Shown: one piece after another, positions 1 to 64,000 of the stretch | How the letters are laid out: every line of letters starts with the position of its first letter | Position numbering within the stretch: the first letter of the stretch is position 1 | DNA from: Rhizopus arrhizus | Lineage: Eukaryota > Mucoromycota > Mucoromycetes > Mucorales > Rhizopodaceae | Length of the DNA: 64,000 nt | Assembly: GCA_024220505.1 (NCBI GenBank) | Contig: JAKZZE010000025.1 | Coordinates: forward strand, 620,001 to 684,000 | Direction: 5' to 3' | The notes under the pieces: generated by a model | Told to the model about the DNA's origin: nothing | Database searches by the model: none | Seen by the model: the letters and a program-made list of their open reading frames with translations, nothing else | Made by a program: the position numbers and the translations under genes

Positions 1-1367
1 TTCTGGAATGTCCAATCGCGTCAGGCCAACCTTTCTGAGCAAGTGACGTTTGAAGAAAAACGACAGCCAAAGAAGAAAGTGGCACTTTTGTTAGGATTCA
101 ATGGTTCAAATTATCAAGGAATGCAACTGTAAGAACATGATCACATAAACTGTATCTATTTATATTTACTCTGTCAAAAGAAACCCCAAGGCACATACGA
201 TTGAAGGTGTGTTATTCAAGGCACTTTGTGAAGCAGGTGCTGTATCACCATCGAATGCAGTAGATCCAAGAAAAGTGCAGTTGATTCGGTGTGCACGAAC
301 TGACAGAGGTGTGCATGCAGCATGTAACGTGGTTTCCTTAAAGATGATCATAAAAGATTCTCAGTTGATCAACAAAATAAATGATTTATTACCAAAAGAC
401 ATTAGAGTGTGGGGTAAATATAGTAAAGTATTGAAAGGGAGAAAGGTGTTGATCATACTGTGAGCAGGCTTTGTGGAAACACCAAGAGGCTTTCATGCAA
501 AGAACCAGTGTGATTCAAGAATCTATGAGTACTTGCTACCCACTTATACACTCAGAGAAAGAGAGAAACCGATCTTGTTAAAAGAGACACCAGATTCAGA
601 TAAGGATATCAAGATACTCACCAAAGACTCATCCCTTGTTCGTTACGTGACACCCACAGATCCTTCCATCTTACTTGACTATCGTGTGGATCAAGAGCGA
701 CTAAAGAAATTCAAGCAAGCATTCTCATTCTTTATAGGCACACATGATTTCCATAATTATACGATATCCAAAAACCCAGAGAAATCAACCCAGAGACATA
801 TCAAACAGATTGATGTCAGTGACCCCAAATTGATTGAAGGCATGGAGTGGATCAGTGTCAAGCTGCACGGAAGTTCATTTATGCTTCATCAGATACGAAA
901 GATGATTTGTAAATCAAATTTGCATTCTTTATTATGTAACTCACCATGCTGTCTTTTTTATTTTAGCTATAGCCATGCTCTGCGTGCATACAAACGCATC
1001 ACTTTCAATGATCCCAATGACATTCAACAAAGAGATCAATCTAAACATTCCAAAAGCACCCGCAACGGGTCTTTTGCTTGATAGACCGGTGTATGAATAC
1101 TACAATGAAAAAGTGAGAAGTTTAGGAAATAAGGAACCTATTGAGTTTGATTTATACAGTCAGGAAATTGAAACATTCAAACAAGACTTTATTTATTCTC
1201 ACCTATTCAAGCAAGAACAAGCAGCCCATGCGTAAGTCATCAGGTTCACACTGAATTGTACTCATCCTTTCTATCATAGATTCGAAAGCTTCTTGATCAA
1301 TGTCAATGTTCATTTGCCCTTTGATTATCCTTACTTTTTGGTTTCACAATCCTTGTCCCAACTTTAA
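1..1367 (+). CDS. PUS1: tRNA pseudouridine synthase Pus1 (TruA family), 5' end beyond window
   Basis: Converts uridine to pseudouridine in tRNAs (Pus1 of the TruA family, nuclear in fungi). The frame is open from base 1 and starts inside the N-terminal part, so the start codon lies upstream. Exons read 1-128, 181-413, 468-908, 967-1231 and 1280-1367, with introns of 48-58 nt. Visible signatures are the first TruA strand KVALLLGFNGSNYQGMQ, the catalytic motif ARTDRGVHA (the Asp codon is 302-304), the CDSRIYEYLLP block, the FIGTHDFHNYT block and the HQIRKMI motif near the fourth exon junction. The last exon is short and ends at TAA 1365-1367. The family assignment is confident. The least certain splice is the one after HQIRKMI, where the junction codon becomes Ser. 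Confidence 0.93.
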
Positions 1368-1508
1368 CCTTATTTGTTCCATTTTTCCCGTCTTTTTTTT
1401 TTTAAAAAAAAAATTGTGCGTGAGAAGAGTTTAAAACAAGCTACTCGTTTTTCTTTTTTTTTTTTTTCTTTTTTCTTTTCTTTATTTTTTTATTTTTAGT
1501 CTATTATC

Positions 1509-2619
1509 ATGTCTCGAGTGAATGAACTTGTTCATGCTGTTGCCAACCTTTCTCACGTAGAAAGACCTTATCTTGAAAACCTTTTAGCAATTAAAAAGTT
1601 GAGATTAGCCAAAGATCCTGTTGATCTCGAACTGGAAGAAGCAGCGGCCAAAGTGTGAGTGATAAGGTCATGCAGTAGGAAGGTACTGATTGATTTATGA
1701 TGTAGTAAAATGTGGGAAACTGAATGGATCAATCTGAATTCATGGACTTTTCAGTGGGCATTATTAAAATTGACAGTAAGTGAAGTGATAAGGTGAGAGT
1801 TGTGTTGAACATGTCCCAAATAGTGTTCCTTACAAGAAGAAAAAGATCGAGCACAAAAGGGAATAAAAAAGTCAAATGAGCTGTTGAGAGAAGCAGAGCA
1901 TAAAGTTCAAGTAGAAAAAGACAAGATTCATAAAGTGGAGACTGAAAATGAAAAGTATTCGGTTGATCACAGAACATTAGAAGTCTATCGTCAAGAACTG
2001 ACTGAGCTGCTGGACAGTGTAAAGAAGAAGGATCCGAATATGATTTAAAATTTATCTGTTGTGATAGGAAGGTGATGTTTTTTCTAATCAAGAATCATTA
2101 AAACAAGCCGTTGAGGATTGCAAAGAGCAATCGAAAAAGGTAAAAATAAAGCCAGCTTATTCTCTTTTTTGTGTGTCCTAAATTATAACACAGAAATTTG
2201 AAGACATGGAAAATTTGGAGAAGGTCAAAGAATTGCTAAAGGAAGCGGATAGTTCAATATTAGAAGGTATCCTTGAACTAAGATCTTCTACTCTAAAAGA
2301 ATCCATGATGGGTGAAGGTAAAGTGTATTTTCCTAATAATGCGTATGATGCACTCGTCAAGGCACGTGAACTTTACCCTGATTTACCTGGTTTCCCATCT
2401 CCCACCGAGTACAAGAATGAAAAGGATGACACGGGTGCTTACTATTCTCCTATGCAAAAATACCTTTGGGATGTTCGTCAAAAGATTTCTGAACTCATCT
2501 TGTGGTGCGATGAGGAAGTGATTCACCTCTTGAATGAAGAAACCGAGATACAGATTAAAACAGGTCAAAAGTTGGATGAATACAATCTATCAAGACGTGA
2601 TAGCTTAGGCCTTTATTAA
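1509..2619 (+). CDS. coiled-coil protein of unknown function
   Basis: Not recognised. Five exons (1509-1654, 1706-1775, 1824-2018, 2068-2139, 2194-2619) give 302 residues. The middle (about residues 70-175) is rich in Lys, Glu, Leu and Gln and looks like a long coiled coil. The C-terminal 130 residues look more globular and contain a PDLPGFPSP loop and a WDVRQKISELILWCDEE helix. The start follows a long T-rich leader typical of this window. Its stop codon lies inside the coding sequence of the convergent WDR91 gene, so the two coding regions overlap by 15 bases (2605-2619). All introns have GT-AG ends and keep the frame, which supports a real gene. It could be a structural or tethering protein; no function is claimed. 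Confidence 0.75.
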
Positions 2620-4943
2620 CGAAGTCACTTTGACTGTACCATCTATCGTACCAAATAAACAAGCATTGGATGAATGCGTTGTCCAATCCACTGTAGTCAC
2701 CTTTTCAGGTTGTCCAATCTTGAGTACGGGAGATGAGGTGTTTGGTTCCAATACTTTATAAATAGATCCGTGGTGTTGAGTGGATGCACATAACACATAA
2801 TCCACATCTGAGCTAAATGAGATAAGTTGAGATCGAGGAGGAGAAGAGGTGAGTAGGGATTGGATGATGTTATCATCTCTAAAGGATCTTCTGCTTCTCT
2901 TTGATGATATAGAAGAGGATGAGGACATTGGTATATCTGTTGGTATAAGAGATGTAGGAGGAAATCCATCCAACAGACGATTAAAGATGGACACACCTGG
3001 TTTATGTATTGACCACTGAGACAACTAGGCAAAGAAGATGAATACGCGTTTGGTGAATGAAGAATGTACCTGTCCGGTTGTATCAACTGAATAAATAGAA
3101 TTCTCATCAAAGCTAAATTGTGCTATACATGATGGCTTTTTATGATGATCATTCCATTCTATGATTGGTTTCATACTTCGAATGTCTATTAACGTATAGT
3201 AAGCACTAGCCTGTTCATCATCTTTGTCACTTGCCAAATATTTGCATTAATCCCGCATTATCTCCAACAACCAGCATCTGTCCATTGTGATTTAAATTGA
3301 TTGTGTTTATATCTTGATCATCATTAAAATTAAATGTGCCCTATCTTTACATTATACACATGGCAGTCAATCAATCAGCTAAAACTTACACAGGCAGACA
3401 TTGATTTCATACTCCAAGCTACCAATGTTCCTGATCTCTTACTGTTATTGAGTACTTTACTACTTGATCCTGTGCAAATAAAAATAGGTTCTACTGGACT
3501 GGATGATATCTGGTTGATCCTAAATAGCCGTTAATTCACACACCAAACCAACTTGTCTTACTGTTACCAAGGATAACTTTCATCCATCAAGAATTCCTGT
3601 ACGATCGATTTCGATTCCACGTTATAGACACGAATCAGTCCAGTATCTGTTCCCAAATAGAGCTAACAAGGAGAGCACGTCAGTTTGTTTTATAAACCAA
3701 AACATGCCACCTACAAACTTGTCTGATCTTGCGTCCCATTCGAGTGACAACACGTTCGCTGGACTGTTCTTGATCTTGAACGACTCCACTGGCTGTCCTT
3801 TGCAGTGCCATATCTTGACCATATTATCCATATCACAACTTGCCACTTTATCACCCTGACTCGAAAATTTGGCGTGGGTGATCGCCGAGGCATGCTCATA
3901 AAACTCTTCTTGGCCCACGATCAAGAAGGGTTCCTCTTCTGCAACACGTATCGCTGTCGACTCTGAATTGGATCGTTTTGGATGGTTGACAATCACCTTT
4001 TGTTCGGTGGTCGTACTGGCCGCTCGTCTTCGGATGAACGAGATCCCATCCGTCATTTCCTTTCTCGTCTCCAACATTTGATGTCGTAATTTGGCGATAT
4101 CATTCTCACGAGCTTCTAACGTAGCCCGCTGGGTTTCGATCGTGTTCTTTAGGCTTTCGATCTCTGTCTGTTGCGATTTACGTTGAAGTCGATCTAGATT
4201 AAAAGAGAGCAGGCTCGGTAAAGCTGCTGGGGTTGTCAGTCTCTCCTGATTTGCTTTGTGTATCCAACACTTACGCATGTTTTGAAAAGTCATGGCTAAA
4301 AAGTTGTGCAAGGAGATTGTGTAATTATCTACCCAATATTTGGTGAAATAGGTTTCAAAGGTTGGATCACTTGCTGGATTTTTGATATAAGGAAGTGCTA
4401 ATCAGAAGGTGAGTATGAGAGAGTGAGAAAACCGTATGTAGTTACCAAACCATGCAACCCATTCTTGTTTGCCTTGTAGTTCTGATCCATAAATATCAAA
4501 GAATTCAGTGACTTTTTCCTTCTTTTTATGTTGTGTGGCGTGTACAAGGTAATGTCGTAATAAACAAAGCTCAAATTTCTTTATCGTACGTTGGAATCGA
4601 CTATCTAAACGAGAAAAGAAACGAAGATCAAGATATCGATAATAATCAACAAGACCTTGAATATCTCCATTTGTTATATATCCTAATAACTCTTCAATAA
4701 TTTTCTCAACCTAGCAAAACATTCAACATTCTTTTTTGTCATGTTTACACATTTTACTTCATTACTTGAAAACCTTTGTCTTTATCAGACCTTGTTTCAA
4801 CTTCAAGTGCTCGAAAAGTATTTATGAATCCACGAAACTAGCATACTATCTAAGTACTTTTCTCTCTCTCTCCTCTTCTTTATTCTAATGCTTACCAGTA
4901 AGTATTCTTTTACAAGTTCATCAACTTGTGCAAGTGAATTCAT
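2605..4943 (-). CDS. WDR91: WDR91-like WD40 protein of endosomes
   Basis: WDR91 binds Rab7 and restrains endosomal PI3-kinase during early-to-late endosome conversion (known from animals). Ten exons on the minus strand: 4896-4943, 4766-4837, 4446-4710, 4275-4397, 3715-4223, 3568-3662, 3390-3519, 3235-3340, 3070-3185 and 2605-3024, giving 627 residues. The N-terminus has the family start VDELVKEYLL-FRGF, then the SLHNFLAMTFQ block, a coiled coil (about residues 175-235), and WD repeats from FYEHASAITHAKFS onward. These include SLEWDARSDK, FSFDENSIYSVD, SQWSIHKPG and VTTVDWTTHS. The intron 3186-3234 starts with GC (donor gcaagt). WDR91 is not a typical yeast gene, which supports an early-diverging fungus. 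The family assignment is strong; some small WD-region junctions are by eye. Confidence 0.9.
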
Positions 4944-5057
4944 TATGTTTTTTTTAATTTTTTTTTTTTTGTACAAAAAAAAAAAAAAAGAGATAATTTT
5001 TATTTTTTCATGTTTTATTCCTGCAATCAAGTGTGACAACAAGATTTTATACGAAAA

Positions 5058-6450
5058 CTACCACTGTCCTTCCATATGATTGTTTTGGAATGCATACAGC
5101 TGTGGATGAACACCAAACATATTAGGTTGACGTTGACCGTATTGCATCGGATTGTGCTGTGAATAATTTTGATAGCCTTGTGGTGGACGGTCTTTGCCCC
5201 AAGAGAGCTTTTGATAGGTTAATGATAGATGCAGATGTTTAAAATGAATATTGTACCTTGGCAATGTTACCGTGAATAATCATATTTTGCAAATGAACAA
5301 TAGCATTGGCTGCATTTTCATGTGTATCCATCCTATTCACAAGTTAATATTTATTCAACTCATCATTCTCATCATTTACTTCACAAATGCAAATCCACGA
5401 TCAGCTTGAAACTTGACTTCTGTTACAAATCCAAACCTTTGAAACTGCTGCACCAAATCATTTTCTGATAAAGTTTTAATTTTCAGTGTCTTCCTTATAA
5501 TTTTAACTTACGAGAAACATGAGGAGGAATATTGCCAACATAAATACTTGTGACATAAGCAGGTGTTTGCTGAACTACTATTTCATAAGGTAACTGTTGA
5601 CCTGGTTGAGGCATAGGCATAGCCGTCTGTCCCTTTTGTGTAGCCCAATTACAACGAACAGGACGTGTGCCTAACCATTCACCGTTCATTGTGGCAATCG
5701 CTTTCTCTGCATCTGCCTTGTCTCTGAAGGCCACAAAACCAAAACCTCTTGATTTTCCAGAAATGGGATCCCACATCACATGAGCCTCTCTATCACCCAC
5801 ATACATCATTAGCTGTTTTCTTTTTATTTGTTTGATGATATTTACGACATGGTGCCAAAGACCGAAAAGGCTTGTGCTAATGTTTCATTTGTGATTTCAG
5901 GCGCAAGGTCACCAACAAAGATGTGGAAATGATGCGTTGTATCTTCTTTTATCGTTTGTTGAACTGAAGAAGAAGGTTGTGCCCAATTGGCTCTAATTTC
6001 CTGTAGAGACTTGATTAGATTGTATGTCTACTCTGCTCTTCTTCTTACATAATTGAAAATCTTTCTTCCATTCATATCTTGAATGGCTTGTTCAGCAATT
6101 CTAGGATCAAAGAACTCGACAAATCCATAGTTGACAGCACCCTATGTATCATGTTGGTTTCTTTCTTTTCTTTTCTTTCTCTTTCTTACAAGTTGATTAT
6201 ATTTTCTAACCTGGATGAAGTGAATGTCAACAAAATGAAATAAATGCATACATGTCAACTTACAGTAATGATTTTAACACCGGCAACAGGGCCAACAGTT
6301 GCAAAGATCTCGTGTAACATGGTTTCATTCACTCTACAAGGACATGTGAGTTATAGGGTTCTTTATTAAAATATCTACACACCTTGGGTCTAAGTTACCA
6401 ATATAAATGGTACTGGCTGGATTGTTGTTACCATTAGAAACAAAGTCCAT
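5058..6450 (-). CDS. TIA-1/Pub1-like RNA-binding protein, three RRMs
   Basis: Poly(U)/AU-rich RNA-binding protein of the TIA-1/Pub1/Nam8 group, acting in mRNA stability, stress granules or splicing. Exons on the minus strand: 6383-6450, 6264-6333, 6190-6210, 6049-6141, 5846-6000, 5512-5789, 5380-5464, 5257-5332 and 5058-5207, giving 331 residues. RRM1 carries TIYIGNLDPR and NYGFVEF, RRM2 carries HIFVGDLAPEIT and SRGFGFVAF, and RRM3 carries SIYVGNIPPHVS and RGFAFVKM. The tail is rich in Gln, Asn, Tyr and Met, as is usual for this family. The third exon is only 21 nt and is needed to bridge RNP2 and RNP1 of RRM1. The gene lies in tandem upstream of WDR91, with 114 bp between the coding regions. 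Whether it is the Pub1 or the Nam8 orthologue cannot be settled here. Confidence 0.9.
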
Positions 6451-7004
6451 GTTTTTTTTTAAAAAAAAAGAAAAATTACAAAATAAAATGCAAAAGAATC
6501 AAATGAGTAAAGAAAAAAAAAAGAGTGAAGGGAAAAAAAAAAAAAAAGAAAATGTGATAGTTGCAAGTTTTATCTTTCTTTATCCTTTTTTTTTTTTCTT
6601 TAATAAATAGTAATAGAAAAGAAAGAAAAATAGTGAATATTATGCTTTAAAGTTTTTTTTTTTTTTTTGGAGGTGATTTTGTGACTTTTTTATGCTGGTT
6701 CCACTTCTTCCAATCAAACGTACATTGTTTTAGTTAAGCTTATGCTTCATCATGCTGTTCAAAAGAGACTTTGTTTTCAAAAATTATAGCTCGTTAGTTA
6801 AATTCAACTTTTTATTTTGCTCTCACACTTTTCTTTGAGCTTTGTTTGCTTTACGAACCGAGATTGTATGACTTCCACAGAGGGTATAACATACGGATTG
6901 TTTTGGCAAGTATCAAAAGTAAGTTTTACTGGTTAGTTTCCAGACGTTCTCTCTTTCCTTTTATTAAATCAGGCAAACAATATAGTAAAATTATCAAGCT
7001 TTTG

Positions 7005-7045
<41 letters not shown>

Positions 7046-8039
7046 ACGACTTGTGTTTCCCCTTTCCTTTTTTTTTTTTCATCCATTAAGTGTACTCTAG
7101 ATGACTGTCAATTGGATACTAACTATGAATTGTATCAAATAGTCAAAAAAAGAAAGGTGGATGTTGTAGCTTCAATCGAATTTCAATTAGAAATTAGCAA
7201 GGTTTTAATTATTCAGACAATGGTCTATAACCTTTGATAGGTTTGCAAAAGAATAAAGGCAGTAAAGTGAAGGATGGGCAGATAGAGAAAGGAAGATTCT
7301 TGATTTCAAAGACTGTGGGTGTGTTCTTTGTAAGTGATTTAAAGAAAGATAAAGCTAAAAGAAAGTGTCAGATACTAAGTCTTTGTCATGAGACAGATGA
7401 ACAAGACAAAAGATGAGGGGCTGCTATGAATGATCTTTTTTTGTTGCATTAATTACAAAAAAGAAAACTTTTATAAAAGTTGTATTGATTATTATTGTTT
7501 AAGTAATTAATGTAACTATTACATTAATTAAACCATTGTACACACACAACAACTTTAGTGATAGTCTAATAGAAAAAAAAAAAAAAAGAAAAAAAAAGAA
7601 AAGATATTCTTTTGAATTAATTTTCAAAAGAACCATCTTTTATGGTTTCAAGATGAATAAATTGAGCAAAATACATTACTTTTTTTTCACATAGATGGTT
7701 TATTAATAATTTTGATATAAATAGTACAGACATAAAGTTTCTAAACAATTAATTTTGTTTTTTATCAATCAGTCTCCATCATTTTTGTAGGACTAAAATA
7801 TGAATTGATGCTGACACATCTACCCTCTCCTTGATCTTCAGAACCTAATTCGAGAGTGAACCCTTTTCCTTGTCTCTACTCACACCAGTGTGTCTGAAAC
7901 CTGGTCAAATGAACTAAAATAGTAAAGTGGTACCTTGACCCTTACTTTTATCGGACTTTTAAATCTTGAGTAGAAATCTGATTTTTCGAGCTCTTTTCAT
8001 TTTTTTTTTTTTTTCTAAATACAAGACACACGATTTGTT
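6451..8039. other. intergenic, no gene seen
   Basis: AT-rich DNA between two divergently transcribed genes. It contains several poly-A and poly-T runs and a T-tract with a CT-rich stretch just before the RHO3 start. Short open frames here are lysine or phenylalanine homopolymer artefacts. No RNA gene was recognised. Confidence 0.6.
7005..7043. repeat. poly-A tract of about 39 bases
   Basis: An uninterrupted run of A in intergenic DNA. The length may be uncertain because of sequencing error in homopolymers. Confidence 0.9.
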
Positions 8040-8847
8040 ATGGTTCTTTGTATAGGAGGAGAAAAGGCTATTAAAAGAAAATTGATTGTTGTTGGTGATG
8101 GTGCATGTGGAAAGACATCCTTATTAAATGTGTATACAACAGGTTATTTTCCTCAGGTAAGAAGAAAAAAAAAGAAGAAAGAGTGAACTGAATGTTTTTT
8201 TATAGGTTTATGAACCAACTGTGTTTGATAATTATGTGAATGATGTTTATGTGGATGGTAAACATGTAGAGTTATCTATTTGGGATACAGCAGGTAAAAA
8301 GAATAAAAAAAAAAAGAAAAGATGTATTGACATGATGAAAAAGGACAAGAAGAGTTTGATCGTATAAGGTCATTATCTTATAATGATACACATGCCATCA
8401 TGATTTGTTTCTCAGTTGATAATAAGGATTCACTAGAGAATATACCAAATAGATGGATGGAAGAATTAGAAGAAGGATGCCCCAGAGCAAAAATCATTTT
8501 GGTTGCACTAAAATGTGATTTACGAGAAGATGAAGCGACCTTGAAGAGATGTGATCCTATTTTATATAAACAAGTAGGATGATTTGATGAAAACAGGATA
8601 GGATTGATTTATATCCTTATTAGGGACTGGAAGTAGCAAAAAGTATACGTGCAGTAAGATATCTTGAATGTTCAGCAAAACATAACAGAGGTGTAAAAGA
8701 ATGCTTTGATCAAGCAGCTAAAGTGGCTATTTCAGGTAAAGACACAATGTGAAACCGCGTGTACCTTTCTTTGTACTCAATTTTTTTTTTCTTCTTCAAG
8801 TGAAACTGGATGATAGATCATCTAAGCATACTTGCATTATACTTTAA
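8040..8847 (+). CDS. RHO3: Rho-family small GTPase, Rho3-type
   Basis: Small GTPase controlling polarity, exocytosis and actin in fungi. Five exons (8040-8156, 8206-8293, 8344-8573, 8624-8735, 8801-8847) give 197 residues, the normal size. The P-loop reads GDGACGKTS, the effector loop [10 protein letters not shown], switch II DTAGQEEFDR, the guanine-specificity motif KCDLR, and G5 ECSAK. The protein ends in a CaaX box, CIIL, whose final Leu predicts geranylgeranylation and membrane attachment. The sequence around [13 protein letters not shown] and [13 protein letters not shown] resembles Rho3 more than Rho1 or Cdc42. An intron splits the DTAG/QE junction, as is common in Rho genes. Membership of the Rho family is certain; the Rho3 subtype is likely. 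Confidence 0.93.
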
Positions 8848-9716
8848 TTTGTAGTTGTTTATATTATACCTTTCTAATTATTTATAAAAAGAAACTTATT
8901 GATTCCCCCCCTCTTTTCTTTATTTGTGTAAGACAAAGACCATGCAAAGATCGACAGTGTATCATTATGTAAAAATTGACTTTTTTGAGTGGGGAAATTA
9001 AGTGACGCTTGTTCTCTGTTACATTGTCACTGCTTTTATTGATCGTGACATCATCTAGAGTTACTGCTGTCAAATCAACCCTATTCAAAAGACGGTGATA
9101 AAATCCATTTTATATTCTTGACTTAAAACCTACAAAATTAGATAAACCAAATTGAATTGTAGATTGATTACAGAAAAGTAAACATCTACTTTAGATTGCC
9201 TTGAATTTATTCCAAATAAAAAAAAAAAATATCAATGATTCACTGTAAAGGAAAGATAAAAGGTGTAAATGTAGAAAAGACGGATGTGAATGTTTACTTT
9301 GGTTGTTTTGTCACCATGGTTTATGCTATGAACGCGACTTGTGTATTTTATGCAGCTTTCAGTTAAACTATCACATGTTATTGACATGGACAAAAAATAT
9401 TCACATGTTCTGAATGAAAATCATATTCGTTATGCTTTACAAACCAATCCTTCACTGAAACATCAAGACTTCACTTCAGATGGAGAATCAAAGCGCGTTT
9501 ATTGAAGGTTGAATCTCAAATTGTATGAAACAGAATCTCAAAATTTACTTTACGCGTAAGAAAGAAAGAAAAAAAAAAGAAGAGAGCTTTTATCATGTGA
9601 ATGAAAACAAATAGAACTGCATTTATGAACAACTTGCACGATAAAATGGCGTTGTACGTGAGAAGATGGAATAGATTTTTTATTTTTTTTCTTTTTTTTT
9701 TTTCTTTTCATATCTT
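8848..9716. other. intergenic, no gene seen
   Basis: AT-rich spacer with short homopolymers. The T-rich stretch at about 9677-9705 directly precedes the next gene and fits the leader type seen throughout the window. Nothing else was recognised. Confidence 0.6.
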
Positions 9717-10121
9717 ATGGATATTGAAGCAGCCAATTATTTACTTAAATTATCAACTTCTTCAAGTAGAGAACAGCATAGGATGACAAGAAAGTTTCCT
9801 ATATCTTCTGTTGGGAATGATAAAGTAGTCAATAGACCTTCAAGACATCACAACTGTCTTTTATGTCCTAAATCATTTTATCGACTAGAACATTTAAATC
9901 GTCACATCAGAACACACACAGGTGAAAAGCCTTATGGATGTTCATTTGATGGCTGTCAAAAACGATTCTCTCGTTCTGATGAACTCTCTCGTCATTTGAA
10001 TATACATAAAAAAATCAAACAAGTTCGACCTCATCGATCTCTACTGGAATTAATTGATCGACCTCCTTGGGATCGTGCTTTACCACCTGTTGCATCAACA
10101 CATGCAAAGAAACCACTGTAA
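9717..10121 (+). CDS. two-finger C2H2 zinc protein, Mig1/CreA-like
   Basis: A 134-residue putative DNA-binding regulator. Two C2H2 fingers sit at about residues 43-95. The first is CLLC with HIRTH, the second CSFDGC with HLNIH, joined by the classical linker TGEKPY. The finger helices carry RLEHLNRH and RSDELSRH, the recognition residues typical of Mig1/CreA-type proteins that bind GC-rich sites. The protein is much shorter than Mig1 or CreA and lacks their long tail, so it could be a divergent small paralogue. It is a single exon, and the start directly follows a T-rich leader. The short basic tail has no recognised motif. The zinc-finger call is strong; the role in carbon catabolite repression is only inferred. 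Confidence 0.82.
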
Positions 10122-10719
10122 ATAGTTTATTAAACATCTCTTTTTTTTTTTTTTTTTTTCTTTTCTTTCTTCTTTCTTTTTGTTCGTGAGAAAAATCAAG
10201 TCTTTTTTTCTCACAATACCACTCAGCATCATTTTATGTAATAAAGAAAGCGACTTTTTAAGGAATAATTTTTATTATTCATACAAAAATAATCATTCAC
10301 AAATAAGATTCAGCAAGTAAAACAGATAGAGAGTTTTAAAGATTAAATTCATACTTGATCCAACTTTAATCCCTTCTTTTGATTTCTCTTTTGCCTTCTT
10401 TTCTGGATTATTTTCGTACTCCTCCTTGCACAAAATAATCATTTTTCGGAATCAACAAAATTATAGAGTGGATCAAGACAAGTCAAGAGGAGTAAAAATA
10501 AATTGTTGATAAAGTATGGGTGTTGATAAAGAAAATAACTTGTGATAGTTCTTGAATCAAATGGTTCTTGTCACAATACAAGTGGACGATGAATTTGTAG
10601 GCAAGTGTGTGTGTGTGTGTGTGAGCACAAGATTTTTATTTGTTTTTTATTTTTTTTATTATTTTATTTTTTTATTTTTATTTTTTTTTACATCTCAAAA
10701 AAACACACAATTACATAAA
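10122..10719. other. intergenic with GT microsatellite
   Basis: A spacer upstream of the kinesin-13 gene. It holds a (GT)n run at 10605-10623 followed by a long T/A-rich leader. No coding or RNA gene is seen. Confidence 0.6.
10605..10623. repeat. (GT)n microsatellite
   Basis: About nine and a half GT units in the kinesin-13 upstream region. Confidence 0.9.
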
Positions 10720-13612
<2,893 letters not shown>

Positions 13613-13637
13613 AAAAAAAAGTGTTTATTCTATAAAG

Positions 13638-13979
13638 CTATCCTTCTTTTTCATCTCTATTCACCGGAACCACCAACAGTCTTCTTTCTCTTTCCATCTC
13701 TCTCTCTCTTCTTTCTCTTTCCAACTCTCTCTGTCTTCTTTTAGCCGCTTCCTTCTTTCTTTTGGCAGCTGCCTTTCTGGCAGCCTTGACCTGCTCTTCA
13801 ATCGCCTCCCTCTTTTGTTCCATCAAATAATCCAATCCATCATGCAGTGGATTCGTCTCTCTCAACTCGATTCCTCCAAAATCATAAGGAATCGGCCCTG
13901 TTTTAGCCACAGGATCCGCAGCAGGTACGATGGCTAATGTGAGTGTTGTCAAGCAGCAGAGTACAAGTAAAAATTTCAT
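13638..13979 (-). CDS. small secreted protein with highly charged helix
   Basis: Not recognised. It is 113 residues starting at the ATG 13977-13979. The first 16 residues (MKFLLVLCCLTTLTLA) form a typical signal peptide. A short Pro/Gly-containing segment follows (about residues 20-50). Then a Lys/Arg/Glu/Ala-rich stretch (about 55-100) looks like a stable single alpha helix with many possible dibasic processing sites. An upstream in-frame ATG at 14085-14087 would bury the signal peptide, so I prefer the inner start. It has a single exon, lies tail-to-tail with kinesin-13, and is divergent from the next small gene. A secreted or cell-wall role is inferred only from the signal peptide. Confidence 0.6.
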   Translation of the reverse strand: MKFLLVLCCLTTLTLAIVPAADPVAKTGPIPYDFGGIELRETNPLHDGLDYLMEQKREAIEEQVKAARKAAAKRKKEAAKRRQRELERERREREMERERRLLVVPVNRDEKEG

Positions 13980-14112
13980 GATTGAAAAAAAAAAAGAGAG
14001 AAGAATGCGAGGTGTGCCTGAGAAAAAAGGGGGGGGGGAGTTAGGAATCATGTACGATTTGAATTTAAACGTACCTTCTTTTTCCACTTTTTTTTTTTTC
14101 TCTCTTTGATAA

Positions 14113-14469
14113 ATGACTGTAGATAAAAAAAAGGATCCAACCTCCCCCCGTATTGAAAAAGACCCACCACCAGCTTATCCAACCTCCAGTTGCTATCACC
14201 AACTGAGTGACATTGAACCCAAAAGTACTTGTACTAGCCATACTGCATATTTCAATAACACACTTTCATGTAGTCATCGATCAAGATCATTACCATCTGA
14301 CTCCTCCACCACAAACCATCATCATCCATCGACAGCCGACGAGATCAAAAGATTCTTGTTGTTGGGGATGGTAAAAAAAAAGGGGGTTTTATTAGGATAT
14401 AGAACTGATAGTATGTACAGTCTAGCTGCTTTATGTCTTTGCTTTGGTGCAAAAGAATGTTGTTGTTAA
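14113..14469 (+). CDS. small protein with Cys-rich C-terminal tail, CYSTM-like
   Basis: 118 residues, not firmly recognised. The N-terminal half is polar and rich in Pro, Ser, Thr and His (PPPAYP near residue 17). The last 20 residues are hydrophobic and cysteine-rich (ALCLCFGAKECCC). This layout recalls fungal CYSTM stress proteins, in which a Cys-rich tail binds membranes, but the core motif is not a clean match. The start follows a T-rich tract with a purine-rich context. The reading frame is a single exon, and the stop lies 27 bp from the end of APN2 on the other strand. It could be a false open frame, although its composition is unlike random sequence. Confidence 0.45.
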   Translation: MTVDKKKDPTSPRIEKDPPPAYPTSSCYHQLSDIEPKSTCTSHTAYFNNTLSCSHRSRSLPSDSSTTNHHHPSTADEIKRFLLLGMVKKKGVLLGYRTDSMYSLAALCLCFGAKECCC

Positions 14470-14496
14470 TAAAGGGACGAGGGACTGCGCTGTAGG

Positions 14497-16052
14497 CTAT
14501 TTATGTTTCCAGGAAAAATGATGACAGCTGTAGTGTTCTTTTGGTCCATCTTGGGGTCCCACCGGCTTTGAGCAGACATAAAACGTCCTACCCAAATTTT
14601 TGCCCTTCTTTGTCACTGTCCGTTCCAGACAAGGTTCGTCGTGGCCTGAACATCGCGGTCGTTCGGGTGCTTGGAAGAGTGTGGACCAGGCAGTGACCTG
14701 TTTGTCTTTTATCTCTGGCAAATCATCCACCCCGTCTTTCGGCAGAGGGCTCCACGGATCCTCCTGTGACGTGTTCACTGGAGGGGCCACTGGGTTTTTC
14801 GTTGCAAAGAACGCATTGAGTCCCTTTTGCTTCTTGCTGATCTCACGACTGCTCTCTGTCCTGCTGGACTCCACCTGTTTTCTCTTCTTGTCGTCCAGTC
14901 CAGAGGATGGCGCGAGTCGATGGGTCGATTTAAAAAAATAACTCGAGAGTTTCTTTTGCTTGCTTGAGAACTCTGGAAAGTTGGTGGTCAAAAGAGGGGA
15001 CGTTGTGTCAGGCTGGGCGCATCGCATCTGGTCTGGCTCGATCGCAAAGTCAGCATAGACCGGACAGTGATCGGATCCGATGATCTGCGGCTGAATATCC
15101 GCATACACAAAACGAGGTTTGAGCCCATGCGAGGCCAAGACATAATCGATACGTGTGCCATAATTAGCCGGACGAGCATTGATGCGGGTATTCCAGCAGG
15201 TAAACATCCCCTTTCGATCCGGATGATAATACCGCGCCATGTCAACCATCGGCCCTTGAGGGCCGATCAGTCGGTCGACCCAGCGTCTGTGCGGTAGATC
15301 CTTAAAGTCCTTTAGGCCATGGAGCCTCATGCTCTCCTTTGGATCACAGTGATCGATCTCGTCATGGACCGCGTTCACGTCACCGACCAAAACGACCTGC
15401 TGCCCCTTGGCCAGGTAATCCTCGATCCTCTTTTGTACACAACCATAATAATCCATAATGAACTCGCCGCGTGCTTCGCTCGCAAAGTTTGGAAAATAAA
15501 TATTGATCAACACCAAGCATTCGAATTCCAAAATGATGCATCGTCCTTCACCGTCCAAGGCGTCGGCTGGTGTCCGGAGCGTCTCCAAAAAGTCGACGTC
15601 AAACGGTCGGTTCTGGAGGATGCCGGTGATGCCCTCCAAGCTCGCCTTGGGCACCCCGAGCTCGGATTTCACATACACAGACACACCCGAATAACCTAGC
15701 TTGGCTTTGGAGAATGAAAAATAGGCATCGTAGCCGGGAACAAGAGCCATGTCCCGTGTTATTTTCGATCGTTGGCATTTCACTTCTTGAAGACTGTTGT
15801 AAGGGTCAACAGGAGGAGTTGGGGCAAGGCAAAAAAAAAAAGGTTTAGTTGAATGTCAAAGGAGAGTTTTATTATGTCCACTTGCCATATGATATCAGCT
15901 TCAAGTGTATCAAGTAACACCTAACAAAAACCCTTTACTCTTTTTTGTTCAAATGAAACCATCTCCTTTACTTTGTACGATTTTGTTTCACACCAAGGAT
16001 GGTATTGTAATGTCGTGTTTAAACCATTCACATTCCAAGTTAAAATCCTCAT
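14497..16052 (-). CDS. APN2: AP endonuclease 2 (ExoIII family) with GRF zinc finger
   Basis: Class II AP endonuclease Apn2/APE2 of base-excision repair, nuclear. Exons 15972-16052, 15886-15920 and 14497-15793 give 470 residues. Active-site motifs: TWNVNG near the N-terminus, LQEVK with the metal-binding Glu, GDVNAVHDEID, and GSDHCPVYADF with the catalytic Asp-His. The C-terminus holds a GRF zinc finger (CSGHDEPC with YVCSKP). Two PCNA-box sequences lie in the linker: QKKLSSYF (14935-14958) and QKGLNAFF (14806-14829). The intron 15794-15885 begins with GC (gcaagt). Without it, the LEADIIC and LQEVK segments cannot be joined. The main exon is much richer in GC than its surroundings. The family call is very strong. 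Confidence 0.95.
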
Positions 16053-16122
16053 TTTCTTTTTTTTTGAAGAAAAAAAAAAAAATAAAAAACTTTGTATTTT
16101 TTTGTTTTTTTTCCATAAAACA

Positions 16123-16362
16123 ATGAGCGGGCTTCAGAATAAAATAAAGGATCAAATGCGTATTCTGCACTCACTCTTTCAATGGTTTTGGTTGCATACT
16201 TTGATAAATTGTGTAACCCTTAAAGAAACACATCTTGACTGGATACAGCCAATAACAGTGTGTCAATCTCTACTTTTCTTGTCAACGATCGGTCGTATCC
16301 TTCGTATACAGAGATCAGTGAGGTATAAGAAAGCTTGTCGTTATGTTCAACAAGATGCTTGA
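16123..16362 (+). CDS. possible small ORF upstream of APN2
   Basis: A 79-residue open frame (MSGLQNKIKDQ...) begins 70 bp from the divergent APN2 start, after a T-rich leader like those of real genes here. It contains one weakly hydrophobic segment and ends with basic residues. No family is recognised. It may be the first exon of a longer gene or chance. Confidence 0.25.
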   Translation: MSGLQNKIKDQMRILHSLFQWFWLHTLINCVTLKETHLDWIQPITVCQSLLFLSTIGRILRIQRSVRYKKACRYVQQDA

Positions 16363-16877
16363 TGCTTCATGGTACTTGTAGTCCTTAGCGATAGACTCAC
16401 TCATTTTTAGAAGCTTGCTTTCATAGAGCTCTTTTACTAGTTTCCAAAAGGTGTTTCTTCTTGAAGACTACGATGTGAATTGGTTGGCAGAATCCAAATG
16501 AATTCTTTTCTGAACGCGTTTCACTAGGTAACACTAGCATGTATCGTTATGAGCCAAATAATGTCCAAAGAGTGTTTGTTATACCTATTCTCAAGTCACT
16601 CTCTTCAGTTGCTTTCAAAAATGTGATTGTTGAATTGTTATACGATTGTGAGTAGGTTTTTATTTATCTGCTGCATTAACTATATATATTGTATGCGATT
16701 CGTTTATCAGTACAGACGCTTGTCAAAATGGATAATGATGACAAGTATTGAAATAAATTGATAGAGATAAGAGACAGCTTTGTTACTGTGATGCATTTTC
16801 TCTGTCCATCTTCATTACCGCTGCCAATTAAAGTATTTGAAGCATCTCATAATACATGTTTGCATTCGCCTGATTTT
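16363..16877. other. intergenic, no gene seen
   Basis: An AT-rich spacer between the APN2 region and the first copy of the tandem duplication. No supported feature. Confidence 0.5.
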
Positions 16878-17008
16878 AAAACAAGTTTAGTCCATACTTC
16901 ATTTAGGGCAATAGAAAATATTTTAGTCAAGTGCTGTTAGATACAGCAGACTAGTAAAAACCATTCATATTTATTTATGTCAATAAACAAGCAATAGGGT
17001 ACAAGAAA

Positions 17009-17188
17009 TTAAGCATCCTTATTGCGACAACAAGTCCAGCAAAGACCAATCTGCTTGGAATACCAGCCTGAAGGACAGTCGAATTCTTTGTGAGAACACA
17101 TCTTCCAACAGATATCTCCGGCTTCAACGACATTAGAGTTAAGCAGGTAGGAACCAAGAGCAAGAAGAACAATGGAGGCAATTTTCAT
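17009..17188 (-). CDS. small secreted six-cysteine peptide, copy A
   Basis: A 59-residue intronless gene. Residues 1-23 form a signal peptide (hydrophobic core ASIVLLALGSYLL, likely cleaved after VEA). The predicted mature peptide of 36 residues has six cysteines at positions 27, 31, 38, 50, 53 and 54, giving C-x3-C-x6-C-x11-C-x2-CC, with the conserved pieces CPSGW and CWTCC. The even number and spacing suggest three disulfides in a defensin- or knottin-like fold; this is inference. Copy B at 18538-18717 has the same length and identical cysteine positions. A TATA-like box lies about 60 bp upstream. The frame was read directly from the sequence. The function is unknown; it could be antimicrobial, a signal, or an effector. 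Confidence 0.75.
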   Translation of the reverse strand: MKIASIVLLALGSYLLNSNVVEAGDICWKMCSHKEFDCPSGWYSKQIGLCWTCCRNKDA

Positions 17189-17247
17189 TTTTTGAAAGTT
17201 TCAGAAATACCAAATGTATAGACCAAGTCAAATGAAAAAAAAAAAAT

Positions 17248-17254
17248 ATTTATA
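17248..17254 (-). promoter_or_regulatory. TATA-like box of peptide gene A
   Basis: TATAAAT on the minus strand, 60 bp upstream of the start codon. The flanking DNA is conserved in copy B, where the same box lies 76 bp upstream. Confidence 0.5.
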
Positions 17255-18095
17255 TGAAATAGAAATTCATGCGCAGAATGTATTGTTACCCCCTGTCTGT
17301 TAGCCTTAAACATGATTGAAAAAGCCAAAAAGTAATTTTTACATGGACCTTGAGTGTGATGCGGATTGCATAATAAGAAGAAGTTCTACATGATGAGTGA
17401 GGGCTACAGACAGAGAATGAAGCCGCGTTGAATGACAAGAAATTGATCAGGCAACATGGTAGGAAGCTAAAGAAAATAAAAGTGAAAAAGGAATGATGGA
17501 GTCGGATCAAGAAATGAGATGACAAAGGTAGATGAACATGACTATTTTATTTTATAAATCATAAAAAGGCTCTCGATCAGACCCTTTACTTTTCACAGCA
17601 TTCCATGGCATATTAACCCTTGGAGTGGCTAGAGTCATGGTACAAAGTCAAACGAGAGCTGAGGTCAGTCAATCGAGATTGAGTTGATAGAGAACACTGG
17701 GACAGTTTTGAAGAACATGATGTAAGCAGGATGGATGATCAACACTGACAACTTGACTTGCACATCAAGATGACACAGACATGAGTCTTCTGTTTTTGAA
17801 TATGGCATGCTATACTGTGATGATAGTGATCAATAACCTGGGTGAATAAGACGTCTTGATGACTTGACAAACCCCCTAGATGGCAAGGGAGATCATGTAG
17901 CATGGTTCAGCTCTGAGAATGATGTGAAAGAAGCTTGTTTTGATGATTCTGATGATCTTGTTTGGCGATGATAGCCCTATTGGATCTAGTGTGTCAAATC
18001 ATGTATACATTCTTTCTATGCTTACAACTCGCCCATCTACCGAAAAAAAAAGGGGGGGGGAATTGTATTGAAATACTCCATGGGACAATAGTGTA

Positions 18096-18406
18096 TAAAA
18101 CAAAATTGGGTTCAGCAGCGACAGAATCAAAAGAATGTACATGCGCTATTCAACTTTTTGTTTAATCAGCTATTCATTTTAAAAAAGAAAGAGCAAATCA
18201 AGTTGGGCTCTAGTTTACATAATACCTTTCTGCACGGTTTTTATTTCTATTGATTTTGCAATAAGCTGTACTCAAGCATTAATATGCTTTTTTTTTTATT
18301 GAAAAGCTCCAAGTTAATACTTGATAGTAGCCAAAACATTTGGCTGATAATTATAGACTGTTCGTAGAAGAAAGATAGTTAAAGACTCTGTTCTTGATAG
18401 AATTCT
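18096..18406. other. unique spacer between duplicated copies
   Basis: 311 bp not shared between the two copies. It is AT-rich and no gene is seen. Confidence 0.6.
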
Positions 18407-18537
18407 AAAACAAGTTCAGTTCATACTTCATTTAGGACAATAGAAAATATTTTAGTCAAGTGCTGTTAGATACAGCAGACTAGTAAAAACCATTCATATT
18501 TATTTATGTCAATAAACAAGCAACATGGTACAAGAAA

Positions 18538-18717
18538 TTAAGTAGACGGAGGGGGACAACAAGTCCAGCAATAACCATTTTGCTGGGCATGCCAGCCTGA
18601 AGGACATGGAACTTGGCTGGGATAACATATCCCCCAACAGGCACCTTGGGCTTCAGCGACATTAGCGTTAAGCAGGTAGGAACCAAGAGCAAAAAGAACA
18701 ATGGAGACAAATTTCAT
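18538..18717 (-). CDS. small secreted six-cysteine peptide, copy B
   Basis: The paralogue of the gene at 17009-17188: also 59 residues and intronless, with cysteines at exactly the same positions (27, 31, 38, 50, 53, 54) and the shared CPSGW and CWTCC pieces. The signal peptide differs at 5 of 23 residues and the mature part at 21 of 36. The tail after the last cysteines is PPPST here and RNKDA in copy A. Nearly every base change alters the amino acid; I see one synonymous codon change in the whole gene (CAG/CAA for the shared Gln 46). Codons for the cysteines and for PSGW and WTCC are unchanged. This suggests diversifying selection on the exposed residues of a disulfide-bonded secreted peptide. 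Confidence 0.75.
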   Translation of the reverse strand: MKFVSIVLFALGSYLLNANVAEAQGACWGICYPSQVPCPSGWHAQQNGYCWTCCPPPST

Positions 18718-18792
18718 TTTTTGAGAGTTTCAGAAAATACCAAATGTATAGACCAAGTGAATTGAAAAAAAAAAGAAGAAAAAAATGAACAT

Positions 18793-18799
18793 ATTTATA
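18793..18799 (-). promoter_or_regulatory. TATA-like box of peptide gene B
   Basis: TATAAAT on the minus strand, 76 bp before the start codon of copy B. It matches the box of copy A within conserved upstream DNA. Confidence 0.5.
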
Positions 18800-19654
18800 T
18801 GAAATAGAAATTCATGCGCAGGATGTATTGTTACCCCCGTCTGTTAGCCTTAAACATGGTTGAAAAAGCCAAAAAGTAATTTTTACATGGACCTTGAATG
18901 GGATGCGGGTTGCATAATAAGAAGAAGTTCTACATGATGAGCGAGGGTTCATCAGATGGTGATCAGAGAGGGCTACAGACAGAGAATGAAGCCGCGTTGA
19001 ATGACAAGAAATTGATCAAGCAGCATGGTAGGAAGCTAAAGAAAATAGGAGTGAAAAAGGAATGATGGAGTCGGATCAAGAAATGAGATGACAAAGGTAG
19101 ATGAACATGACTATTTTATAAATCGTAAAAAGGCTCTCGATCAGACCCTTTACTTTTCACAGCATTCCATGGCATATTAACCCTTGGAGTGGCTAGAGTC
19201 ATGGTACAAAGTCAAACGAGAGCTGAGGTCAGTCGATCGAGATTGAGTTAATAGAGAACACTGGGACAGTTTTGAAGAACATGTTGTAAGCAGGATGGAT
19301 GATCCACATTGACAACTTGACTTGCACATCAAGATGACACAGACATGAGCCTTCTGTTTTTGAATATGACATGCTATACTGTGATGATAGTGATCAATAA
19401 CCTGGGTGAATAAGACGTCTTGATGACTTGACAAACCCCCTAGATGGCAAGGGAGATCATGTAGCATGGTTCAGCTCTGAGAATGATGTGAAAGAAGCTT
19501 GTTTTGATGACTCTGATGATCTTGTTTGGCGATGATAGCCTATTGGATCTAGTGTGTCAAATCATGTATACATTCTTTCTATGCTTACAACTCACCCATC
19601 TACTGAAAAAAAAAGGGGGAATTGTATTGAAATACTCCATGGGACAATAGTGTA

Positions 19655-20212
19655 CTTTTTTCACTTCTCATCCCGTGGTTACAAGACAAATGATGAAATG
19701 AATCCTATAAAGATCATAGACATCCTCTCTTGATAAAGTGACAAGTGTATTGATAACCAAAGGGGATCTTTTCTTTAGTAAGACGAGTGTGTGGAGATCA
19801 GGGTTGCATGAATTTCAGTGACGTTTCACTTGTGTTACCTTTCTCCTTGAATATGACGTAAGTCTGTGTGGCATTGAATATACCATGTGAACGTTTTACT
19901 ATAAAAAAAAAGCTTATTATTTTATCAAGCGACATTGACACCGAGGAAAGGTATAAAAATAAAAATTAAAAAAAAAATAGAAGAGAGAGAGAGAGAAAAG
20001 TGAAGATAGACTGTATTTTTTTTTTCTTTTTCATTTAGTGAAAAGTGAATCTAATCATTTAAAGGTAACATTCGTTATCTTTAAATAAATAGATTTGATT
20101 GGTGAAATAAAAATATATATTACTTTACTGATAAGAAACCATTGAATTGTTTTATTGGATAAAAAGATCCAAAAGTGAAATCATTTACTTTTTTTTTTCT
20201 TTTTTCTTTTTT
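19655..20212. other. upstream region of kinase gene
   Basis: AT-rich DNA with a short GA repeat (about 19985-19997) and a T-rich leader before the kinase start. No other feature is seen. Confidence 0.5.
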
Positions 20213-21231
20213 ATGACTCAAAGAAAATTGAATAAAGAGAGTTCACTTGTGATTAATACAGACCAATTTCATAATAAAAATAATAATAATAATCCATTCC
20301 CATCCCCTTCTACTTCACCTGTCTGGAGAAGTAAATGTCAATTGACCAAATCACCCACAACGCAACCCACCTGGGATTATTCTATTCAAAGCCCTGCTGC
20401 TTCCTTTCTGTCCAGTTTTGGATCATCACTGGTGGATAGTGGAGAAGAAGAAGAAGGAGATGAAATTGATGATTATGTGCTGGATAAAGTCATTGGTTAT
20501 GGTGGATTCTCTGTGATCAGAAAAGGATTTCGTATTTCGGATGGAAAGAAAGTGGCTATAAAAGTCATCAAGAGACAAGAAGACGAGGTGAGATTAGAAA
20601 GAGAGATCAAGTTGTGGAAGTCACTGAATCATCCCAACATTGTCTGTTTGGAAAAAGTACTAGAGACAGACCATGCGACATTTATCGTCTGTGATTATTG
20701 TGAGAATGGCAGTCTACTGGATTATGTGAAACAGAGAAAGAGAACAGAGGATGAGATACGAAAGGTGTTTGGTGAATTATGTGATGCACTAGGTTATTTA
20801 CATCAAGAAGCAAGATTGGTTCACAAGGATTTAAAGTTGGAAAACGTATTGTTGGATGAAAACAACCGGGTCAAGTTGTGTGATTTCGGTTTGGCCATCT
20901 GTCAACAACCGATTGCTTCTTGCAGTGATATCGCGGGTGGTTCACTGGCTTATGCTGCACCAGAACAAATTCAATCTGCTCAAGCGATCTCTTGTCCGTT
21001 GACTGACATTTGGTCTCTGGGTGTCCTTCTCTATTCTCTCGTCTGTCGTAAATTACCTTTCAGGATGATTATGATCTTCGCTTACAACAAAAGATTCTTT
21101 TGGGTGAATATGACATGCCATCCGATATTTCTCTTGAATTACAAGATTTGATTAAACACTGTCTTATGCCTGATCCTCATCAACGTTTTAATATTCAACA
21201 AGTACTACAATCTTCTTGGTTGAATCCATAA
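20213..21231 (+). CDS. Ser/Thr protein kinase, CAMK-like, with apparent frameshift
   Basis: A protein kinase with a Ser/Thr/Asn-rich N-terminus (about 90 residues) and a kinase domain. Motifs: glycine loop GYGGFSVIRKG, ATP lysine in VAIKVIK, catalytic loop VHKDLKLENVLL (HKD in place of the usual HRD), DFGLA, AAPEQ and DIWSLGVLLYSL. After KLPF, around 21058-21061, the reading frame shifts. The rest of subdomain XI (DDYDLRLQQKILLGEY to HQRFNIQQVLQSSWL, stop 21229-21231) continues in another frame. One extra T in the TTT run would restore a normal PFQDDYD junction, so this is either a homopolymer sequencing error or a real inactivating change. The next ATG upstream (20147) would add an unlikely poly-Phe segment and was not chosen. 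Confidence 0.82.
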
Positions 21232-21388
21232 GTCTGTATATAAAATGATACCACTGTAATAAAATGTAATCTTTATGCTGTCACACATACACAAAAAAAA
21301 AGATTTTTTTTTTTATTTTTTTTTTTTATTTTTATTTTATTTTTATTTTATTTTATTTTTTTATTTTATTTTTTTATTTTTATTTCTC

Positions 21389-21946
21389 ATGTCAGATTCT
21401 TGTTTTGACAGTATTTATTCATCCGTGGGTCACTATACAAAGGTGATGTTAAAAAATAAAAAAGAATATGAAGGTTATCTTTATACGATAGATCCTGAAA
21501 CAAACCATGTTGTGTTGTATAAAGAAAAAAATATTAAAATTATATTTCACTCAACTATTCAACAAATGACTTGTAAATATAAATAGAATCATTCTCCTCA
21601 TCTAATCTGTATTGTAGTCGATCCTAATCAATATTTAGAATTAAAAGAAATGGATGATGAAATCATAAAGAATCCACCTGTTGAATTAAATAGTTTAAAT
21701 TTAGAATCAAGACGTCATCAACTCACTGAATTTTTCAAAAAGGTATAAAATCCTTTATTCCTACACTGACTGATATCTTTTTTTAAGAATCGTATACCGA
21801 TTGAATGTGAAAAAGATGTGATACACGTACTAGGTTCTGCTGATATAAGACCCCCTTTTGTGATGACGAGTGTTCAGTGTGAAAATGAGTTGATACGTAA
21901 ACGTGTACGTGATTTGATGATTGAATTTGATAATTTATTTAAATAA
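21389..21946 (+). CDS. GEMIN6: Gemin6-like SMN-complex protein
   Basis: Gemin6 is an Sm-fold subunit of the SMN complex that assembles snRNP cores. Exons 21389-21572, 21618-21742 and 21788-21946 give 155 residues, close to the human length. The N-terminal half has the Sm-like layout (KEYEGYLYTIDPETNHVVLYK). The C-terminal half matches the conserved Gemin6 region (RRHQLTEFFKKNRIPIE, then a LGSADIRPPF-type segment and a final RVRDLMIEF helix). Introns are 45 nt. The stop lies 2 bp from the stop of the convergent small gene. Yeasts generally lack this protein, so its presence fits an early-diverging fungus with a fuller SMN complex. Confidence 0.8.
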
Positions 21947-21948
21947 AC

Positions 21949-22191
21949 TCAAGTACATAAAGAATTATGAAGCATCATTAACACATTAGCAGCATCTTCT
22001 TCTGTTGTTCTCTTGATCTTTGTTCTTTTTTCTGATAAACGATATTGAACATGATTTGGATAAAATCTATTTTTTGTTCTTTTAGGTTTTGTCAAATTCA
22101 AATTGGTTTCTAATGTCCTCAAGTCCATCTCTTCAAATCCATATTTCCTTTTGAAATTGGCTAATTCTAATCGCGTCTTCAATCGATGCAT
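21949..22191 (-). CDS. small basic protein with Whi5/Nrm1-like motif
   Basis: 80 residues, single exon. Near the N-terminus RLKTRLELANFKRKYG resembles the short Whi5/Nrm1 motif of fungal G1/S transcription repressors (pattern RL-x-LA-x-x-K). The remainder is Lys/Arg-rich with several Thr residues. If the motif call is right, the protein would bind SBF/MBF-type factors. It is far shorter than yeast Whi5, so it could be an isolated repressor module, or an upstream exon may be missing. It is convergent with Gemin6, with a 2-bp gap. Confidence 0.45.
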   Translation of the reverse strand: MHRLKTRLELANFKRKYGFEEMDLRTLETNLNLTKPKRTKNRFYPNHVQYRLSEKRTKIKRTTEEDAANVLMMLHNSLCT

Positions 22192-22647
22192 TATCTAAGG
22201 TCGCGTAAAATAAATTTACTTTTTAGAAATAGGGTTGAGTTTTAATTTATTCATCTTTTTTTTTTTTTTTTTCTTTTTACCTTTGTTATATTGAATTCTT
22301 CTTTCATCATCCGTGATAAGGAAAAGGGGGAGGAAAAAAGGGAAAAAAAAAAAAAAAAGAGAGAAATGATGTTTTTATATCTTTTTATGACGCGTGAAAT
22401 TCAAAAAAAGGGATTTTTAATGTCAGGTGAGCATCATGCTACATTTAAAAAACAATCACTTCTTTTGTTGTATCGCTCCCCTTCTTTTGTAAAGAATACA
22501 TGTTTTAAGGAGAGTCATCTGATCACTTGCCTTTTTCACAAGGGGATAAATTGTACCTTGTGTCTTGAATGAGATCATCTCCTCTCTTTTCAGACTTCAA
22601 ATGTAGATAAAAGATGTTTGATGAAAGCAAGTTTATTATTGAGTCAA
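22192..22647. other. intergenic, no gene seen
   Basis: A spacer with poly-T and poly-A runs between two short minus-strand genes. Nothing else was recognised. Confidence 0.5.
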
Positions 22648-22902
22648 TTAATTTTCATGTAAATTAGGAAATAAGTTATTAACATTGTACTTTTCTTCCT
22701 CCTTCAAAAACTCTGATAATTCAAAGTCGATTGGGATCATTAATGTTTGGGTATCTTTGGTTGGTTTGATGAAGAGTGCTAAATCTTTGAGTATTTCGCT
22801 ATCCGTGATGCATGGTCTTTCTATACTTGGTTCGGTTTCTATTTCGGGTGTAGGCATCTGGTCAACCTGCCCTTTCACTTTATTTCTTTCCATCATCATC
22901 AT
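22648..22902 (-). CDS. small acidic protein of unknown function
   Basis: 84 residues. The start offers four consecutive Met codons, so the exact start is uncertain. The composition is coding-like (ILKDLALFIKPT, IPIDFELSEFLKEEE) with an acidic C-terminal half and a possible short amphipathic helix. It has no recognised family. It could be a degron- or repressor-type short linear-motif protein. It has a single exon, and intergenic DNA lies on both sides. Confidence 0.45.
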   Translation of the reverse strand: MMMMERNKVKGQVDQMPTPEIETEPSIERPCITDSEILKDLALFIKPTKDTQTLMIPIDFELSEFLKEEEKYNVNNLFPNLHEN

Positions 22903-23699
22903 TCACTATATTAAGGCAGTATAAAAAAAAATAAAAAGAAGAAGGTCAAATAGTCTCTTCTTTATATCTTTTTCTCAGCACAGCACAGTGAATCATGGTC
23001 TGTGTTTTTTCTTGGCTCTTTACGTATTTACAAAAAAAAAAAAAAAAAGGTAAAATGAAGCTATTTTACATTTTTACAAAAAAAAAATGATTTGCTGCGG
23101 AAGATCCTAAAAAGTATTGGGTTGTAAACATTGTCTGCCAAGTGTAAGGCCTCACTTTAATCACTGTGCCACCAAGGTGACATTGGTTCTGATCGATTTT
23201 TAGACTTTTAGGGCAACAGTCTACTGAAATCTATCCTCTTTGTCAGAGGTCACACTAATCAACAATTTGTAGTTCACTCGACTGAGATGATGTTTGCTTT
23301 GTCATTATTTGCATTAAAGTATAAACAAATAGACTATTCCCTTGAATACAAGATGACAACAGATGCTTTTTTTTAAACTGCGCCATTATTCCAAAAAAAA
23401 AAAAAAAAGGGTTACTTTGGAAACATGTTTTATTCATTGTTCATCGTGCTATTGGTTGAGTTTACTTTTTTTCTATTGGTGAAATAGACACTAAAAGAAA
23501 TGCCCATCACTTTGTGTAATCTTGTCACAAAATTAAAAATTCATTTTTTTTTTTTTTTTTTTTTTCATTCAATCTTTTTTTTTTTTTCATTCTCCTTTTT
23601 TCCTTCTTCTTTTCTTATTTACTTACTTCATGTCAACTTGTACTGTGAGGTAAAAGAGAACAAGTAAAGGATGAATAGAAGAGTGAGTGCTTATTGGAG
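22903..23699. other. intergenic, no gene seen
   Basis: AT-rich with several long A and T runs, including a T-rich block (about 23545-23590) upstream of the kinesin-4 gene. No supported feature. Confidence 0.5.
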
Positions 23700-26382
23700 A
23701 TGAATAGGGTGGCTTTGAGAGTAAGACCGTTCTTGGATAAAGAAGAACCAAAGAGTTATCTAAGTTTTATACCCAATCAACCTCATATCATTATCGATCA
23801 AAACAAACAATTTACTTTTGATCATGTCTATCCTCCATCTGTCAGTCAAGAAGATGTCTATCAATCTGCCATTCAACCTTTATTTGATCAGTTCATCACA
23901 GGGTCAGTCATCAACCCAATCGAATCATTCGCTGACATTCTCTTTTAGTTACAATGCAACCATCTTGGCTTATGGGTAATAAAGAATAAAAGATAGAATG
24001 ATATTTATCTATTGTTTATAGACAAACAGGCAGTGGAAAAACTTATAGCATGGGTACATCCTATCATCAACATGATCCAAAACAATATGGTATTGTACCT
24101 CGTTTTGCAGAAAACTTATTTCACTGGATTCAAACTCAGTTAAACAATAACGACATGACTTATAAAGTGAGAGTATCCTTTTTGGAATTGTACAATGAAG
24201 AAATAATTGATTTACTAAACATAAACAACACAAGTATCACTATTCGAGAGGACGTGATTGGAAATATATCTTGGTCGGGTGTATATGAACAAGAAGTAAA
24301 ACAATCTAAAGATCTATTAAAGTACGTGGTCATCATTCCGTCAAAGAGAGTAAAAAGTAATCTTATTGATTAGTTGCTTATATCAAGGATCTATAGCACG
24401 AACAACAGCTTCAACAGACATGAACAGTCAATCTTCTCGATCCCATGCCATCTTTTCCGTCACACTCACCCAACACGTCTCATCCGCAAAAAAAGAAATC
24501 ACCTCCAAATTTCATTTTGTTGACCTCGCCGGTTCAGAAAGAGTATGTCCAACTGATCCTGACCGTCACTGACGTATTTTATAGCTCAAAAAGACAAACG
24601 CAGTCGGTGATCGTGCTCGGGAAGGCATCTCGATCAACGCTGGACTCTTAGCCCTGGGCAACGTGATCTCGGCCCTTAGCGATGACAAACTCCGTGGTCA
24701 GTACATTCCCTACCGAAATTCCAAACTCACCCGACTCCTCCAGGACAGTCTCGGAGGCAACAGTCAGACGCTGATGCTCGCCTGCGTCTCTCCTGCAGAC
24801 AGCAACCAGCACGAGACCCTGAGCACGATCAAGTATGCCAACCGAGCCAAACGGATCACGAACAAGGTCATGATCAATCAAGAACAGAACGAGACAGAGG
24901 CCCTCAAGGAACAAGTCCGCCACTTGCGTCAGGAACTCGAGCTGAGTGATGCCTTCATCAAAGAGGTCCATCTCGAACTTGACGAACTTCGAAAACGAAA
25001 CGAGACGCTCGAGGCCGCCCTCGGTCGTGCCAAGCTGGAGGATGACGAGCTCACCCTGGTCGGTTCGTCCAGTGATGAAAACAATCACCGCCTGTCGGTC
25101 CCAATCCCGACCAGGACCTCGAGTTCCACCAAAAGAAAAAAAAAGTCGTATCATGCCAGCAGTACCCACCGAAAGCGGTCGATGTCGGCTTTGTCTGACC
25201 GGCTCGAGTTCATCGAGAGACAGAAAGATCGGATCAAACAAGATTCTTTGCTTCTAAAGCAATTCAAGGTAACACAGTGGCTTCAAAACATCCTCTAACC
25301 ATTCCATCTAGGCTAGTAAAGAAGTCGATGTCAGCAAGTTGATCAGCTTGTGTCAATCAAGTATCAAAGAGCAAAAGCAGCTCATTCATTCCATCGAACA
25401 AATCCCTCCAGCCGAACCCAAGAACAAAAGGTCCTCTTTACCCCAGCCAAAGCAACCGAAACGGATCTCCAGTGAAACGAGTCACAGGCAGCTCCAGGTC
25501 GAGATGGATCGTCTGATCTTGGAAAATGAAAATATATCCGCTCAAGTGAAACAGATGGGCTTGATTGTCAAAAGGGTGTTTAGTATGATGAATAACGCGA
25601 CGATATCCATACAGCAACTGAAACCGATATTGAATAAAGCAGTCGTTATACACAACACGCTCATCAAGCAAAAGACGAGTGATGTCAGCAAGCGATCTTC
25701 TCTGGAGCAAACAAGATCAGCAGAAGCTATATACCAAGACATCCTAAAGTAAGTGACCCGTCTAAACTCAACCTTGACTCACATCCACCCCAATAGACTC
25801 GTCTCTCTGGAACATGTCAAGAACCACGCGACCTGTGCCGAAATAACCCAAGAGTTGAAACAAAAAAAGATTCAGCTCATGCGGGAACAAAAGGAACTAT
25901 TAAAGGAACGGAAGGAGATGATTACAGAATTCTACAATGACGATGCCTCACAGCAAGACGGTCAGCAGTACATGGATGAGCGAATCGATGAGATCACGAT
26001 CCAAGTCGACTATCTCTCTCTTCAGATACAGGAACTGACCGCGTTCAGCAAACCGAGTTCGAGACCCTCGCTGGCCGACCTGATTCAGCCTCTGAAAGAA
26101 AACGAGCTGAGATCGCTGCTCTTCTTGGTGATCCAGCAGGATGTGATCAGGGGCGTGGTGAAGTCAAGCATGTATCGCTTGGCCGAAGAGACCTTGTACA
26201 GATATCAGCAGGGCCTTGTCCAGTTACGAAGACTGGATAAAGTCATGAACAATCAAATCCTCCAAAACTTGCTCAAATCACCCACCAGAATCCTCACAAA
26301 CGGACTCGTCTTGATCTCTGGTAAAAATAATCCCCCCCCCTCTTTCCGTATCTCTTTAAATAATCATCCTCTTTTTCAATAA
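23700..26382 (+). CDS. kinesin-4 family motor (chromokinesin/KIF21-like)
   Basis: A microtubule plus-end motor. Exons: 23700-23902, 23949-23975, 24022-24321, 24374-24542, 24585-25268, 25312-25748 and 25797-26382, giving 801 residues. The motor is N-terminal. It has VALRVRPFL at the start, P-loop GQTGSGKT, switch [11 protein letters not shown], switch II DLAGSER, and the kinesin-4 block GNVISALSD with [23 protein letters not shown]. The neck and stalk are coiled coil (about residues 345-800). The second exon is only 27 nt. GC content jumps from about 33% to about 60% in the middle of the gene. The last intron position is uncertain: a donor near 26321 and an acceptor near 26440 would give a different short C-terminus. 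The first ATG could also lie in an unseen upstream exon. Confidence 0.9.
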
Positions 26383-27286
26383 ACTCCCATCTTAATATCA
26401 CTCCACACACATGCTGATCTTTTTCCGAGCCCCCCTAGACCGAGCAAGAGAAGGGGGGCGACTCGAACCTTTCGCGTCTTGTCTTTAACCTGACACGCTC
26501 CTGATACCTTTCCTATTGCTGACTTCAAAAAAGACGTCTAGAGATACCGTGCGCTTTAGATAGGCATGCTTTTTGAAGGCGGATGGGTAAGTGTTTCTTT
26601 TGTACATGTCCCTCATCCACTTGTGATTACCTTCTTGTTTGATCAACAGCCAAAAGAGGTAAAGTGTCTAGCCTTCAAAGTTCTTGGACCGAGCTTAATG
26701 TCGGTGTTCTATTGGCCCCATCAAAATGGAATCAACCTCCTTTTTTTTTAGCATTCAAAAAAAAACGTCTATTTCGCTCTTGATTTGAAACAGGTCAAAG
26801 GATACACACGTTCATCTCAAGCCGATGCTTCCTTTTGTTTCTTATAAAAAGTAATTTATACTTTTTTGATTCATCTCTTATAAAAAAATATTTAATAAAA
26901 TATATAGAGCATCACTTTTAACGTTATGGATATCAAAAGAATATCTTTGTCTTCCATTAGCATTTTTGATCAAATAGTCGACATTAAATATTCATCAAAA
27001 ACACGTTCTGTCAATAAATCATGTCGAGTTGTATAAGCAAATGTCTGTTACATCATTCATGCTATTTCATTTGTTAAACTGTGTTTCAGCATTATCAAGC
27101 AAACAAGAAAAAAAAAATACAAATCTTTGGAAAAAAAAATGAAAATACAAAAAGAAAAAAAGTGTGCGGAATTTTATTGGTTTTTCAATAATTTTTTTTT
27201 TTTCTGCTTCCGAGCCGCAGCACAAGTGAAAAGACAGATAAAAAAAGAAAAAAAAAAAATCTTTTTTTCTACCAATTTTATTTATC
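26383..27286. other. intergenic; GC-rich start, then AT-rich
   Basis: The first 100 bases continue the GC-rich composition of the kinesin-4 gene and may include a final exon (about 26440-26490). The rest is AT-rich, with a T-rich leader before the transporter. No other feature is seen. Confidence 0.5.
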
Positions 27287-28963
27287 ATGACCTATTTAGG
27301 TTCCTTATTTAAATTAAAGATACCAGTAACAAACGATCCTCGACTATTACCGTCTTGGCGTAAACGTTTGTTACTGTTTCTTGTATGCTTTATTGCTATC
27401 ATTCCCGGATTTTGTTCAACGATTTATGTAAAAAAAGTGTGTGTGTGTGTTATTTCTGTTGTTGACCTATTCTTCTATTTGTCTAGTTGCCTGCATTGGA
27501 AGCGATCACTGTCGAATTGGACAGTCCTAGTATCATGGTCACCCTTAGTAACTCAGTCTACATGCTATTTATGGGAATTGCTGTAAGTGCAATAGGATGA
27601 TAAGAAAACAGTATTCCTAAGAAAATGACCAGCCTATATTTTATAGTAGCATCAGTGATCACTGGAAGATCCGTCGATCTGTTTATTTTTTTTCTATTGT
27701 GATTTATACTGTTGGTTCACTGGCTGCTGTATTTGCAAATGATATTTATGTTCTACTTGGTATGAGGATATTACAAGCAACCGGAATTTCCTCTGCTTGG
27801 GCTATTGGTGCAGGGTAATGAAGGATGCATAATAAGGGGGGGAATTGAGCTGATCAAGTCCGTTTAGTTCTGTTGCTGATATTTATGAAGTTCATGAAAG
27901 AGGTAATGCGCTTGGTATTTATTTTACTGGCCAGTTTGCAGGACCTTTATTTGGACCGATCATTGGAGGTTATTTAGTAGAAAGATGGGGATGGCGATCT
28001 GTCTTTTGGATACTGTTTGTCTTTGGTTGTTTATTATTAGCACTTGTGTTTTTTGCAATGGAGGAAACATATAGAGAGGAATCTGTTTGGGGAAAAGAAG
28101 ACTATGCAGAAAAGACGGATGAAAAGGAAGAATTGGATGTGGGCAATAGATCTGAACAAGTAACAGCGGTTGAAAGACCTACGATGAATCCACTGGCTTC
28201 ACTGGTACAGAAAAACAAAAAGACAGAATGTATCCATCAGAGGCTTACACTCCATGTAGGCTTTATTGAGACATCCTTTTGTGTTCATTTTTTCCATGGC
28301 AACTGGGTTTGCATTTGGTGGCATGTTTGCAATTGAAAACATGCTTCCGCCACTTTACACGTCTACTTATGGTCTGAGTTCTGGTGTGATTGGCCTGACA
28401 TTTATCTCCCCAGGATTGGGAGAAGTCATTGGTTCCTTGCTTTCGGGCAAATTATCAGATTTTTTTTTGAACCGCGCACGATCCAAACGAGGTGGTATAG
28501 CTATTCCCGAAGATCGGTTAGCACCGAATGTGTGGCCGGCAGCTTTTGTTCTCAATCCACTCTCTTTCTTTTTATGGGGTTGGCCGGTTCAGTTTGGTTG
28601 GAGTGTGTGGGTATCGATCATAATGTTTGGTGTGCAATGCTTTGCGATGGTTCAAATATTTAATCCTGCCATGTCCTATTTGGTAGATGCCGTGTCGGAT
28701 CGTGGAGCGAGTGTAACAGCCGCCGCCAATCTTGTAAGAATGATCTGGTCGTGTGTGTTGAGTTTGATTGGTAAGAAAAAGAGAGGGAAGTCGTCAGTTT
28801 ACAGGAATTCACCCATACTTTTTATTTAGCTAACCCAATGACTGAAGCTGTTGGTCCTGGATGGGTTACTTTCTTTTTTGGCATGCTCAATTTTAGTTGG
28901 GCATTTTTATTACTATTAATGAAATTGAAAGGTTCTAAAATACGTGCATATTCTGGTTACTAA
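27287..28963 (+). CDS. MFS drug:H+ antiporter (DHA1-type), 12 TM
   Basis: A plasma- or vacuolar-membrane exporter of the major facilitator superfamily. Exons: 27287-27427, 27487-27582, 27633-27814, 27868-28204, 28260-28770 and 28830-28963, giving 466 residues. Motif A between TM2 and TM3 reads SDHWKIRRS, and motif C of antiporters reads GPLFGPIIGG. A central charged loop of about 45 residues (EETYREESVWGKED to ERPTMNPLASL) separates two six-helix halves. The C-terminal half shows SPGLGEVIGS and the conserved FNPAMSYLVDAV segment, typical of fungal DHA1 multidrug exporters. All introns are GT-AG and keep the frame. The substrate cannot be told from sequence. Confidence 0.9.
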
Positions 28964-29387
28964 AAGTATAAAGATGCAAATAAATTAATACCAAAGCATA
29001 CAACATCAATCTATTTCTCTTTTTAAAATAAAGCGCAAGCTTCATGTTTTAAATAAAGCAAGTGACAGTTTAGAAATTACACGTGGGAATTGCGACACAA
29101 AATTTTATTAAAACCAGCTATTTCAAGCTATTGTTGATGTCTTTCCTTTTTTTACTATTTTTCCTCACTGTGCAAACTGTATAGGCTGCTTTTATATCCA
29201 TAGCTTGATTGATACAAATGCATATCAACTCGTTACACCACAAATCAAAACCTTTATTTTTTTTTCTTTGTGTGGAGTTTTATTTTATCTTGTGTTCAAT
29301 GAGAAAAAAAAAAAAAAAAAAAAAGTGCTATTGTTCTCCCTTTTTTTCATTTTATATTTTTTTCATTTGTAAACATATAATTTTCAT
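28964..29387. other. intergenic, no gene seen
   Basis: An AT-rich spacer with a poly-A run near 29301-29324 and a T-rich leader before the RasGEF gene. Confidence 0.5.
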
Positions 29388-32300
29388 ATGACAGAAGTAC
29401 CTATTATATGTAGAGTTCAAGCACTTTACCCTTTCAAATCAAATGATCCTTCTTCACTTTGTTTTGAACAAGATGACTATATTGACGTTTTAACGAAATT
29501 ACCTTCTGGTTGGTGGGATGGACTGTAATCATGAATCACTTTTTTTTATACAAAATATTAAACCTTTTTTCTACTAGGTGTAATGGTATGAGAGGCTGGT
29601 TTCCAAGTAATTATGTAAAAGTTGTTGAAGAAGTGGAACAAATATTAGAGCCTGACTTTAAGAGAAGAAATACGGAATACAGATTGAGTTTATTAAGCAA
29701 TCATACACCTGAGTGGATAATACAAAAGACAGAAGACGGTGTAGATACATATTACTACAATACCATCACTGGAGAAATGAGAATTGATCCACCAAATGAA
29801 GAAGGAGAACAAGTCTGTCACAGCGAGAACAGTGGAAATCGTTGGTCTGATCAAAGTACACTGACATCTTCAAACATAGATAGAGAAGTAAATCCAGAAA
29901 TAGGTTTTGTTCATCAAGTCACTAACAAAATAAATATAGAGCCAATACCTTCCTGCTGCTTTAACTAAAACCCTGCAAACAAATAGCAGTTACAATCAAG
30001 AAACAGCATCAGTACCATCCAATCATTTTGTAAATATTCCCTTCTTTCTCCTTTTTCTTTACTCATCTTGTTCTTGTTAGATATCCACTCTTGATCATTC
30101 CCAAACTATACCTTCTCGGCCCTTTTCGACAATCAACGAACCAATGACTTGGCCAAAATTGTTTCAGCATATCGCACTCACCATCCATCAACTCAGTGCG
30201 TCCGTAAAATCCGAACAACGTCAGACATACAACATGAATGCTATCTATATCGTGAACGTGATTCGACACATGCTTGTTTCGTCCAACACAATCGATAAAG
30301 AATCTTCTCCGATTCACCAACATACCAATCTGCGTATTCATCATCGTGCCATGATGGCCAGTCTATCCAAACTGGTCTTGTCTGCACGGAGCGCACATGA
30401 TGATACTCGTATCCTGTCCGAGTGCAACGAGCTGTTGAGTACCGTAAAGCACTTTGTCTCTACCTGTCAAGAACTTTTGATACCTCTTGTACCTGTCGAT
30501 CCACAATTTGTTCAGACCAAGGAAGAAACAGAACCTTCGACAGTAGTTCACAGCAATCGGTACAGTTTGCAATTAAACCTCGCAGAGAATTTGGAAACCA
30601 TGGGCTTATCCATTCAAGATTCTGCAGGGACCATCATGACTTATGTTAACAATTGTTCGGGAGATGATAAAAATTCACTTGTCGTCTTGCTCTTTACTCA
30701 TTTCCGTAATCTCTCCAACCAGACCGGTCTGTTCTTGGCTTATTTGGATGAGACGGATTTTAGCAGCGTGCTGGAACAGTCCGAGATGAGGGACCTGAAG
30801 CAAGGCAAGCAGGCGTTGGCAGATGCCCTCGGGATTCTTTTCATTAAGCTACAGGCCATGACAAGTGAGCATATTGAGGATTTTAATGCGTGTTTGAAGG
30901 CGACGCGAGAAGCTGCGGCTGCTTTGTTTGTGCCCATCGAATTGATCTGTGCGAGTGTGTTGCATTTAGCAAAGAAGAATAGAAGTAACAGTAATGCTTC
31001 TAGTCTTCAAATGAATAATAAAAAGATGGTCTCAATCGAAGAGAAAAAGGAGTCTACCATTGCAGAAGAGATAGAAGAGGAGGAAGAGAAGAAGGCAGAA
31101 GAAAACAAAGAGAGAATAGTAAAAGAGCAAGCGGAAGAAAAAGAAGCTAAAGATGAATCAGTCATACCATTAGAAAGACATCAGTCTGAAATCGTACAAT
31201 CCTCCACTGAAAGGCCTTCCATCGTCCAACGATCTCAAACAACACCCTCTTCAGATAAAATCAAGAAATTCTTTGGCGACGATGCACCTATTACAGAAAC
31301 AGCAAGTACGAAACCTGCAGTCAGTGAGCGTCCTGACTTTTTACAATACGATTATGGACCCAACGATATTGTGTTCAACATGGAAGGTCATGTTAAGGGA
31401 GGTACATTACCAGCCCTGGTGGAAAGGTTGACGATGCATGACTATTTTGATATGAACTTCATCAACACGTTTTTATTGACCTATCGATCTTTTTGTGCCT
31501 CCTCGGATCTGTTGGATCTGTTAGAGGCAAGGTATAACCTAAAATGTCCAGAGGGGTTGACAGAGGAAGAAGCGACGATTTGGGAAGAAAAGAAATTGAA
31601 GTTGGTCCGGTTGCGTGTGTTTAACGTATTGAAGAATTGGCTTGAACTTTACTATAATGAAGATGACAGTGTTTTGCTTGATCGACTGATGGAATTCATT
31701 GAAACACACATCAGAACCACTTTAAAGTTCTCCAATGGACAGCTGGAATCCTTGATTCAAAAGAGAAAAGAAGGTGTCGCTGTAGAAAATGTGGGACTCA
31801 AAAAGATGGTCTTGACCTTGCCTGATCCTCCTGAGCCTATCTTTCCCAAGAATCGAAAGCGATTCAAGTTGCTGGAAATTGATATATTGGAAATGGCGAG
31901 ACAGTTGACTATCATGGACTTTAAGCTGTACAGCTCAATTCGTCCTATTGAGTGTTTAGATAAAGCATGGTCAAGAGATGATGATTCAGTTGCGGTCAAC
32001 ATTAGAGCGTCAATTGAATACTGTAATCAAGTCACTTCTTGGGTTTCTGATGTTATCTTGAGTCAGCAAGACATAAAAAAGAGAAGTGTAATGATCAAGT
32101 ATTGGGTGCAAGTAGCTGAGGTATATGAAACATACTATTTATTTTATTTGTTTGCTTATAAAACATTGTATCATAGAAATGTAGAATGTTGAACAACTTC
32201 AATACATGTATGGCTATCCTATCTGCTTTTGATAATAGTTCTGTAGGTCGGTTGAAGCGTACTTGGGAAGCAGTAGGAGCAAGAACAAATCAAATATTAC

Positions 32301-32695
32301 AGCAGATCCGTAAATTGATGGGAGCCAACCGAAACTTTACAGAATACCGAGCTTTAATTCACTCTGTCAATCCACCTTGTATACCATTCTTGGGTATTTA
32401 TTTGCAAGACTTAACCTTTATTGAGGATGGTAATTCTAATGAACTCAAGAAAAATAAAGAGTTGATCAACTTTGCCAAACGAGCCAAGACAGCTGAAGTC
32501 ATTCGAGAAATTCAACAATATCAATCTTCTTTATACCAATTAAAACCAGTAGAAGAAATACAAGGTTTTATCAAGAGCCACTTATTAAGTACAAGAGATG
32601 AAGAACAATTGTATAATGAAAGTTTAAAGATTGAACCAAGAGAAAGAGAAGATGAAAAGATTACTCGATTATTACAAGAGTCTGGATTCTTGTAA
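29388..32695 (+). CDS. Ras guanine nucleotide exchange factor (Cdc25-type) with SH3 and WW-like domains
   Basis: Activates Ras by GDP/GTP exchange. Exons: 29388-29524, 29578-29887, 29940-30029, 30081-32120 and 32177-32695, giving 1031 residues. An N-terminal SH3 domain (about 6-65: ALYPFKSNDPSSLCFEQDD, WWDG, GWFPSNYV) is followed by a WW-like segment (PEWIIQKTEDG, YYYNTITGE). In that segment the second Trp is replaced (RIDPP). A Glu/Lys-rich linker precedes the REM domain (about 600-720: GGTLPALVERLT, FLLTYRSF). The catalytic RasGEF domain spans about 775-1000 (EIARQ-like EMARQLTIMDF, IKYWVQVAE, NNFNTCMAILSAF, PCIPFLGIYLQDL). The intron 29888-29939 is needed to keep the frame and contains a clear CACTAAC branch site. 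Confidence 0.93.
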
Positions 32696-33629
32696 TTCAA
32701 AACACAAAATTTTATTCTACAATACTTTTAAACTTCGTCCGGAACGGAAAACTAATAAAGATACTATTAATAACCAGAAACCGTTTTAGCTGATTTGTGT
32801 CTGCTATCAATGTAGCAAAGAAGTAATCTTTAAAAGAATCGGAATGAAGCATAACTCATCAGATTGTTTGTGCGCACATAAACCAAAAATGAATACACAT
32901 CACAAAGGCAAAGGATGAAGAAAGATGTAAACAATTTGGTTCAAAGTCATGGTATCGTCATACATCTAATACCATTTCTCTAGATTTGTCTTGTGCTTAC
33001 CTTGCGTAATCGCTCGTTCCTATAATCCTTTTTACATGTATATGAATAGCAGCTATCAAGGTTGAGTAAACCGACTGAGGACCCGTAAATGATAGTGTAG
33101 ATTTGTTCCATAAATGCAAAAGCTACCTGTCTAGAAAGTTCAAGTCTTTATCATACCTTCTGATTACAAAGTGAGTAAATATAGTATAAAACGACATGAA
33201 TCAAATATATTGAAACATTTCAATAAGCTTATATGAGTAAGCATCAAGTTAATAATACTCAATACGTATCGTTATATTATACAGTCAATCTATATCAGTC
33301 TCTATAGTTGCATATGTTGAAGAGGGTATGGCATGAGTTCAACTAAACCAATTGCATATTTTACGTTGCTTGACTCTTCCATGTCATATACATCACAATA
33401 CGATCATTAATAAATGTCTATAGTCATATCAATTCAATTTACACAATATTTTAAGAACTTGAATCCCTTACTCTTGTATAGATATGGATTCCTACATCAA
33501 CAAAAAAAAAATATAAAGATGGTTCATCTACTGGCAGTTCATTTTGCATGAATTTTCGTGACTACTTTAGAAAAGTTTTTCTTTTTTTTATTCTTTTTCT
33601 CTTTTCACAGCAATAGATTTTCAATTCTT
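32696..33629. other. intergenic, no gene seen
   Basis: An AT-rich spacer between two plus-strand genes. No ORF, RNA gene or repeat could be supported. Confidence 0.5.
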
Positions 33630-34099
33630 ATGCTTGATATCATATTAACACGACTAAAAGAGGAAATAGCTATTGATGGCCCTTCAGGTTTTTTCTTTTT
33701 AGACTTGAAAAGATAAAAATATTAATAAAATAGCGCCATTTAGGAACAAACATTGACATTGTTTGGGATTACGTACATGAAATATTAGTAGACATTGCAA
33801 AAAATGCAAATGCAACCTCAACGACACCAACCATTGATGATAGTTACAAGTCATTTATTTGGAAATACATTCGATTGGATCAGGATTTGGGATTTTATGA
33901 AAGCATCGATTGTACATCAGAACAACAGCAGAAACTAACAGAATCCTCTTCAACAAAAATCAGCAAAACTGTACCCAAAAAAGCCAAACGTAAAGCGTCT
34001 TCAAAAGGAAAAGCCAAAAAGAAGATTAAAAAAGCTAAAAAGGCAGATTCAGACGATGATTTTGAAGCATCTGATGAAAGTGAAGAGGAAACAGAAGAG

Positions 34100-34131
<32 letters not shown>

Positions 34132-37100
34132 AGAACCAGAAAAAGCAAAAAAAGCCTCAAAAACTGGTGATATTATAAGCATTGTAATTATAAAAGCAAA
34201 ACCAACTTTTTCTTGTACAACGAATTGACCAGAATCAACAGGATAAAAAAGTGAATTTAAAACCTATAGAAAATGCTAGAGATTTGAGTTATCAGGAGAT
34301 TCAAGCATATGGATCTTCTTTATGTATTGTAGCAACCGCTGAACTTCAAGAAAAACAACTATACATTGGTATTCCTGTAAGCAAGTAACATTTTTATGTA
34401 CTTGAAGTTGCTTATATGATTGACAATAGACTGGAACCACGCTATCTCCTAATTTAATTCTTGTTTTGAAACTTATTATTCGGACAAGACACAAGGGATT
34501 TTATCAATCAGAAATACCACGAGTCTTTGGAATTGACAATCGCGCAGCTGGTCATTACTCCAAATCACTGGAAGAGAAAGGTGCCATTATTCGAAATCCT
34601 ATATCGTTAAAGGCTGCACGTACCAACATCTGTATGCATGTGAGATTTGCTTCACAAGATAAAAGCATAGACATGAGTAAAGCTGTCAAGGACGATGATA
34701 GGCTATATTATAATGTAAACACCAACAACCAATCTTATTCACAAAAGCAGCTTCTTGATGCAATGATTGAGTTAATTAAAGACGCACCAGGTCAAGCTAT
34801 TCTTACAAAAGACGTTTTAGAGGCATTAGTAAATGAATGACATAGAATGAAGTATTAAGGTTCTTTATTAACTGTTCTTTTGTAAAAGGGATTTAATAGA
34901 GAATTGAGAGTAGTACAAAAATGGTTCAATCGTTCATTAAATGCGCTTTGCTTGCAAGGTTACTTTAAAAAGTCTAATGTCAAGTTGGGCGATAAAAGTA
35001 GATACTTTAGATGTATCCATCTACTAAAATTACCTGAAGGTAAGGTTAACATCTGAGTCTACAAAACCAATTGTGAATTTTAATTCGAGTAGATAAAACC
35101 CATGTACAAGTTGAAGCTACGACAGAAGATATTGAGTATCCAATCCGCATCAAAAGTACAAGAAAAGATATTCCTATTTTACATGTCTTACATGATTCTA
35201 CTATTGAGCACCAATGTTACCAAGTGATAGAAGCATCTGATACACATGGCGTAATAGCTAAAGAAATTGCTTTTGCTTTAAATCTTGATGAAGATCGTAT
35301 GCTTTACAGGGTTTTAGAAAAATTATTAGAAATGAATGAAGTCAATAATGGGATGTATAGCGTTTGCCGACATCTTGAATTTGAGGGTCGCCAGAGACGA
35401 TATCGGTACTTTACCTTTAAATCTTATATGAAAGTTTATGAAAAGAAGGATGTCGTCCTTCCTTCTTTACCTGAAATTCCTATGAACAATTTAAAATGCT
35501 CAGAAAAAAACCCATTGATAGCAAATTCACCTAAGAAAACGTCAGCTGGAAGACCTCGCAAAACAACGGCATCTCAACCAAAGAAAAACGTACCTAATAT
35601 ATTGCCTGAGCCTATGCAGGATATACAGCCAGAGATACAAGCAAGTACGCAGGTAGAGGCTCCTATAGCGATAGATGAGCAGAGCATTACACCGACAGAG
35701 GTACCTCAATCAACCCAAGAACAAGATGTAATGCAAGTAGAAGCTATACGAATTGAAACAGTCGCGCAATCAGCAGATCAACAAGTGAAAGCACCATCGT
35801 CTAATAATGTGCCCAAGAAGCGTCGTCAAACAGATATCAAAGACTTTTTTGGTATATCTAAGAAAAAAGAGGAGCAGCCAAAGATCACATCAATCAATCC
35901 TCCAGAAAATAAAAAAGCACGAACACAGACAGAAGATAACGCTAGCAGATCTCCATCGGAATCTTCTGAAATACTTTCTCCTGTTATAGTGATACCCGAT
36001 TCGCCCATCATAAAAAAGACTGCACCTATACCCACTTCAACAAGCGCACCTGCTCCTATAGACACATCTGCTTCTGTAGACACATCTGCTTCTGTAGACG
36101 CTTCCACTTCAATCACCATTAAAAATATATACCACCCAGTCTTACAAGTACAGACTTCTCGTGCTCGCAAGAAGAGAGGTAATGCAGCAGTAAAGGTATC
36201 GGCAGAGAGCGTAAGCGAAAGTAACCCTTTCAAGACTTTCAATCATTATAACCAAACAAAGAATCGTTATTCGGATCAGCGTGCTGCAGTCATAAAATTA
36301 TTTTTAGCTGAACAGCCAATGATTGAACTTTCCAAAAAATTTCGCGATCAATATCAGAACAGGCTATATCAAATGTATGGCGCCTCTAACCATACTATCT
36401 GTATGAAAACACTTAGGCGAACGGCCGAAATTCTTTCAAAGGAAGGTGAATTGCAATATGCCAGTGTACAATGCGAATTGCTTAATGGTGCTATTGTTGA
36501 GAAAAAGGTGATTGTACGAAATGATGTTGACATGGAAGGATCCGAGTATAAATCATTTGAAAACCATGTCAAAGGTCGTCATACGATTCAGCGAGTTGGC
36601 TATACAACACCTCACTATGAAAAGATTACAATTCCAGTGGAAAGACTGGATCAACGACTTACTCGCATGAGAGCCTCACTGGAAGAACTTGTCGCTTCTG
36701 GTGATATAGTAAAAGCTGCCGCTCTAGAAAAGCAAATTGAACAACTGAGCGCCAACTTTGAAAAATGCAGAACGGAAGATACCAAAACATTCAAATCTAG
36801 TTGGATGATCACTGCTATTCAGTATGGTTGGATCTTTGCTCGTATGCTTCGTGTAAAGAGATTTCATCAATTCTTATTCGACCTTTTACATCAGTCAAAT
36901 GATATTAATGGCATCAATAAGGAAGAAATGAGTATTACCTCCATGTGCCTTGTATCAAAAATGACCCTCGAACTTATATGCGAAACGATCGGAATAACAA
37001 AACCAGACGCAACATTCAAACAATATTTTAAGGACGTAAAGGATTTGTCTATTACACTTGATGAGCTACCTGGTACTGTAAGCTCGCATTTATTCTCGGT

Positions 37101-40007
37101 TCATACTTACTTTAAAAGAAAGTTGAGAAGCTTGTTGCACCATCTTGAATACCTTGGTCTTGTTTCCGCATGCCATACCAACTTGGGTATGCACGATTCT
37201 ACTGCTCCCACGCACTCTACTATTGCTTCACGATATATTTTACATAAACATGTTCAAGTCCGTGATTTTAGGAGAATCAATCCACCCATTTTTCGAGAGT
37301 TTGTGCTTGAAACAAAAGCAGATGTGCTGATGTATTGGAACGATGTAGAATATGTATACAGGACTAGACCAGATGTTTCTGACGATCAACTTGCTCCTCC
37401 TAGCACCAACGTTATCGAAAAAGAGGTACTTGCGAGCTTAACAAGTTCTAAAGGCTGGTCTTCACCCTCGATCTACAACAAACATCAAAGAAAAATCCTC
37501 AATTCTTATGTGGACAAAGTTACTAGCACTACTCCTTTTGATAATGATCGTCTCATTCAGGAAATCGCTGAAGACATAAACAGTACTGCTCCCAAAGTAC
37601 GTGGGTACTACAGAAAAGTACAAGATGCATTAGATTTGCGGTTGGAGACCAAGAGAAAGAAGCAAATCCACTCAAAGATTATACCGCCCAAGCGAAGAGC
37701 CAGGGGAAAACCTAGGATAGACATGTACGGTGGACGTCGAGTTGTTCATCTTGACAGCAGAAAGTTGGTTACAAATAGCATAAGAAATCAAAGCTACTTC
37801 AAAAAATTAGCCCCTCTTAGTAGAGGTTCAACTGATGGGAATTCAACCCTTTATATGGATGATTTGTCTAATATTCCTGAAGTGGTCACTGGCGAGGACC
37901 TTGCACGATCTAGAACATCCAGTAGGGTTCCATGGACAGCACAAGATGATGAAATGTTATTATATGCTGGTGCGATCTTGAAGCACCGAGGTAGAAAATC
38001 ACGTTTTAAATGGGCAGCTGTTACTCAAGTCCTCAACAGACCTTCAGTTAATTGTCAACGAAGATTTGGTACTCTTTCACATAATCCTGTTTTCAATGAA
38101 CAGTTGGCAGATTTGATAGGCAAATGGGATAAAATTTACAAAGAAGGCATAGTGAACGGATCAATTGAAGACAAAAACCCCTATGATATTATTAATTTTG
38201 ATCTGTTGGGCTATTTAACATATTTCTTACAAAAATTGAGTCAAAGCACAGAGTAAGAGAAAGACGAACGATTTATAAGTCCATCTTTTAGAAATTAACA
38301 TTATTTATAATAGTGATATAGAACCAACCAATCTTCCTAACTCATTAAATGATATGTATACTCTTTATGATATCATACCAGGAAGCAGATTACACGTTTT
38401 TCATTTTGATGATACATTTCACACTATGAAGACAATGACGTCAAAAGTACTTGTGCTTGCAAATCAAACATTTTCTGCTCGCAAATGTAGAGATTTAGAG
38501 TTTGACATTCCACCTTCTTTGTTGGCTCAGGAAGAAGATAAAGAAAAAAGACAAAAGTGCATCTTTAGATCTGTTGCTTTGGTACATGGTATAGACATAT
38601 TCAGCTTTATATAAACTAACATCTTCTTAAAAATAAATATAGATGAGTTTATTGACTCCTTCAGAAAGGTTCGACCCATTCCATGTGTTTATGATTGTTA
38701 AAAGCTTCCCGGAAGACATTGTCAAAGATACTGTTCAAGAGCTAGTCAAAATTGGTACCTTGATCAAGTCACCAAGGAACGATCGTGTTATCCCTGGAAC
38801 ACGAAACGCACTCTCAGCCAAGTTTATGACACGATTGGCAGGTGATCTCCCATCCAATTTGTTTGACCAAGCAAAGGAATTTGATAAATTCTTAAACCAA
38901 CAAGAAACAAAGATTATTTTCCAGAAAGATACTGTGAGCAGTGGTATGATGGCATGTTTACTTGATTTGATGTCACAAGAAAAAGTATTTACAAAAGACC
39001 TTTTAAAAAAACCACACAACTAAATAGCATCTTTTTATGTAGCTTAAAGTAGATATGGTAAATCGAAATGAAACAATGGAAAAAGCGATAGGAAAGGTTA
39101 AACGCGTGAGATTGATAGGTAAGACGATTTATAATTGATGCTGTCGCTCTCGATATTTACTTTAAAAATAGATGCATCATCTACCATTTTGGATTTTGAA
39201 ATTGAGAAAGTTGTGAAAGATCAGCCGATGCCGCTCGAACTTGCTACTTTACCATGTCAGAACGTGGCAATTGAAAAAGTGGAAATTCGTAGATTTGACT
39301 CTATGATTGATGCTTTACTATCCACAAAAGATGAATTTAACTACCAACTACTTAAACAGATAGTCGATGCGCTCAAAAAAAATACAGCTCGTGGGCTTCT
39401 ACTAACACAATTGAGAGAAGAACTTGATATGAAATACACAGATGAAAACATTCGTTATGCATTACGTGTTCTGGAGGAGTATTCACCCCCACTGGTATGC
39501 CGGGTTGGACCTATATCCCTTCGCTATGTACTAGTTCCTTATTTAGATGACTGGGTTATTGATACAGCAGGAGCAGCTTCAAAAGCCAAAAGTGGGGGCT
39601 TCAGTGACCACCAAGTGAATGAATTTGTTTCTGAATGTCTAGAGAGAAGTCAATTAGTTGTCCCTAATCTTTGGACTGATGTAAACGGTCTCTTAACACC
39701 CCTTCTTCTCAGCATCTTTTTAAGAGCAGTGACAGACCTTGTTATAAAAAGACCAGGCATAACAATATCCTCGATTCAGAGACAGTTCAATAAAACGTTT
39801 ACAAGAAAAGAAGTGCATGAAATTCTGGAAATACTGGTTAAACGAGAAACTTTAAAAGAAAGAAAAATAACTGTAGAAAGATATCAAAAACCTACCGTGT
39901 TTTCCAAGACCCGAACAAGCCGTTCTACTCGTGACGCATCTACCATCAATCCTTTTACTCAATCATGCTATTGGGCTACTAGTAACTATTACAATAAATT
40001 ACCATAA
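33630..40007 (+). CDS. TFC3: TFIIIC largest subunit, B-block binding (Tfc3/GTF3C1)
   Basis: Binds the B box of tRNA gene promoters as part of TFIIIC. Ten exons: 33630-33687, 33744-34183, 34233-34376, 34430-34828, 34889-35039, 35093-38252, 38314-38581, 38643-38984, 39043-39118 and 39172-40007, giving 1957 residues. The first residues match the family start (EEIAIDGPSG). The B-block domain is at about 214-300 (RHKGFYQSEIPRVFGIDNR). Several winged-helix segments follow, then a long disordered Pro/Ser/Thr linker and a SANT-like block (VPWTAQDDEMLL, about 1340). A run of about 17 Glu is at 34090-34140. The linker contains a PCNA-box-like sequence QTDIKDFF (35827-35850) and an AT-hook-like GRPRK. 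The intron 1 donor (gttttt) is weak. Confidence 0.9.
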
Positions 40008-40445
40008 AGCGATATGTTAGTATACAGCATTAACTTATTCAAGTTCAATAAACTTTATTTTTCTTTGACCTCTTCCTTCCTAATGGGATATACAAGTACT
40101 AGTGTTAAGATAGTGCGTTATCTACATGACATTAATGCGAATTTAGCTTTTCCTGCATCAGACTTGCTCTCGCTTGAACTAGGAAACTTTTATGGATATT
40201 TTAATTCGTAAAGCTGTGTGAACCTAAATGTATTAAAGATAGATAACTTTCAGGGATTGAGCTTGGTTCGTGAAAGATAGAAACCAAAAGATGCACTCGA
40301 GTGTATTTCACCCAATTTGATGCTGGTCGGTTTGGGATAGCATATTAAAAATTGAATGCTTTCTATCATTGGGTTATTCTATTGAAATCTGATTTGCTTT
40401 GTCTCCTCATGATGGATCCTCTTATATATTTAGTAGGTTTAACAG

Positions 40446-40634
40446 CAAGGCTATGTTGAAAAAGTAACAACAAGCTTGATATCAAAGATAAGAGTAAAGT
40501 ATGAGCTTGCTCCTGACGCTATGGAAATCTCTGAGATAATTCTTCAAGAACCTTTAAATTTTGAAAGCAGCGAAAAGAGGATGATCTCAGAAACGAGGGC
40601 GAAACTAAATAAAAGCAATAACATTCCTATTTAA
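40446..40634 (+). other. orphan coding-like block
   Basis: 62 stop-free codons follow a possible splice acceptor (ttaacag) and end at TAA 40632-40634. The composition is coding-like (APDAMEISEIILQEPLNFES). There is no ATG at the front and no recognised family, so it may be a terminal exon or a gene remnant. Confidence 0.3.
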
Positions 40635-40710
40635 TTCAAGATTGACATCTTCTCTAATGCTTATGGTAGTAAGGGCTGGCTTAAAGAACATCATGGGACA
40701 CGTGTTGCGG

Positions 40711-40896
40711 TTACAATAAAAATTGGGTTAATTGCTTCTTACTTCTAGTCACTAAGCAAATTTCGGGAAATACCACTGCTAACGCTGGTATTAGTCTTTG
40801 TTCATCATATTGATTAAACCCCCCCCCCTCTCTCTTCTGATCATAAATCGTCATATCAATAAGACAAGCTTCCCCAATGTAATCATACTTTTCCAC
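40711..40896 (-). other. orphan short ORF
   Basis: 61 codons with coding-like composition (YDYIGEACLIDMTIYDQK, ALAVVFPEICLVTR). There is no recognised family, and the frame sits in a region with other decayed-looking blocks. Confidence 0.25.
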
Positions 40897-41589
40897 AAGG
40901 AAAAAGACAGTACTGTTTAGATTAAAAAAGGATTAAAGAATATGCTTTTGATTTGCTGGTTTACTTTGATCAATCCTAAGGTATGAAATGATAAGTTCCT
41001 TCTTTAGTATCTTGGGTATTGAGTTTTGTAATACACAGGCAATAATATCAAGACTAAAGTATGTGAATTTTCTTTTATTCATAACGAAAAGTCTTTTTAA
41101 TCTACGTTCCTTTACATCAAAACAATTTTTGGATGTATGCTTCGAGAAACGAATCACTGTTATTTAAAGTAGTAATCTTGAGTAAAGATAAGCAAGATGT
41201 AAACACGTCTCAATAGCAACTATTATTCATAAAGACAGCATGCTGACACCTTTCTTGCACTTTATCATGTAGCTATAGCAATAATTTTAAACATCTACTG
41301 TTGTATCAGTTTCCGAGATATTTAAAAAGAATGCAGACATAAAAATGGGACCTATTTTATTTTTAATGAATTTACTTTGCTAGTATAAAGAAAAAAAAAT
41401 CTACAGAAAAAAAATAAAATAAATGGCATGCTTGACCTTTAAAAAAAGGATGATTTGTGTTTTCATTTTCAAAGCTCTTCTAGGGAGTTTGTCTAGGAAA
41501 AAAAATTTGCAAAGAGTATTACAAATAAAAACTCATTCTATGAGAAAGGTGTGTGTAGTAGAAAGATATATCATTTCCTTCTTTGATTA

Positions 41590-43953
41590 CTATTGTTGAT
41601 GTGAAAAGGAATAGGGGGATTGTTGATATAAAGGTGCGGCAACAGGGTGTGGTGTGGTGGAGGGTGTATGAGCGGAAGAATAGTAACCAAGCAAGTTGTT
41701 TGTGGCTTGTGCAGGTCTAGAAGTATCTAGTATCATTTGACCAAACAGTGCTGAATCATAAAGAAAATCAGAGCTGCCAAAGTCAATTCCACTGTTACTC
41801 ATATCAAGTGATTGTGGTTGGTTATACGCATATGTCTGCATATCGTTTGACATAAAGGTATTAGGAAAGGGTACCTCAGAGGCTGTAGATGATGCAGTCT
41901 GAGAAAAAAGCATGGTGCCTTCAGTGGATACAGAGGATGACGTTATTTCTGGACTACTGTTTGTTTTTTTCAGCTGCGTAAATTGATTGTTGGTATACTC
42001 ATTTTGTCTTTTTCTTTTCTCTTGATCACGGACATCATACAGTTTGCTGTGAGCCTTTAACATGTCTTGTGTAGCAGCTGTCAATCTGTCCCCCATTTTC
42101 CAGTAAGGACATAATAACTGAAAAGGCAGCAAAGAAAAAAAAAAAAGATTACTTTCTATTTAGTTCATCTCTTGCTCCGTCCTGGTCGTCTTACCTTTAT
42201 CGTGTCATACAGGATGATTAAACCTGTGTTGCTTCGGCTGTAGGAAGCAGAATCTGACGAGAAAGTAGAAGTCATCAGGGCAGTTAAGAAAATATAGGCA
42301 GAATATCCCATATAGGGCAGAACGTTACAATCACAAAAATCACGAAGTTTGCTGAAAACGTCCATTGCGATATCTACATGTTCTTTACATAAAACTATAC
42401 TTTCTTGCATCCTTTCATATGTTCCAAAAGAAAGCTCACAGGCTGACAAGTCACCGTATGCTAAACTTCCTCTATGTAATGCCAGCATACCAGCACAATA
42501 AATAGCATGTGAACAAAGCCAAAAATTCAGATAGTTTTCACTTGCTGCTTTCCTATGCATACTCACATTGGCCGGTGTATATCGATAAATCTCAGGCAAG
42601 TTAATAGCCCACTGTCTTATTTTTTTGTGAAGATCCCCATGTTCTTTTATCGGAGGCCAAATAACAGCAGTAGAGTCTGTCTTGACTCTACTCATGTATT
42701 TTGAAATTTCACCAAATATTTCAAGAATGCTCAGGTAATAATCAATACTGCCCATAAGAGGATCATCATCAATCAGCACCCTGTCCACTGTGTATGCTTG
42801 CAGTGGATCACGAATCAGTCTGCTTTCCGTTATTGTAGGCATCCGAACGTCATAGTCACCAATTTCAAAACCTTGCGGTCGATCGGTGCTTGTGCTTGAA
42901 AATCTAAGTTACAATCGATCAATACAAATAATGCCTTTTTTTTTTAAAAAAAAAAAAAAAAAAATAGTATTACTTGTCTATACAAAAACAACTCCAGAAT
43001 ATACGTCTCCTTAATGCCATACCCAAATAATCAGTGGATCCATCAGGTGCCTTTATTGGTGTTTTTAGTACTTCTTCTTTATTTATACCCAATTCTTGGC
43101 AGAGGCGTACAGCAATTCCTCCATAAATCCAAGCTCTAATCATACAATTCAATATCGCATAAAGAACCTCTCCTTTTTTTTTATTACTTTGATCCAGATG
43201 CACTTCCATATTCTAAACAAGACATGATTCCCCAAAACTGAATATTTGGTAAAGTGGGTTCAAGTAGTGAGGCGTTAATTAATGAATTGGCTTTCAAAGC
43301 AAATTTTTCGCTTGCTAAATAAGGAGGATCTGTTTTGATACTTGGATGATCTGAAAACCTGTTTTATACACAAGTCAATTCGTATACACAAACAAGACGA
43401 TTTCTAATACCTGGCTGCGGTTGCCATGACACTCCACAGCAAAGGTTTTGATACAGTTTTGTCTACAATGGATTGTTTTAGGCGTCCACGATGAACAAAA
43501 GGAAATACTGAATTGATGTATCGAAAGAAAAGATCAATCAAGTGTGTCACTATTTCTGGGTCAGGTAAATCATCATATTCTGTGCTTTGTATTCCTGTTT
43601 CAAGAGAATTAGATTTCATGTTAAAAATTGGGTCTCCTCTCCTTTTTATAAACCTTTCTTATCAGACACGACTAACATTTTCTCAAGCTGAGCCAGTCTA
43701 TCTTCTAATACTTGAACATATCCTTTGCGTGGTCCTCTTTTCTTGGACTCGGTGTATTCACATTCTAAATTGGATTCTTGACAATGCAAGCAGAAAGGTT
43801 TTGTTCCGTCGCATTTGATCTTTTAAGACGATTAGTAATCAGTCCCAGTAGTAAACTATTGCCTACTTTTTTTTTCCTACAAAGAATACAAGCTTGTGTA
43901 GCTCTCATTCTCTTTTTATTGATAGTCATGTTCTCACTATGATATTCTTCCAT
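41590..43953 (-). CDS. Zn2Cys6 fungal transcription factor
   Basis: A fungal-specific regulator. Exons on the minus strand: 43867-43953, 43654-43819, 43411-43594, 43188-43358, 42974-43135, 42195-42903 and 41590-42117, giving 668 residues. The binuclear zinc cluster lies at about residues 22-50 (CILCRKKKIKCDG, CLHCQ, C in NLECEY), followed by a basic linker and a short coiled coil (LEDRLAQLEKMLV). The middle domain matches fungal-specific TF domains (FFRYINSVFPFVHR, AWIYGGIAVRLCQELG, RRRIFWSCFCIDK). The tail is Gln/Ser/Pro-rich, as in activation domains. Its paralogue at 48238-50615 shares the middle-domain layout, so the two regulators probably descend from one family. The target is unknown. 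Confidence 0.93.
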
Positions 43954-44967
43954 TTTAATGAAAAGAAAAGAAAAAAAAAAAGGAGAAAGGTTTTACCTTT
44001 TTAGAAAAAAAAAAAAAAAAATGAAGCACTCCGACTAGACATGCTAAATCAAGCAAGGCAGAATCTTGTGTTCAGATCGTCAAATGAGCCATCTCCATGA
44101 CCTATAACTTGGCAGGGGATTTATTGTCCCTTGATGATGTCTGTATGCATCTGTACGTAAAGTTTAATTTGGTGCATGTCAAAGTGTCTATGCTTTATAT
44201 CATTTATAAAATACAAGTAGAATAGACTCACTGGTTTTGAAAGATTTATACATTTTTGTATATTTTCTAGAAGAGATGGAAATACGGGATAATTTTTTAC
44301 CGTCAATACTGGTTTTCAACGTAGGATTTACAAAATAATACTGCAAGTCATTTTGTAATTAGGATAAAGAAGCATACTGTAAATTATATGAATCAATTCT
44401 AATAGAAAAAGGTACAAGATATCATTGGATTTATAAAATTGTCTTTTACTTTGTAAAATGTTTTGTAATTGCTACTCTTGTCTTTTTTTGTATTAATTTA
44501 TTGTATCTTCATATCCAATTATGTAAAGATGGTTTTATTTTTATTTTTGGTAGACAAAGGCGTTAGCTCCTAAAATTTTTATTAGAAGCAATATGACAAT
44601 GATAGGAGCTTAAATCATACTATTGTCATCTAACCAAGATTTAAATGGAGTTAAGATTGTTTATAGAAGCATGTTGACTAAAATAAATAATCGTCTGTCC
44701 TTATAAGATATTTTCCATTTTTTGATGATGGCATTCATAAAATAGGCAATAAAGAATTAAATAATAGGGTTGCATCTTATTGTTAATCAAAGCATTCTTT
44801 TGTAAATAAAGATTTAATATCAACATAAAAAGATAAAGAGAATTGCAAAAAGAAAAATCGTGTTTTTATTGCATGTCAACTTAAAAAGGTATTGATTTCT
44901 AAAAGGCAAAGTTAGACAATTGATATCTTTCTAAAAGCCCCTTTACATGAAAATAAATGTTTCATAG
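43954..44967. other. intergenic, no gene seen
   Basis: Very AT-rich DNA upstream of the Zn2Cys6 gene. It contains an A-run and T-run leader region near 43970-44030. No gene is seen. Confidence 0.5.
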
Positions 44968-45165
44968 CAAAGAAAACCTTTACAAAAAAGAAAAGGTCTT
45001 CAACTTGATCGAAATGAGCATCATCCAATTCGAGCCTACTTGGAATACATGGACCACGGTCAAGATAGCATGTATTCTTATCCTACGAATGTAACAGAGG
45101 AATCATCATTCACTGAAACATCAAATTCGGTTGGATATCCTGACATGACCTCTGGTTTTATCTAA
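44968..45165 (+). other. orphan coding-like block
   Basis: 65 stop-free codons after a possible acceptor (ttcatag), ending at TAA 45163-45165. The composition is coding-like (HHPIRAYLEYMDHGQDSM, then a Ser/Thr-rich end). No family is recognised. It may be a last exon or a decayed gene. Confidence 0.28.
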
Positions 45166-45307
45166 AGAGACTGTGTGTACGTAAAGCGACCTGAGATAAA
45201 GGACATAAATGAAAATGTTTGCATTCGTTTGTTTTTTTTTTTTTTTGGTCATAATCATCTCTAAGCCACTTAAAAGGTGTCTATCATTCCTTGAATACTC
45301 TAGGTAG

Positions 45308-45511
45308 AGCCATTCCTCAATAAGTGGGGGTAGCAAACATAATTGTAAGGACATTGAAAATAAGCTGAGATCAGTGAACATAAAACATTCAGGTCGATTG
45401 CTATACTGCTGTTTTAAGCAATTGGAAAAGAAGCAAAGTGTGGATTTATTACAATCAGTCGACTGCAATCGCTGTACAGCTTTAGTCACTGTCAAGATAC
45501 GCGTAAATTAA
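45308..45511 (+). other. orphan coding-like block
   Basis: 67 stop-free codons after a possible acceptor (ctaggtag), ending at TAA 45509-45511. The segment KDIENKLRSVNIKHSG and a Cys-containing end look like protein. The reverse strand is also open over 124 codons (45121-45495), so the coding strand is uncertain. Confidence 0.28.
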
Positions 45512-45584
45512 TAGTGAAACATGACGGCTACTAATACAGTTTCATATTATTCATAAACACAGTCATAACTTGGTAAACTATAAA

Positions 45585-46083
45585 TTAATTTTTTGGAGTG
45601 AAAATATTGCGATTACAAAGGAATTGAATCATTTGACGCGAATGAATTACTTTTTTTTTTTTCTTTATTATTTCTATCAAAGCCTTGGGTGCTTCCTTTC
45701 CTTTTTTAGGATCTTTACCGACACGGTTAAATGAAAGAGGATGATTAAGAATTGGTATAATTTGGTCCAGATCGATGATATAATTAAATAAATCAGGACA
45801 ATGATTGGTCTGTATTATATTTTGTTTTGAATCATTCTTGCCATGTGGTATCGGTCACTAAAGTTCATAATCAAATCGGATGGAGAATTAGATTAAATCC
45901 GGTTTATAATCTTTTTACTTCTTTTAAAAGTAAAATGTCAGCAAAATGTTTCAATTTATTTTTCTGTGATTCAACTTTTTATTACATTTATTTACTAACT
46001 TGACCATATTTTATAATATGAAACATAAAGGGTTCAAGATGATCTATGGTGTATTGGATTAAATTAAAACGAGATGTAATCAT
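45585..46083 (-). CDS. putative small protein, two exons
   Basis: Proposed exons 46000-46083 and 45585-45809 give 102 residues. Exon 1 starts at an ATG and reads FNLIQYTIDHLEPFMFHIIKYG. Exon 2 reads HCPDLFNYIIDLDQ, NHPLSFNRVGKDPKKGKE and a C-terminal HSRQMIQFLCNRN. Both look like protein rather than chance. Joining them needs a 190-nt intron with a GTTAGT donor and an ATACAG acceptor; this is longer than usual here, so the link is uncertain. A run of 12 A inside exon 2 encodes lysines. No family is recognised. The alternative is a decayed gene in the same remnant-rich region. Confidence 0.35.
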
Positions 46084-46349
46084 TCGCTTTCAAAGTTTAA
46101 ATAAATCTTGGTTTACGACAAAGGAAGAACAATGAATTTTTCCCTGCTTTTTTTTTTTTTCCATCAATGCCTATTTGTTGGTAAACGGGAAAATTGATCT
46201 TGCGCCTGGATTGGGGTAATTAACAAATTAGGTGAAAAACGAATTATGCCCTAGTTAGAAAAAAGCTGTCACTGCAATAAATCGAATGATTTCTAAGAAC
46301 TTAGTCATCACAATAAGCTCCAAAATACACTATACCCTGCTTACCATAA

Positions 46350-46706
46350 ATTGATTTTCCAAAGGATGCTATCGATCTCATCTATATTGAATCCACTGTA
46401 GATAACAAAAGAATCATTGAGGCTGTGTATTCGCGTTTGTAGATCAATCTTGAACACAGGAGGTCATATGTATTCAAGCGAGATCGCTTTATTACCTGTC
46501 TTATGTTCATAAGGCATGAAAATGGAATGTATTTAACCATCGGACGCATCTTTATTAGTTTTTCCGTTATCCTGTCTGTTTTGAAAGTTGATACTTGCCA
46601 AATCACCTTCCTTTTTCTTCTTTTTGTGATGATTGAAAGAATGAGCGTTAATCAAGTGAGTGATTTTTATAAAAATGAATGGTTTGGAGATGCATGTGCT
46701 GACTGA
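46350..46706 (+). pseudogene. decayed ORF with one internal stop
   Basis: A 118-codon stretch is coding-like over its whole length (DAIDLIYIESTVDNKRIIEAVYSRL, then HRRSYVFKRDRF and a hydrophobic segment, ending EWFGDACAD). It is interrupted by a TAG at 46440-46442. That TAG could also be a splice acceptor (gtttgtag). There is no clear start and no recognised family. Confidence 0.35.
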
Positions 46707-48237
46707 ATATGTACACATGTCTAATATCATAGTTTGGTAATAGCCCAAAAAGGGATATAGGGGGTCCATAAGGTGAAGATCTTTTCTTTTTTTATTTATT
46801 CACTAAACCAAAGTCAAGTTCATTCTAATTTTCATCTTTTTTATATTCTCGTATATTCTTTTTTTTTTTGCTTGACCTTATGCTCACAATTTCGTCACTG
46901 AAAAATTAATTTTACATTTGTGCTACGCGTCTAAAAGTGATGCGTTTGTTTTACAGTGACTAATACAAGAAGGGACGACTTGATAACAACAGGATTCAAT
47001 AGTTTTTATTTTTTTTATTTTATTCAATGCAAAATAAATTAAAAGGATAAACAGCCAAGGAAAACAACCAGTTTAGATAAAGTTTAATTTGTGAAAGATT
47101 CAGTCAAGTTAGATTGGATGCCATGTTTGACAAATGTTGGCTCGTGTGCTCTTGAATGCATCATTTAGTAGAATAGCACTTTTGTTAGTGAGCGGACATT
47201 TTGCAGGGCTCTGTTTTTTTTTTTTTCATTCTTCAAATGCCGATTGAAGAGATCTTTTTTCTGAAACGGAGGCGTGTCATTGAATGAAATCACGGAATTC
47301 GGAGACGTATTTTAAGCGATAAAAAAATGTACATTTGCTTAGTAAACTCGGAAAAAGAAGGTTGCAGCCGGTTTTGGAGTTGCGTTGTATCACCCAAGTT
47401 AAGTTACACAAACATATAGAACGCGCAAGGATAATGACTTTCAATGTGTCCTGTGCATTACATCTTGTTGAGCGACCCCTGCTTTTTATTTTAAAATCAA
47501 ATTATTAATTCATAGTGAACATGTTTTAATTCAAAATGAATTGAAAATAAAAGTAAAGTGAATGGGATAAAGGGAATAGGGACGAATGTAGGAGATTGTC
47601 AAAATAGGAAGGAAAAATAAATATTCCGTGCAGTGAAAAACGACACTTTCCATTTTAAGTCAATTTATTATGTGCATTGCCACACGTGAGGTCAAGTGTT
47701 TTTGGATAAACTAGGATAATCAGCAGAACATCATCCAGTAGGTTACTCAAATTGATTCAGAATTGAATGTTTTGAAGGGAGATGAATAGGAGAATCAGTG
47801 AATTTAAATAGTTTCTTCATGTTTCTAAAACACTCTTAATAATTATCTCTCATTTAATTAAAAAATGGAGTCTGAAGTTTAAAGCGGGAATGAAGAGGAG
47901 GACAAAGGGACTAAAAAAAAAAAAAAAAGGTGAAATGGACACAATGTCATTATTACAAAAGATAATGATTTGTTGTAGTATTTTCATGTTGTCATTTTTG
48001 CTTTAAAAATAAAAAAATGACACCAGAATCAGGCTGTTCAATGTCTTCAGCTATTTTGGGGAGACGTATTTACGTAATCTATATTTATAATAATCCAAGT
48101 TACACATATTCTGATGGCTTTGTTTGGCCATCATTTTGAATCAAAAAAATAAAAATATAAACCAAACAGTAGATTCTATTTTTATTTTGTTTTCTTCTTT
48201 TAATAATTTTTTTTTTATTTTTTATTTAATACAATCA
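46707..48237. other. intergenic, no gene seen
   Basis: AT-rich DNA with several T and A runs, upstream of the second Zn2Cys6 gene. No gene, RNA or repeat is supported. Confidence 0.5.
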
Positions 48238-50615
48238 ATGGGTAAATCAAACCAAGAATTAAAATACAAGAGACTTAAGGTTGGTCATGCTTGTTATGTC
48301 TGTCGAAGTAAAAAAATAAAGGTAATTCACTTGCTTATTTCAATCTTTTGTTCATTCCTTCTTTAATCTATAGTGTGATGGACTCAGGCCTTGTATGCAG
48401 GTAATACCAACAGATTTTATATGAGAGTTTTATCTAACTATTCAATTATTAGTGTAAAGGTACAGAAAAGCTGAGCATTTTTTTTTTCTTGGTAAAAAAA
48501 ACTAATATCAATCTTATAGCTCGCGGTAGAAACTGTATATCATCAAAAACAGAATCCTTGTCTAAAGAATCATCAGAAACCAGTAAAGATCATCTCGAGA
48601 ATAACAACAGCAGCAGCAGCTGCAGTAGTAGTAGTTGTAGTGAATCAGACGATGACTCTATTCTCTTTTCAAGGCCAAGAAAATCTTTTGTAAATAACTC
48701 AGAAAGTACCCTTCCATTTTGTGAATCCCGCACTAGCCATACTGTTACGTCAATAGCAACAAGTGTAAAAGAAAAAAAGGAGTTCCCTGCCGAAGTTTCC
48801 TCTAAATTCCCTATGTTTGGTAACTTTGTTCGTTGGACGACTGAGCCTCCTTTACCAACACATTATTCTCACCCAATCGAGATGCCTGCGGCTGATGTAC
48901 AGATGCACATGATTGACCTATTCTTTCAAACATATTATGAAACTATGCCTCTTATTCCTAAAACATTGTTCTATGAACAACTTCACGTCAAGGGACCATT
49001 AATAACCCCTCTGCTGTTGAATGCCATCTATTGCACTGTCAGTGGATTTACAACTCAAACTGATGTCCCAAAACCCAGTGTCTTTTTTAATCGTGCCAAA
49101 AAGCTAGTAGATGACTTTCTTGACACGCCCCGGGTGAGTACTGTGATCGCCCTCTGTCTTTTATCCTTATATGAACCAAGCCCTACTAGAGGAAAGACAT
49201 CTTCAGGTACTCAGCATTGTAGAGCATGGATTTATGGTGGCATGGCCTTTCGTATGTGTCTTGAACTCGGACTGAATATTGATAATCCAGAGACAAGAAA
49301 AATGCTAGGTCCTCAAGATATCGAACTTCGTCGGAGAGCCTTTTGGACGTGCTACGTTTTTGATAAGATTCAAAGTCAAGAATGGGAAAGAGCTTGGATC
49401 TTGCCATCTTCATTAGCCAATGTCTCTTTACCCACCGCTCTGTCTAACGATGATGCAAACGAAAGGCAGATTATAGCGGCTTTTGCTCAAACTATAAAGC
49501 TCTTTGTGATTGCTGAAGAGGGTCTTCAGATTCGCTCGCTCTTTGCTATTAATGGCAGAAATGATACAAGCGTCGTTCACAGTCAACTTGAACTGCATTA
49601 TTCAAGAATCTTGAATTGGAAGCAAGAATTATTAAATGATACCGCTTTTGATTCTTACAAACTCCTTGAAAGCACCGCAACCGAACCTTATTTGGTCTAC
49701 AGTCATCTCATCTTTTATTACATGCTGATAGAAACGTTGATCTTGTTACCACAAACTGCAGAGAGAATATCCAAACAACGTGGCTATGCAGCGGAGCTTA
49801 TAAAACATGCTGATATTATTTGCCTCCAGCCTTCCAAAACTGTTCCGTATGAGATGATTGTTCATACTGTTGGTACTTCGCTTCGGGCCTATCTAGATGA
49901 TGATAGCAAAAAGACACTTATGCCATCCGAATTGATTAGCAAATGCCTCAAGATATTTTCTATCATACAACAGCGTGCTTCAATCCCAAAATTTTCTGAA
50001 ATTGTCCGACATGTACACAGTTTATATCAACATGCAAGAAAGACTCAGCAAACGGACCTTGTCGAGAAACGATCAAAAGGGCCCGAACAGGATCCAATGG
50101 ACCCCATCTATTCTTTCTCACCCTCTCTGGAAGAAAAAGGTCAGCAAGAGATTATAGCTCAGCACTCAATTGAAAACGATTTTCTTTCAACCAATGAATA
50201 TTCTTGTCATACAAACAACAATAGACTGCGTGTCCAAACTGAGATGCAGTATCAAAAGCAACCATGGCAAGATATGGTAGATAAGCACGAACTAATGACA
50301 CCTTCAACGCCAGAAGACCCACTACAGCAGTTTAGTAATTCGCCTGTTACCGATCCAATTGAGCTGACGTGGCCATTACCTTATTTATCTCAGTCGGCTT
50401 TTTCTCCAGATGTAAATACCTTAACCTGCCAAGAGCAGCCCTATCTGACTCAGTTCTCAAATCTAAGCCCGTCCAGTTATATGGCTTCACCCTATGCTCA
50501 TCCCACTCCTTACCTGAATGAATCATATCACTATCTTGATACTGAATACATAGACCATTTTTCAACCCTGTCAAGCATTCCAACGACAGCTCAGCAATTG
50601 TATTATATAAACTAA
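48238..50615 (+). CDS. Zn2Cys6 fungal transcription factor with 7-nt microexon
   Basis: A fungal-specific regulator. Exons 48238-48321, 48374-48400, 48453-48459 and 48520-50615 give 737 residues. The zinc cluster is split over four exons: ACYVCRSKKIK, then CDGLRPCMQ, then CK (7 nt), then ARGRNCISSK. Only this joining supplies all six cysteines with normal spacing. After a Ser-rich stretch, the fungal-specific TF domain follows (MIDLFFQTYYETMPLIPK, AWIYGGMAFRMCLELGLN, RRRAFWTCYVFDK), with a Pro/Ser/Gln-rich tail. It shares domain order with the factor at 41590-43953. A simple ORF reading starting near 48489 would miss the whole DNA-binding domain. The regulatory target is unknown. Confidence 0.9.
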
Positions 50616-51192
50616 AAACAATCTCCCCCCCCCTTGACACACATACAATCCCTCCTACATATTTATTTATACAACCCACCTCACTCAGGGTGTCATCTAC
50701 ATTATTTTTATGTGCTTTTCTCTAAATTCACTTGTCTCATAATAAAGTAAATCATCAAACAAAACGTCTCTTTTTTACCATCTAATACTTTTAGTTGCAT
50801 ATTCCACGATATAAAGCGGGTAAACCCCACAAGCATCGGAAAAGGCAAGTTTCACATTTCTTGTCTTTCGCTTGTGTTCAGAAATGTTCAGCCAAATGCA
50901 ACAGTTTGCTCAGCAAACCTATACTATCATACACATCTACCTCTCTCATAAAAGAATACGAATTGTATTTAATACATTTGAAATAGAAAAGTAAATTCAT
51001 GTGAACCCTCCCCTCTATCGTTCCTACAACAAGAAAAGAAACTACCGATTCCATCATTAAAGTTTTTATGAAACGTTTCTCCCAGGTACTTTTTTGTTAT
51101 TGAATAAACTGGTTTTTAAGACATCTTCTTCATCCTCTCTGGTCAAACACTATTTTTTATTTACTGCACTGGTTTCACGCTTTGAGAAGCTT

Positions 51193-51237
<45 letters not shown>

Positions 51238-51624
51238 TAGCATTATCATAAATACATAAAGATTCCCTAAAACCTTGTTTGAAGTGAATTGATGATAAAA
51301 TTCAATTGTGGTTTAAATGTATTTTTTTTAATAAAGTATGAAACCAACGGACGATTTAATTAATGCATGGGTTCGATAGTTCCATAAAATAAACTTAAAC
51401 TTTAGCTTGGCTTTTTTATTATCAATAAACAACAATAATAATAAATTGTGTTCATAACAAGAGTATGTTTGAAACGCTCTTGATGATCAAAGATCTGCTA
51501 GTGATTATTTGCTTATATTAAAGCCTTTGGCCAGATGCAGAAGATAACAAGGAGTTTGAATCATAATTTACATTCTTTGTAAAATCAACACTTTATTAAT
51601 TCAGGACGATAAAATGTGCAACTG
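50616..51624. other. intergenic, no gene seen
   Basis: A spacer between convergent genes with a 38-base T run at 51197-51234. Several AATAAA-type signals could serve both 3' ends. Nothing else was recognised. Confidence 0.5.
51197..51234. repeat. poly-T tract of about 38 bases
   Basis: An uninterrupted T run in intergenic DNA. The length may be imprecise. Confidence 0.9.
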
Positions 51625-52779
51625 TCAGTAATAGATGGATGATGCTTTAGATGGTTCTATATGGCCATCACCAAAAGTAATTCGTGATCCACCCCCAATC
51701 GTACTTGCTAAGGGTTCAAAATGTGTTTGCTGCAAGACCACCGTACTTTCTCCTTCGCCTTTTTCTGCAATCACCCTCAGGTCCCCGTAAATGAGTCCTG
51801 CTATTAAATCTCGAAGTTTATGTAGACCCATCTGGAAGAAGAAGATGATGATGATGATGAGTGAGATAGCCACATACCATATAGCTGCACTTGGCCCTAC
51901 TGACCAGTCGAGAAAGGAATAAACCCACCATTTTTCACTAGTAATGAACTTTAGGTCCTATTCTTTTTATGTGCAGAGAACTTACACTGCAAAGATTATA
52001 AATGTCAAAAACATGTAGAAGACTACTGTTCCATAGACTAGTATAACCATATTTTTATGTACTTTCATTCTATTAAAGGTCACTTCAACTACTAGTATAA
52101 ATAAAGTGACAGTATGTAAAGATATGCTTATCCAAAAATCAACTGGGCTTAGGTGTGCTATCATGAAATAGGTTAAATAATAAAACACGCTTTTATAAAT
52201 CAGTTTTTACTACCATTGAATAGACGCTCTTGAGCCAATAAAGCCCAAAACACTACAGGAGTTTGAATGCTACAAAAAAAAAAATCAGAGAGAGAAAAAA
52301 GAAAATAGTTTTTGATTACTTGAAAACGACAACAGTATGGTACAAGTAAACATAAAGATAGTTGAGTACAGGAGATTGATCAAGAAATGAACTTGGACGT
52401 TGAGAAGATGATGAGGTTAACCATAGATACTTTGCGTGATGATAAGTAGTTGTCTGATACAGATGATGTTAATAGACATCCTTTTTAATATAATCCTGAT
52501 TTTAATATTTACCAACAGATAGGCATTTAGTCCTATGAATGTCAAGTCTGTAAAATAGGCAAAAAAGTGTTTAAACTCTCCTGTCTTTAAAGACCAAATG
52601 ATATCAACCCACAAGACTACAAAACTATACAACACGAGTGGCGAACGAATGATAAACAATGTTTTAGAAGATACAAAATTAGAGCTAACAGCTCGCTCTG
52701 GCTCAAATTGATCGAGTCCAAGCCATCGAATGATTGCAACGTTGGATCTCTTTATCGGCTCATCACAATACACGCGCAT
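51625..52779 (-). CDS. AIG1/FAR-17a-like multi-pass membrane protein
   Basis: Family members include animal AIG1/ADTRP, threonine hydrolases of fatty-acid esters of hydroxy fatty acids. Exons on the minus strand: 52513-52779, 52320-52453, 52214-52269, 51986-52157 and 51625-51937, giving 313 residues with about six hydrophobic segments. Family features are YFTDLTFIGLNAYLL (Thr near the proposed nucleophile), the block SLHTVTLFILVVEV (matching the animal His-containing motif) and KWWVYSFLDWSVGP (matching the WVYPFLE-type motif). After the last membrane segment comes a soluble tail of about 70 residues. The gene is divergent from eIF3i. The family call is moderate to good; enzymatic activity is inferred. 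Confidence 0.75.
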
Positions 52780-53549
52780 GTTGCAATAAACAAAAGAAAA
52801 AGGAGTTCCTTTCGTGTGCTTTTTTTTTTTTCCTTTTCTTATGAAAGTAATCTTTGATACCTCCTTTTACTTTATAATGTCATTAAACGACTTTTAGGGA
52901 GTTAAAGTAGTAGGGCAAAAATAAAGCTGGTAGTTGTATGCACTGTATAGAGTTCTCCTGAATATGAATAGCATTGTATCAATATTACAATGATAGATTG
53001 TTCATTAGTTGTCTACTCAATCACATTCATGAATTGATCCAAGTTTATCTAGGTCGTACCTTGTCTGACAGAGGATCTTCAAAAGGCGAATCAAATCATA
53101 TGCAGTATGCTTTATCTTTACATCTATTTATTGTTCTCGTAGCAATTGTACTTTTTTTTTGCTACCCCTCAATGTAGTAGGCAGCATCCTCCTATGGTTA
53201 CACGCAAGGCACATTTCACGATATTAAATCATCATCAAACGAGCTTTGAAACCTCAACAAAAAATTAAATCAAATTGCTTGTTAAATTCACATCGCATTA
53301 GTTTTGTGTAAATCTCAAAACCCCCTGTAATCTGTTGATTATATTTTATTGTGAATTCGAGCTTAAAATGGAAATCCACAAGTTTTGTATGATGGAATTT
53401 GAACTGTGTTGCGCTCTTCTTATTCACCCCAAGAAACACCCCTTTCACCTTCACTGTCTGTTCGGACCGGGTCTGTCAATCGGAGGTTGAAGTAGCAGAA
53501 GCCTCAATTTTTTTTTCTCTTGTCCTTTCAAGAGTTCCTCTTTGCAGCA
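52780..53549. other. divergent promoter region
   Basis: 770 bp between the divergent AIG1-like and eIF3i genes. It is AT-rich with a T-run near 52821-52831. A CT-rich tract with possible 5' leader splice signals lies just before the eIF3i start. No gene is seen. Confidence 0.5.
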
Positions 53550-54647
53550 ATGAGACCCATTTTACTTCAAGGCCACACTCGTGCATTAACACAGATCAAA
53601 TACAACCGAGAAGGTGATTTGCTGTTTACAGTCTCCAAAGACAAAGTTGCCAATGTTTGGTACTCTCATAATGGAGAACGTCTAGGTACCTATACAGGTC
53701 ACCAAGGAAGTGTTTGGACTATTGATGTGAATGGTATTTTCAAAAATGTACATACGATGCGTGAAACTAAACCTGTTTATTTAACATTAGCTGAATCTAC
53801 ATTACTTGTTACTGGTTCAGCAGATAACTCCTGTAAACTTTGGGAAGTTCAAACGGGTCGATGTTTAAAGACTTGGGAATTCAAGACGGCTGTGAAGCGT
53901 GTTGAGTTTAGTGAAGACGGTTCTATGGTTTTATGCGTAACCGAAGAGCGTATGGGATATTCAGGAACCGTTACAGTGTACCCTGTTAATAGCGACATCA
54001 ATGGTGCCCGTATGTATTTTTTTATATGGATAATAAATCCTTGTACTTATACACGCTCTATAGAATCCAATTCACCTATTGTTGTCATCACGTACAACGG
54101 AGGATCTAAAGCTGTTGTAGCTGGATGGACTTACTTGGACAAATATATTGTTACCGGTCATGAAGATGGTACTATCTGTCAGTGGGACTGGAAGGCTAAC
54201 GAAAAGATCAAGTCTATTAAAGCACACGAGAGCGTTTTATCTGATATGCAATCTAGCAACGATCGCACATATTTTATTACTTCTTCAAAAGACAAAAGCG
54301 CAAAGATCATTGATTCAATGACATTGGACATAAAGAAGACCTATACTGCCGACACACCTCTGAACTCTGCATCTATTACACCCAAGCATCAGGAATTCGT
54401 CATTATCGGTGGTGGTCAAGATGCAATGAATGTCACAACAACTTCTGCTAGACAGGGTAAATTCGAAAGTAGATTCTATCACAAGATTTTAGAAGAGGAG
54501 GTCGGTCGTGTCAGAGGTCATTTTGGTCCTATCAATACGATTGCTGTCCACCCCGATGGAACGAGTTATTCTAGTGGTGGTGAAGATGGTTATGTTCGTG
54601 TACATCATTTTGATCCTGATTATTATACTTTCAAGCTTGAAATTTAG
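53550..54647 (+). CDS. TIF34: translation initiation factor eIF3 subunit i
   Basis: A WD40 subunit of eIF3 that joins the b-g-i module on the 40S ribosome. Exons 53550-53733, 53791-54009 and 54064-54647 give 328 residues, the usual size. The start [19 protein letters not shown] is the family N-terminus. WD blocks include [48 protein letters not shown] and [15 protein letters not shown]. Both introns (57 and 54 nt) are multiples of three and contain no in-frame stop. The unspliced frame therefore stays open and would insert 19 and 18 residues that break WD repeats. I treat them as introns because they have GT-AG ends and interrupt conserved blocks. The stop is 20 bp from the convergent MBIP stop. 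Confidence 0.95.
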
Positions 54648-54667
54648 ATTAAAATTTTTTGTTTTAT

Positions 54668-55645
54668 TTAAACATGTGAATCAGACATTGCATCTGATAA
54701 TTGTTTGTGTATATTCAGTTGCTCGATGACAGCCCTTGTTAAAGAGGAATTGGCTCTTCCGGTCGTCTTTAACATTGCTGTTTGTGGTGCAGTTGTATTA
54801 ATTTTTGTAGATGTGTAGCCGTCCTCTAGAGGCGTTCGTGTTATATACGTGATGGGTGGTGGGGGAGGAAATGTTCGGTTGGGCTGGTTGAAATGAACGG
54901 CTGCCCAGGTTGGGTGCTCACGTTCAATTTCCATCAAGGTGTTTTCTAAAATTTTTATTCTTTCAAAGATAGAAAAAGGCGGATCTGCGTTTTGATCTAG
55001 TTTTACATTCAAGTGTTGTTCTATATTATTTATTCGTTCTGTTGAGTCAGCGCTTGTTAAAGTTGTGTTGTCTTTGTGCTTATTCGCTGCTGTTGTTGTC
55101 GATCGAGCAAGTGGACCGTCCTCATTGTTTACAATGTCAAATTTCATTTGAATGTTTCGATTGATTTCTCGAGCGTCTGTTCTCGCACAAGTTACATCAT
55201 CGGCAGTAGGATCATGACGACTTAAAAATTCGGTTCTATTACTTTCGTCTAGTTCATTTCGTTTTGCTTGTATAAAAGTACTAATTCGTTGATCAACTTC
55301 CTTTGTTGTTGCTCGTATTTGAACCTGTTCACTGTCCATGCGCTTGATACGCTCTTTATTTTCGTCCTCATCTTCTGTTATAGACTGCCTTCGTCTCTTT
55401 ATTAGTAGATCTTTGTGTGTCTTATCTGGTTTGTCTAATACTTCTTCCTTAGCATCAACATGCTTCTCTAAGCGCTCTATTAATCGTTCAACTAATTTTT
55501 CTAATTCATCGGGTAATTTTTCTAACTGAGAGCGAGAAAGAATAGCCAGCTCTGAATTCAAGCACTCGCTTGTCTCTAGAAGCCCGATTTCTTTAAAGAA
55601 ACGAGTAAATTCTTTATCCCATGACAGTGTTTGCTCTGCAGACAT
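54668..55645 (-). CDS. MBIP: MBIP-like protein (ATAC-complex subunit family)
   Basis: In animals MBIP is a subunit of the ATAC histone acetyltransferase complex and binds MAP3K12. Single exon, 325 residues. The diagnostic block is VDQRISTFIQAKRNELDESN followed by the short motif CARTDA (about residue 155). The C-terminal part has INNIEQHLN and IFERIKILENTLMEIEREHP, matching the paired coiled-coil helices of the family, and ends with a Pro-rich run and a LTRAVIEQLN helix. The N-terminal third is a charged coiled region. MBIP is not a typical yeast gene, so its presence here is notable. It is tail-to-tail with eIF3i. The assignment rests on pattern memory of the central block; a search could confirm it. 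Confidence 0.72.
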   Translation of the reverse strand: MSAEQTLSWDKEFTRFFKEIGLLETSECLNSELAILSRSQLEKLPDELEKLVERLIERLEKHVDAKEEVLDKPDKTHKDLLIKRRRQSITEDEDENKERIKRMDSEQVQIRATTKEVDQRISTFIQAKRNELDESNRTEFLSRHDPTADDVTCARTDAREINRNIQMKFDIVNNEDGPLARSTTTAANKHKDNTTLTSADSTERINNIEQHLNVKLDQNADPPFSIFERIKILENTLMEIEREHPTWAAVHFNQPNRTFPPPPPITYITRTPLEDGYTSTKINTTAPQTAMLKTTGRANSSLTRAVIEQLNIHKQLSDAMSDSHV

Positions 55646-56136
55646 TTACAAATAAACAAAAATTAAAAATTTAATCAACACAAATGGCCGTTTCACTTGT
55701 CTTTTCATTATCTGACCAATTATATTTCGTATAATTGCTTATTTGAAATTACAGCCATTGTTTCTTTTTATTATAACAAAAAACTTTTTTGTTTATCAAT
55801 ATATATTAACTAAAGTAAATAATCCAAAACCTAGAAAGATGAACATATCAAGTAGCGTATAAAATAAGAGTACAAGTTAGTAAAGAGTATTGCAATCACA
55901 CGTTTGCTAGTTTAACTTTTCTTTGAAATTTGTTTCTCGAGCTCAAAATATGAATATGTTTCCAATAAACATGATATACACACAATGTCACATTTTATTT
56001 TCCTTAGACACTAATCAACCCAATTCATTCTGCATAGTCATCACTTTCATTTTTTTTTGAACCACCATGGGTATCTATTAAAAGGTGTTTCTAGTTGAAA
56101 TCATACATCATACAATGACATATGAATATTGTTGAA
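55646..56136. other. intergenic, no gene seen
   Basis: An AT-rich spacer between two minus-strand genes. No supported feature. Confidence 0.5.
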
Positions 56137-56913
<777 letters not shown>

Positions 56914-57038
56914 TGAAATGAACAGAAAAAAAAAAGAGTTAATCTCAACTCCGAGTCTTGCTTTGAATAAAAAGTTAAAATTATATGCATAACTAAAGGA
57001 AGCTATGCTCTTGATTGATTAATATTACTGATGATTTA

Positions 57039-57275
57039 TTAGATACCTGCTAGAAAAATAGCAGTGATTGAAGCATATATCTTAAAAGTTTTTCTTTCAT
57101 GTATACATTTCAATAGAAGGTAATAATATAACAATAGCCACATTGACACATAAAAAATAAGCAATGAAATTGTTTCTTTCTTTTCTTTTGATCCTTTTGT
57201 TGATACTATTGATGTTTCTTGTAATAAATAATGCAGTAAATTCTGGTAACATTGAGTCAAATAAATTTGAGACAT
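57039..57275 (-). CDS. possible small membrane protein
   Basis: 78 codons with a polar N-terminus, one strong hydrophobic segment (LLIFYVSMWLLLYYYLLL) and a second short one at the C-terminus (ASITAIFLAGI). It resembles small ER-type membrane proteins in layout only; no family is recognised. It lies in tandem upstream of the phosphatase gene. It could be chance in AT-rich DNA. Confidence 0.28.
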   Translation of the reverse strand: MSQIYLTQCYQNLLHYLLQETSIVSTKGSKEKKETISLLIFYVSMWLLLYYYLLLKCIHERKTFKIYASITAIFLAGI

Positions 57276-57822
57276 ACAGAATATACCACATATCTTGTAA
57301 AGAATACATCCACTACTAGACTAACGTTTTTCACCAAGTATAAAGTAGGAGGCGAAAAGTTGATTTATGGGAAGAGACAAAAAATGTGTCAGAACACTCA
57401 ATAATCATTCATATTTTGCAGATTCAAGCTGTCGAATGCAGAAGTTTGCAAATGATGAGAAAACTGGAAATAGTGGCTATTAAAAATATGAAAAGCTGTG
57501 TTAAGGAGTTTACCAATATCCGAAATAACGTGTTTCGTATTGGCTAATTCGAAGCACCCTTAGAAATCCTGTTTCGCCAAAAGGCAAATAACAAAAAACG
57601 CTCAAGCTAGTATGAACATAACAACAGAAAAAATAATTCTATATGCATAATGTATGATCGTGAATTTTTATCATAAAGAATCCAAAATCACCAAGACGAA
57701 TAATTTGCTCGAATTTAGACATTGGATAGACATTATGAAAAGAAGAAAGGAAGACTTGTAAAAGATGAACAGGTATTTTCTTAAAATAAGCAATAAAAAC
57801 TTCCCTTTATTTACATTAATAT
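57276..57822. other. intergenic, no gene seen
   Basis: An AT-rich spacer downstream of RRP46. Nothing recognised. Confidence 0.5.
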
Positions 57823-58671
57823 CTATTGTTGATGTTCCTTGTGCTTTTTTGATTCAACTGCAGTTCTTAAAAATGTATGAATTTGTTCTACTGCTTCAAA
57901 GCATGCTTCTTGACATGATGAATACTTTGATAATTGTTAAAATACATAAATTATTTCATTAAAGCTATATATCTCACCTCTGCTTCATTGAAAATTCCAT
58001 CTGAATCTGACAATAGCACATTTGAAGTTTTACGTGTATTATCAAAAGCAAATGTATGAACAGATTTAGCATTCTAACGATAAATTTGATAAGCAAATTA
58101 TCTTTTGTATCCAAAGCCAAATTTAATTTACCTGTAATTCGACAGCTGTTGGATCTAATACAACTTCACAAGTTTTACTGTCAAACATACAAGTTACTGC
58201 TGCTGCCATGTATTTTAAAGGGATTCCTGCATCTAACAAAGCTAAAGCAATTGCATTGATTGAAGCTGCCAACACTGATCCGTCGTCTTTTGTAACTTGA
58301 ACTGTGATTTGTACAAGTGTGCGAGGCATCATACCACCTAAAATGATCGGCTCAAATGTTGTACGTAAAGTGTTTTCAATCAATTTTTCTTTTGTGGCTC
58401 TAACTCCTTTAGCTGGTCTGACAATAACTTCTACAGTAGCTTCGTCTAATTTCTCATCACGCATTTGTACTTCCACAGGTCCTGATACAGAACAAATGAC
58501 TGATGTTGTTCCTTTTTATAAAATGTAAGCATATAAATAACAATAGGTTTGCTTTTTTTTAATACCAAACTCAAACTTAGCTGAGCCATCTGCTCTACTT
58601 AATATGTTTTGCGATGCAGACAAAGTTCTTGTTTGCTTGTTGTCTGCACGTCGATCAGGTCTTGTTACCAT
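57823..58671 (-). CDS. RRP46: RNA exosome subunit Rrp46 (EXOSC5)
   Basis: A catalytically inactive RNase-PH-fold subunit of the exosome ring. Exons on the minus strand: 58566-58671, 58132-58511, 57978-58073 and 57823-57924, giving 227 residues. Family blocks: RADGSAKFEFG at the first junction, SVICSVSGPVEVQMRDEK, VEVIVRPAKGVRATKEK, MMPRTLVQITVQV, DDGSVLAASINAIALALLDAGIPL, and a C-terminal helix ACFEAVEQIHTFL. The final acceptor was chosen at caaag|tattc because it restores the helix in frame and follows a TTTAAC branch site. All introns are 53-58 nt. The family call is strong. Confidence 0.93.
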
Positions 58672-60486
58672 TATCTATTTGAAAAAGCGAAAGTTTTTTT
58701 TTTTCTTTTTTTTTTTATGTAAGACCGTGACTTTGTAAAGTCAAAGCTGTTTCATCAATGCACTTTGGTTAAAAGCCTACTACCCTCATTTCCCACTGAA
58801 TAGTTATTTTTAAAAGCTTATATAGGAAATATGATGGAAAAACCTCTAAAGTATTTTTTATCACATATACTCATAAAGTACACAACTGCCTTATGGAGCG
58901 CACGTTCATATCATTTAATAATTTGTTTTAGAGCATAAAAATAATATACCGTTCGCTACCTTAGTTGATATCAATCCTCATATGCTTGGATAAAGAGAAA
59001 AGAGACTCAGACAATGACTTATGCTCATAGTAAATATTTTTGCATAGTTTTTTATTTTGTAAAATCCAATTTTATGTCTGATAGCCAGCCAAGGAAGCTG
59101 TAGCTCTTCAATTTAAAAAATCGTATAGCTATCCTCCAATAATATTTGAAGCATAGAATGTAAAGCATCTAAAGTTTTTATTTATAAAACTATTCGTAAA
59201 CTGCAGCATACATGTGAATTTATTTTCCTCTAGTGAAAGGTTGCCCGTTTTATTGAAGGCCTACTGTCATTTGCTATAAATTCATATACTATAGTCTTGG
59301 AAACATTAGATCCTCAAAACTCTTAGTTAAGCTTTCTTTTGAGTGTTTAATAGTAAACAGCGTATTTTCATCATAAATATTCTTAATATGGTCTTTATGT
59401 TCATCTTGAAGGGTTTTTTATGGACCTCTCCTTGTACGTGGATGACTCTAAAGCCTGTTGGTTCAGCAGACGAGGAAAATTGCCTGTCAATGGTCATCAG
59501 ACTGGGTTAGGAAGTATCATATTTAGGCTTAGCAACCTTAAGCGAAGGTAGAACACTTAGGTGAGGTGGAGATGTTATGAGGAAGGAAGAAAACGGTTGG
59601 CGATGTGGTGTCCAGATGGAGAAGATGGGATGCCTGTGTTTGACAGCTTCGGAACAAGTCGTTTCCGAAAGGAAGAATTCTCTTGTTGTAACTATAGTTA
59701 AGTCTTGCTATAGTGGTGCATAACGAGGGTTTCCAAATAAGGCAAAAATCGGTAGAAAGGGATGAAAAGCGGATAACTATTTAATATACTTGCATCACTT
59801 TTTATCCTTATATTATTTGATGATCTTTAATAAGCATTAATATTTTCATTCATAAAAACAGCGTTCATTGTATATTTATTTTTACATAAAATATTATTGA
59901 ATTTATAAAAATACCAATCAGCTGTTCACTTAGCTCTTTTATTATTATTTTATTGTTACCTTTTATTATCTTAGCCCTGATAATAGAATGTCTTATTTAC
60001 AAATTGTCTTGCTTATATCTACATCTAAACTGTGGGTATCATCACCTGTAAAGGGAATAATTCACTAATACATCATTTAATAACTCTCCAAATAAGGAAA
60101 CATCATCCTGACTTTTGTGGAAATCTCAAGTTCTTAGCAAATGTAAATCAGAGAAGCGTTAAAATGGAAGAACTCAACACTAAGGGTTTTCCACAATTAT
60201 TTTTATTCCCCTTTTTAATGAAAATATTATGTGGCTTATATAAAGGTTAATGACAAAATAAAAGCTTGATTTAACTCTTGTAAAATTGTTTATAAAAAGA
60301 ATGGATATTGCTTCTCTTTTGTATTCAGGTTGATGCTTTCAGGGCACATACAACTAATGCACTGCTGAGATCTAAAAAAAATTTTACAGACGCGACTTTT
60401 CATTGTGTGTTTTTTTAACCTATTGGACGAACGGAGGATTCGTTTCTTTTTTCTTTTTCTATAACCATAACAATAAAAATAAAATA
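58672..60486. other. long intergenic region with GC-richer island
   Basis: 1.8 kb between RRP46 and the CDK gene, which are divergent. Most of it is very AT-rich. A stretch at about 59400-59800 is clearly richer in G and C and contains coding-like but stop-interrupted frames (see findings). No intact gene is seen. Confidence 0.5.
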
Positions 60487-62111
60487 ATGACAGACGAAAA
60501 TATCCCGCCTACTGTGATAAACGAGAACGCAGATAAAAGGGTTCGGGAGGCTGTTCAACCACTTAGAGCGAGACTTGCCGTTCAAAAAACAAGGCAGCCA
60601 CTATCACTACAACAACAGCAACTGCAGCCAGAACCACGATCACTGCAGCATAATCAACAACAGATAGAATCACGGTCCCAAGAAGAACAAACACAAGAAG
60701 AACAACCACAAGAAGAGCAACTGACACAAAAATCAGAGCCACAACCACAACAGGAACCACAACTGACGGAGCAGGAGAGATTGGAAGAAGAGCAAAGAAG
60801 AAGAGTAGAAAGAAGAAGAGAGAGGGAAGAAAGATTAAGGGAACAGTTGGAGAGAGATGAGAGAGAGGGAAGTGAAAGATACGAAAAACTGAGTAAAATC
60901 GGTGAAGGCACTTATGGTGTGGTATTCAAGGCACGTAATAAAGAAACAAAGCAGTTGGTAGCGCTTAAAAAGATTAGATTGAATCTGATGGAAGGCGTAC
61001 CTACAACAACAATTAGAGAGATTGCAATTTTAAAAGAACTTAAACATAAAAATGTCATCAGGTAGATTATAAATTAAAACTAAGGCCCTTTCTTTATTAT
61101 TAATTCACTCATTCTAGTTTACTCGATATGGAACAAAAAGATACATTAATATTTCTTGCATTTGAATTTGCAGAAGTGGTAATTGCAATGGATCCTTAAT
61201 TAATGTAACTGTATCATTCACATTTTTTGAATAGGATTTGAGACGGTACATGGATAAACTAGGACGACCAGGGCTCACGATTGGACATATAAAAGTAAAA
61301 GCAGCGATATTAAATAATGATTGAATACTCAAAAATGTATACACTAGAGTTTTATGCACCAATTACTCAACGGACTTCACTACTGTCATTCCAACCGAAT
61401 TCTTCACCGAGATTTAAAGCCGCAGAACTTGCTAATTGATAAAACTGGTCGATTGATCATTGCAGATCTAGGCCTTTCTCGTGTTTTCGGTGTCCCCATG
61501 AGAACATATACACATGAGGTAAATACAAACTACACTTTTTACAATTGCTGTATAGTCTAACAACTTTTATACAAACCAAGGTTGTCACACTTTGGTACAG
61601 AGCACCCGAAATATTATTAGGTAGTCCACAATATTCAACGGCGGTTGATATGTGGAGTGTAGGATGCATATTTGCTGAAATGTTGACAATGCAACCACTA
61701 TTACCTGGTGATTCACAGATTGATCAGTTGCTTAGAACATTTAGATTATTGGGTACACCTACTGAAGAAGTCTGGCCAGGCATATCAGCCTTACCAGATT
61801 ATAACAGTAACTTTCCACGTAAGTTCCACTCATCTATTTTCCTTCTTTATCTTCTTATATTATTTATATAGCATTTAAACAAAAAGACTTGAAAGATAGA
61901 TTATCAAAATATAGAGGACATATCCAAGTAGATGACTCTGCGATTCATTTGCTGAAGGTAAAAAAGAGGGGGGAGTAAGCTATTTATTTGAATTGTATTA
62001 AGATGTTTTCTTTAGTCTTTATTAACATATAACCCAGTATCACGAATATCTGCCATAAGAGCAGAAGAACACCCATTTTTCTATGAAGACATCTCGCTAT
62101 TAGAAGTTTAG
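60487..62111 (+). CDS. CDK1-like cyclin-dependent kinase with long Gln/Glu-rich N-terminus
   Basis: A cell-cycle-type Ser/Thr kinase. Exons: 60487-61061, 61118-61178, 61235-61294, 61348-61518, 61581-61818, 61872-61957 and 62016-62111, giving 428 residues. About 130 residues of Gln/Glu/Arg-rich low-complexity sequence precede the kinase domain ([20 protein letters not shown], with Thr and Tyr of the inhibitory loop kept). The cyclin-binding helix reads PTTTIREI instead of PSTAIRE. The catalytic loop HRDLKPQN is intact. The magnesium loop reads ADLGLSR, not DFGLAR. The activation segment [15 protein letters not shown] keeps the T-loop Thr and the WYRAPE motif. It is probably a CDK1/CDK2-like paralogue rather than the main Cdc28. 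The kinase call is certain; the exact CDK class is inferred. Confidence 0.92.
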
Positions 62112-62161
62112 AATCGAGCATTCTTCTTCCCATTTGCTAACACTATTGCATTTTTATCTGT

Positions 62162-62374
62162 TTGCACCACTCAAGCAATTACTTTGGCATATATTTATAT
62201 ATAAAAAACGAACACTGTAATAATAATAAAAAAAGGGCATCGTATATATCATTTTCAACCAATAAATGTAAGAAAGAGAGCTATTTTAATAATAAAACAA
62301 ACAGTGTAGACAGGGAAGGTAGCTCATTTGGCAGCAAAGTTGTACGAAAACTAAGTAAAAGCGTTTCTTCTTGA
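62162..62374 (+). other. short ORF with coding-like end
   Basis: 70 codons. The last 23 (SVDREGSSFGSKVVRKLSKSVSS) look protein-like; the first part is AT-driven. It lies just after the CDK stop. There is no recognised family, and it may be a remnant. Confidence 0.2.
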
Positions 62375-63089
62375 TCAATTTTATTGTTACAATACATTTC
62401 AATTTATTAAGGACCAAAGATTGATTAAAAAAGATAAAATATAATGCAAAACAAATAGTTGTCCAATTGTATTGGGTTGATAATATTCTATTTGGAGTTT
62501 AGCATGTTATTATTGGAGTAAAAAATTGACGCAAGATAATGATACTATCTTTGATATAAATACATTAAAAACATTTCTTAAGTAAGCATTTGTGCATTAT
62601 AGAAAGGAATTAGTGTAAGTAATAACCTATTATAAAGCTCCAAGCTCGGTATTTTTGTGTTATGCATTGTTTTATATATTCTCACTCTAGCCCCTTCTGT
62701 ACGTTCTATTTTTCATTCTCATTGGTATAAAAAGCATTAGATATGATACTCGTTTAATATTCTTTATTCGTACGACAACTATTTAAACAAAAGAAACAAT
62801 ATATCTAAGCCTTTTTTTTTTTGAAAAGCGCAAGTACCTTGGTTTTTATCCTATTTCTCTCTTAATACGGTGCCTGCTCCAAGCTAAGCAAATTCTGTAC
62901 AAATTCATCTTTTGCTTACATAACTACAGTTCAAAGTATTGGCCAAAATGTCTTTGTTAAAGCTCTAGTCTATATGTTTCTAGTCACACTGTTAATAGAT
63001 GCTACTAAGTAGCAATTCTATTTTTTTTTATCACAATTTTTTTTTCTTTCTTGAATATATCTTCTTTTAAGCGAGCTGACTGGGCTTTT

Positions 63090-63281
63090 ATGCCTTCTCT
63101 GAAAAACGTTCACTACTGGTTAGCGTCTTCCAAGACCAGAAGACATATATTTTCCACCAATTTAAACATATCAGCATACTTAATTTTTGCTGCTGTCTAT
63201 GAACATGAGGTAAATCCATTAAGAGGGATAATAGGAGCATTCGATAGAAATTGGAACGCTGATGTTACATCTGGATATTAG
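63090..63281 (+). CDS. possible small protein, family unknown
   Basis: 63 codons from an ATG, with a coding-like sequence (HYWLASSKTRRHIFSTNLN, then a short hydrophobic stretch AYLIFAAVYEHE, then LRGIIGAFDRNWNADV). The frame is open for 13 more codons upstream, and a possible splice acceptor (ttttaag) precedes it, so it may be the last exon of a gene. No family is recognised. Confidence 0.3.
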   Translation: MPSLKNVHYWLASSKTRRHIFSTNLNISAYLIFAAVYEHEVNPLRGIIGAFDRNWNADVTSGY

Positions 63282-63962
63282 TATTGTTCATTACTATGCT
63301 CAGTATTCTTTTTCTTTTCTTTTTTTCTCATATAACAGTCAGGCATTTATTTTTAATTATGTTCGTTACTAACAAATTGTAAAGAAATTCGTTTTCTGTA
63401 AAAGCAATAGAAATAACGATTATTAATAGTGTTCCCAAAAATACTATGCGCAATAGGATTGAGCTTGGTTTAGTCTTTCTTACGGCACAACTACTTGTTT
63501 AAATTGATACGGCCAATGATATGTTTATATATATGTGCATTATTATTTCTGTTACTGAATTAAAACCTACTTTATATACAATATTATATAATCTTCATTA
63601 AGACACACCGATGCAGCCTATATTGCTTCTTGTTAATAAACAACTGCTAGAAAAGGACGCTAAGCGTGACACATCAAGTTTAAAAAAAAAATCGAGCCCT
63701 TGCCTTTTTTTTTACAGCTATAGATTTCACTAGAAGCTGAAAGTTGGTTAATAGACTTTAAATTGAACGCATAGAGCAATGAAAGATAAGCATTTATATA
63801 AGAAATATAGATAATACCAAATGTACTTGATAAATTATTTTTATGGATGACCACTAATTCTATTAGAAGATAAATAATCTACTGTTAATGGGTATAAAAG
63901 ATGAAGTTATATTCTCGATTTATACTTTAATGAGTTGTTGACCTAAAGAACTATTAAATTGA

Positions 63963-64000
63963 TCTCTCTCTCTCTCTCTCTCTTTTTTTTTTTTTTTTTT
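63963..64000. repeat. CT microsatellite plus poly-T at window end
   Basis: A run of about ten TC units followed by at least 18 T. It continues beyond the window. Confidence 0.85.

What the first reader, a model, noticed from the sequence alone, without database searches (positions are those of the whole stretch)
17009..18717. Tandem secreted six-cysteine peptides with almost only amino-acid-changing substitutions
Read directly: two 59-codon minus-strand genes (17009-17188 and 18538-18717) align without gaps. I count 38 base differences over 177 positions. In the signal peptide all five changes are replacements. In the mature part 21 of 36 residues differ, and only one codon change is synonymous (CAG/CAA). 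The codons for all six cysteines, PSGW and WTCC show no change at all. The sampled upstream DNA differs by only a few percent. Such an excess of replacements in a disulfide-framed secreted peptide is typical of arms-race or recognition peptides (antimicrobial, signalling or effector families). I know no described family with the spacing C-x3-C-x6-C-x11-C-x2-CC.
Basis: partly seen in the sequence, partly recalled or inferred. Interest (0 to 1): 0.92.

Follow-up and report, generated by a model that had tools for sequence, protein, structure and literature searches.

The report
Fast-changing secreted peptides in a mould
Two neighbouring genes in a mould, most likely a Rhizopus, encode tiny secreted peptides of an unnamed family found in many fungi; the parts between their fixed cysteines change unusually fast, as expected if they must keep matching a changing target.

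Summary
Both 59-codon genes exist, differ at 38 of 177 bases, and 26 of 27 changed codons are replacements. They lie in a tandem duplication whose flanks differ by about 2.8% (27 of 952 bases). dN/dS of the pair is 4.6 by counting and 5.6 by likelihood (p 0.009). A site model on six paralogues strongly favours positive selection (likelihood ratio 53-63; maximum 11.8 in 82 null simulations) and names ten sites, all between or just after the cysteines. A second cluster shows the pattern more weakly (p 0.012).

New: this is no orphan. The genome holds 12 clear and 3 weak members. Profile searches find relatives in Aspergillus, Fusarium, Neurospora, Podospora, Macrophomina, Amanita and others; no Pfam match reached its cut-off among those I could see. 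A Rhizopus sister copy matches Aspergillus at 25 of 30 core positions, the twins each other at 15 of 30. Six of the ten sites are nearly fixed in Aspergillus.

Function is inferred: a secreted disulfide-framed binding peptide, possibly inhibitor-like. Kinship with potato inhibitor II was tested and not supported.

The parts
17009..17188 (-). gene A (WA, P0001): 59-codon secreted six-cysteine peptide, intronless
   Evidence: translation; matched by 13 other places in the genome
17120..17188 (-). gene A signal peptide, residues 1-23 (cleavage after VEA inferred by eye, no predictor run)
   Evidence: hydrophobic N-terminus; relatives align here
17012..17119 (-). gene A mature peptide, 36 residues, C-x3-C-x6-C-x11-C-x2-CC
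   Evidence: AlphaFold2 mean pLDDT 91.5, three strands
18538..18717 (-). gene B (WB, P0002): 59-codon twin
   Evidence: translation; 92% identical unnamed database protein P0003
18649..18717 (-). gene B signal peptide, residues 1-23 (inferred)
18541..18648 (-). gene B mature peptide, 36 residues
16873..18056 (.). duplicated unit, copy A
   Evidence: 1112 of 1226 aligned columns identical to copy B; the 5' part occurs only twice in the genome by DNA search
18402..19619 (.). duplicated unit, copy B
   Evidence: the 3' flank of gene B also matches that of paralogue L002 over 455 bases, gene A's only over 127, so B probably keeps the older site
17249..17254 (-). TATAAA 66 bases before the ATG of gene A (TATA box by recalled consensus)
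   Evidence: 13 of 14 paralogues have TATA[AT]A within 150 bases upstream; AT-rich DNA, chance not controlled
18794..18799 (-). TATAAA 82 bases before the ATG of gene B
16970..16975 (-). AATAAA after gene A (poly-A signal by recalled consensus)
   Evidence: 10 of 14 paralogues have AATAAA within 120 bases of the stop
18499..18504 (-). AATAAA after gene B

Best explanation
The two genes are recent tandem copies of a secreted peptide from an undescribed fungal family: a signal peptide, then a roughly 30-36-residue domain held by six invariant cysteines. SHOWN: the cysteine frame and several core residues are fixed while about a fifth of the codons diversify by positive selection after duplication. 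INFERRED: the domain is a rigid disulfide-framed small beta-sheet that works outside the cell by binding a protein partner through the residues between the cysteines. In most fungi the partner is stable and the face conserved; in this Rhizopus lineage duplicates are retargeted to varied foreign partners. The most likely action is inhibitor- or antagonist-like binding of foreign extracellular proteins (proteases or receptors of competitors or hosts) rather than membrane lysis.
For: Positive selection: M2a against M1a likelihood ratio 53.1 (coding-sequence tree), 63.4 (flank topology) and 62.5 (star tree), omega about 11-12.5 at about 21% of 59 codons; M8 against M8a agrees; null simulation maximum 11.84 in 82 replicates. 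The same ten sites (gene A residues 29, 30, 34, 36, 37, 40, 49, 55, 56, 57) result on all three trees. Gene B branch omega 7.5, p 0.014 against 1. Second cluster: L005-L008 omega 6.9, p 0.016; trio likelihood ratio 8.9, p 0.012. Frame: 78 of 89 rows fit C-x3-C-x6-C-x9..17-C-x2-CC. Compact fold: pLDDT 91.5. Family breadth: 66 of 71 hits at E <= 1e-3. Core conserved across phyla. At site 29, R, K or L in 25 of 30 non-Rhizopus rows, residues known (recalled) to be common at the contact position of serine-protease inhibitors.
Against: No partner, expression or activity data. 23 of 36 pairs have omega under 1, and L005-L007 has 0.24. Recombination among paralogues can inflate site-model tests and was not modelled. 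Only 6 of 15 loci went into the site model. No structural match of weight. Site 29 holds K, G, K, D, E, S in the six paralogues, not a protease-inhibitor-like set. Conserved tryptophans might serve carbohydrate or membrane binding instead.
Confidence: 0.45

Rival explanations
1. Antimicrobial or antifungal peptides used against competing microbes, acting on membranes or cell walls, with diversification following changing competitors.
For: Small, secreted, disulfide-rich and rapidly diversifying; present in many soil and plant-associated fungi.
Against: Net charge (K+R-D-E) ranges from -7 to +3 among 21 members, 0 to +1 in the twins, unlike typical cationic lytic peptides (recalled). The core is conserved across phyla.
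Confidence: 0.2
2. Host-directed effector peptides (plant, insect or other host) of a Rhizopus that lives on plant material.
For: Resembles small cysteine-rich effector families under diversifying selection; some Fusarium relatives carry the deposited name 'pathogenicity protein'.
Against: That name is an annotation, not a test. The family is present in saprotrophs such as Neurospora and in mushrooms. No paper found for the locus tags or motifs searched.
Confidence: 0.15
3. Self/non-self or developmental signalling peptides whose variants mark individuals or lineages.
For: Duplicated, secreted, variable between otherwise fixed residues; multi-copy in clusters.
Against: No receptor-like gene seen beside the pair among the ten large ORFs scanned; copies are scattered over nine contigs.
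Confidence: 0.1
4. Mosaic origin: gene conversion kept the flanks alike while the mature segment of gene B came from an older, diverged paralogue, so the pair's divergence is not recent selection.
For: Gene A is closer to L002 (78% of residues) than to gene B; divergence is confined to the coding part, 31% in the mature segment against 2.8% in flanks.
Against: An old segment should carry synonymous change as well: only 2.5 synonymous against 30.5 replacement changes in the mature part. Import from a paralogue with dS around 0.13-0.2 is not excluded, but would only move the selection onto another branch; site models give the same ten sites on three topologies.
Confidence: 0.1

Closest known systems
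Potato inhibitor II (Pot II, Pfam PF02428, MEROPS I20 recalled)
   Same: C-x3-C-x7/8-C-P...C-x2-CC in solved chains against C-x3-C-x6-C-P...C-x2-CC here. In Pot II the one positively selected site is P1, residue 5, the second residue of the C-x3-C loop (PMC2259423, abstract and passages, with the chain); here the matching residue 29 is one of ten selected sites. Both have a three-stranded sheet and tandem-domain forms.
   Different: Six cysteines instead of eight. No PF02428 match over the cut-off in this genome. Profile comparison probability 2-3%, score 13.2 against 11.1 +/- 2.3 for shuffles that keep the cysteines. Selection spread over ten sites, not one.
Small cysteine-rich secreted effector families under diversifying selection (for example PcF/SCR74 of Phytophthora, seen as a listing only)
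   Same: Small, secreted, cysteine-framed, multi-copy, replacement-rich.
   Different: Conserved core across several fungal phyla, and no sequence match was sought or found to a named effector.
Alpha-defensins
   Same: About 32-36 residues, three-stranded sheet with a CC pair; appear in the Foldseek list with TM about 0.3-0.45.
   Different: Spacing differs, E-values 5.3-7.8 only, no cationic charge.
Fungal cellulose-binding domain CBM1 (PF00734)
   Same: One Rhizopus delemar relative, RO3G_05749, is named CBM1 domain-containing in UniRef; similar size.
   Different: PF00734 was not among the 14 families matched at E <= 10 by any of 49 members scanned, of which P0009 was one.

Membership tests
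Potato inhibitor II (PF02428) | match to the PF02428 profile over its cut-off | tested here: not met
   Own genome: one match of 14.4 bits (cut-off 22.3) on contig C26, at no family locus. PF02428 is not among the 14 families listed for the 49 members of A5.
Potato inhibitor II (PF02428) | eight cysteines per repeat | tested here: not met
   Six invariant cysteines across 49 rows; solved chains show eight.
Potato inhibitor II (PF02428) | profile similarity beyond the cysteines | tested here: not met
   Probability 2.1 and 2.9%; 60 cysteine-keeping shuffles reach up to 17.4 against the real 13.2. The Pot II profile had only three rows.
Potato inhibitor II (PF02428) | P1 residue in C-x3-C under positive selection | tested here: met
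   Residue 29, posterior 1.00; by analogy only.
Potato inhibitor II (PF02428) | same fold | tested here: inconclusive
   Not listed by Foldseek or VIA, which does not exclude it for so small a domain.
Potato inhibitor II (PF02428) | inhibits serine proteases | not testable with these tools
   needs an assay
Diversifying small secreted cysteine-rich peptide (general kind) | excess of replacement change with omega over 1 | tested here: met
Diversifying small secreted cysteine-rich peptide (general kind) | conserved even number of cysteines | tested here: met
   six invariant cysteine columns in 27 rows and in 49 rows
Diversifying small secreted cysteine-rich peptide (general kind) | secretion | tested here: inconclusive
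   Hydrophobic N-terminus visible; no signal-peptide predictor or secretome data available.
Diversifying small secreted cysteine-rich peptide (general kind) | expression during interaction | not testable with these tools
   no transcript data held
Alpha-defensins | cysteine spacing C-x-C-x4-C-x9-C-x9-CC (recalled) | tested here: not met
   C-x3-C-x6-C-x11-C-x2-CC
Alpha-defensins | defensin fold | tested here: inconclusive
   Foldseek E 5.3-7.8, TM 0.3-0.45
CBM1 (PF00734) | match to the profile | tested here: not met
   0 of 49 members at E <= 10

The most novel reading that the evidence does not exclude
A fungus-wide, so far unnamed family of secreted six-cysteine mini-domains acts as exchangeable protein-binding or inhibitor heads. 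Most fungi keep one conserved specificity, while in Rhizopus clustered duplicates evolve new specificities at about ten surface positions, in the manner of venom peptides or plant defence inhibitors.
Probability: 0.3. Interest if true: 0.82.

Novelty: new variant of a known kind. Interest (0 to 1): 0.62.

Why it matters
It gives a named-by-motif fungal family (ICWRVCFPEKPxCPxGWxxKxxGxCWTCC) that no Pfam model I could see covers and that no paper found by my searches mentions. It offers a clean test case: the same scaffold is conserved across phyla and diversifying in one genus. The ten sites form a ready list for finding the binding face and partner. Small size and a rigid frame make structure and assay work easy. 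The deep conservation also raises a plain question: what extracellular partner do moulds, crusts and mushrooms share?

Tried and rejected

Horizontal transfer between Rhizopus and Aspergillus: one clade of 21 Rhizopus rows is not rejected (p-AU 0.31), nor is a clade of L005, L007 and five Aspergillus rows (p-AU 0.90); 33 columns cannot decide. Relatives of the core form in 84,980 prokaryote species and in viral contigs: 70 and 87 pattern matches, none confirmed. Plasmids: none.

An overlapping 68-codon frame starting at TTG is open on the same strand in both copies (16975-17181 and 18504-18710); set aside because the fungal relatives match the reported frame.

Papers: PMC2259423, abstract and passages by term; PMC8977774 and PMC6158513, passages by term only; all others seen as search listings. 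Searches on the topic.

Rows left out: the site model used 6 of 15 loci (the five of C18 plus C10), 59 codons, leaving out the C11 loci (dS near saturation against C18), the more diverged single copies, an indel column and tails present in fewer than five rows. The residue table used 30 non-Rhizopus rows with an 11-residue fourth loop; rows with other loop lengths and P0014, P0015, P0023, P0026 were left out, and some of the 30 have no named source. The 89 rows count the twins twice (as P0001/P0002 and as WA/WB). The simulation was planned for 120 replicates and stopped by time at 82.

Full report
What is there. Two minus-strand, intronless ORFs of 59 codons lie at 17009-17188 (gene A) and 18538-18717 (gene B). 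They differ at 38 of 177 bases; 27 codons differ and 26 of these change the residue. Each lies in a unit of about 1.2 kb (16873-18056 and 18402-19619; 1112 of 1226 columns identical). Its upstream part differs at 25 of 852 bases and its first 100 downstream bases at 2. The upstream unit has only these two copies in the genome by DNA search.

Where it comes from. The window is contig C18, 620001-684000, of an unnamed 50.3-Mb genome in 41 contigs. The closest named proteins are of Rhizopus delemar RA 99-880. None of the five named proteins is identical to a copy here (best 41-56 identical residues of 59-64 for three, 49 of 55 and 37 of 57 for the others). So this is most likely a Rhizopus other than that strain, an inference.

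Selection in the pair. By counting, 2.5 synonymous changes fall on 38.5 sites and 35.5 replacements on 138.5 (dS 0.068, dN 0.314, ratio 4.6; Fisher p 0.003). In the mature part the numbers are 2.5 of 20.7 and 30.5 of 87.3 (ratio 3.6, Fisher p 0.024). Likelihood gives omega 5.6, p 0.009. The mature replacement rate (0.35 per site) is about twelve times the flank divergence. Polarised with L002, L003 and L006, 14 residue changes fall on gene B, 3 on gene A and 9 are ambiguous. The gene B branch has omega 7.5 (p 0.014 against 1), the gene A branch 2.0 (p 0.45).

Selection in the family. Twelve loci match at E <= 1.6e-6 and three weakly (E 0.003, 0.019; 0.008). One of the weak ones, on C34, shows no in-frame ATG. 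Five lie on C18 and four on C11. Among nine core paralogues, 13 of 36 pairs have a ratio over 1 and only A-B has Fisher p under 0.05. All 18 pairs between the C11 and C18/C10 groups have ratios of 0.09-0.41 with dS from 0.93 to saturation, and L005-L007 has 0.24. So long-term constraint and episodic diversification coexist. A site model on the five C18 copies plus C10 (59 codons) gives likelihood ratios of 53.1, 63.4 and 62.5 on three topologies. The maximum in 82 simulations under the null was 11.8, with a 95% point of 4.9. The likelihood code is my own script, not PAML. The same ten sites exceed posterior 0.95 each time: gene A residues 29 and 30 (between C1 and C2), 34, 36 and 37 (C2-C3), 40 and 49 (C3-C4), 55-57 (after CC). 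No signal-peptide site reaches 0.05. In the C11 trio the likelihood ratio is 8.9, p 0.012; L005-L008 has omega 6.9, p 0.016, 17 mismatches in a 749-column upstream match, but 10 in only 86 columns downstream.

Relatives elsewhere. One sequence alone found one unnamed protein. The profile of the paralogues found 13 proteins, all at E <= 3.1e-10, and a second profile 71, of which 66 at E <= 1e-3. Named sources include thirteen or so Aspergillus species, Fusarium, Neonectria, Neurospora, Podospora, Macrophomina, Lasiodiplodia, Lyophyllum, Macrolepiota and Amanita; many rows have no name. 78 of 89 rows fit C-x3-C-x6-C-x9..17-C-x2-CC; the fourth loop is 11 residues in 55 and 15 in 16. The other 11 rows include frames that lose the match at GW or KFG followed by V, which I read as unspliced introns. 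One Macrolepiota protein holds two domains. Core identities: L005 to Aspergillus arachidicola 25 of 30, R. delemar P0005 to Amanita 25 of 30, A to B 15 of 30.

Contrast of sites. In 11 Aspergillus rows, residues 34, 36, 37, 49 and 55 carry one residue in 9-11 rows and residue 29 is R or K in all 11. Residues 30, 40, 56 and 57 vary there too. So six of the ten diversifying sites are nearly fixed in Aspergillus.

Structure. The mature gene A peptide is predicted with mean pLDDT 91.5 (pTM 0.58) and strands 2-4, 20-24, 27-33. Both domains of the Macrolepiota protein show three strands, with lower overall confidence (pLDDT 73.6). No solved fold matches well.

Potato inhibitor II. The spacing and the place of the selected residue resemble that family, whose P1 residue is its positively selected site (PMC2259423, abstract and passages). 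But cysteine number, Pfam match and profile similarity fail. I therefore do not file it there and keep only 'may work like an inhibitor' as a hypothesis.

How it most likely works. Shown: replacement-driven diversification within a fixed frame, a conserved core in many fungi. Inferred: secretion, folding by three disulfides, binding of a protein partner through the variable positions, and retargeting after duplication. Unknown: partner, expression, activity. Rivals are antimicrobial action, host-directed effector, signalling, and a mosaic origin of gene B's mature part, each given with its refuting test.

Novelty. Small secreted cysteine-rich peptides under diversifying selection are a known kind. 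New here are the family itself, not covered by a Pfam match over cut-off in the 30 member proteins for which cut-offs were shown and not mentioned in papers found by my tag and motif searches, and the contrast between its conserved core in other fungi and fast change in this genome.

Noticed in passing
G000 C11:802393-836869 (L008, L007, L005, L015): A second cluster of four members, three with near-identical upstream DNA, one of which (L008) has changed fast while the other two have not.
   Followed up: yes
P0012, P0013 against L005 and L007: Aspergillus section Flavi proteins share 25 of 30 core residues with a Rhizopus copy but have a different leader and probable introns; deep conservation or transfer could not be told apart.
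   Followed up: partly
P0030, P0070, P0072: A two-domain Macrolepiota protein and two fragments that hint at genes with several domains in a row.
   Followed up: partly
Fusarium, Neurospora and Podospora relatives (for example P0057, P0049, P0067): A conserved pro-region (AMPWS...EITLRI) precedes the domain and an acidic tail follows it.
   Followed up: no
16975-17181 and 18504-18710, minus strand: A second overlapping 68-codon frame with a TTG start is open in both copies.
   Followed up: no
14497-15783 (-), 20147-21151 (+), 30144-32192 (+), 48489-50615 (+), 53520-54647 (+): Neighbouring ORFs match nuclease with GRF zinc finger, protein kinase, RasGEF, fungal transcription factor and eIF3i; ordinary housekeeping or regulatory genes.
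   Followed up: no
G000 C26:397367-397471: A lone sub-threshold match to PF02428 (14.4 bits, E 3.1), probably chance.
   Followed up: no
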